Source: Mollicutes bacterium (GTDB taxonomy: Bacteria > Bacillota_I > Bacilli_A > RF39 > UBA660). From it: 38,051 nucleotides of DNA. The stretch spans positions 1 to 38,051 of the forward strand of contig PWLE01000033.1 in assembly GCA_003559495.1 (NCBI GenBank), read 5' to 3'. The translations under genes were made by a program, and so were the position numbers. The notes beneath the pieces were generated by a model, which saw nothing but the letters and a program-made list of their open reading frames with translations, did no database searches and was not told the origin of the DNA. Below, in pieces: positions 1 through 38,051 of the stretch (position 1 is the first letter of the stretch; the number at the start of each line of letters is the position of its first letter).

Positions 1-89
1 ATTAATAAAATAATTGCTAAAATAACAATTACTGCTAATAACTCAATTAATGTAAAACCTCTTTTTTTAATATAAAATAATTTCTTCAC
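1..89 (-). CDS. Type IV pilin-like prepilin (N-terminus only, truncated by left window edge)
   Basis: Not in ORF track. Reverse strand from GTG at 89: MKKLFYIKKRGFTLIELLAVIVILAIILL, i.e. the class III prepilin signal G^FTLIELL followed by a hydrophobic helix; RBS-like AAGAGGTG upstream. Confidence 0.82.
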   Translation of the reverse strand, partial: MKKLFYIKKRGFTLIELLAVIVILAIILL

Positions 90-142
90 TACTACACCTC
101 TTATTATTTTATTATATTATAACACAAATTATAACAAAAAAA

Positions 143-167
143 AAAAACAGTTTTCTTAACTGTTTTT
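143..167. terminator. Intrinsic terminator hairpin downstream of rseP
   Basis: AAAAACAGTT-TTCTT-AACTGTTTTT inverted repeat with flanking A/T tracts. Confidence 0.7.
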
Positions 168-168
168 A

Positions 169-1203
169 TTAAAACAAATTTATAATATCATTCATAGTAA
201 TATATAATATTAATCCTAAAAGTAAAACAAAACCAACCGTATGAACCAAATTTTCAATTTGTGGTTCCACCGGTGATCCCTTTATTTTTTCAATAATTAA
301 AAACCATAATCGCCCACCATCTAAAGCTGGTAAGGGAAGGAGATTAATAAAGCCAACATTAATACTTATTAAAGCAATCAACATAATAAGACTAAAAAAA
401 CCATAACTGGCGGTCTCATCAACAACCGAAAAAATACCAACCGGACCAGAAAGCGCATCCAAACTTAAATTGCCACTAATTAAATGTGATATTACCAAAG
501 TCATTTGCTCAATAATATTATAAAATTTTGTAAAAGAAAATTGAAAAGCAGCAACAAAACCATATTCGATTTCTGATTTTAATTGAAATCCATAAGTATA
601 ATATTTTTCACCATCTTTTTCTTGCTCAGTGGGACTAATATTAATTGCTTTCTGCTCACCATTTGATAAATACCCTAATGTTATCTCTTCCCCTTCATGT
701 AAATATAATTCTAAATGCAAACGATCAATTGAATTAATTTCAATATCATTAATACTAGTAATAATATCACCCTGTCCGATATCTTTTTCTACTATTTCAT
801 GCCCATCAACTGTTTTTTCAATAATTGGCTTATTTACCGGCGCCCCATAAACTAAACCAACCATAAACAATAAAAACCAAGCAAATATAAAATTAAATAA
901 AACCCCGGCAATAATAATTACAAAACGCTTCCGCCATGGTTTAGCATACATCTTCTTCCCCTCTGGTACATTTTCATCATTATTAATTTCCTCCCCCGCC
1001 ATACTAACAAAACCACCGATAGGAAAAAGCCTGATACTATAAATTGTTTCATCATTACGGCGGCGAAAAGAATAAACCTTTTTCCCCATGCCAAGGGAAA
1101 ACTCATAAACATAAACACCAGCCCTTTTCGCAAAAATAAAATGCCCTAATTCATGAATAAAAATAATTAAACCAATGATTAATAAAAATAAAATTAATGT
1201 CAT
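169..1203 (-). CDS. rseP: Site-2 intramembrane zinc metalloprotease RseP/RasP family
   Basis: HExxH motif in FIHELGHFIFAK near N-terminus, PDZ-like middle, C-terminal NLLPLPALDGGR motif. Confidence 0.95.
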   Translation of the reverse strand: MTLILFLLIIGLIIFIHELGHFIFAKRAGVYVYEFSLGMGKKVYSFRRRNDETIYSIRLFPIGGFVSMAGEEINNDENVPEGKKMYAKPWRKRFVIIIAGVLFNFIFAWFLLFMVGLVYGAPVNKPIIEKTVDGHEIVEKDIGQGDIITSINDIEINSIDRLHLELYLHEGEEITLGYLSNGEQKAINISPTEQEKDGEKYYTYGFQLKSEIEYGFVAAFQFSFTKFYNIIEQMTLVISHLISGNLSLDALSGPVGIFSVVDETASYGFFSLIMLIALISINVGFINLLPLPALDGGRLWFLIIEKIKGSPVEPQIENLVHTVGFVLLLGLILYITMNDIINLF

Positions 1204-1213
1204 CGCACACCTC

Positions 1214-2026
1214 CTATAAATATGTTAGAAAAAAAACAAAACCAATTAAAACAAAAAGAATACTATCTAAACGATCTAATATGCCACCATGACCAGGAAT
1301 TAAAGAAGAAAAATCTTTAAAACCAAAATGTCTTTTAATAGCTGAAAAAATTAAATCACCAAATTGACTTAAAATCGCTAAAAAACTAGTAATAATAATT
1401 AAAGCTTGTAAATCAACATTCGCATTAATAACTTGCAAATAAAAAACACAACTAACAAAAACCGCCATCACAAAACCACCAAATGCTCCTTCTAAAGTCT
1501 TTTTAGGAGAAATGTTTTCTAACATCTTTGTTTTGCCAACTAACATTCCTGTTAAATAAGCATATGTATCACCAATCACAGTAATAATTAATAAGAAAAT
1601 CAAATAATCAATTGCTAAAAAGCGAATAAAAATCAACAAACTAAAAGCATAAGCTAAAAAGAAAACACTACCGATAAAAAAGAAAGCATCATTAATACTA
1701 TATTTCTTCGCATCATTATAAATAATAACAGGAAAAAGATAAACAATAAACAAACCAGAAAAAAGCCTTAAATCAAAAGACATTATTAAAGAATAATACT
1801 CAAAAGCAAAAATATACAAACTCATCATAACATAAGAAATAAACTTAACAAACAATGGAATTTGTTTTTTGCTTTCTTTAATATCTAAAAGCTCCTTTAA
1901 AGCAACTAGCGATATAACATAAACCGCTAATTGAAAAACAAAACCACCTAAAATAATAATAGGCATCACAATTAATAAAATTATTAAAGCACTAAGAATT
2001 CGATTTGCTACCATTATATCCTCCAA
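1214..2026 (-). CDS. cdsA: Phosphatidate cytidylyltransferase (real start probably the internal MVANR ATG at 2014)
   Basis: C-terminal signature SQFGDLIFSAIKRHFGFKDFSSLIPGHGGILDRLDS; downstream of uppS. Confidence 0.95.
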   Translation of the reverse strand: MEDIMVANRILSALIILLIVMPIIILGGFVFQLAVYVISLVALKELLDIKESKKQIPLFVKFISYVMMSLYIFAFEYYSLIMSFDLRLFSGLFIVYLFPVIIYNDAKKYSINDAFFFIGSVFFLAYAFSLLIFIRFLAIDYLIFLLIITVIGDTYAYLTGMLVGKTKMLENISPKKTLEGAFGGFVMAVFVSCVFYLQVINANVDLQALIIITSFLAILSQFGDLIFSAIKRHFGFKDFSSLIPGHGGILDRLDSILFVLIGFVFFLTYL

Positions 2027-2717
2027 ATCTTCTTTCCCTTTTATTATAAACCCGCAAAGCTTCTTCTAAATCTTCTTTCCCAAAATCAGGAAAATAAACT
2101 TCCGAAAAATAAAGCTCCGCATATGCTAATTGATACAACATAAAATTACTAATCCGCTGTTCACCACTCGTCCTAATTAACAAATCAATTGGTGGCAAAG
2201 ATTGGTATAAATATTGATAAAATGTTTTCTCATCAACCATATCAATATTAACACGATTGTTAATAATATCATAATACATTTTTTTACTCGCTGCAATAAT
2301 TTCCCTTTGGCCACCATAATTCAAACATATATTTAATGTTTTCCCTCTAAAATCTTTTGTTTTTTCCGTAATATTTTCAATAATATCATTAATCTCTTGA
2401 CTTAATGGTTCTCGTTCTCCCGAAACAACCATTCGAATTTGATCTTTTTGAAATCGCACAAAATCTTTTTGAAACTTTTTTTTAATTAATTTCATCAAAA
2501 AATTAACTTCCTTTTTACCCCGCTTAAAATTTTCGGTTGAAAAAACAAAAAGACTTAAATAAGCAATCCCTTTTGCAAAAACTAAATCAATAATTTCATC
2601 TAAATTTTCAGCGCCTGCTAAATGACCAGCACTTCTTTGTAATCCTCTATCTTGCGCCCAACGACCATTACCATCAACAATGATACCAATATGATTTGGT
2701 ATTTTTTCATAATCCAT
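1992..2717 (-). CDS. uppS: Isoprenyl transferase (undecaprenyl diphosphate synthase)
   Basis: IPNHIGIIVDGNGRWAQDRGL and LLIRTSGEQRISNFMLYQLAYAELYF motifs. Confidence 0.96.
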   Translation of the reverse strand: MDYEKIPNHIGIIVDGNGRWAQDRGLQRSAGHLAGAENLDEIIDLVFAKGIAYLSLFVFSTENFKRGKKEVNFLMKLIKKKFQKDFVRFQKDQIRMVVSGEREPLSQEINDIIENITEKTKDFRGKTLNICLNYGGQREIIAASKKMYYDIINNRVNIDMVDEKTFYQYLYQSLPPIDLLIRTSGEQRISNFMLYQLAYAELYFSEVYFPDFGKEDLEEALRVYNKRERRFGGYNGSKSNS

Positions 2718-2732
2718 TTTTAAACTCCTATC

Positions 2733-3671
2733 TCAAGTAACTTTTATTTGCTTTTTACTAATAACTATTAAAACACCAGCAAAAAGCAATATTCCAATTA
2801 CACTTAAAATTATAATTCCTGTGATACTAGGACTTTTTTCATCTTTCGTAATAATTTTTTCATCAATTTCATAATCTTCATTAACAATTTCCTTAGTATC
2901 AAAATCATCAGTTTTGTAGGCAACTTGAAAATAACTTTCGCTATTTGCTGTAAAAACAATATAATTATCTTCAATCATAAAGTCTATTTCACGAATTTGA
3001 ATAACCTCACGATTAAAACTTTCAATTTGCAGTAAAGTAAATTTTTCCAAATCATCAGGAACTGGATAATAAACTTTTACAGGATCCCAAAAATCACGAA
3101 TAACTCTTTCTGATGTTCGCCACTGATAATCCATTGTTTTTTTGGCAGCACCAATATAGAAAATATCCAAACCTAATGATTCAACTGGCATATCATCAGT
3201 ATAATCAGCAATTTGACGATAAATATTACTATGCATATCTTCATTAATAAGCTTTGTATTAACATAATAAGATAAGCGACTCAAATCATCATTAATTTTA
3301 GGCATTAATTGTTCTTTTGTAGAAGAAAAACCAACATCTAAACGTACTTTTTCGCCAGTAACAGACAATTCATCAATCGTCACATAATAAGGATCGTCAC
3401 TTACTGGCATAAAAACATCAACCTCATAATCAATTTGCATCGGTGTAAAAAAAGGGATTTCAAAATTTTCAGCAATCATATTTTCATCAGCATCATAATG
3501 ATATATTTGATGATAATAATTCTTAGGATATTCTATAATCATAATATCATAATCTTCAGCATCATAATAAAGCAAATATAAACGACCATCCTCATCAAAA
3601 TGAGGACAGGCATTAACTATTATTGGTATAAATAAAATGAAAATTAATACTAATAAACTAATTTTTTTCAT
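2733..3671 (-). CDS. Exported protein of unknown function, signal peptide plus C-terminal TM anchor
   Basis: Start reassigned to MKKISLLVLIFILFIPIIVNAC; C-terminal TM SITGIIILSVIGILLFAGVLIVISKKQIKVT. The ORF-track start (3713) overlaps the upstream gene. Confidence 0.7.
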   Translation of the reverse strand: MKKISLLVLIFILFIPIIVNACPHFDEDGRLYLLYYDAEDYDIMIIEYPKNYYHQIYHYDADENMIAENFEIPFFTPMQIDYEVDVFMPVSDDPYYVTIDELSVTGEKVRLDVGFSSTKEQLMPKINDDLSRLSYYVNTKLINEDMHSNIYRQIADYTDDMPVESLGLDIFYIGAAKKTMDYQWRTSERVIRDFWDPVKVYYPVPDDLEKFTLLQIESFNREVIQIREIDFMIEDNYIVFTANSESYFQVAYKTDDFDTKEIVNEDYEIDEKIITKDEKSPSITGIIILSVIGILLFAGVLIVISKKQIKVT

Positions 3672-4752
3672 GCTCACTTCTCTCTTTCCAAGGAATCGTA
3701 ACAAAAGCCGCAATTGTTATAGGAATAGCAAATAACAAACCAATACTTCCCGCCACCGCTCGTACTACTTCGGTAGCAAAAAAATCTAAATTAACAATAT
3801 GATGAAAAGAAGTCCCAAAGCCCACAAACAACAACAACATCGTTAAGGCGCCACCAGCATAAGCTAATACCAGTGTATTAATCATCGTTCCCATAATATC
3901 ATGACCAATATTAAAACCCGCCTTAATCATATTTTTAGCAGAAATATTGGGGTTTTCTCTTTGTAGTTCTGTTAAAGAAGAAGCAATAGAAATTGCCACA
4001 TCCATAGCTGCTCCTAAAGCACCAATTATAATCCCCGCAAATAATAAACCACGAAAATCAAAAGCTATTGCATCCGGTAAATATAAAAGCATCGAAGCAT
4101 CGGGCGAACTAAAACCACTTAAGCGCGCAACAATTCCAAAAATATAAGCAATTAAACCACCTAAAACCAAACCTCCCGATGTACCAATTGTTGCCGAAAT
4201 CGTTTTTTTATTAATACCAGCAATGATAAAAAAAGTAATTACTGTTGCAATAGTACAAACTAAAATAGAAGCTAAAATCGGACTTATTCCTTGTAACAAT
4301 AAAGGAATCATAATAAATACAATTAAACTTAAGGTAATGCATAATGCTAAAAGTGATTTTAATCCTTTCATGCCACCAATTAAGATAACACAAACTAAAA
4401 AAATTAAAAGTAACATTAGCATGGCATTCATATTATCATAACCGATAAAATAAAAACTATCTTCTTCATAATGAACACTAATCGTAGTTCCTTCTTGCAA
4501 AGGCATATCATATCGCACATCCCCTGTTAAATGATTAGTAATTGTTGTTTGAACGCCCCGATAATCACGATTTAAAATTTCAATTTCCGCTTCCTGCCAT
4601 ACCCTTTCTTGACCATCTTCAACCATTGTAAACTTTTCTACTTCTAAAACCCGCGCACGATATATATCATACTGATACTCCTCATCAATAATAGCTTGAA
4701 CTGAAAAAGAAGGTATTAAAAATAAAACTAAAAATATAATTATTTTTTTCAT
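3658..4752 (-). CDS. YibE/F family multipass membrane protein
   Basis: N-terminal signal and extracytoplasmic domain, then many TM segments with the GALGAAMDVAISIASSL motif typical of YibE/F. Confidence 0.85.
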   Translation of the reverse strand: MKKIIIFLVLFLIPSFSVQAIIDEEYQYDIYRARVLEVEKFTMVEDGQERVWQEAEIEILNRDYRGVQTTITNHLTGDVRYDMPLQEGTTISVHYEEDSFYFIGYDNMNAMLMLLLIFLVCVILIGGMKGLKSLLALCITLSLIVFIMIPLLLQGISPILASILVCTIATVITFFIIAGINKKTISATIGTSGGLVLGGLIAYIFGIVARLSGFSSPDASMLLYLPDAIAFDFRGLLFAGIIIGALGAAMDVAISIASSLTELQRENPNISAKNMIKAGFNIGHDIMGTMINTLVLAYAGGALTMLLLFVGFGTSFHHIVNLDFFATEVVRAVAGSIGLLFAIPITIAAFVTIPWKERSEHEKN

Positions 4753-4757
4753 TTAAT

Positions 4758-5621
4758 CTACCTACTAAAAAAAGCCGCTTCCAACACTTTTTCTTGTGCT
4801 CTTTCATCAATGCGATTACTTCCCGGCATAATACTATTATAAAAATAAATATCAACAACACCAACTAAATCATTATCAGTAATACTATTTAAATTAATAC
4901 CTGTTCCCATATTACCACTACGATTATCAACTTCTTCACCAAAGGGACGATCATCCCGCCCCGAATGAGGAATAGGAATAATAGCAGCCGCTATTTTTTT
5001 ATTATCAACTTCAACCAAAATAGCACGCCGATAATGATTCCAATCACCACCAATTATTTCTAATAAAATTTCGGTGTCTTCCGCGGTTTTAGTTTCGACA
5101 TCAGCAATTGATTTTTTAGGACTTTTTTCCACTCTCCGCACTTCAAAACTAGCACCTGTTTCCAGATCCGTTACCTTTGCTACTTCACCAGGCGCAAAAA
5201 TTTTTAAAGCCTCATCACAATTCAATAAAATTTCACTTGTCAATCTAATATTCAATTTTTCCGCATCTTCCACATAATTAACAGGCAAATTTTCCGTTAA
5301 AAATTTTAAAGAAACATAAATATTGTCATTCACCTTTTTAACCGGCCTTGATAATTCTCGAGCATTACCATCCACAAAAGCAATATCGCTTTCTTCAATT
5401 AACTCAATATTACCAAACAATATTCGCTCTGTTTCAACTTCATAACTTATTTGCAACGCATCCAATACTAAATCAAGCGGAATTTGATAATCTTCTTTTT
5501 CTTGTTTAACTTCATAAGCTAAATCTTCCCCTTCGACATATAATTTCCGTTGATAATTTTCCTCCTCCCCACAACCAACCATTAAAAATAACACAAATAA
5601 AAAAACAATCCTTTTTGTCAT
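4758..5621 (-). CDS. Lipoprotein with copper-amine-oxidase-like (stalk) N-terminal domain and a C-terminal domain resembling clostridial extracellular stalk-linked domains
   Basis: Lipobox LFLMVGC; stalk-like QIPLDLVLDALQISYEVE...YVSLKFLTENL; C-terminal DVETKTAEDTEILLEIIGGDWNHYRRAILVEV...PHSGRDDRP. Confidence 0.55.
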   Translation of the reverse strand: MTKRIVFLFVLFLMVGCGEEENYQRKLYVEGEDLAYEVKQEKEDYQIPLDLVLDALQISYEVETERILFGNIELIEESDIAFVDGNARELSRPVKKVNDNIYVSLKFLTENLPVNYVEDAEKLNIRLTSEILLNCDEALKIFAPGEVAKVTDLETGASFEVRRVEKSPKKSIADVETKTAEDTEILLEIIGGDWNHYRRAILVEVDNKKIAAAIIPIPHSGRDDRPFGEEVDNRSGNMGTGINLNSITDNDLVGVVDIYFYNSIMPGSNRIDERAQEKVLEAAFFSR

Positions 5622-5662
5622 TTTTTGCCTCCTGTTTTTTTCACTTCCTAATGCCTATCTTA

Positions 5663-5700
5663 TAAAAAAAAGAAAGTGATGTCAAGCAACATCACCTTTC
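5663..5700 (-). terminator. Intrinsic terminator after pheT
   Basis: Reverse strand GGTGATGT-TGCTTG-ACATCAC followed by TTTCTTTTTTTT. Confidence 0.85.
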
Positions 5701-5709
5701 CCCTTTAAA

Positions 5710-8061
5710 CTATTTATCTCGCACCGAAGCAGCAAAATTTTCTTCCACCGCTTTAATTATTTTATTTAAAATACCCAAAACTTCCTCTTCATTTAAAGTG
5801 CGTTTTTCATCTCTAAAAAGCAATGAATAAGCAATTGACTTACGCCCATCTTTTTCATAAAGATCAAAAACGGTTACCGTTTCTAAAATGCGACCGCCGG
5901 TCTTTTTAATTACTTTTTCAATTTCTAAATTGGTAATTTCTTCATTAACTAAAAAAGCAACATCTTTTTGAATACTAGGATAGCGAAAAGGGGCTTTATA
6001 TTTTATTGGTTTAACAACCAAATTATATAAATAATCAAGGTTTATTTCCACCATAAATACATCATTTGCTAATTCTGGATGAACCTTCCCGAAAACACCA
6101 ACATCCTGACCATCTACTTCAATTACACTAGTTTGATAAGGATGAAAATTGTCCATTTTACGAAAAACAAATGCATAACGATTTTGCAAACCTAAAAAAT
6201 TAAACAAAGATTCAATTAATCCCTTTAACAAGAAAAAATCTACTTTTACCTGCTGATTCTGCCATTTGTTTTCCAAGTAAACACCACTCATTAAAATTCC
6301 CAATCTTTCTTCTTCTAAATATTTTTCTTTATAAACAGACCCAATTTCAAAAAAATTAATATTTTTTATTTGGCGCGCATAATTATAATTATAAACATTT
6401 AGCAAAGAAGTTAATAAACTAGTTCTTAAAACCTCTCTTTCTTTACTAGGAGGATCTAAAATAGTAATTCCGTTTTCCTGCGAAAACAATTTATTATCCG
6501 TTTTGCTTATTAATGAATAACTAATAACTTCATTTAATCCTTGACCAACTAAAAAATTTTTTATTGCTTTTAAATAGCTCATCTTTTTATCCCATGAACC
6601 CATTTTTATAACCGATGCTGGCATCGCACTAACAATTTTATTAAAACCAATAAACCGCCCAATTTCCTCAATTAAATCTTCGGCAATTGTCAAATCTAAA
6701 CGTCGTGGCGGAATTAAAACACATATTTCCTCTTTCCCCTTTTGATACGGTAATTTTAATCGCTCCATAACATCACAAATTTCCGCCATTGTCAGTTTCA
6801 TTCCTAAAATACGATTAACATGCTCTATAGAAACAGTAATTTCAACATCAGAGACTGACATTTTATCATGTTTTAAAAGATATTTTGCAACTTGACCATC
6901 AGCATGCTTTGCTAATAAATAACAAGCTCTTTTTAAAGCCAAAAAAGTTCTTTCTTTGGCAATTCCTTTTTCAAAACGATTACTTGCTTCACTACGAAGT
7001 GTTTTTTTAGCCGTATTGCGCACATTCGCAGGATGAAAAATAGCACTTTCAATAATTATATTTTTGGTTTTTTCCGTTACTTCCGTTGCCAAACCACCCA
7101 TTACGCCCGCTAAAGCAATGGGGTTGTTATTATTGGTAATAACAATATCATTTTCAGCAACTTTCCTAATTTGACCATCTAAAGTTTGCACTTCTTCATT
7201 TTTCCCCATTCGAACACCAATATCTTTTAATTTATCAGCATCAAAAAAATGAATCGGCTGACCAGTTTCCAACATAACATAATTACTAATATCAACAACA
7301 TTATTAATAGGACGAATGCCACAAGCAATTAATCGGTTTTTTATATAAACTGGCGATTCCATAATCTTAATGTTTTTTACTAATTTTGCTAAATATAGTT
7401 TACACTTTTCCGTTTGCACTTTTAAAGTATATTCATCCTTAATAGAATCAGCTATTTCAACAAAATCACTTTCCGGATAAGTAACATCTAATTTATAAAG
7501 CGCTCCTACTTCATATGCCATTCCTAACATACTTAATAAATCACCACGATTGGTCGTTAAATCAAAATCAATAACTTCATCATGAAGTTGCAAATAAGCA
7601 AGGGCGTCTTCGCCAAGTGGGGCATCATCATCTAAGACCATAATTTCTTGCCAATCACGCTCTTTTAAAAATTTTTTGTCAAAGCCTAATTCAGCAAAAG
7701 AACAAATCATGCCATTTGATTCAACACCAGCAATTTTAGCAACTTTTATTTTAAAATCACCGGGCAGAATCGCGCCAACTTTTGCTACTACCACCTTTTG
7801 ATTCACAGCAACATTAGTCGCTCCACAAACAATTTTAAAAACGCCATCACCTGTGTCAACTTGACAAACACTTAACTTTTTTGAATCAGGATGTTTTTGA
7901 CAATCAACTACTTTTCCAATCACCAAGTTGCTTGCCGAAACTAACGGTCCACAACTATCATATTCATGACCAATATTAACCATTTTTTCCGCTAATTGTT
8001 GAAAATTAACTTTACTAAGATCAAGATAATCCGCTAAAAAATTTCGACTTACTCTCATCAA
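5710..8061 (-). CDS. pheT: Phenylalanyl-tRNA synthetase beta subunit
   Basis: N-terminal tRNA-binding domain (VGKVVDCQKHPDSKKLSVCQVDTG), B3/B4 and C-terminal FDX-ACB domain (FRYPSIQKDVAFLV). Confidence 0.97.
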   Translation of the reverse strand: MMRVSRNFLADYLDLSKVNFQQLAEKMVNIGHEYDSCGPLVSASNLVIGKVVDCQKHPDSKKLSVCQVDTGDGVFKIVCGATNVAVNQKVVVAKVGAILPGDFKIKVAKIAGVESNGMICSFAELGFDKKFLKERDWQEIMVLDDDAPLGEDALAYLQLHDEVIDFDLTTNRGDLLSMLGMAYEVGALYKLDVTYPESDFVEIADSIKDEYTLKVQTEKCKLYLAKLVKNIKIMESPVYIKNRLIACGIRPINNVVDISNYVMLETGQPIHFFDADKLKDIGVRMGKNEEVQTLDGQIRKVAENDIVITNNNNPIALAGVMGGLATEVTEKTKNIIIESAIFHPANVRNTAKKTLRSEASNRFEKGIAKERTFLALKRACYLLAKHADGQVAKYLLKHDKMSVSDVEITVSIEHVNRILGMKLTMAEICDVMERLKLPYQKGKEEICVLIPPRRLDLTIAEDLIEEIGRFIGFNKIVSAMPASVIKMGSWDKKMSYLKAIKNFLVGQGLNEVISYSLISKTDNKLFSQENGITILDPPSKEREVLRTSLLTSLLNVYNYNYARQIKNINFFEIGSVYKEKYLEEERLGILMSGVYLENKWQNQQVKVDFFLLKGLIESLFNFLGLQNRYAFVFRKMDNFHPYQTSVIEVDGQDVGVFGKVHPELANDVFMVEINLDYLYNLVVKPIKYKAPFRYPSIQKDVAFLVNEEITNLEIEKVIKKTGGRILETVTVFDLYEKDGRKSIAYSLLFRDEKRTLNEEEVLGILNKIIKAVEENFAASVRDK

Positions 8062-9107
8062 TACCCCTCCTTATCAATTCGCTTAAACAAATCTAAAAAA
8101 TGCCAATGGTTTTGATAAAACTCTCTTATATCATTAATACCATATTTTAACATGGCAATTCTTTCAATGCCAATGCCAAAAGCAAAACCACTATATTTTT
8201 TATTATCATAACCACTCATTTGTAAAACAGTTGGGTGAACCATACCAGCTCCTAAAACTTCTAACCAGCCACTTTCCTTACAAAAAGCACAACCAACACC
8301 ATCGCATTTAAAACACGAAACATCAACTTCCAAAGATGGTTCCGTGAAGGGAAAATAACTTGGGCGAAAGCGAATATTTCGCGTTCCACCAAATAATTTT
8401 TGCATTGTCACTTCTAAAGTTCCTTTTAAATGTGCTAAACTTATGTTTTCATCAATTACTAAAGCCTCTATTTGCATAAATTGATGAGAATGAGTTGCAT
8501 CATCATCATCTTTTCGATAAACCTTACCAGGTGCAATCATGCGAATAGGACCTTTTTCATAGTTTTTTTCCATCATTCTAACTTGAATTGGCGATGTTTG
8601 TGTCCGCAATATATGCTTAGAAGTAATATAAAAGCTATCTTGCATATCACGCGCTGGATGATCTTTCGGAATGTTTAAACGCTCAAAATTGTATTTATCA
8701 GTTTCAATTTCCGGTCCCCGCACCACATCATATCCCATACTGACAAACAAACTTATAATTTCGTCATTAATTAATTCTAAAGGATGAAAACTACCAGTTT
8801 TTAACTGAGAAGCCGGTAATGTTATATCAATTTTCTCAGCTAATAATTGCTTATCTAAAGCTTCCTTTTGCAAAGAAACTTCTTGTTCTGCTATTAAATT
8901 AGTGGCTTCCTCACGAAAATCATTAAACATTTTGCCAACCGTTTTTTTATTTGCCACTGACAATTCTTTTAATTGTTCCTTTAGCAAAGTAATTTTTCCC
9001 TTTTTTCCTAAAAAACTAACCCGAACATCATTTAATGATTTTAAATCATTAACTTTTTCTAAAGCCTCTTTTAATTCTTTTTTTAATTGCTTAATAGTTT
9101 TTTCCAT
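8058..9107 (-). CDS. pheS: Phenylalanyl-tRNA synthetase alpha subunit
   Basis: HPLELINDEI, DSFYIT, LRTQTSPIQVRMM, ATHSHQFMQIE, FGIGIERIAMLKYGINDIREF. Confidence 0.97.
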   Translation of the reverse strand: MEKTIKQLKKELKEALEKVNDLKSLNDVRVSFLGKKGKITLLKEQLKELSVANKKTVGKMFNDFREEATNLIAEQEVSLQKEALDKQLLAEKIDITLPASQLKTGSFHPLELINDEIISLFVSMGYDVVRGPEIETDKYNFERLNIPKDHPARDMQDSFYITSKHILRTQTSPIQVRMMEKNYEKGPIRMIAPGKVYRKDDDDATHSHQFMQIEALVIDENISLAHLKGTLEVTMQKLFGGTRNIRFRPSYFPFTEPSLEVDVSCFKCDGVGCAFCKESGWLEVLGAGMVHPTVLQMSGYDNKKYSGFAFGIGIERIAMLKYGINDIREFYQNHWHFLDLFKRIDKEGY

Positions 9108-9118
9108 ACTATTCCTCC

Positions 9119-9327
9119 TTATAAAAAAAACATCCTTTTAATAAGGACGTCAAAAACGCGGTACCACCTTAATTCATAGTAACAACTATGCACTTAATAC
9201 TATAACGCGTAACCACATCAACTAAAAAGGTGAATTCACAAATCCTTATTCCTAGTTTGCACCAACCACTAGTTCACTTTAAATAATTATAACTTGTTAC
9301 TATGTCTTTTTTTCGTTAATAAATATT
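9119..9327 (-). promoter_or_regulatory. T-box riboswitch leader of pheST, Phe (UUC) specifier
   Basis: Reverse strand: stem I apical CTAGTGGTTGGTGCAAACTAG, specifier context GTGAATTCACC, T-box AAGGTGGTACCGCG, terminator GTCCTTATTAAAAGGATGTTTTTTTT. Confidence 0.92.
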
Positions 9328-9333
9328 AAAAAC

Positions 9334-9362
9334 ATTATATCGAGATTTTAAAAAAAAGTCAA
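9334..9362 (-). promoter_or_regulatory. Sigma-A-type promoter for the pheST T-box transcript
   Basis: Reverse strand TTGACT-17 nt-TATAAT. Confidence 0.8.
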
Positions 9363-9393
9363 TTATGACACTAATTAAAACAATGACTTTTTT
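9353..9393 (-). terminator. Intrinsic terminator after the nitroreductase gene, overlapping the pheST promoter
   Basis: Reverse strand AAAAAAGTCA...TGACTTTTTTTT. Confidence 0.65.
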
Positions 9394-9405
9394 CTTATTA
9401 TTTTA

Positions 9406-9924
9406 TTAAATTATTTTCATAATTTTTTCTAGTTGTTTACGTTCTTTTTTTCGCACACCGCGAGCACTTTTATATCCGACACTAATAATTAATCGAATTC
9501 TTTTTTCATCAGGAATATTTAAAGCTTTTTTAATCGGTTTTTCATGAAAAAGACCTAACATACAAGTTCCTAATCCCATTTCGGTCGCTGCTAAACATAT
9601 ATAAGATGCCACAATACCAATATCAATTTTGGTATAATCTTGCACCTTAAAATTATTAATAACCCGCACCGGAATACAAGCATCTTGTTCAATTATTACA
9701 ATAAAAGCACCAGCCTTTTCATTAAACTTTTGCACTGACTTTGCTACTTCTTTTATTTTTTCATCACTAGAAACAATATAAAAGAAATAGGGTTGGGCGT
9801 TGCAAGCTGATGGTGCTAAACGTGCTTGCGCAATTATTTTTTCTAAATCAGCTTTCGAAACCGCCTTACCACTAAAATTACGACAGCTTTCTCTTTGGTT
9901 AATTAATTGGGAAAAGTTCATCAT
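9406..9924 (-). CDS. Nitroreductase-family FMN protein
   Basis: QLINQRESCRNFSGKAVSKADLEKIIAQARLAPSACNAQPYFFYIV; C-terminal MGLGTCMLGLF...IRLIISVGY. Confidence 0.92.
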   Translation of the reverse strand: MMNFSQLINQRESCRNFSGKAVSKADLEKIIAQARLAPSACNAQPYFFYIVSSDEKIKEVAKSVQKFNEKAGAFIVIIEQDACIPVRVINNFKVQDYTKIDIGIVASYICLAATEMGLGTCMLGLFHEKPIKKALNIPDEKRIRLIISVGYKSARGVRKKERKQLEKIMKII

Positions 9925-9934
9925 TATCCCTCCT

Positions 9935-10798
9935 TTAAAATATCAAAAACAATAAAGTTAAAATTGTCAAAACAATTAAAATCAAAATATCTTCAGTATA
10001 CCAATAACCTCGTACATTATTATCATTATCTTTTTTTTGCGAAGCTGCTCTTTTTAGTTTCACCACTTGTTCTTGTATTTCTTTTGTTTTTTGATACTTA
10101 TTTTTAATCATTTCACCATCAGTACTGGTTGTTTTTAAAAGTAATGGCAATTGTTTTTCATATAATTTTTCTAACAACATATACATTTTGCTATCACTCA
10201 TAATAGGAAAATAAACAACTTGCAACTCGTTAGTAAACTCCTTTAACCAACGATCAATGGTTGCTTGATCAAAAGATTCTAAATGCTCTGTATTCAATGC
10301 TAATCCAAATTGACCTTTATAATGCTCTCGTTTTGCTATCATAGAAAATAAATGTTTTATTTGCTCTTTCTTATGACCAAAATTGTTTTTTTTATAAGGT
10401 TGATTTTCAATTAAAACTGTGGCATCCAATGCCATTAAAGATAATATTAAATCTACTAAATGGCCGATTATTTTATTTTTTTCAATTTCTGATAAGGGTT
10501 GGAAAGTTTTTAAATCACCTGGTTTAATAACAAAAACTAATGGTTCAGACTGCAAAACGGTAGCTAGTTCAATAATTAATTCCTTGTTAATAATAGTATT
10601 TTTTTTATCAAATTTAGGGGTTGGTAATTGAAAAATTAAATCTTGGGTTACTGATAAGTTAGTATTATGCAAAGCTTGCCGTTGAACCATTAATTGCACT
10701 AAAGAACAATTTAATTCTTTTGCTAATTGCAATTGTTGCAACCAATTAAAAGATTCCGCATTTAACGCTAATCCTATTACATTGGTCTTGGCAAACAT
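9935..10798 (-). CDS. Divergent endonuclease IV / xylose-isomerase-like TIM-barrel protein with C-terminal TM tail anchor
   Basis: VLIENQPYKKNNFGHKKEQIKHLFSMI resembles Nfo ENTAGxGxxLG; GLALNTEHLESF resembles Nfo CxDTCH; C-terminal hydrophobic ILILIVLTILTLLFLIF. Confidence 0.55.
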   Translation of the reverse strand: MFAKTNVIGLALNAESFNWLQQLQLAKELNCSLVQLMVQRQALHNTNLSVTQDLIFQLPTPKFDKKNTIINKELIIELATVLQSEPLVFVIKPGDLKTFQPLSEIEKNKIIGHLVDLILSLMALDATVLIENQPYKKNNFGHKKEQIKHLFSMIAKREHYKGQFGLALNTEHLESFDQATIDRWLKEFTNELQVVYFPIMSDSKMYMLLEKLYEKQLPLLLKTTSTDGEMIKNKYQKTKEIQEQVVKLKRAASQKKDNDNNVRGYWYTEDILILIVLTILTLLFLIF

Positions 10799-10823
10799 GA
10801 AACCACCCCATTACTAAACAATA

Positions 10824-11453
10824 TTAGTTTAGTTGCATCTCTTCCTTTAAACGCGTAAAAAAGTCATCTAAATATGCTTGGCGTTCTTTTCCGATTCGTT
10901 TTCCTTCTTTCGTATATAATTTTTTATCCATATTTTTTAAAGCAAGATCATATTCCATAATTGGGTTGTGTTTACTAACATCTTTAATATAACTACATTT
11001 AGGCATTTTATAATCTAGTGTTAGCCGCTGGCCATGTTGACCGGCAAACATAAAATTACGCGCAATCCCAACTGCTCCCATACAATCAATTTTATCGGCA
11101 TCAAACAATATTTTCGCCTCGATTGTTTTTGGTTCTTCAGCCGTTCTTTTGCGATGTGCTAAAATACAATGCTTTACTTCTTCGATTTTGACAAAGTTTT
11201 TTTCTTTTAAAATTGCCACCGCCATTTTCGCACCTTCAATCGCATGATCAACTTTACCGGTTTTATCTTTATTCTCTTTTTCCCTACCAATGTCATGTAA
11301 AAGTGCCGCCACTCTTAAAACTTCCATATCAACATTGCGTTCTTTGGCAGCGATTTGCAAACAAAGATTATACACACGCATAATATGTTCCCAGCTGTGA
11401 CTATTACAACTAATTTCTTTTTGCACAATCGCCATTATTTCTTGCTCACTCAT
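10824..11453 (-). CDS. HD-domain phosphohydrolase
   Basis: HSWEHIMRVYNLCLQIA...LLHDIGREKE...DHAIEGAKMA HD motif spacing. Confidence 0.9.
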   Translation of the reverse strand: MSEQEIMAIVQKEISCNSHSWEHIMRVYNLCLQIAAKERNVDMEVLRVAALLHDIGREKENKDKTGKVDHAIEGAKMAVAILKEKNFVKIEEVKHCILAHRKRTAEEPKTIEAKILFDADKIDCMGAVGIARNFMFAGQHGQRLTLDYKMPKCSYIKDVSKHNPIMEYDLALKNMDKKLYTKEGKRIGKERQAYLDDFFTRLKEEMQLN

Positions 11454-11728
11454 ATTAAATTATTCCCCCGCAAATAAGCTTCCATCTCTCGTAGAGCATC
11501 ACCACGTAGCGGTTTACATTTTTGATATAACTGTGGATCATCAACCATCGCATCAGCCAAACCCTTACAAGTTCCATAACCACAAACACCACAATTATAA
11601 CCGGGCAGGAGCTTATCAAACTCATCACTTTTATTTTCTACTTTAAAACGATCGGCGACAAACAAAATTAAAAGTGATAATAATAATGCCGTTACCGTGA
11701 TAATAATAATACCAATCATTTGCGACAC
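11450..11728 (-). CDS. rnfB: Truncated RnfB: TM helix plus single Fes [4Fe-4S] domain (GTG start, or ATG at 11719)
   Basis: TM helix, then LLPGYNCGVCGYGTCKGLADAMV...YQKCKP (CxxCxxxxC...C); ends at 92 aa with no ferredoxin CxxCxxCxxxCP repeats. Confidence 0.85.
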   Translation of the reverse strand: MSQMIGIIIITVTALLLSLLILFVADRFKVENKSDEFDKLLPGYNCGVCGYGTCKGLADAMVDDPQLYQKCKPLRGDALREMEAYLRGNNLI

Positions 11729-11826
11729 CCCTTACAAAAATGACAATCACATTGTGTGTTGTTATTTATACGATACAATAAAATCGTAATAGCAATCATA
11801 AATAAAACTAATAAATATCCCATCAT
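11716..11826 (-). CDS. Small 36-aa membrane protein with cysteine cluster, between rnfA and rnfB
   Basis: Not in ORF track. Reverse-strand translation MMGYLLVLFMIAITILLYRINNNTQCDCHFCKGCRK*. Start overlaps the rnfA stop (ATGATG/TGA); its TGA overlaps the start region of rnfB. Confidence 0.75.
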   Translation of the reverse strand: MMGYLLVLFMIAITILLYRINNNTQCDCHFCKGCRK

Positions 11827-12398
11827 AAGCCAAACCTACTAAAAATCATCGCCATAATACCCGCAATAATAAGGGCGATTGGCACACCTTGAAAACTAGC
11901 AAGCACCGGTCTTTGCGCCAATTTTTCCCGAATAGTCGCATAAATATAAATTAATATTGTAAAACCAAGCCCGCTTCCTAATATAAAAACAACTGTTTCA
12001 ATAAAATTATACTGATAATCAATCATCAAAAAAGCAATCCCTAAAACAGCACAGTTAGCGGCAATTAAGGGCAGGAAAATTCCCATTAATTCATAAATCT
12101 TAGGAAATTTTTTACGAATAATTATATTAATAGATTGAACAATAGAAGCAATTATTAAAACAAACAAAATTGTTCGCAAATACTCTGTCCCGGTCGGAAC
12201 TAAAACATAGTGATATAAAAAATAAGCAATTATACCACCAACAAACACGACAAAAGTAACTGATAATCCCATTCCTAAAGCACCTTTCTCCCTATGCGAT
12301 GTACCAATAAAAGGACAGATACCTAAAAACTTTGTTAAAATAATATTTTCTGTTAGAACACTAGCAATAAAAATACTAACTAGACTCATGTAAATCAC
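11823..12398 (-). CDS. rnfA: Electron transport complex subunit RnfA
   Basis: ENIILTKFLGICPFIGTS and LIAANCAVLGIAFL motifs of RnfA/NqrE. Confidence 0.95.
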   Translation of the reverse strand: MIYMSLVSIFIASVLTENIILTKFLGICPFIGTSHREKGALGMGLSVTFVVFVGGIIAYFLYHYVLVPTGTEYLRTILFVLIIASIVQSINIIIRKKFPKIYELMGIFLPLIAANCAVLGIAFLMIDYQYNFIETVVFILGSGLGFTILIYIYATIREKLAQRPVLASFQGVPIALIIAGIMAMIFSRFGL

Positions 12399-13011
12399 CC
12401 TTTATAAAAAATTTATTAAAAATAGCCAACAAAAAACCTAACGATAAAAATGCTCCCGCCGGGGTGGCAAAAATATTAAGATCCAAATTTACTGGCAAAA
12501 CTGTTATTATCCATTTATAACCTGTTATATTACTTAAATCATTCATAATCGTAATAGTATTATGAGCCAAGATTTCGCGCATTAAAGCAACCGCACTAAT
12601 AGTTAATGTAAAACCAAGGCCAATGCCAAGGGCATCTTGAACACTAACTAATACTTTTTCTTTACTAGCAACGGCAATTGCACGCCCTAAAACAATACAA
12701 TTAACGGTAATAAGGGGCAGATAAATTCCTAAAGTGGCATGCAAATCAGGAATAAATTCTTTTATTAACATATCAACCGTTGTCACAAAAGTAGCAATTA
12801 TTATAATAAACACTGGAATTTTAACATTTTCAGGAACCATTTTTTTAATTAACGAAACCGTTAAATTAGAAAAAAGCAAAACAAAAATAACACAAAATCC
12901 CATAATATAGGCACTTTCAAAAGTGTGTGAAACAGCTAATACCGGACATAATCCTAATAATAAAATAAAAACTGGATTTTGACTAATAATACCATCAATT
13001 ATTTTTTTCAC
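12376..13011 (-). CDS. rnfE: Electron transport complex subunit RnfE (GTG start)
   Basis: IISQNPVFILLLGLCPVLAVS, LITVNCIVLGRA, DALGIGLGFTL motifs of RnfE/NqrD. Confidence 0.95.
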   Translation of the reverse strand: MKKIIDGIISQNPVFILLLGLCPVLAVSHTFESAYIMGFCVIFVLLFSNLTVSLIKKMVPENVKIPVFIIIIATFVTTVDMLIKEFIPDLHATLGIYLPLITVNCIVLGRAIAVASKEKVLVSVQDALGIGLGFTLTISAVALMREILAHNTITIMNDLSNITGYKWIITVLPVNLDLNIFATPAGAFLSLGFLLAIFNKFFIKGDLHESS

Positions 13012-13020
13012 AAATTCCTC

Positions 13021-13113
13021 CTAACTAATTAAAAGTTGCGTAAAATATATAATCACACCACATATTAAAGCCACTAATGTTAAAACCAAAACGCTTTTTT
13101 GTTTTTCACTCAT
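13021..13113 (-). CDS. 30-aa single-TM peptide in the position normally occupied by rnfG
   Basis: Not in ORF track. Reverse-strand MSEKQKSVLVLTLVALICGVIIYFTQLLIS*; AGGA upstream; ATG 13113 precedes the rnfD TGA at 13106-13108 (overlap). Resembles an RnfG N-terminal TM anchor. Confidence 0.65.
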   Translation of the reverse strand: MSEKQKSVLVLTLVALICGVIIYFTQLLIS

Positions 13114-14506
13114 GATAATCCTCCAATACATTTCGTAAAATACTTTTTAAACTATCAGTTGTAATAGTAGCACTGCTAATTGTATCAACTTCTTCAAAAT
13201 CATCAGCCGCAATTAACTTTTCCACATAATTAGCATTTTCTACGCGCGCCCAATAACTTTCCGTTTGCGAGAGAATAACAAAATTAACCACTTCATCATT
13301 TTCTAAGATAACTTCAGCTTCAATCCACCCACTAAAACCTCTTTGCGAAACATGATATATCACTTGATTATCAACTTCTGCTACTTCATTAATTACAAAA
13401 TTAGCATCCTCATCTTTTTGATCAAAACCAGCGGCAACTAAAAAACTAATGCCGACAATTAAAATCCAAGCTAAAACAAAACCAGCCATTGATTTAGAAA
13501 AATTAAAACGAGCATAAAAACCAATTTTATCAAGAATAAACACTAATAAATTCATTGTCAAAATAGCAGTTAAAACGCCTTCTGGATAAGGGGATAAAAA
13601 TCGGAAAACAACCGTCAAAACACCTAAAAATAATCCAAACAATAACTGACCCACGGGTGTTGTCGGTGAAGTGACCGGATCGGTCGCCATAAAAACCGCC
13701 CCAAATAAAAGTCCACCACTAAAAATATGAAATAAAGGATACCAAGCACCAAAACCATGTAAAGTTCCAATCAAATAAGTCATAACAAATACCGTCGCCA
13801 CATAAGTAGTTGTTATGCGCCATTTAATCATACGATTAATAGCTAAGTAGAAAAAAGCCAAAATAATTAATAAAGCACTAGTTTCTCCTACTGAGCCTGG
13901 TATTGTTCCAATGAAAAAATCACTTAATCGACCATAAGGTTCCACTAAAGTTGCGTACCCGCCAATTCCTTCTACCTCCGTCGCCAATGGCGTCGCACCA
14001 CTAATTACATCCGCCTCATAAGGATTCAAATAACCGCCACTTTCAACAATATTAACTGAATAAATAGCCATAACAAATAAAACACCTAACAAGGCGGGAT
14101 TAAAAATATTATGACCAAAACCACCAAAAATTAATTTACCAATTGCCGTAGCTATAAAAGCACCTACTATTAAAATAAAAATTGGCGTATTTAATGGTAA
14201 AACTAAAGCAACAAACAAACCAGGCAGGAAAGCATATGATTTTTTAAAAGCCTCTTTAATATTTTGTTTGCGAAGAAAAAAGAAACTTATTTCTGTTAAA
14301 CAACTAGTTAAAACAGCAATTAAAATAAAAAACAAAGGATAAAAAATCATTATAAAATCATAATAACCCTCACGATATGGAATATAACCATTTTTATAAA
14401 TCGTAAAAATGATAATTGGCATTAACGCAATCAACAAATGATTCATAATTTGACTGGCGTTTTGACTATTTTTAATATAAGGTCCAGAAAAAGTTTTTAA
14501 GCTCAC
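13106..14506 (-). CDS. rnfD: RnfD fused to a C-terminal RnfG-like FMN-binding domain
   Basis: RnfD membrane body with flavinylation motif ISGATPLATE and ATDPVTSPTTPVGQLLFG; about 105-aa C-terminal extension ending DTISSATITTDSLKSILRNVLEDYHE, typical of FMN_bind domains. Confidence 0.9.
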   Translation of the reverse strand: MSLKTFSGPYIKNSQNASQIMNHLLIALMPIIIFTIYKNGYIPYREGYYDFIMIFYPLFFILIAVLTSCLTEISFFFLRKQNIKEAFKKSYAFLPGLFVALVLPLNTPIFILIVGAFIATAIGKLIFGGFGHNIFNPALLGVLFVMAIYSVNIVESGGYLNPYEADVISGATPLATEVEGIGGYATLVEPYGRLSDFFIGTIPGSVGETSALLIILAFFYLAINRMIKWRITTTYVATVFVMTYLIGTLHGFGAWYPLFHIFSGGLLFGAVFMATDPVTSPTTPVGQLLFGLFLGVLTVVFRFLSPYPEGVLTAILTMNLLVFILDKIGFYARFNFSKSMAGFVLAWILIVGISFLVAAGFDQKDEDANFVINEVAEVDNQVIYHVSQRGFSGWIEAEVILENDEVVNFVILSQTESYWARVENANYVEKLIAADDFEEVDTISSATITTDSLKSILRNVLEDYHE

Positions 14507-15738
14507 GCAATTTCCTCCTTTGCTCGTTGTACTTTATTACGCAAATTAATATTGGCAGGACAAACATAAGAACAAAGACCACATCCAACACACTTTTGCG
14601 GACGAAATTGCTTTAAATTATCAGTTGCCTCATTAATTAAAACTGGTGACAATTTAGCTGGACAAGCTAAAACACAAGCCCCGCAGCGAAGACAAGTTTC
14701 TTCTTTACACTCTTCTAAAGCAGTAATTATACTAACAGCCGTTAAATCACTACTGACTACTAATTCATAACTAGCAATGCTCTCCCCCATTAAAGGACCA
14801 TTGGCGATTAACATTTTAGAACCTTCTTCTAAGCCGCCTAAAAAATCAATAACATCACTAACCAACGTGCCATTTTTTACTAAAACATTAGCTGGTTTTT
14901 CTAATTTATCACCGCTAAAAGTAACCACTCTTTGTATAAGGGGCTGGTGATATTTTAAAGTTTCATAAATGGCATACATGGTCGCAACACCATTAACGAC
15001 AATTCCTTTTTCGATCGGATAATTTTTATATTTTTCTTTTTTAATTCGCCAAACTAAATCTCTCTCCCACCCCGAAGCATAATAATCAGGCACTTCTACT
15101 AATTTTAATTTAACATAAGTTCCAATATAATTTTTGATAATTTTTTTTATCAACAAATCATTTTTTTTAATTGCGATTATTCCTTCATTCATACCAAAAA
15201 TCTCCACTAAAGCATCCATTACCTCTAAAATTTCTTCACATTTGTTATTAATTAAAATTGCATCACTACTAGTATCTGGATCTGATTCCACGGCATTAAC
15301 AATTAATGTTTTTAAATCATTATCATATTTTACATAAGTCGGAAAGGCGGTACCACTTAATCCTACAACGCCACTTTCCTTTAACTTATTAATAACTTCT
15401 TCTTTAGTATAATCATATAATTGATATTCTTTATCATCTAACTGATCAACAAAATCATTTTCAATGACCAAGCATTTTACTTTTTTATTATTAAGATAAT
15501 ATTTTTGTTCAAAACCAAGCACCTTACCACTAATAGGAGCATGAAGGGGCACTTTTAAATCACCCTTGCTTTTAGCCACCATATCACCTTCAACAACATA
15601 GTCATCTTTTTTTACTAAAACCGTTATATCCTCACTTTTATGAGCCACAAGTGGCAAATAAACTTTATTAGGATTTAAATACTTTTTAAAAGGATAAATT
15701 TCCTTAATTGTTTTTTCTAAACGAATACCACGACTCAT
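14503..15738 (-). CDS. rnfC: Electron transport complex subunit RnfC (divergent)
   Basis: HAPISGKVLGFE barrel-sandwich motif, two C-terminal ferredoxin clusters CLRCGACVLACP and CVGCGLCSYVCP. Confidence 0.92.
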   Translation of the reverse strand: MSRGIRLEKTIKEIYPFKKYLNPNKVYLPLVAHKSEDITVLVKKDDYVVEGDMVAKSKGDLKVPLHAPISGKVLGFEQKYYLNNKKVKCLVIENDFVDQLDDKEYQLYDYTKEEVINKLKESGVVGLSGTAFPTYVKYDNDLKTLIVNAVESDPDTSSDAILINNKCEEILEVMDALVEIFGMNEGIIAIKKNDLLIKKIIKNYIGTYVKLKLVEVPDYYASGWERDLVWRIKKEKYKNYPIEKGIVVNGVATMYAIYETLKYHQPLIQRVVTFSGDKLEKPANVLVKNGTLVSDVIDFLGGLEEGSKMLIANGPLMGESIASYELVVSSDLTAVSIITALEECKEETCLRCGACVLACPAKLSPVLINEATDNLKQFRPQKCVGCGLCSYVCPANINLRNKVQRAKEEIA

Positions 15739-15784
15739 AACTATACCTCCACTTTAATTCATTATATCATTTTTTCCATAAAAA

Positions 15785-15807
15785 AAAACAGCTAATTTTG
15801 CTGTTTT
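15785..15807 (-). terminator. Intrinsic terminator overlapping the end of the Clp-like gene
   Basis: Reverse strand AAAACAGC-AAAATTA-GCTGTTTTTTTTT. Confidence 0.75.
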
Positions 15808-17546
15808 CTTGGCATTGTTTTTGTTTTTTGCAGTGTTTTTGTTTGATTTACCACAATATCCTCTTCAAAATCAATATCAAGTTGAGCATTTTTGTTTTCT
15901 AAATCTAATGCCATTAAAGGCGGAATAATGCGATCAGATAAAACTCGCAAAACATCACGCGCGCCATATTTTTCATAATTAATTTCCGAAATTAATTGTT
16001 CCAGCGCCGCCGGTTGCATATGAAATTGATAATCATAACCCCGTTCAACAAATTTTGCTTCTATTTTATCTAAACACATATCAATAATATCATAAATATT
16101 TTCTTTTTCTAAATGGCGAAAATAAACAATTTCATCAATACGATTAATAAACTCCGGTAACAAACGACTTTCAATCGCATCCTGATAAGCTTCCGCTTTA
16201 TTTAAATTATTGGCAAAACCAATCGGTGATTTACTTGCTTCAAAAGCGCCAATATTAGTTGTTAAAACAAAAATGACTTCACTAAAATCTATTTCCTTTT
16301 GCCGATTGTCACGTGCTTTTCCTTCATCAAAAATATGCAAAAAAAGATCTAATACTTGCGGATGAGCTTTTTCTATTTCGTCTAATAAAATTATAGCTTG
16401 CGGAGTATATGCTACGCGATCAAAAACTTTATTGTTACCATCATCATAACCAACATATCCTGGTGGCGAACCATGAATTTTACTAACACTATGTGATTCT
16501 TTATATTCACTCATATCCATTCTAATTAATTGATAATCAGCATATTTGCTAAGTAATTTAGCGGTTTCTGTTTTCCCAACCCCAGTTGGTCCAGCAAAAA
16601 GAAAAACTCCTTTCGCACCCGTTTCTTTTATGCCACTAAAATCCAAAACTTGCCAGCGACGGACAACTTGTTCGATTTGTGAATCTTGACCAACAATATT
16701 CTCCTTCAAATATATTGCCATTTTTTCAAAATCAATTTTTTTTGATTGCTCCCCTTCTGCTAATTGAAGCGGTTCTTTTTTTTGTAAAATTGGTTCTGCA
16801 TTTTCAAAGTTTTGCTCTTCATTCATTAATGCTTCATCAATCATTTCCCATAAATCTTCAATTTCAACTTCATTTTGATCAAAATTTGTTAACACCGCTT
16901 CAACAATTTCATCAATAAATTTTTGTTCTTTTTCTAAACTATCAAATAAAGAATAATGATATTGATCAGATTGTAATTCGGTAGTAAAAATTATTAATTC
17001 TTGACTGCCCAATATTTCTTTTTCATCCTCATTAGCATTTATGATATCAAGTAAACTTTCCATGTAACATAAGCCACCGATGCGAACTTCAATCGCCATT
17101 AAATCATTAGAACAATGATTTAAAGCCATCGTATCATATTTACAAATGTTAACAAGTTGCTTTTTAATTTTTTCAATTTTAGTTTTTCTTCTACTTATTG
17201 CTCTTGCTAAATTACTATCTAATCGCTTAATAATATCTTTAAAATCAACTGGCAATTCCTTTTTCTCTCCTAAATTAACAACACCATAATATAAATAAAG
17301 CAGTTGCGTTTGCAAACCGTAATGACCGAAATTTTTAAAATTGCGACGAAAATTCGGACATTCTTCATAATATTTTGTCATTAATATTAAAAAAGGATTA
17401 ATCTCAGCATCTTCTTGAAAGTACATTAAATTAAATATTTCATCTTTTTCGGTGAAATTACGCGCAATAATATTTCTTTCAATTCTTTCTACCGGAATAT
17501 TTTCCTTTTGTGCAAATGGCAATAACCTTCGATGTAATTCTTTCAT
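15792..17546 (-). CDS. Single-AAA+ Clp/HSP100 family ATPase (ClpA/ClpB D2-like) with unrecognised N-terminal domain
   Basis: Walker A GPTGVGKTETAK, Walker B IILLDEIEKAH, pore loop GSPPGYVGY, sensor 1 LTTNIGA, sensor 2 YGARDVLRVLS; no D1 domain and no recognisable Clp_N repeats in about 285 N-terminal residues. Confidence 0.88.
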   Translation of the reverse strand: MKELHRRLLPFAQKENIPVERIERNIIARNFTEKDEIFNLMYFQEDAEINPFLILMTKYYEECPNFRRNFKNFGHYGLQTQLLYLYYGVVNLGEKKELPVDFKDIIKRLDSNLARAISRRKTKIEKIKKQLVNICKYDTMALNHCSNDLMAIEVRIGGLCYMESLLDIINANEDEKEILGSQELIIFTTELQSDQYHYSLFDSLEKEQKFIDEIVEAVLTNFDQNEVEIEDLWEMIDEALMNEEQNFENAEPILQKKEPLQLAEGEQSKKIDFEKMAIYLKENIVGQDSQIEQVVRRWQVLDFSGIKETGAKGVFLFAGPTGVGKTETAKLLSKYADYQLIRMDMSEYKESHSVSKIHGSPPGYVGYDDGNNKVFDRVAYTPQAIILLDEIEKAHPQVLDLFLHIFDEGKARDNRQKEIDFSEVIFVLTTNIGAFEASKSPIGFANNLNKAEAYQDAIESRLLPEFINRIDEIVYFRHLEKENIYDIIDMCLDKIEAKFVERGYDYQFHMQPAALEQLISEINYEKYGARDVLRVLSDRIIPPLMALDLENKNAQLDIDFEEDIVVNQTKTLQKTKTMPRKQQN

Positions 17547-17585
17547 AAAATCAAAAACCCCCCTCAGTTTTATTTAATAGCAAAT

Positions 17586-17614
17586 ATAATACTATATTTA
17601 ATGTTCATTGTAAA
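17586..17614 (-). promoter_or_regulatory. Putative sigma-A promoter for the Clp-like gene
   Basis: Reverse strand TTTACA-17 nt-TATTAT. Confidence 0.6.
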
Positions 17615-17622
17615 GCATTTCA

Positions 17623-17661
17623 TAAAAAAAAGCCCGAACAAAAAAAATTTCTTACTCGGGT
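17623..17661 (-). terminator. Intrinsic terminator
   Basis: Reverse strand CCCGA...TCGGG followed by CTTTTTTTT. Confidence 0.8.
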
Positions 17662-17699
17662 GATTTATTCCCTTTTATTATCACTTTATATTTTCTTCT

Positions 17700-18209
17700 T
17701 CATAAATAAGGGTTGTTTTGTTTTTCATAATCAAGGGTTGTTGTGGGACCATGGCCAGGATAAATATTATAATTTTTAGTTAACACTTTTAATTTGTCTA
17801 AACTTTTTTGCATTTCCTTATCACAGCCACCCGGCAAATCAGTTCGGCCAATTCCTTCATTAAAAACAAAATCACCGGTAAAAATATCATTTTCAAAAAC
17901 AAAAGAAACCGAATCTTCTTTATGTCCTTTATTTAAAACAACTTCAAAAGAAAAACTTTTCGTTTTTTGCTTTCCTAAAGTTTTAAAATTAAAAACTGTC
18001 GTACAATGATGCTTTAATAAATCACTTAACGCCCCCACATGGTCAAAATGATAATGCGTTACTAAAATTCCTTCTAATTCATAACCTTCAATTGCTTTGG
18101 CAATTTTTCGATAATCATCACCTGGATCAACTACTAAACAACTTTCATTTTGATATAAAACATAACAATTAGTTTCTAATAATCCTACTACTAATCTTTC
18201 AACTTTCAT
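17700..18209 (-). CDS. Metallo-beta-lactamase fold hydrolase (glyoxalase II-like, YcbL type)
   Basis: VTHYHFDHVGAL, FTGDFVFNEGIGRTDLPGG, YPGHGPTTTL. Confidence 0.92.
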   Translation of the reverse strand: MKVERLVVGLLETNCYVLYQNESCLVVDPGDDYRKIAKAIEGYELEGILVTHYHFDHVGALSDLLKHHCTTVFNFKTLGKQKTKSFSFEVVLNKGHKEDSVSFVFENDIFTGDFVFNEGIGRTDLPGGCDKEMQKSLDKLKVLTKNYNIYPGHGPTTTLDYEKQNNPYL

Positions 18210-18807
18210 CTAATGCCTCCTTTACTGGCTTAAAACTACAACGATGGCATGCAACAACACCATATTTTTTTATTAATTCTAAATGCCTTTTTGTGGCATA
18301 TCCTTTATGATTTTTAAACTCATATTGCGGATATTTTTGATCAATTTTCATCATTAAACCATCACGATAAACCTTGGCGATAATAGAAGCAGCAGCAATA
18401 CTAATACTTTTTTGATCGCCTTTAATTATTACTGTACTATCAATATCAAGATTTAAAGAAACTGCATCTATTAAAACATGCTCAACTGCTATTTTTTTAG
18501 CAACTAATTTTATCGCTTTGGTCATGGCTTTTTTCGTTGCTTGATAAATATTCAATTTATCAATATCACGAACTGAAATGGCGACAATAGCATATGCTAA
18601 AGCCTCTTTTTTTATTATTTTTGCTAATGCTTCTCTTTTTTTCACACTTAATTGCTTAGAATCTTTTATCTCTTTTAAATTATAACCTGGCGGAAGCACA
18701 ACACAAGCTGCCACAACTGGTCCTGCCAATGGACCCCGACCAACTTCATCAACGCCGGCAACAATAGTTTGCTTTTTTAAATTTAATGCTTTTTCAATTT
18801 GATTCAT
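18199..18807 (-). CDS. rnhB: Ribonuclease HII
   Basis: IVAGVDEVGRGPLAGPVVAACVVL, IIKGDQKSISIAAASIIAKVYRD, NHKGYATKRH. Confidence 0.96.
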   Translation of the reverse strand: MNQIEKALNLKKQTIVAGVDEVGRGPLAGPVVAACVVLPPGYNLKEIKDSKQLSVKKREALAKIIKKEALAYAIVAISVRDIDKLNIYQATKKAMTKAIKLVAKKIAVEHVLIDAVSLNLDIDSTVIIKGDQKSISIAAASIIAKVYRDGLMMKIDQKYPQYEFKNHKGYATKRHLELIKKYGVVACHRCSFKPVKEALDES

Positions 18808-19401
18808 CTATTTCTCCTGCATTGGTACAAAAGCAAAACCATGATAAACTTCTTCCTTAATCGTCTCACCTTTTTTTACAAACTTATAAATAGCGGAATT
18901 AATAGGACAAAGTAATATACCACCATCATTTAACTGATTTAATAAATATTCTGGTTTTTTAGCAAAAGTAGCACTTACTAAAATCCGATCAAACGGTGCT
19001 TTTTCAGGTAAGCCTTTAAAGCCACTTTTCTGATAAATTTTAATATTACTATTTTTTAACACCTTTTTTGATTTACTAACTAATGAAGAATTAATTTCTA
19101 AACCTATAATTTCGGCATCATTTGCAATTTCATTCATTAATGCTAAAACATAACCTGATCCAGAACCAATTTCTAATATTTTTTGCTCATCTTTTAATTC
19201 TAACCACTCTAGCATATAAGCAATTGTTTGGGGCTGGGAGATGGTTGCTCCTTCCCCAATGGGCAGTGGTCCATCAATATAGGCGTATGCTTGATATTCC
19301 GCTGGCACAAATTTTTCCCGTGGCACCTTTTCAAAAGCCTTAATAATTTGCTCAGAGAAACCTTTTCCTTCTAATTTTCTTATTAAATCTTCTTTTTTCA
19401 T
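18808..19401 (-). CDS. pcm: Protein-L-isoaspartate O-methyltransferase
   Basis: VPREKFVPAEYQAYAYIDGPLPIGEGATISQPQTIAYMLEWL and KILEIGSGSGYVLAL. Confidence 0.92.
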   Translation of the reverse strand: MKKEDLIRKLEGKGFSEQIIKAFEKVPREKFVPAEYQAYAYIDGPLPIGEGATISQPQTIAYMLEWLELKDEQKILEIGSGSGYVLALMNEIANDAEIIGLEINSSLVSKSKKVLKNSNIKIYQKSGFKGLPEKAPFDRILVSATFAKKPEYLLNQLNDGGILLCPINSAIYKFVKKGETIKEEVYHGFAFVPMQEK

Positions 19402-21827
19402 TATATCACCACAATATTCACTAATTTATTTTCAATAACAATTATTTTTTTTATTTCCTTATTGGCAACATGCTTTTGCACATTTTCAATTTCTAAAGCT
19501 TTTGCTTCCATTTCCTTTTGCGAAATATCACTTGCTACTTCCATCCGTCCCCGAACCTTACCATTAACTTGAACAACCATTTCAATTTTTTCAATGATAA
19601 TTTTCGCTTCATCATATTCCGGCCAACCATAATTAAAAACGCTATATTCATTTTTTAAAAGCGACCATAATTCTTCTGCTAAATGCGGTGTAAAAACAGC
19701 TATTAATTTAATAAATATTTCGCCAACCATTTTATTTTTTACTTGTTTCTCTTCAATATAATTATATAAACTTCTAATTTTCGCAATCGCCGTATTATAT
19801 TTTAAAGCTTCAATATCAATTGTAACATTTTTTATTGTTTCATGAACTAAATTTATTAATTCTTGATTACAATGATCAGCAAATTCTTTTTCTTCCCAAG
19901 CATCAACACTAGAAAAATATTCATAAACTCGCTCAATAAAACGTTTCGCTCCTTTTATTCCGCTATCAGAATAATCGCCACCTTCTTGATAAGGTCCTAA
20001 AAACATTAAATACATTCGTAATGAATCAGTCCCATATTTTTCTAAATGATCATCAGGATTAACGACATTTCCTTTTGATTTACTCATTTTATGACCATCT
20101 TTAATAATCGTTCCATGAGCGCGAAATTTAACAAAGGGCTCTTCAAAATTAATATACCCTAAATCCTTAAAAACCATTGTTATAAAACGCGTATACATTA
20201 AATGCAATACGGCATGTTCATTACCACCAATATACATATCAACTGGCAACCATTTTTTAATCAATTGTTGATCAAAAATTTGGCTATCATCATGAGCACT
20301 TGGATAACGGAAAAAATACCACGCCGAATCTAAAAAATTATCCATAACATCGGTTTCTCGTTTTGCTTCGCCATGGCATTTAGGACATTTAGTATTCACA
20401 AATTCGATAATATTTGCTAAAGGTGACGTTCCTTCTCCTTTTGGGCGAAAATCTTCAACCTCCGGCAATAATACTGGCAAATCTTCTTCTGGAACTGGTA
20501 CCGTCCCACATTGCGAACAATAAACAATTGGAATCGGTGGTCCCCAATAGCGTTGTCTTGAAATACACCAATCATGAAGACGATAATTAATTTCCTCTTT
20601 AGCTTTATTCTCGCCAATTAACCACGCATTAATTTTATAAATTGCTTCACGATTAGACAGTTCATTAAAAGCTTCAGAATTAATTAAAACGCCATCATCA
20701 ACATAGGCTGTTTTTTTATCAAAAACTTCTTTTCCTTTGATAACTTCAACAACTGGCAATTGATATTTATTAGCAAAATCTAAATCGCGCTGATCATGAG
20801 CGGGCACAGCCATAATAGCACCAGTACCATATGTCATTAAAACATAATCAGAAATCCAAATCGGAATTTTTTCATTATTAGCGGGATTAATAGCATAAGA
20901 ACCAGTAAAGACGCCCGTTTTTTCTTTTTCAATACTTTCGCGGTCAATATTAGTTTTTCTTTGTGCTGCTTGCACATATTCATTAACTTCTTTTTCAAAT
21001 TCACTAGTAACTAATTTTCCTAACAAAGGATGTTCCGGCGCTAATACTAAATAAGTAGCACCAAAAATAGTATCAGGACGCGTCGTAAACACTTCTATTT
21101 GTTCTTTTAAATCAGCAATCGGGAAACTAATTCGCAATCCTTCAGATCGCCCAATCCAACGTCGTTGCGCAATTTTAGTTGATTCCGACCAATCAATCCA
21201 ATTTAAATTATCCAAAAGTTGCTGCGCATAATTTGTTATTTTAAAAAACCATTGTTCGGTTTCTTTTTTTGTTATTGCCGTTTTACAACGCTCACAAAAA
21301 CCATTAACAACTTGCTCATTGGCTAATACCGTTAAACAAGATGGACACCAATTAACAGCTGATTTTTTCTTATATGCCAAATTGTTTTTATATAATTGCA
21401 AGAAAATCCATTGCGTCCACCTATAATACTTGGGATCTGTGGTATCAACTTGATGTTTCCAATCAAACATAACCCCTAATTTTTTTAATTGTCGCTCGCG
21501 AAAATTTTCAATATTGCGAGGAATTAATTCCAAGGGATGAATTCCTACTTTAATAGCATAATTTTCACTATGAATCCCAAAAGCATCAAAACCCATGGGT
21601 TCAAAAACATCATGCCCTTGTAGTCTTTTAAAACGCCCATAAATATCCGAGCCAATATAAGCAAAAACATTTCCCATATGTAATCCTTCGGCCGAAGGAT
21701 AGGGAAACATCATTAAATTATAAAAAGGATTTTTTGCCGTTTGCAAATCCGTTTCATGTAATTTTGTTTTTTCCCATTGTTGTTGCCACTTATTTTCATT
21801 TGCTCTTAAATCAAACATTTTTTTCAC
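19401..21827 (-). CDS. leuS: Leucyl-tRNA synthetase
   Basis: MFPYPSAEGLHMGNVFAYIGSDI (HIGH region), KMSKSKGNVVNPDD, CP1 editing domain TTRPDTIFGATYLVLAPEH. Confidence 0.97.
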   Translation of the reverse strand: MKKMFDLRANENKWQQQWEKTKLHETDLQTAKNPFYNLMMFPYPSAEGLHMGNVFAYIGSDIYGRFKRLQGHDVFEPMGFDAFGIHSENYAIKVGIHPLELIPRNIENFRERQLKKLGVMFDWKHQVDTTDPKYYRWTQWIFLQLYKNNLAYKKKSAVNWCPSCLTVLANEQVVNGFCERCKTAITKKETEQWFFKITNYAQQLLDNLNWIDWSESTKIAQRRWIGRSEGLRISFPIADLKEQIEVFTTRPDTIFGATYLVLAPEHPLLGKLVTSEFEKEVNEYVQAAQRKTNIDRESIEKEKTGVFTGSYAINPANNEKIPIWISDYVLMTYGTGAIMAVPAHDQRDLDFANKYQLPVVEVIKGKEVFDKKTAYVDDGVLINSEAFNELSNREAIYKINAWLIGENKAKEEINYRLHDWCISRQRYWGPPIPIVYCSQCGTVPVPEEDLPVLLPEVEDFRPKGEGTSPLANIIEFVNTKCPKCHGEAKRETDVMDNFLDSAWYFFRYPSAHDDSQIFDQQLIKKWLPVDMYIGGNEHAVLHLMYTRFITMVFKDLGYINFEEPFVKFRAHGTIIKDGHKMSKSKGNVVNPDDHLEKYGTDSLRMYLMFLGPYQEGGDYSDSGIKGAKRFIERVYEYFSSVDAWEEKEFADHCNQELINLVHETIKNVTIDIEALKYNTAIAKIRSLYNYIEEKQVKNKMVGEIFIKLIAVFTPHLAEELWSLLKNEYSVFNYGWPEYDEAKIIIEKIEMVVQVNGKVRGRMEVASDISQKEMEAKALEIENVQKHVANKEIKKIIVIENKLVNIVVI

Positions 21828-22155
21828 CTCTTTTTAACCACCAGCCCAAAATATGAAATCCTAAAAGTTGTAATGCCACTACTACTAAAAAAGCAATCGC
21901 TATTTTTACCAAATAACTATCAAACATATCAATCACAATTAAAGCAATCGTAATTATCAAAGCATTATTAATGGCAATTAAATGCATCGTTTTCTCAACA
22001 TTAATCTTATCAAAAGATATTTGATAACGACTTCTTAAATATTTCATTTCCATGCTATCTTTAAACTTAACTAATTTATCTTTGCGCTTTAAAACAAAAT
22101 AATAATAAATCAAATAAACTAATAAAAAAATTGTTAAATAAAAAACCACCATCAT
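21811..22155 (-). CDS. Small conserved-looking membrane protein of unknown function
   Basis: N-terminal TM, cytoplasmic KFKDSMEMKYLRSRYQISF segment, two further TMs; end overlaps leuS start. Confidence 0.6.
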   Translation of the reverse strand: MMVVFYLTIFLLVYLIYYYFVLKRKDKLVKFKDSMEMKYLRSRYQISFDKINVEKTMHLIAINNALIITIALIVIDMFDSYLVKIAIAFLVVVALQLLGFHILGWWLKRGEKNV

Positions 22156-22196
22156 AAGAAACTCCTTTATAAAAACACGAATGTTTTATTATTATA

Positions 22197-24620
22197 TTAT
22201 ACCTGGTCGATATATTCAAGCAACTTCAAAAATAATTTAATAAATTTGGGCTCGAGCTTTTGGCGTCGTAATTTGCGAACCGCAATTCTTTTTTTCGGAA
22301 TTGGCAAATCACTAAATAAAATATCGTAAACAGCTTGTTTTAGATGGGTCTCAATAAAAATATCATTTATAATGCCATAAATATCATCATTAATAATATG
22401 TAGGGCATCTATTTCTATATCTTCCCCTTTACAATTAATCGTTAATTGTGTTGTTGTACTAATATTATTTACAACTACAATAAAATCATTATTTTCTACA
22501 TATGTACTACACTCAACCTTATTATCCTTAACATAAGCTGTCACATCATCAGTTTTGCGCGTATTACGAAAACGAATTGTATAATTTCGTTGCGGGGGAA
22601 CAATACCACTTTTTCCTTCCAACGGACGAAGAATAAGCGTATAATTACTTGGCATATAATTATATTCAATCATTGTTTTTAAATAAAACCCTTTGCGATG
22701 CAAATCGGTCATGCCATCATCTTCATATAATTCATAGTTATTACTCTTACCCGGGAAGACGTGAATTTCCATATTTTTAGGTGGCGTTGTATCAAAAATA
22801 TTATCATTTTCGCCAAAAGGTATAATTGAACCAGCTTGCGCAAAAACAGGATATTGCTCTTCTTTAAAAAATGAAACATAACTATCAGGTCCCGGAAACC
22901 TTTTGCCACTATAAAAATCATACCAAACACCTTCTGGCATATAAAAATGGTGAATGGTTCGTTTCATTATTTCTTCTTTTTTATTAATAATAGGACATAC
23001 AAACAATTCTGAACCAAAATAATATTCATTTCGATATATGCTGTCCTCATGCATTTCTGGATATTGATAATATATTGGCTTTAACAACGGTCTTCCTTGC
23101 GTATGATACTTATAAGCTTCGGAATACAAATAAGGAATCAAACGATGCCGCAATCGTAAATATTCTTTCGTAATATTATAAACATTAATCCCCCAACGCC
23201 AAGGTTCTCTTTTATAAAAACGACCATCATCACTACCAAATTTTAAAATGGGACTAAAAACACCTAATTGAACAAAACGAATATATAATTCATCTTCTTC
23301 AATTCCTTGATGAAATCCTCCAATATCATGCGCCCACCATGAAACACCTTTATTAGTAGCACTAACGTTAAAAAACGGAATTGCTTTTAGTGTTTTCCAA
23401 TCAACTTTTGTCTTGCCAGAATACAAAACAGGATAACGGTGGGGGGCAACATCGGTATTCTCGGCTAAAATCATTGGTCTTCTTTTATAATTTCTTTTCA
23501 TATCATAAAAATGATAATGATTTAAATAAAACTTTTCCGCGTGCATTTGTTTTTTATCGGTTTGTTGTTCCATATTTAGCCAATAAAAATCAACTTCCAT
23601 TGCATCTAAATAATGAATTAAAACTTTCAAATAAACATCTAATACTTTTGGTTCAATGACACTAAAAGGAACGATGCCATTTTTATCTACTTGCAAATAT
23701 TTAGTAATCGATTCAAAATTTTTCTCGGTTGGATAAAAACCCTCGATAGGATTAACACTCAAACCAACTCGAATTCCTTTTGAATGAAGAAAACGAATCA
23801 TATTCATTGGCGCTTTAAAACAATCCTCATTAAAAGTAAAACCCGTTTCTAACTTCTTTTTTTTATAATAATTTCTAATATACCAATCATGATTTAGCAA
23901 CACTACCGATAAAGGGATATCTTGAAAATCAAATTGATCAATTAATTCCCGTAAAGAATGATCATCATATTTAGTATTTTTACTCCACCAATTTCCTAAA
24001 GCATAGCGTGGAATTAATGCTGGTGCTCCCGTAAGAGCAAAGTAATCTTGCAAACATTTTTGGAAATCTTTATCATATACAAAAACATAAACATCAATTG
24101 TTTCTACCTCCCGGTCAACAAAAGCTCCTCCCTCATCAATTATTTCACTATTACTATCATCAATACTAGCAAAACCATCATGCGAAAAAAGCCCTTTGGT
24201 AAATTTATATTTATCACGGTGATCTAAAAGAACATTATCCGGCGTACCATAATTACGCACCTCCGGATGCTGATAATACCATGTTTTTTCATTGCGCGGC
24301 AACATAATTCCTAAATTAGCACTGGGCGCTACCTTACCACCAAAAAAAGGCTTTTCTTTTTTATAATCTAATTTAAAATATTTAGTCGTAATTTCCAAAT
24401 AATTACTATCTTCGCGAAGTTTAAATTCAGGCTTATCAAAATAACGACGATAAACTAATTTCGTCGGACGATCTTCAAATTTGCCATCCGCATTATATTC
24501 AAGTCGAACTAACGCTTCAGACAAAACTGTAATACGATATGTTTTTCCTTGAACAACGCATTCTGGATTTGGTTTTGCTTGTTCATAATCAAAAACAAAT
24601 TGTTCACCTAGTTTATACAC
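22197..24620 (-). CDS. Glycoside hydrolase family 31 protein (catalytic residues apparently substituted)
   Basis: GH31 framework: ALGNWWSKNTKYDD, LNHYHFYDMKR, SWWAHDIGGF, IRFVQLGVFSPILKF, LRLRHRLIPYLYSEA, EYYFGSELFVCPI. Confidence 0.88.
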   Translation of the reverse strand: MYKLGEQFVFDYEQAKPNPECVVQGKTYRITVLSEALVRLEYNADGKFEDRPTKLVYRRYFDKPEFKLREDSNYLEITTKYFKLDYKKEKPFFGGKVAPSANLGIMLPRNEKTWYYQHPEVRNYGTPDNVLLDHRDKYKFTKGLFSHDGFASIDDSNSEIIDEGGAFVDREVETIDVYVFVYDKDFQKCLQDYFALTGAPALIPRYALGNWWSKNTKYDDHSLRELIDQFDFQDIPLSVVLLNHDWYIRNYYKKKKLETGFTFNEDCFKAPMNMIRFLHSKGIRVGLSVNPIEGFYPTEKNFESITKYLQVDKNGIVPFSVIEPKVLDVYLKVLIHYLDAMEVDFYWLNMEQQTDKKQMHAEKFYLNHYHFYDMKRNYKRRPMILAENTDVAPHRYPVLYSGKTKVDWKTLKAIPFFNVSATNKGVSWWAHDIGGFHQGIEEDELYIRFVQLGVFSPILKFGSDDGRFYKREPWRWGINVYNITKEYLRLRHRLIPYLYSEAYKYHTQGRPLLKPIYYQYPEMHEDSIYRNEYYFGSELFVCPIINKKEEIMKRTIHHFYMPEGVWYDFYSGKRFPGPDSYVSFFKEEQYPVFAQAGSIIPFGENDNIFDTTPPKNMEIHVFPGKSNNYELYEDDGMTDLHRKGFYLKTMIEYNYMPSNYTLILRPLEGKSGIVPPQRNYTIRFRNTRKTDDVTAYVKDNKVECSTYVENNDFIVVVNNISTTTQLTINCKGEDIEIDALHIINDDIYGIINDIFIETHLKQAVYDILFSDLPIPKKRIAVRKLRRQKLEPKFIKLFLKLLEYIDQV

Positions 24621-24637
24621 GCTATGCCACTCCCTTT

Positions 24638-26053
24638 TTAAATTTCTTCAATTTTCATAAAATTAGTTGGACTATTTTCTTTAAATGGATATCCACCGGT
24701 AATTAATATGCGCTCCCCTTTAACTAGCTCCATTCTTTGATTAGCAACTTCAATCGCCATTTTTGTTATCTTATCAAAATTATTTAATTCTTTTACCAAA
24801 ACTGGAATCACACCAAAATGCAAAGATAAACTCTTAACCACATTGGCGTTTGGACTTAATGCAAAAATAGGACTTGCTGGACGATAGCGACTTAACTTAC
24901 GCGCCGTATTGCCACTTATCGTTGTTACCATCACCGCTCTCGCTGATAAACGATTAATACAATTAGCAACACTAAAAGCAATTAAACCAACGGCATCGGG
25001 AATTTCATTTGCCATCGCTTTTTCCAACATATCAACATGATTAATGTTTTTCTCAGCCGTTTTTATTATTTTAGTCATTGTTTCCACAACTAATCCCGGA
25101 TGTTGTCCAACAGCTGTTTCGGCACTCAACATAACGCTATCAACACCATCAATTACGGCATTAGCAACATCAGAAACTTCTGCTCTGGTAGGCCGCACCT
25201 TTACTTCCATCGAAGATAACAGTTCAGTAGCAACAATACTTATTTTTCCTTTATCCATACATTTATCAATTATTCTCTTTTGAATCCCAGGTATTTTTTC
25301 CATGTCAATTTCAACACCTAAATCACCGCGGGCGATCATAATCCCATCACACTCATTAATGATTGCCTCAACATTTTCAACCCCTTTTTCAGTTTCAATT
25401 TTAGCGATAATACTTGTTCTGTCATCACCTAAAGTAATTAATAAATCATTTACTTCTAATATATCATCTGGAGAAGAAACAAAAGAAACAGCAATAAAAT
25501 CAGCACCAATTTTATGAGCAAACGCAATATCTTCTTTATCTTTTTTGTTTAAAAAAGGGCGTAGACGTGGCGTGCCACATATACTTACTCCTTTTCGCGA
25601 TGCTACATAACCTTCGTTTTTCACTTCACAAATTAAATAGCCCTCACCTTTTTCAATTACTTCTAATTCTACCCGACCGTCATCAATATAAATACGAGCA
25701 CCCGATAAAATTTCATCAATCACTTTCGGATCATTTAAAGAAAATTTAGTGCGATCACCTAATACTGATGTTTTATAAATACGAATTTTATCGCCTTTAA
25801 TTAACTTTGCCGATCCTTTAGTTATATCACCAATTCTAATATCAGGTCCTTGCGTATCTAATAAAACAGCCACGTTTCTTTCTAATTCCTTCGATAATGT
25901 TTTAATTTTTTCCATAACATCGCGACAAAAATCATGTGTCGCATGCGTTAAATTAAGTCGAGCAACATCCATCCCTCCTAAAATTAAATCACGTAATACT
26001 TCCTCATCATTACTAGCAGGACCGATTGTTGCAATAATTTTTGTCTTCTTCAT
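24638..26053 (-). CDS. pyk: Pyruvate kinase
   Basis: MKKTKIIATIGPAS, DTQGPDIRIG, IIAKIETEKGVENVEAI, IMIARGDLGVE, MLSAETAVGQHP. Confidence 0.97.
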   Translation of the reverse strand: MKKTKIIATIGPASNDEEVLRDLILGGMDVARLNLTHATHDFCRDVMEKIKTLSKELERNVAVLLDTQGPDIRIGDITKGSAKLIKGDKIRIYKTSVLGDRTKFSLNDPKVIDEILSGARIYIDDGRVELEVIEKGEGYLICEVKNEGYVASRKGVSICGTPRLRPFLNKKDKEDIAFAHKIGADFIAVSFVSSPDDILEVNDLLITLGDDRTSIIAKIETEKGVENVEAIINECDGIMIARGDLGVEIDMEKIPGIQKRIIDKCMDKGKISIVATELLSSMEVKVRPTRAEVSDVANAVIDGVDSVMLSAETAVGQHPGLVVETMTKIIKTAEKNINHVDMLEKAMANEIPDAVGLIAFSVANCINRLSARAVMVTTISGNTARKLSRYRPASPIFALSPNANVVKSLSLHFGVIPVLVKELNNFDKITKMAIEVANQRMELVKGERILITGGYPFKENSPTNFMKIEEI

Positions 26054-26112
26054 ATTATACTTGCCTCCTTTTTTACCTTCCTACATCTAAATTATAACAA
26101 TTTTTTTAAATA

Positions 26113-26150
26113 AAAAAAAGGTTTTTTGCACATTTATACAAACAACCTTT
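26113..26150 (-). terminator. Intrinsic terminator after ileS
   Basis: Reverse strand AAAGGTT...AACCTTTTTTTT. Confidence 0.65.
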
Positions 26151-26203
26151 AATTATTGACATTTTCCAGATTAAAAATGTTTCTTTTCCAAACTATGAAA
26201 ATA

Positions 26204-28927
26204 TTACTTTTTAACAATACGATAGCATCTTTGACAAACATCACCTTGCATATTATCTACTTCAAAATAGGCCCAGCAACGTTCACAACGCACGCCAGCA
26301 AATTTTTCCACTTTTATTTGTGAGACTTGATACTCTTCCAATTTTTTATTTGTAAATTCTACTTGTGAAACAATTAAAATTTGTTTTAAACTTTCGCCTA
26401 ATTCCTCAGCAATTTCTAAATATTTACCACTCGTATTAACAAAAACTTTTGCCTCTAAACTTTTTCCAATCACTTTTTCCATGCGCGCTTTTTCTAATGC
26501 TTTATAAATATCAGACTTAAGAGCAAAAAAGTTAGAAAATTTGTCTAAAATTATGTCACTATTTTTATAATTTTCCGGCTTTGGCATACTTTCCAAATGA
26601 ACACTTTTCATCGCACAATCTGGCATTTTTAAATAAACTTCTTCACTCGTATAAGGTGTTATAACACCCATCATTCTGACTAATTTATGTAAAATGTAAT
26701 ATATAACTGTTTGGACACTTCTTCGCTTAAAAGAATTAGCTTTTTCGATATACAAAATGTCCTTTGTGAAGTCAAGATAAAAATTTGATAATGTAAAGTT
26801 TACAAAATTATTAACATCACGATAAACATCTTGAAAATTATTTTTTTCATACGCGATATTAACACGTTTTATTAAGTCATTAAATGTCACTAACATATAT
26901 TGATCAACTAGTGGCATTTTTTCATACTGGACGGCTTCTTTTAAATTAAAATCAAATATATTGCCAAGCATAAAACGATATGTGTTTCTTAATTTACGAT
27001 AATTTTCTTTTATTTGTTCAATCATCTCTTCACTAATTCGCACATCTTCACGATAATCAGTTGAAGCAACCCACAATCTAATAATTTCGGCGCCATTCTT
27101 TTTAATTAATTTTAAAGGATCAACAACATTACCTAATGATTTACTCATCTTATAGCCCTTGCCATCTAAAACAAAGCCATGTGACAAAATTGCTTTGTAA
27201 GGTGCTTGTCCGTGGGCGGCGATACTTGTTATTAATGAAGAATTAAACCACCCACGATATTGATCTGATCCTTCAAGATATAAATCAGCCGGATAAGGCA
27301 GACCCCGTGCTAATAAAACGCCGGTATGTGAAGACCCCGAGTCAAACCAAACATCCATAATATCGGTTTCTTTAGTAAACTTATTATTAGGACTTTTTTT
27401 ATTGCTATAACCAGGGGGCAATAGTTCATTTGCTTCTTTTTCAAACCAAATATTAGAACCATATTTACGGAATAAATCAGCGACATGCATCATTACTTTA
27501 TAATCAGTAATTGGCGAATTATCTTCATTATAAAAAATTGGAATTGGTACTCCCCACACTCGTTGCCGCGAAATACACCAATCTTTTCTTTCATTAATCA
27601 TATTATACATTCTTAACTTGCCCCAACTAGGATCCCAAGCAATATTTTTTTCAATTGCCTCTAACAAAGCCGGCTTTATTTTTTCAATACTACAAAACCA
27701 TTGATCAGTGGCACGAAAAATTACTGGTTTTTTAGTTCGCCAATCATGAGGATATGAATGCGTAATTTTTTCAACATGCAACAAAGCTTTCAATTCTTGT
27801 AAACGTTTCACAATTGCTTCATTAGCTTCTTCATAAAACAAACCAACAAATTCACCGGAAGCTTCTGTTAACACACCATAATCATCAACGCCATTAACCA
27901 TTCCTAAATCATACTCTTGACCAATATAAAAATCTTCTTCACCATAACCTGGTGCGGTATGAACTAAACCTGTCCCAGCATTTAAATTAACATGTTCACC
28001 AACAATTACAGGTAATTCCTTCGCCATAAAACAATGTTGATAAACAACCCCTTCCAAGTCAGAACCCGAAAATTCTTGTTCTATTTGATAATCCTGCCAC
28101 TTAAATATTTTTGCTAATTGTTCTAATAAATCAAAAGCCACCACATAACGCTTATTAGAAACTGAGACAGCGACATATTTTAATTCCGCCGCCACCGCAA
28201 TTGCTAAGTTACCGGGAATTGTCCAAGGTGTCGTCGTCCAAATAACAAGTTGGTCATCTTTTTGCAAGACATTTTTACCATCAACAATCTGAAAACTAAC
28301 ATAAATTGAATAATCTTCACGATCTTGATATTCAATTTCTGCTTCTGCTAAAGCTGACTCACTACTAGGTGACCAATAAACTGGTTTTAATCCTTTAAAT
28401 ATTAAATCTTTTTTCATCATTTCAGCAAAAACTTCAATTTGTTTTGCTTCAAAACTTTTTTCCATAGTGGCATAAGAGTTATCCCACTCACCAATAATAT
28501 TTAACATTTTAAACTGTTCCATTTGATTTTTAATTTGCTCATTAGCAAAATTTTCACAATGCTTACGAAATTCGCTTTTACCTATTTTTTTGCGATCAAC
28601 CCCTTGTTTTGTAACCGCTGTTTCAATGGGCAGGCCGTGAACATCAAACCCTGGAACATAAATAGTTTGATAACCACACAACATTTTATAACGATTAATA
28701 AAATCCTTCAAAATTTTATTTAGGGCATGGCCAATATGAATATCACCATTAGCATATGGCGGTCCATCATGAAGCACAAAAGGTTCATTTATAGCATTTT
28801 TATGCCAAAGTAAATCGTATAAATTCATATCATGCCATTTTTGCCGCATTATACTTTCATTTTCAGGAAGATTTCCCTTCATTTTAAAATCAGTTTGTGG
28901 CATTAATAACGTCTCTTTATATTCCAT
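26204..28927 (-). CDS. ileS: Isoleucyl-tRNA synthetase
   Basis: DGPPYANGDIHIGHALNKILKD, KMSKSLGNVVDP, C-terminal Zn motif CERCWAYFEVDNMQGDVCQRC. Confidence 0.97.
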   Translation of the reverse strand: MEYKETLLMPQTDFKMKGNLPENESIMRQKWHDMNLYDLLWHKNAINEPFVLHDGPPYANGDIHIGHALNKILKDFINRYKMLCGYQTIYVPGFDVHGLPIETAVTKQGVDRKKIGKSEFRKHCENFANEQIKNQMEQFKMLNIIGEWDNSYATMEKSFEAKQIEVFAEMMKKDLIFKGLKPVYWSPSSESALAEAEIEYQDREDYSIYVSFQIVDGKNVLQKDDQLVIWTTTPWTIPGNLAIAVAAELKYVAVSVSNKRYVVAFDLLEQLAKIFKWQDYQIEQEFSGSDLEGVVYQHCFMAKELPVIVGEHVNLNAGTGLVHTAPGYGEEDFYIGQEYDLGMVNGVDDYGVLTEASGEFVGLFYEEANEAIVKRLQELKALLHVEKITHSYPHDWRTKKPVIFRATDQWFCSIEKIKPALLEAIEKNIAWDPSWGKLRMYNMINERKDWCISRQRVWGVPIPIFYNEDNSPITDYKVMMHVADLFRKYGSNIWFEKEANELLPPGYSNKKSPNNKFTKETDIMDVWFDSGSSHTGVLLARGLPYPADLYLEGSDQYRGWFNSSLITSIAAHGQAPYKAILSHGFVLDGKGYKMSKSLGNVVDPLKLIKKNGAEIIRLWVASTDYREDVRISEEMIEQIKENYRKLRNTYRFMLGNIFDFNLKEAVQYEKMPLVDQYMLVTFNDLIKRVNIAYEKNNFQDVYRDVNNFVNFTLSNFYLDFTKDILYIEKANSFKRRSVQTVIYYILHKLVRMMGVITPYTSEEVYLKMPDCAMKSVHLESMPKPENYKNSDIILDKFSNFFALKSDIYKALEKARMEKVIGKSLEAKVFVNTSGKYLEIAEELGESLKQILIVSQVEFTNKKLEEYQVSQIKVEKFAGVRCERCWAYFEVDNMQGDVCQRCYRIVKK

Positions 28928-28954
28928 TTATTATCATCCTCTCTTTAATAAAAA

Positions 28955-29130
28955 AACTCCTCCTTTGTAAGGACGAGTATTACCCGCGGTACCACCTTAT
29001 TTTATAGACTCTACACACTCTGTACTATAACGCGTTACCGTTTTTACCTTATCAATAAAAAACATCAGAAGTGATCCACATATTACTTGTTTGTTAGTTT
29101 TCAGCAACTACTAACTCTCTTGAAAACAAA
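28955..29130 (-). promoter_or_regulatory. T-box riboswitch leader of ileS, Ile (AUC) specifier
   Basis: Reverse strand: stem I apical GTTAGTAGTTGCTGAAAACTAAC, specifier context GTGGATCACTT, T-box AAGGTGGTACCGCGGG, terminator CTCGTCCTTACAAAGGAGGAGTTTTTTT. Confidence 0.92.
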
Positions 29131-29157
29131 TTTAATATAACGTCTTCGTCATTTGTT

Positions 29158-29628
29158 TTATAATTCAATTTTTTCTATATCATCAATAATTTCTATTTGT
29201 GATTCCACGACATCTTTTAAACGACGCTTAAATATTTTAATGTTTCTTCTTAAACTATCAGCATCTCTTTCAACTTTTTCGGCTTTTAAAAGCGCTTCAT
29301 TAACAATCCGGCTAGCATTATTTTTAGCATCGCTAATAATTACTTCACTTTCTCGAATTGCCGAACTTTTCATCTTCTCAGAGGTTTTTTGAGCCATTAA
29401 AATCGCTTGGTTTAAAGTGCTTTCCAAACGTTCATAATGTTGTGTTTTTTCTTGTAAATCTTGGTTTGCTTTTTGCAATTGTTTCTCGGTCTCTTCTAAT
29501 TGCGCAATTTTTTGATCCTTTTTTTTAACATCTTCTATAATTACTTCTACTTGATTAATAACTTGATCTAAAAATTTATTAACTTCCGCCGGATCATAAC
29601 CGCGAAGAGTTCGATTAAACTTCTCCAT
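29158..29628 (-). CDS. divIVA: DivIVA-domain protein
   Basis: FNRTLRGYDPAEVNKFLDQVINQ at N-terminus followed by coiled coil. Confidence 0.92.
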   Translation of the reverse strand: MEKFNRTLRGYDPAEVNKFLDQVINQVEVIIEDVKKKDQKIAQLEETEKQLQKANQDLQEKTQHYERLESTLNQAILMAQKTSEKMKSSAIRESEVIISDAKNNASRIVNEALLKAEKVERDADSLRRNIKIFKRRLKDVVESQIEIIDDIEKIEL

Positions 29629-29664
29629 ACTTCACCTCTTTTGATTTTTAATTTATCACACTAA

Positions 29665-30075
29665 TTACCATTCCACGTCAAGGTCTTTATTATCATGAAT
29701 TCCCTTGCCGTCAGAATCATCAGTAATTTTCCCTTGAATATTAATATTATTAGGAGTACATAAGAAAATACCACCACCAATTTTTTGAATATTGCCACTA
29801 ACAGCATAAATAGTACCACTTAAAAAATCAATAATACGTTTCGCTTGTTCTGGAGTCACCCGCTTTAAATTAACAACAACCGTATTACGACTGCGAATAT
29901 AATCAGCAATTTGTTGCGCTTCCGAAAAAGCACGGGGCTCGAGCAATATCATTTTGCCACCATCTTCTTCTTCTAATACTTGCTCTGGTGTTACAGTATA
30001 ATAACCATCCGCAATATTATCAGGTGAATGCAAATCAGATTCTTCACCTTTTAATAAATCTTTAAAAAATCCCAT
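29665..30075 (-). CDS. sepF: Cell division protein SepF
   Basis: ILLEPRAFSEAQQIADYIRSRNTVVVNLKRVTPEQAKRIIDFLSGTIYAVSGNIQKIGGGIFLCTP. Confidence 0.96.
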   Translation of the reverse strand: MGFFKDLLKGEESDLHSPDNIADGYYTVTPEQVLEEEDGGKMILLEPRAFSEAQQIADYIRSRNTVVVNLKRVTPEQAKRIIDFLSGTIYAVSGNIQKIGGGIFLCTPNNINIQGKITDDSDGKGIHDNKDLDVEW

Positions 30076-30175
30076 CTTACCCTCCTAAATCTTTAATTAT
30101 TTTAATTTTACCATAAAAAATAAGAAAAAGAAATAATTTTTTATAATTAACACTTTTCGCAGTCAAAAAACTTCA

Positions 30176-31537
30176 CTAATATTTTATTTTTTCTTGCACA
30201 TAAGCCTCAATTTCATCGATAGCAATGGTTTCTTGCGACATTGTATCACGATCACGAATTGTTACTGTATTATTATTTAGCGTCTCATCATCAATAGTAA
30301 CCGCCATTGGCGTTCCAATCGCATCAGCACGACGATATCTTCTGCCAATATTACCTGTTTCATCATAAGAAGTCATAAAACTTTTTGCTAATTTTTGATA
30401 AATTTCAAAAGCTTTTTCACTATGATTCTTTTTCATAAGGGGCAAAACAGCAACTTTATAAGGCGCCAAAAAGGGATGTATTTTTAATACTAAGCGCGTT
30501 TCTTCCGCTAATTTTTCTTCATAAAAAGCATCACAAAGAAATGCTAAAAACATCCGATCTGCTCCTAAACTCGGTTCAATAACATATGGAATGTATTTTT
30601 TTTCTGTTTCGGGATCAAAATATTCCATACTTTGCTTTGAAAATTCCTGATGTTTTTTCAAATCATAATCCGTCCTAGAAGCAATCCCCCACAATTCTTC
30701 TAAACCAAAAGGATATTGATAATCAATATCAGTTGTTGCATCACTATAATGACTTAGTTCATCTTTACTATGGTCACGCAAATTAATATTTTCTTTTTTC
30801 AAACCTAATTCTAACAACCAATTATAACAAAAATCCTTCCAATATTGAAACCACTCTTTTTCACTTCCTGGTTGGCAAAAAAACTCTAATTCCATTTGTT
30901 CAAATTCACGCGTTCGAAAAATAAAATTACCCGGCGTAATTTCATTACGAAAACTTTTTCCAATTTGACCAATGCCAAACGGAACTTTCAAACGCATTGT
31001 TCGCTGCACATTTAAGAAATTAACAAAAATTCCTTGTGCTGTTTCAGGACGTAAAAATATTGTATTTGCCTTTTCTTCGGTAACACCTTGAAAAGTTTTA
31101 AACATTAAATTAAATTGCCTAATATCGGTGAAACTAGCATCCCCACAAGCCGGACATTTTATTTCTTTTTCTTTTATAAAATCTAACATTTTCGCATTCG
31201 ACCAACCATCGACTTCCACATCATGCTTATTAGTAATTAAATGATCAGCACGATGACGTGTTTTACACTTGCGACAATCTGTTAGTGGATCACTAAAACC
31301 ACTTAAATGACCACTTGCTTCCCAAGTAGTTGGATTCATTAAAATTGCGGCGTCCATACCAACATTATAAGTATTTTCTTGAATAAATTTTTGCCACCAA
31401 GCCTTTTTAATATTGTTTTTCAGTTCTACTCCTAAAGGTCCGTAATCCCATGTATTAGCAAGACCTCCATAAATTTCACTTCCTTGAAAAACAAAACCAT
31501 ATTGTTTAGCATAATTAACAATTTTTTCAAACTTCAT
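30176..31537 (-). CDS. glyS: Glycyl-tRNA synthetase (single-chain, alpha2 type)
   Basis: Start reassigned to [36 protein letters not shown] preceded by AGGAGG; class II motifs [25 protein letters not shown] and [14 protein letters not shown]. Confidence 0.96.
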
Positions 31538-31557
31538 ATTAATCCTCCTTATTTTTT

Positions 31558-31697
31558 TCTCTTTATTAAAAAAACTTCTAGAACAATTGTAAGGACGAGA
31601 CAATTCCCGCGGTTCCACCCTACTTATTCTAAAAGAATCTCTTTTTACATATTGCTCGGAGTTGCCAACCTCTTCAACGCATTATTTGATAAATCAT
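31558..31697 (-). promoter_or_regulatory. Short T-box-type leader of glyS
   Basis: Reverse strand TAGGGTGGAACCGCGGG...CTCGTCCTTAC antiterminator element; stem III-like ATTCTTTTAGAAT; no recognisable long stem I. Confidence 0.82.
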
Positions 31698-31703
31698 AAA
31701 CAA

Positions 31704-31732
31704 AGTATACTACAAACTCTTTAACTTGTCAA
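31704..31732 (-). promoter_or_regulatory. Sigma-A promoter (P2) directly before the glyS T-box
   Basis: Reverse strand TTGACA-17 nt-TATACT. Confidence 0.85.
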
Positions 31733-31740
31733 TTAATAAA

Positions 31741-31862
31741 AGATATTAATTACTGTTAAAAAACTCTTTATAAAAACCAAATGATGCTCTATTGCAAAAT
31801 GTTTTATAACTCCCAAGCCCCAAAATTTTTTATAGTTTCACACAATAACTCCATGCAATATA
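31741..31862 (-). ncRNA. Candidate structured RNA between recO and the glyS promoter
   Basis: Lies downstream of promoter P1; TATTGCA (31860-31854) pairs with TGCAATA (31796-31790); further inner complementarity (TATAAAAA/TTTTTATA); no credible ORF. Confidence 0.35.
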
Positions 31863-31868
31863 ACAGCT

Positions 31869-31897
31869 ACTATAAAACTTTTTTTTATTTTTGTCAA
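31869..31897 (-). promoter_or_regulatory. Sigma-A promoter (P1) just downstream of recO
   Basis: Reverse strand TTGACA-17 nt-TATAGT. Confidence 0.75.
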
Positions 31898-31909
31898 TTA
31901 AAAATTACT

Positions 31910-32650
31910 TTATTCTAATTCACTTATTTTATTTAAAAACTCATCACTACGCATAAAAATTCCCGTATAATCACGATAATATTGCTCTAAAAATTTATTA
32001 ATTTCTTTTTTTACATTCGCTTGAATATTAATTTTACTTATTTTTTTTATATCAACATAACAAAGCATTCGTAACATTTTAATTGTTTTTTTATCATATA
32101 TGTCCTCATCTTCATAACATTGATAACAAACATAACCACCACGACGCACTGATAATGTTTTTATTCCTTTGACACTTTGACACAAAACACAATTATCAAC
32201 TACTGGTGCCACCCCTAAATAATTTAAAAAACGTAATTTTAATATTAAAGTTACTACCAAAGGATCAAAACCAGCCGCAATTTTTTCTAAAGCATTAAGT
32301 ACTTGCTTTAAAATATCCTTTTCTTTACTTTCCTTGTATACTTGTTCCGCTAAATCTAAAATAAATAATGCATAACTAATTTTAATAATATCATTGCGAA
32401 TGCCAAAGAAACTATCAATTAAATCAACTTCCTTTAAAATCGATAATTTTTTTTCTTTATAATAAAGATAAAAATTACCATAAGTTAATTTTTGGCTAAC
32501 ATTACAAAAAGGACTTTTAATATTACGACTTCCTTTGGCGATAACGCCGATTATACCATAATCAGCCGTTAAAAGATTTAAAATTCGACTACTTTCACCA
32601 TAATCAAAATCACTTATAATAATACCGGATACTTTCTTAATTTCCGCCAT
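31910..32650 (-). CDS. recO: DNA repair protein RecO
   Basis: GIIISDFDYGESSRILNLLTADYGIIGVIAKGSRNIKS and Zn motif CVLC...CYQC. Confidence 0.94.
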   Translation of the reverse strand: MAEIKKVSGIIISDFDYGESSRILNLLTADYGIIGVIAKGSRNIKSPFCNVSQKLTYGNFYLYYKEKKLSILKEVDLIDSFFGIRNDIIKISYALFILDLAEQVYKESKEKDILKQVLNALEKIAAGFDPLVVTLILKLRFLNYLGVAPVVDNCVLCQSVKGIKTLSVRRGGYVCYQCYEDEDIYDKKTIKMLRMLCYVDIKKISKINIQANVKKEINKFLEQYYRDYTGIFMRSDEFLNKISELE

Positions 32651-33518
32651 AGCCCAGTTCCTTTAATTTATCCTTTTTTTCGCGCCATTTTTTAATCACT
32701 TTTACATATAATTGCAAATAAACTTTATCATTTAATAAAGCTTCAATTTCCTCACGCGCTAAAGTTCCAATTTTTTTAATCATCGCTCCTTGACGCCCTA
32801 ATATTATTTTTTTTAATGAAGTGCGATCAACAATAATCAAAGCATCAATAATCGTTTTATTTTGTGTCTTACGCATATTTTCTACTAAACAGGTAATACT
32901 ATGAGGAACTTCTTCTTTTGTTAAAAACAAAACCTTCTCCCTAATTATTTCCCCAACCATAAATTCTAATGAACGATTCGTTACTTGCTCTTTTGGATAA
33001 TAAGGAATATCATCATTTAGATGCTGTTTAACAACTTGCAAAAAACTATCAAAGTTTTCTTTTTTTAATCCCGAAATAGGAATTATCGCCGCAAAATCAT
33101 ATAACTTTTGATACTCATCAATCTTTAACAAAATTTCATCTTTTTTTATCTTGTCAATTTTATTAAGTCCTAAAATAACTGGTCTATTTTTTTGCTTCAA
33201 AACATCAATAATTCGTTGATCCCCTTTTCCTAATTTCGCACTAGCATCAACTAAAAAGAAAACAACATCCGCCTCTTTTAAACTTTGATAAGCCGTTTGG
33301 TTTAAAACTTCGCCTAATTGATGCTTTGGCTTATGAATTCCTGGTGTATCAACAAAAACAATTTGATAATCTTCTTCATGATAAACACCATGAATAAAAT
33401 GGCGTGTCGTTCCTGGCTTATCAGAAATAATCGCCACTTTACTAGCTAAAAAATTATTTAAAAAAGTTGATTTACCAACATTCGGACGACCAACAATTGC
33501 TACAAACCCTGATTTCAT
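32637..33518 (-). CDS. era: GTPase Era
   Basis: GRPNVGKSTFLN, DTPGIHKPKHQLGE, LNKIDK, C-terminal KH domain IILGRQGAMIKKIGTLAREEIEALL. Confidence 0.97.
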   Translation of the reverse strand: MKSGFVAIVGRPNVGKSTFLNNFLASKVAIISDKPGTTRHFIHGVYHEEDYQIVFVDTPGIHKPKHQLGEVLNQTAYQSLKEADVVFFLVDASAKLGKGDQRIIDVLKQKNRPVILGLNKIDKIKKDEILLKIDEYQKLYDFAAIIPISGLKKENFDSFLQVVKQHLNDDIPYYPKEQVTNRSLEFMVGEIIREKVLFLTKEEVPHSITCLVENMRKTQNKTIIDALIIVDRTSLKKIILGRQGAMIKKIGTLAREEIEALLNDKVYLQLYVKVIKKWREKKDKLKELGYGGN

Positions 33519-33895
33519 GACAAATCCTTTTTTGTAAATGGATTAACAATAATATCACTCATTTTATAATGTCGCGTTTCACCATCAGCCATTAAAATTA
33601 AGTCACAAAACGGATCAAAAAATTCAACAATACTTTGCCGACATAAAAAACAAGGAAACGAAACTTGTGGTTTTTCAACCAAAACCGTTAAAGAAGCAAA
33701 ATCACCTTTGCGATAGCCCGCTTTAACAGCACTATTTATAGCATTTCTTTCCGCACAAATAGTGCCCCCAAAAGAAGCATTTTCAACATTAACACCATAA
33801 AATTTCTGACCATTTTGTAATGTCACGCAAGCTGCTACCCGAAAATCAGAATAAGGTGCATAAGCATTTTTTATAATTTCTCTTAAATTTTCCAT
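33515..33895 (-). CDS. cdd: Cytidine deaminase
   Basis: AYAPYSDFRVAA, GVNVENASFGGTICAERNAI, PCFLCRQSIVEF. Confidence 0.95.
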   Translation of the reverse strand: MENLREIIKNAYAPYSDFRVAACVTLQNGQKFYGVNVENASFGGTICAERNAINSAVKAGYRKGDFASLTVLVEKPQVSFPCFLCRQSIVEFFDPFCDLILMADGETRHYKMSDIIVNPFTKKDLS

Positions 33896-33907
33896 TTTCC
33901 CTCCTAT

Positions 33908-34300
33908 TTAAAATAATAGTTCAATAATTTTAGGAATAAAAATAATGCCGCCGCCAATTAAAGACAACATTGAATAAATAAAAACCGAGGCGGAAGCTAA
34001 ATCTTTCGCATATTTTGCTAATTCATGATATTCAGGCGATGCTAAATCCACTACCGCTTCAATCGCTGTGTTAATCAATTCAGCTCCTAATACTAAAACA
34101 ATCAAAATAACAACAATTAACCATTCCATAGCACTAATATCAAGCCAAAATCCAGCGATAACAGCAGCCGTAGTAATTACTAAATGAATCCACATACTTT
34201 GTTCATCACGATACGCTATCTTCAGTCCCTGAATCGAATATTTAAAAGATAGCAAAAAACGCCTAATTCCTTTCTTTTTTGTCTCATTTCGAAATACCAT
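33908..34300 (-). CDS. dgkA: Diacylglycerol kinase / undecaprenol kinase family (DgkA)
   Basis: RRFLLSFKYSIQGLKIAYRDEQSMWIH, GAELINTAIEAVVDL, AKDLASASVFIYS. Confidence 0.94.
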   Translation of the reverse strand: MVFRNETKKKGIRRFLLSFKYSIQGLKIAYRDEQSMWIHLVITTAAVIAGFWLDISAMEWLIVVILIVLVLGAELINTAIEAVVDLASPEYHELAKYAKDLASASVFIYSMLSLIGGGIIFIPKIIELLF

Positions 34301-34730
34301 ATTTCATCAAAACCTCCTTTTGTTTTTGAAACATAATTTCTTTATCTTTCTCATTTTCATGGGTCCATCCCAACAAATGATAAAAGCCATGCAACATTAA
34401 ATTTGCCAATTCTTCTATTAACTCACACCCGGCTTCCGTAGCTTGTTTTTTTGCTTGCGGAACTGATATATAAATATCACCCAATAAACGAATGGGCGGG
34501 TTTATTTGATCTTCTTTATTTTCTAATGCAAATGCTAAAACATCGGTGGTTTTATTTTTTTGCCGATATTGATAATTTAAACCTCTCATTTGTTCATCAT
34601 TAACTAAAACAACACTAAAACTCACATTATCTAACTCTTCAAAAGCAACGGCAAAATTTATTAATTTTTCTAATTCAAACTCCTTTAAATCTTCCTTCGT
34701 TAAATTATTAATTTTTATCATTTTAAGCAC
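34284..34730 (-). CDS. ybeY: Endoribonuclease YbeY
   Basis: LNYQYRQKNKTTDVLAFAL, LLGDIYISVPQA, MLHGFYHLLGWTHE. The usual first His is Gly-Phe-Tyr-His here (HGFYHLLGWTH), within normal family variation. Confidence 0.93.
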   Translation of the reverse strand: MLKMIKINNLTKEDLKEFELEKLINFAVAFEELDNVSFSVVLVNDEQMRGLNYQYRQKNKTTDVLAFALENKEDQINPPIRLLGDIYISVPQAKKQATEAGCELIEELANLMLHGFYHLLGWTHENEKDKEIMFQKQKEVLMKYGISK

Positions 34731-35245
34731 TTCCTTCCGGCAATCCTTCTGCCAATATCATAAATATAAAAACCAACCCCCGCTCCAATAACATTTAAAA
34801 GAATATCATCAACATCAAAAACGCGACCAATAAAAAATTGCGTTATTTCAATGCTTAAAGATAAAATGAAACCTAATAATAAAACCAAATATGGTTTTTT
34901 TAATTTAAAATAATATGTTAAATATAGTCCAAAAGGAATAAACATGACTATATTACCTAAAATATTACGAAAAAACAAGGAACTACCAACTTCATAACGT
35001 AATATTTCACGGAAAAAATTTAAATTATAAGTTGACCAATCAACATCATGAAAAGTAACAACATGAAATATCATTAACACATATACTAAAAAAACAAAAC
35101 TAATAATGTCATTAAACAAATTGAATTTTTTTTTATTTATAATAATATCAGTAATTCTAATCGAGATTAAAACAACCGATAAAATAACTAGCATCGGCCA
35201 AATTTGTTTAAACACTAAAATAATTGTTTCCAGAAACACTGACAA
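34718..35245 (-). CDS. VanZ-family membrane protein
   Basis: NILGNIVMFIPFGLYLTYYF, SLSIEITQFFIGRVFDVDDILLNVIGAGVGFYIYD. Confidence 0.92.
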   Translation of the reverse strand: MSVFLETIILVFKQIWPMLVILSVVLISIRITDIIINKKKFNLFNDIISFVFLVYVLMIFHVVTFHDVDWSTYNLNFFREILRYEVGSSLFFRNILGNIVMFIPFGLYLTYYFKLKKPYLVLLLGFILSLSIEITQFFIGRVFDVDDILLNVIGAGVGFYIYDIGRRIAGRKCLK

Positions 35246-35302
35246 TCGCCTCCAATAGTTTAATTTTACTACTTTTTTACAAAAGATTCAATCTTTTTCT
35301 TT

Positions 35303-35330
35303 TTGTTCTTGTTATTATATATGATATAAT
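35303..35330 (+). promoter_or_regulatory. Putative promoter of the murT-gatD-like operon
   Basis: TTGTTC-16 nt-TATAAT, then AGGGAGGA RBS before ATG 35355. Confidence 0.65.
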
Positions 35331-35354
35331 TTAATTAACTATTAGGGAGGAAAT

Positions 35355-36671
35355 ATGAAAAGAATTCTAATTTTAATTTTAACAAAAATAATCGCCTTCA
35401 TCCTTTTTAAAATACAAAAAAACAGTGATTTGCCTGGCCTTATTGCTCTTAAATTAGATCGCGCTATTATTAGTTATTTCACTCTCCCGCAAAATACTAT
35501 TTTTGTTAGTGGTACGAACATTAAATCAGCCGTTGCTAATAATATTTATCAAATATATACTAAAGAAGGATATAACGTTGCTGAAAACGCTTTTAGTTCA
35601 AACCATTATCTCGGCGTCTTAACCTATTTAATTAAAAACAGCAACTTATTTGGAAAAATAAAACCTAATATCCTTGTTTTAAAAGTTGATACTCTTGCTT
35701 TAGAAAATATTTTATCAAAACTAACCCCTAGCCACCTCATAGTTACTAACTTATCACGCGAACAATCAATGATAACCGGCCACTTTGAAGAAACTTTTAT
35801 AAAAATTAAAAACAATATTAAAGAGCCCACGAAGCTTATTTTAAACGCCGATGATCCCTTAGTTTTTAGTTTAAGTCTTCATTATAAAGGTAATATAACT
35901 TACTTTGGTATTGAAAATAATTTTAACAATCAAAACACTACCTTAGATTATGATGATAATCTAGATTTTCTCTACTGTCCTATTTGTGATACAAAATTAA
36001 TTTATGAAAAAATCTTCTATAATAATATTGGTCATTATCACTGTCCTCAAAATCATTATACCCGCCCCACGCCACAATATCCTGTTACAATTGATAATCA
36101 AGAAACTTGTCTTATTAATCAACAAAAAATAAAACTTAGCGAACCTGTTTTATATCATGTTTATAATTTAGCAGCCACCTATACTCTTTTAAAAGAACAA
36201 GTTTTAATCGATAACGAAAAAATTATCAATCATTTAAATAATATCAAAGATATTACAATTGAAAAATATCAACACCACAATAAAAATTTTTTCTTCCCGC
36301 CAACTAAAACAACCAATCCTGTTTCCTACTATCATATATTAGATTACATTAGCAAACAAAAAACACCAATTACACTTGTAATAGGCTATCAAAGGTTAAG
36401 TAACGAATATATTGAAAATGATGTTTCTTGGCTTTGGGATGTTAAATTTGAATTAATTAACAATGATTATATAAAAAATATTATTTGCTTAGAAAAATAC
36501 GCTTATGATATCGCCCTTCGCTTAAAATATGCTAATTTTAATCCTGATCGAATTACCATTATTAAAAATGAGCAAAAATTTTTAAAAAATCTTGATGAGT
36601 ATACTAGTGAAAACATTTATTTTTTAACTTGTGATAATTTAACAAAAAAATTCAAAAAGAAAGGGAAATGA
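35355..36671 (+). CDS. murT: MurT-like Mur ligase family protein (divergent)
   Basis: Mur ligase core with LILNADDPLVFSL, Zn-ribbon-like CPICDTKL...HYHCPQNH, C-terminal DUF1727-type NDVSWLWDVKFE and AYDIALRLKYA; adjacent gatD-like gene. Confidence 0.85.
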   Translation: MKRILILILTKIIAFILFKIQKNSDLPGLIALKLDRAIISYFTLPQNTIFVSGTNIKSAVANNIYQIYTKEGYNVAENAFSSNHYLGVLTYLIKNSNLFGKIKPNILVLKVDTLALENILSKLTPSHLIVTNLSREQSMITGHFEETFIKIKNNIKEPTKLILNADDPLVFSLSLHYKGNITYFGIENNFNNQNTTLDYDDNLDFLYCPICDTKLIYEKIFYNNIGHYHCPQNHYTRPTPQYPVTIDNQETCLINQQKIKLSEPVLYHVYNLAATYTLLKEQVLIDNEKIINHLNNIKDITIEKYQHHNKNFFFPPTKTTNPVSYYHILDYISKQKTPITLVIGYQRLSNEYIENDVSWLWDVKFELINNDYIKNIICLEKYAYDIALRLKYANFNPDRITIIKNEQKFLKNLDEYTSENIYFLTCDNLTKKFKKKGK

Positions 36672-36675
36672 TAAG

Positions 36676-37341
36676 ATGACTATTAAAATTGCTTATTTAT
36701 ATTACGATCTATTAAATTTAAATGGTGAAAATGGCAATATAAAAATTTTAAAACAACAACTGGAAAAACAAAACATTAAAGTTGAATTAGTGCTTTTAAC
36801 AACTACTGATAATATTATCGGAGAATCCTATGATTTATTTTATATTGGTGGCGGAACCGAAAACCATCTCCGAATTGCCTTAAAACATTTGCAAAAACAT
36901 CAACAAACAATTCATCAAGCAATTGAAAACCATAAATTCTTTTTGGTCACTGGTAACTCATTGGAACTTTTCGGGAAAAAAGGCATTGGCATTTTTGATT
37001 TTGAAGAACAAACAGCTGAAAAACCTTTTCAAGAAGTAATTTTAGAAACTGATTTTGTTGGCAAAGGAATTATCGGACTTTTAAATCAAAAAAAAGATAT
37101 TATCGAAACAAAATATCCTTTTTTCAAAAACTCACAACAAGGAATTCATTATATTAATTTTTTCGCCCCCAAAGTTTTCGGACCTATTTTTGCCAAAAAC
37201 CCTTTATTTTTAGAATTTTTCCTTAAACAATTAGTTTTGTTTAAATATCCTTTTTTTACTTTCCAACCAATTGAATTTGAATTTGAAGAAATGGCTTATT
37301 ATAATTATCAAAAACTAATGCATAAAAAATTAGTTGAATAA
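36676..37341 (+). CDS. gatD: GatD-like class I glutamine amidotransferase-fold protein lacking catalytic residues
   Basis: LYYDLLNLNGENGNIKILKQQLEKQNIKVE, YDLFYIGGGTE, ELFGKKGIGIFDF, GIHYINFF...FGPIFAKNP align by eye along GatD; no Cys anywhere in the protein. Confidence 0.8.
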   Translation: MTIKIAYLYYDLLNLNGENGNIKILKQQLEKQNIKVELVLLTTTDNIIGESYDLFYIGGGTENHLRIALKHLQKHQQTIHQAIENHKFFLVTGNSLELFGKKGIGIFDFEEQTAEKPFQEVILETDFVGKGIIGLLNQKKDIIETKYPFFKNSQQGIHYINFFAPKVFGPIFAKNPLFLEFFLKQLVLFKYPFFTFQPIEFEFEEMAYYNYQKLMHKKLVE

Positions 37342-37342
37342 A

Positions 37343-37365
37343 AAAACTTAGCTTAGCTAAGTTTT
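37343..37365. terminator. Bidirectional terminator between convergent genes
   Basis: Perfect AAAACTTAGC-TTA-GCTAAGTTTT hairpin with A- and T-rich flanks. Confidence 0.85.
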
Positions 37366-38051
37366 ATTTTTTCCACATCTTCCAAACTCATATTAGCAGC
37401 GGCATTTTGAAAATATTCTTCAACTGATTCTAACTCTGGATACTCTAAACCGGTTTCACTAATATAACTTGGATCACTACACAAACATAATTGAAAATTT
37501 TCTAGTTCCTCGGGTGTTATATTTTCTTTTTTCAAAAAAGCATCAATAATTGCTTTTTGCGTCTGCGCATAATTACTTTTCTTGCTTTTCTTGCGATAAT
37601 GATAATTATAATCTAATAACTCAATAATTTTTTTAACATCTTTAACTTCATTTGGTAAAAAACCAGTTTTATCATTAACAACAAAATCAACGACTCGTTC
37701 TAATCCATAACAATTTGATAATAAATTTAAAATGTTCTCTTCTTCAACTAAAGCAAAATTATCCAAATTACCATTACTATTATTAACTAACAATGAAGCT
37801 AAGCCTTTTGTTAATGCTGGTGAGTTATTTTTCATTTCGCTAGCAAGCATTTCTACTAGTAAAAAATGACGATAATCTCCATCTTGTTCCTTTCCCAAAG
37901 AAACAACAATTTTTTCATTCTTTTCGTTCATAATTAAAGGCTCTGGTTGAACAAAACCACTTTGGCTTTTCACTTCTAAATTATCTAGTTTGTCCATCTT
38001 TGCTGTTAAAGAAGTTTGCAATTCATTAAAAACTTCTTCTTGTTGTAAATA
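37353..38051 (-). CDS. Protein of unknown function, N-terminus beyond right window edge
   Basis: Frame stays open upstream of the ORF-track start (YLQQEEVFNELQTSLTAK...) to the window edge; no recognised motif. Confidence 0.6.
   Translation of the reverse strand, partial: YLQQEEVFNELQTSLTAKMDKLDNLEVKSQSGFVQPEPLIMNEKNEKIVVSLGKEQDGDYRHFLLVEMLASEMKNNSPALTKGLASLLVNNSNGNLDNFALVEEENILNLLSNCYGLERVVDFVVNDKTGFLPNEVKDVKKIIELLDYNYHYRKKSKKSNYAQTQKAIIDAFLKKENITPEELENFQLCLCSDPSYISETGLEYPELESVEEYFQNAAANMSLEDVEKIKLS

Follow-up and report, generated by a model that had tools for sequence, protein, structure and literature searches.

The murT-gatD pair at the end of a Mollicutes contig

The DNA analysed here (the window) is a 38,051-nucleotide stretch from a Mollicutes bacterium, contig 5 of an assembly that totals 566.8 kb and is 82.7% complete. 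Near its end, gatD directly follows murT, with four bases between the two genes. The features are:

32637-35245, minus strand: era, cdd, dgkA, ybeY and a VanZ-like gene, upstream of murT-gatD
35355-36671, plus strand: murT, Mur-ligase-like partner of 438 residues with a degenerate ATP/Mg site
35511-35528, plus strand: MurT P-loop, G53-T-N-I56-K57-S58 (canonical GTNGKT; Ile at S. pneumoniae G58)
35682-35693, plus strand: MurT K110-V-D112-T113, at the Mg2+ ligands (canonical E-x-D-E; PMC6085368)
36676-37341, plus strand: gatD, TGN-type pseudo-glutaminase, ATG start, 221 residues, no Cys
36946-36960, plus strand: V91-T92-G93-N94-S95, former nucleophile elbow of GatD (canonical I-C-G-G), with Gly93 for Cys
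37021-37023, plus strand: Lys116 of GatD, where canonical GatDs have the Arg that captures glutamine (S. aureus R128, S. pneumoniae R142)
37177-37185, plus strand: F168-G169-P170 of GatD, former H-G-P, with Phe168 for the catalytic His

The gatD product is a GatD-fold homologue. It matches the NCBIfam GatD models with E-values of 1.1e-17 and 7.4e-17, yet falls under their curated cut-offs (400-450 bits), and the S. aureus GatD structures 5n9m and 6gs2 with E-values of about 3e-17. Its AlphaFold model (pLDDT 95.2) aligns with S. aureus GatD at a TM-score of 0.83-0.84, and the best nine PDB matches are GatD chains throughout. The alignment is gapless where the nucleophile Cys faces Gly93 and the catalytic His faces Phe168. 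A preliminary description of this DNA had read the protein as a GatD homologue over its whole length, without a single Cys and incapable of a Cys/His glutaminase mechanism; the alignment on which this depended stands, and so does each of these statements.

The murT product matches the Pfam model MurT_C (E-value 5.9e-22; 78 bits against a cut-off of 25), and its model shows the Mur ligase fold (TM-score 0.74 to S. pyogenes MurT). The pair resembles the MurT/GatD of S. aureus, S. pneumoniae and S. pyogenes in gene order, in the Mur-ligase fold and zinc ribbon of MurT, in the fold of GatD and in the interface residues D355, W358 and D361 of MurT and G34 of GatD. It differs from them in that its GatD lacks Cys, His, Y30 and R142, and its MurT lacks G58, E110, E113 and R140. 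The ATP/Mg2+ site positions G58, K59, E110, D112 and E113 read I, K, K, D and T, and the substitutions in full are G58I, E110K, E113T and R140I; the P-loop Lys57, the N85 equivalent and Asp112 are still present. Three of the four zinc-ribbon Cys remain; Asn takes the place of the fourth, a state shared by 10% of the relatives described below.

Since the order era-cdd-dgkA-ybeY-VanZ recurs beside murT-gatD in three other loci (L077, L079 and L081), the pair occupies a conserved chromosomal site. Close to the end of the contig, an ORF without a Pfam match runs towards gatD (37353-38021, minus strand). The genome carries a second murT-gatD pair on contig 23 (L003:7339-9370, minus strand), whose MurT is intact, with GTNGKT and FEVDER, and whose GatD also lacks both catalytic residues (ATGNAIEIFG, LLGP). 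The preliminary description had suggested looking for a second, canonical pair, or for a catalytic glutaminase elsewhere that would make this an ordinary enzyme: the second pair exists but is not canonical, and searches with GATase_3, MurT_C and custom profiles found no more than two GatD-like proteins and two MurTs in the 82.7%-complete assembly, both GatDs being Cys-less and neither canonical. A general loss of glutaminases in this genome is ruled out, as its CTP synthase retains CLGMQ and HPE.

For the wall precursor, the genome has murA, murB, murE, mraY, murG, ftsW, a PBP, ftsA and ftsZ, and murC, murD, murF, ddl, murI and glnA went undetected in the 82.7%-complete assembly. Some related genomes are likewise without MurC, yet keep mraY and PBPs. 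In five genomes that are 92-95% complete (G021, G043, G060, G079 and G085), all with mraY and PBPs, MurT is the sole Mur ligase seen. The missing ligases may reflect a real loss of the pathway, scavenging or ligases that escape recognition; masked sequence is not the cause, as the sequence examined contains no N runs. To judge from the names of related bins, the host probably belongs to an RF39-like order; a survey of such orders describes gaps in the wall-precursor pathway and suggests that muropeptides may be scavenged (PMC10868615).

A clan of MurT/GatD pairs without the glutaminase residues

The Cys-less state, which the preliminary description had treated as a property of this one pair, is real but general to a large clan, for which we coin the name 'TGN type'. 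The nucleophile Cys or the catalytic His occurs in none of 167 distinct related GatDs, which instead share the motifs T-G-N-[SA]-x-[ED] and [I/L/T]-G-P. Conservation of the window's TGNS and FGP had been proposed as a check: the elbow and the G-P are kept, and the residue before G-P is variable, never His. The clan comprises uncultured Bacilli and Clostridia (Ruminococcus bromii, Massiliimalia) and stands apart from canonical GatDs with CGGYQ and HGP.

In the window genome's family, MurT was found in 61 of 147 genomes, and 66 of the 68 adjacent GatDs are Cys-less, with two canonical exceptions (L006, L007). A scan of named genomes yielded 80 loci in which every GatD is Cys-less, many from Clostridia (R. 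bromii L144, Massiliimalia L116, bins of Oscillospiraceae and Lachnospiraceae); as this set came from a clan query, it measures the clan's reach, not its frequency. These loci share no conserved partner gene next to the pairs; a few adjoin murB, murG, ftsQ, ftsA or ftsZ. The less biased sampling with the MurT_C model gave 33 of 396 genomes in a phylum sample and, around R. bromii, 153 of 293. With this model, most canonical MurTs reach about 95 bits or higher, and TGN types score lower; by score, at least 32 of the 153 R. bromii-area genomes are of the TGN type, and 24 of those 32 were read. A canonical-scoring MurT was found in none of 30 named TGN genomes. Most genomes are metagenome bins, and these counts apply to the sampled set alone.

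A tree of Cys-less GatDs, another check that had been proposed, yields one fully supported clan. In a tree of 243 MurT+GatD pairs, built without the catalytic motifs, the window pair groups with the TGN clan and the Cys label needs three changes; an 82-row maximum-likelihood tree without the motif columns concurs, separating its 52 TGN rows from the rest by a branch with an SH-aLRT support of 100. The trees are unrooted; Cys and His are generally conserved in class I glutaminases, and the direction of the change in the main clan is therefore taken to be loss. The other two changes are Cys losses inside the canonical clan, both with intact MurT. In L243, L267, L268 and L269, Cys became Ala or Gly and His became Ser or Thr (e.g. 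VATGYPLLG, SGP); in L244, a single GatD in which an assembly error is possible, Cys became Ser and His is kept (ISSGYQMLG, HGS). The contig 23 pair falls in a different sub-clan from the window pair. A deep sub-clan (L072, L073, L259, L261, L279, L280 and L281) has GatD motifs such as TGTT or IGTT and TNxLGP; L072 and L073 have a different MurT C-terminal motif, and the function of this sub-clan may differ.

We compared the residues of the TGN pairs with those of 62 canonical pairs. TGN MurTs retain K59 (98%), N85 (98%), E110 (97%), D112 (98%) and E113 (97%), and all seven MurT residues checked are present in 161 of 167 distinct pairs (170 of 176 rows). Their GatDs have the elbow T-G-N at 97, 99 and 90%, followed at position 95 by Ser in about half the clan and Ala in 43%; the middle oxyanion Gly (Gly73) is mostly lost, and an acid replaces Gln111 in 90-91%. 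The Cys has not been relocated elsewhere in GatD, as no Cys column attains 25% in the clan. The glutamine-capturing R142 is kept in 158 of 172 GatDs with an intact MurT (92%; rank 15 of 233 columns), so that the pocket remains constrained. A MurT loop is altered clan-wide as well (D139 to T, P and others; E143 to H in 75%; G325 to S in 65%). Judged by these residues, the main clan and the two later losses alike keep the ligase and give up the glutaminase. At the level of sequence, this shows a large, previously unremarked MurT/GatD branch in which GatD appears as a conserved pseudo-enzyme; in the literature searched, with most subscription papers outside its reach, we found no description of a Cys-less GatD.

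The window pair as a putative double pseudoenzyme

Within this clan, the window pair would represent a further step. Its MurT lacks the glycine of the P-loop, two of the acids that bind Mg2+ and a loop arginine, and its GatD lacks the pocket arginine. In carbamoyl phosphate synthetase (CPS) I of frog and human, a class I glutaminase domain without Cys is retained within an ammonia-using synthetase; this profile of lost glutaminase residues beside an intact synthetase site fits 161 of the 167 distinct clan pairs, but not the window pair. Free ammonia, which the preliminary description had offered as an option for the window pair, suits the clan but hardly this pair, given the four MurT residues it has lost.

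We consider it quite unlikely that the window pair itself works as an amidotransferase fed by ammonia. The fold is retained, as are Lys57, the N85 equivalent, Asp112 and the interface residues, but the combined substitutions hit residues that the 161 relatives retain in full, and S. pneumoniae MurT/GatD keeps about 3% activity with D112S/E113S and 2% with K59A (PMC6085368). That the pair is instead a pseudogene dying after the arrival of the second pair appears very improbable. The numerous active-site losses, the small genome and the origin of the second pair in another sub-clan would fit such a history, but the frames are intact, the AlphaFold models of the pair reach pLDDT values of 95 and 87, and the main MurT lesions recur in L035, from the second genome of the window genus (76% complete), in which Gly stands at the position of Lys116. 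Between the two, at 76-78% identity, dN/dS is 0.10 for MurT and 0.17 for GatD (NG86; dS is 1.5 and 0.8, near saturation). By this estimate, both window genes are under purifying selection. With the residues lost, dN/dS low and the site conserved, the resident pair appears to have decayed catalytically, not as genes.

Strongly degenerate MurTs are found four times (window, L035, L044 and L070), each in a genome with two pairs. L044, whose P-loop is still intact, is intermediate, and L070 (G088) represents a separate loss of the ATP/Mg site beside a Cys-less GatD. The second MurT of these genomes is free of such lesions, the copy in G115 (L015) being truncated before its P-loop. All four lack GatD R142, a loss seen in 14 of the other 172 (Fisher p 8e-5; the four represent only two lineages). 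As purifying selection appears to act on the genes and each strongly degenerate MurT found is accompanied by a second one, the window pair most likely has no catalysis of its own and serves as a partner, stabiliser or regulator for the contig 23 pair or its substrate.

Nitrogen source of the TGN clan

S. aureus offers a precedent for what the glutaminase-less pairs do, since GatD C94G carries the identical Cys-to-Gly change. This laboratory mutant no longer uses glutamine, but at pH 8.5 it supports lipid II amidation from NH3 as before; MurT requires GatD even when supplied with ammonia (PMC3266927). In TGN pairs, unlike in this mutant, the change is natural and clan-wide, His is lost as well and the elbow is rebuilt as TGN[SA]. 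From these data and the intact MurT, we infer that the clan uses ammonia: GatD would act as a structural and gating subunit that MurT requires to work, free ammonia rather than GatD-hydrolysed glutamine would provide the nitrogen for the D-Glu alpha-carboxyl of the wall precursor, and it would enter through the former GatD pocket; another amine as donor seems less likely. Since the S. aureus pair uses ammonia at pH 8.5 only, not at 7.5 (PMC3266927), such use is not assured in a neutral cytoplasm. The CPS I of amphibians, too, works with ammonia after the loss of its glutaminase Cys (PMC2566978), and the fold matches of the window GatD model include human CPS1, but the CPS I glutaminase domain is fused to carbamoyl phosphate synthetase, whereas the window GatD has a Mur ligase as its partner. 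MurT-like proteins of archaea lack a glutaminase partner altogether (PMC11915815), unlike the TGN clan, which keeps GatD as a pseudoenzyme. Glutamine synthetase was found in none of 24 genomes of the window genome's family (14 of 14 controls were positive); it is also absent from two relatives with canonical GatD and present in Clostridia with TGN pairs, so its absence is not specific as a driver of Cys loss, and a shortage of glutamine does not explain that loss.

It is barely credible that glutamine is still hydrolysed, with Thr92 or Ser95 replacing Cys as nucleophile. Thr92 is 97% conserved and about half the clan has Ser at position 95, but the latter is Ala in 43%, the catalytic His is gone in all, the oxyanion Gly73 is gone in most, and C94A, H189A and R128A each abolish the S. 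aureus glutaminase (PMC5871853). A bound ligand, by contrast, is a live alternative given the conserved R142: this Arg (92%) and the acid at position 111 (91%) exceed the needs of a scaffold or ammonia port, which suggests that something is bound. The TGN pairs could be amino-acid or amine ligases whose old glutamine pocket holds an amino acid that MurT attaches whole to the alpha-carboxyl of D-Glu, in the manner of group B cross-bridges or of D-Glu substituted with glycine. The two pocket residues, the clan-wide changes in the MurT loop and the 30 named genomes in which TGN and canonical MurTs were not found together speak for this, but no conserved amino-acid-supplying gene lies beside the pairs, the GatD-MurT passage is described as an ammonia route (PMC6085368) and would, we infer, have to be rebuilt to let a whole amino acid pass, and we found no literature linking group B peptidoglycan to the pairs; overall, we hold this reading unlikely. 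A broader version, in which TGN GatD is a repurposed ligand-binding subunit whose Arg and new acid would bind an amino acid or amine for MurT to attach to D-Glu, the wall modification is other than D-isoglutamine and the window pair is a regulatory double pseudoenzyme, appears rather improbable. Our preferred reading, which we give an even chance as a whole, is that the clan joins ammonia or an amine without the GatD glutaminase and that the window pair is a non-catalytic partner of the contig 23 pair.

The amidation of D-Glu is important for cross-linking and, in several Gram-positive bacteria, essential; it is taken to depend on glutamine. In gut lineages, among them Ruminococcus bromii and many uncultured Bacilli, MurT is paired with a GatD that, by its residues, would be unable to split glutamine. 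If ammonia is used, this would be a natural and repeated switch of the nitrogen source in wall synthesis, like that from CPS III to CPS I; if another amine is used, the wall chemistry of these lineages would be new territory. Cultured TGN species make the question testable now.
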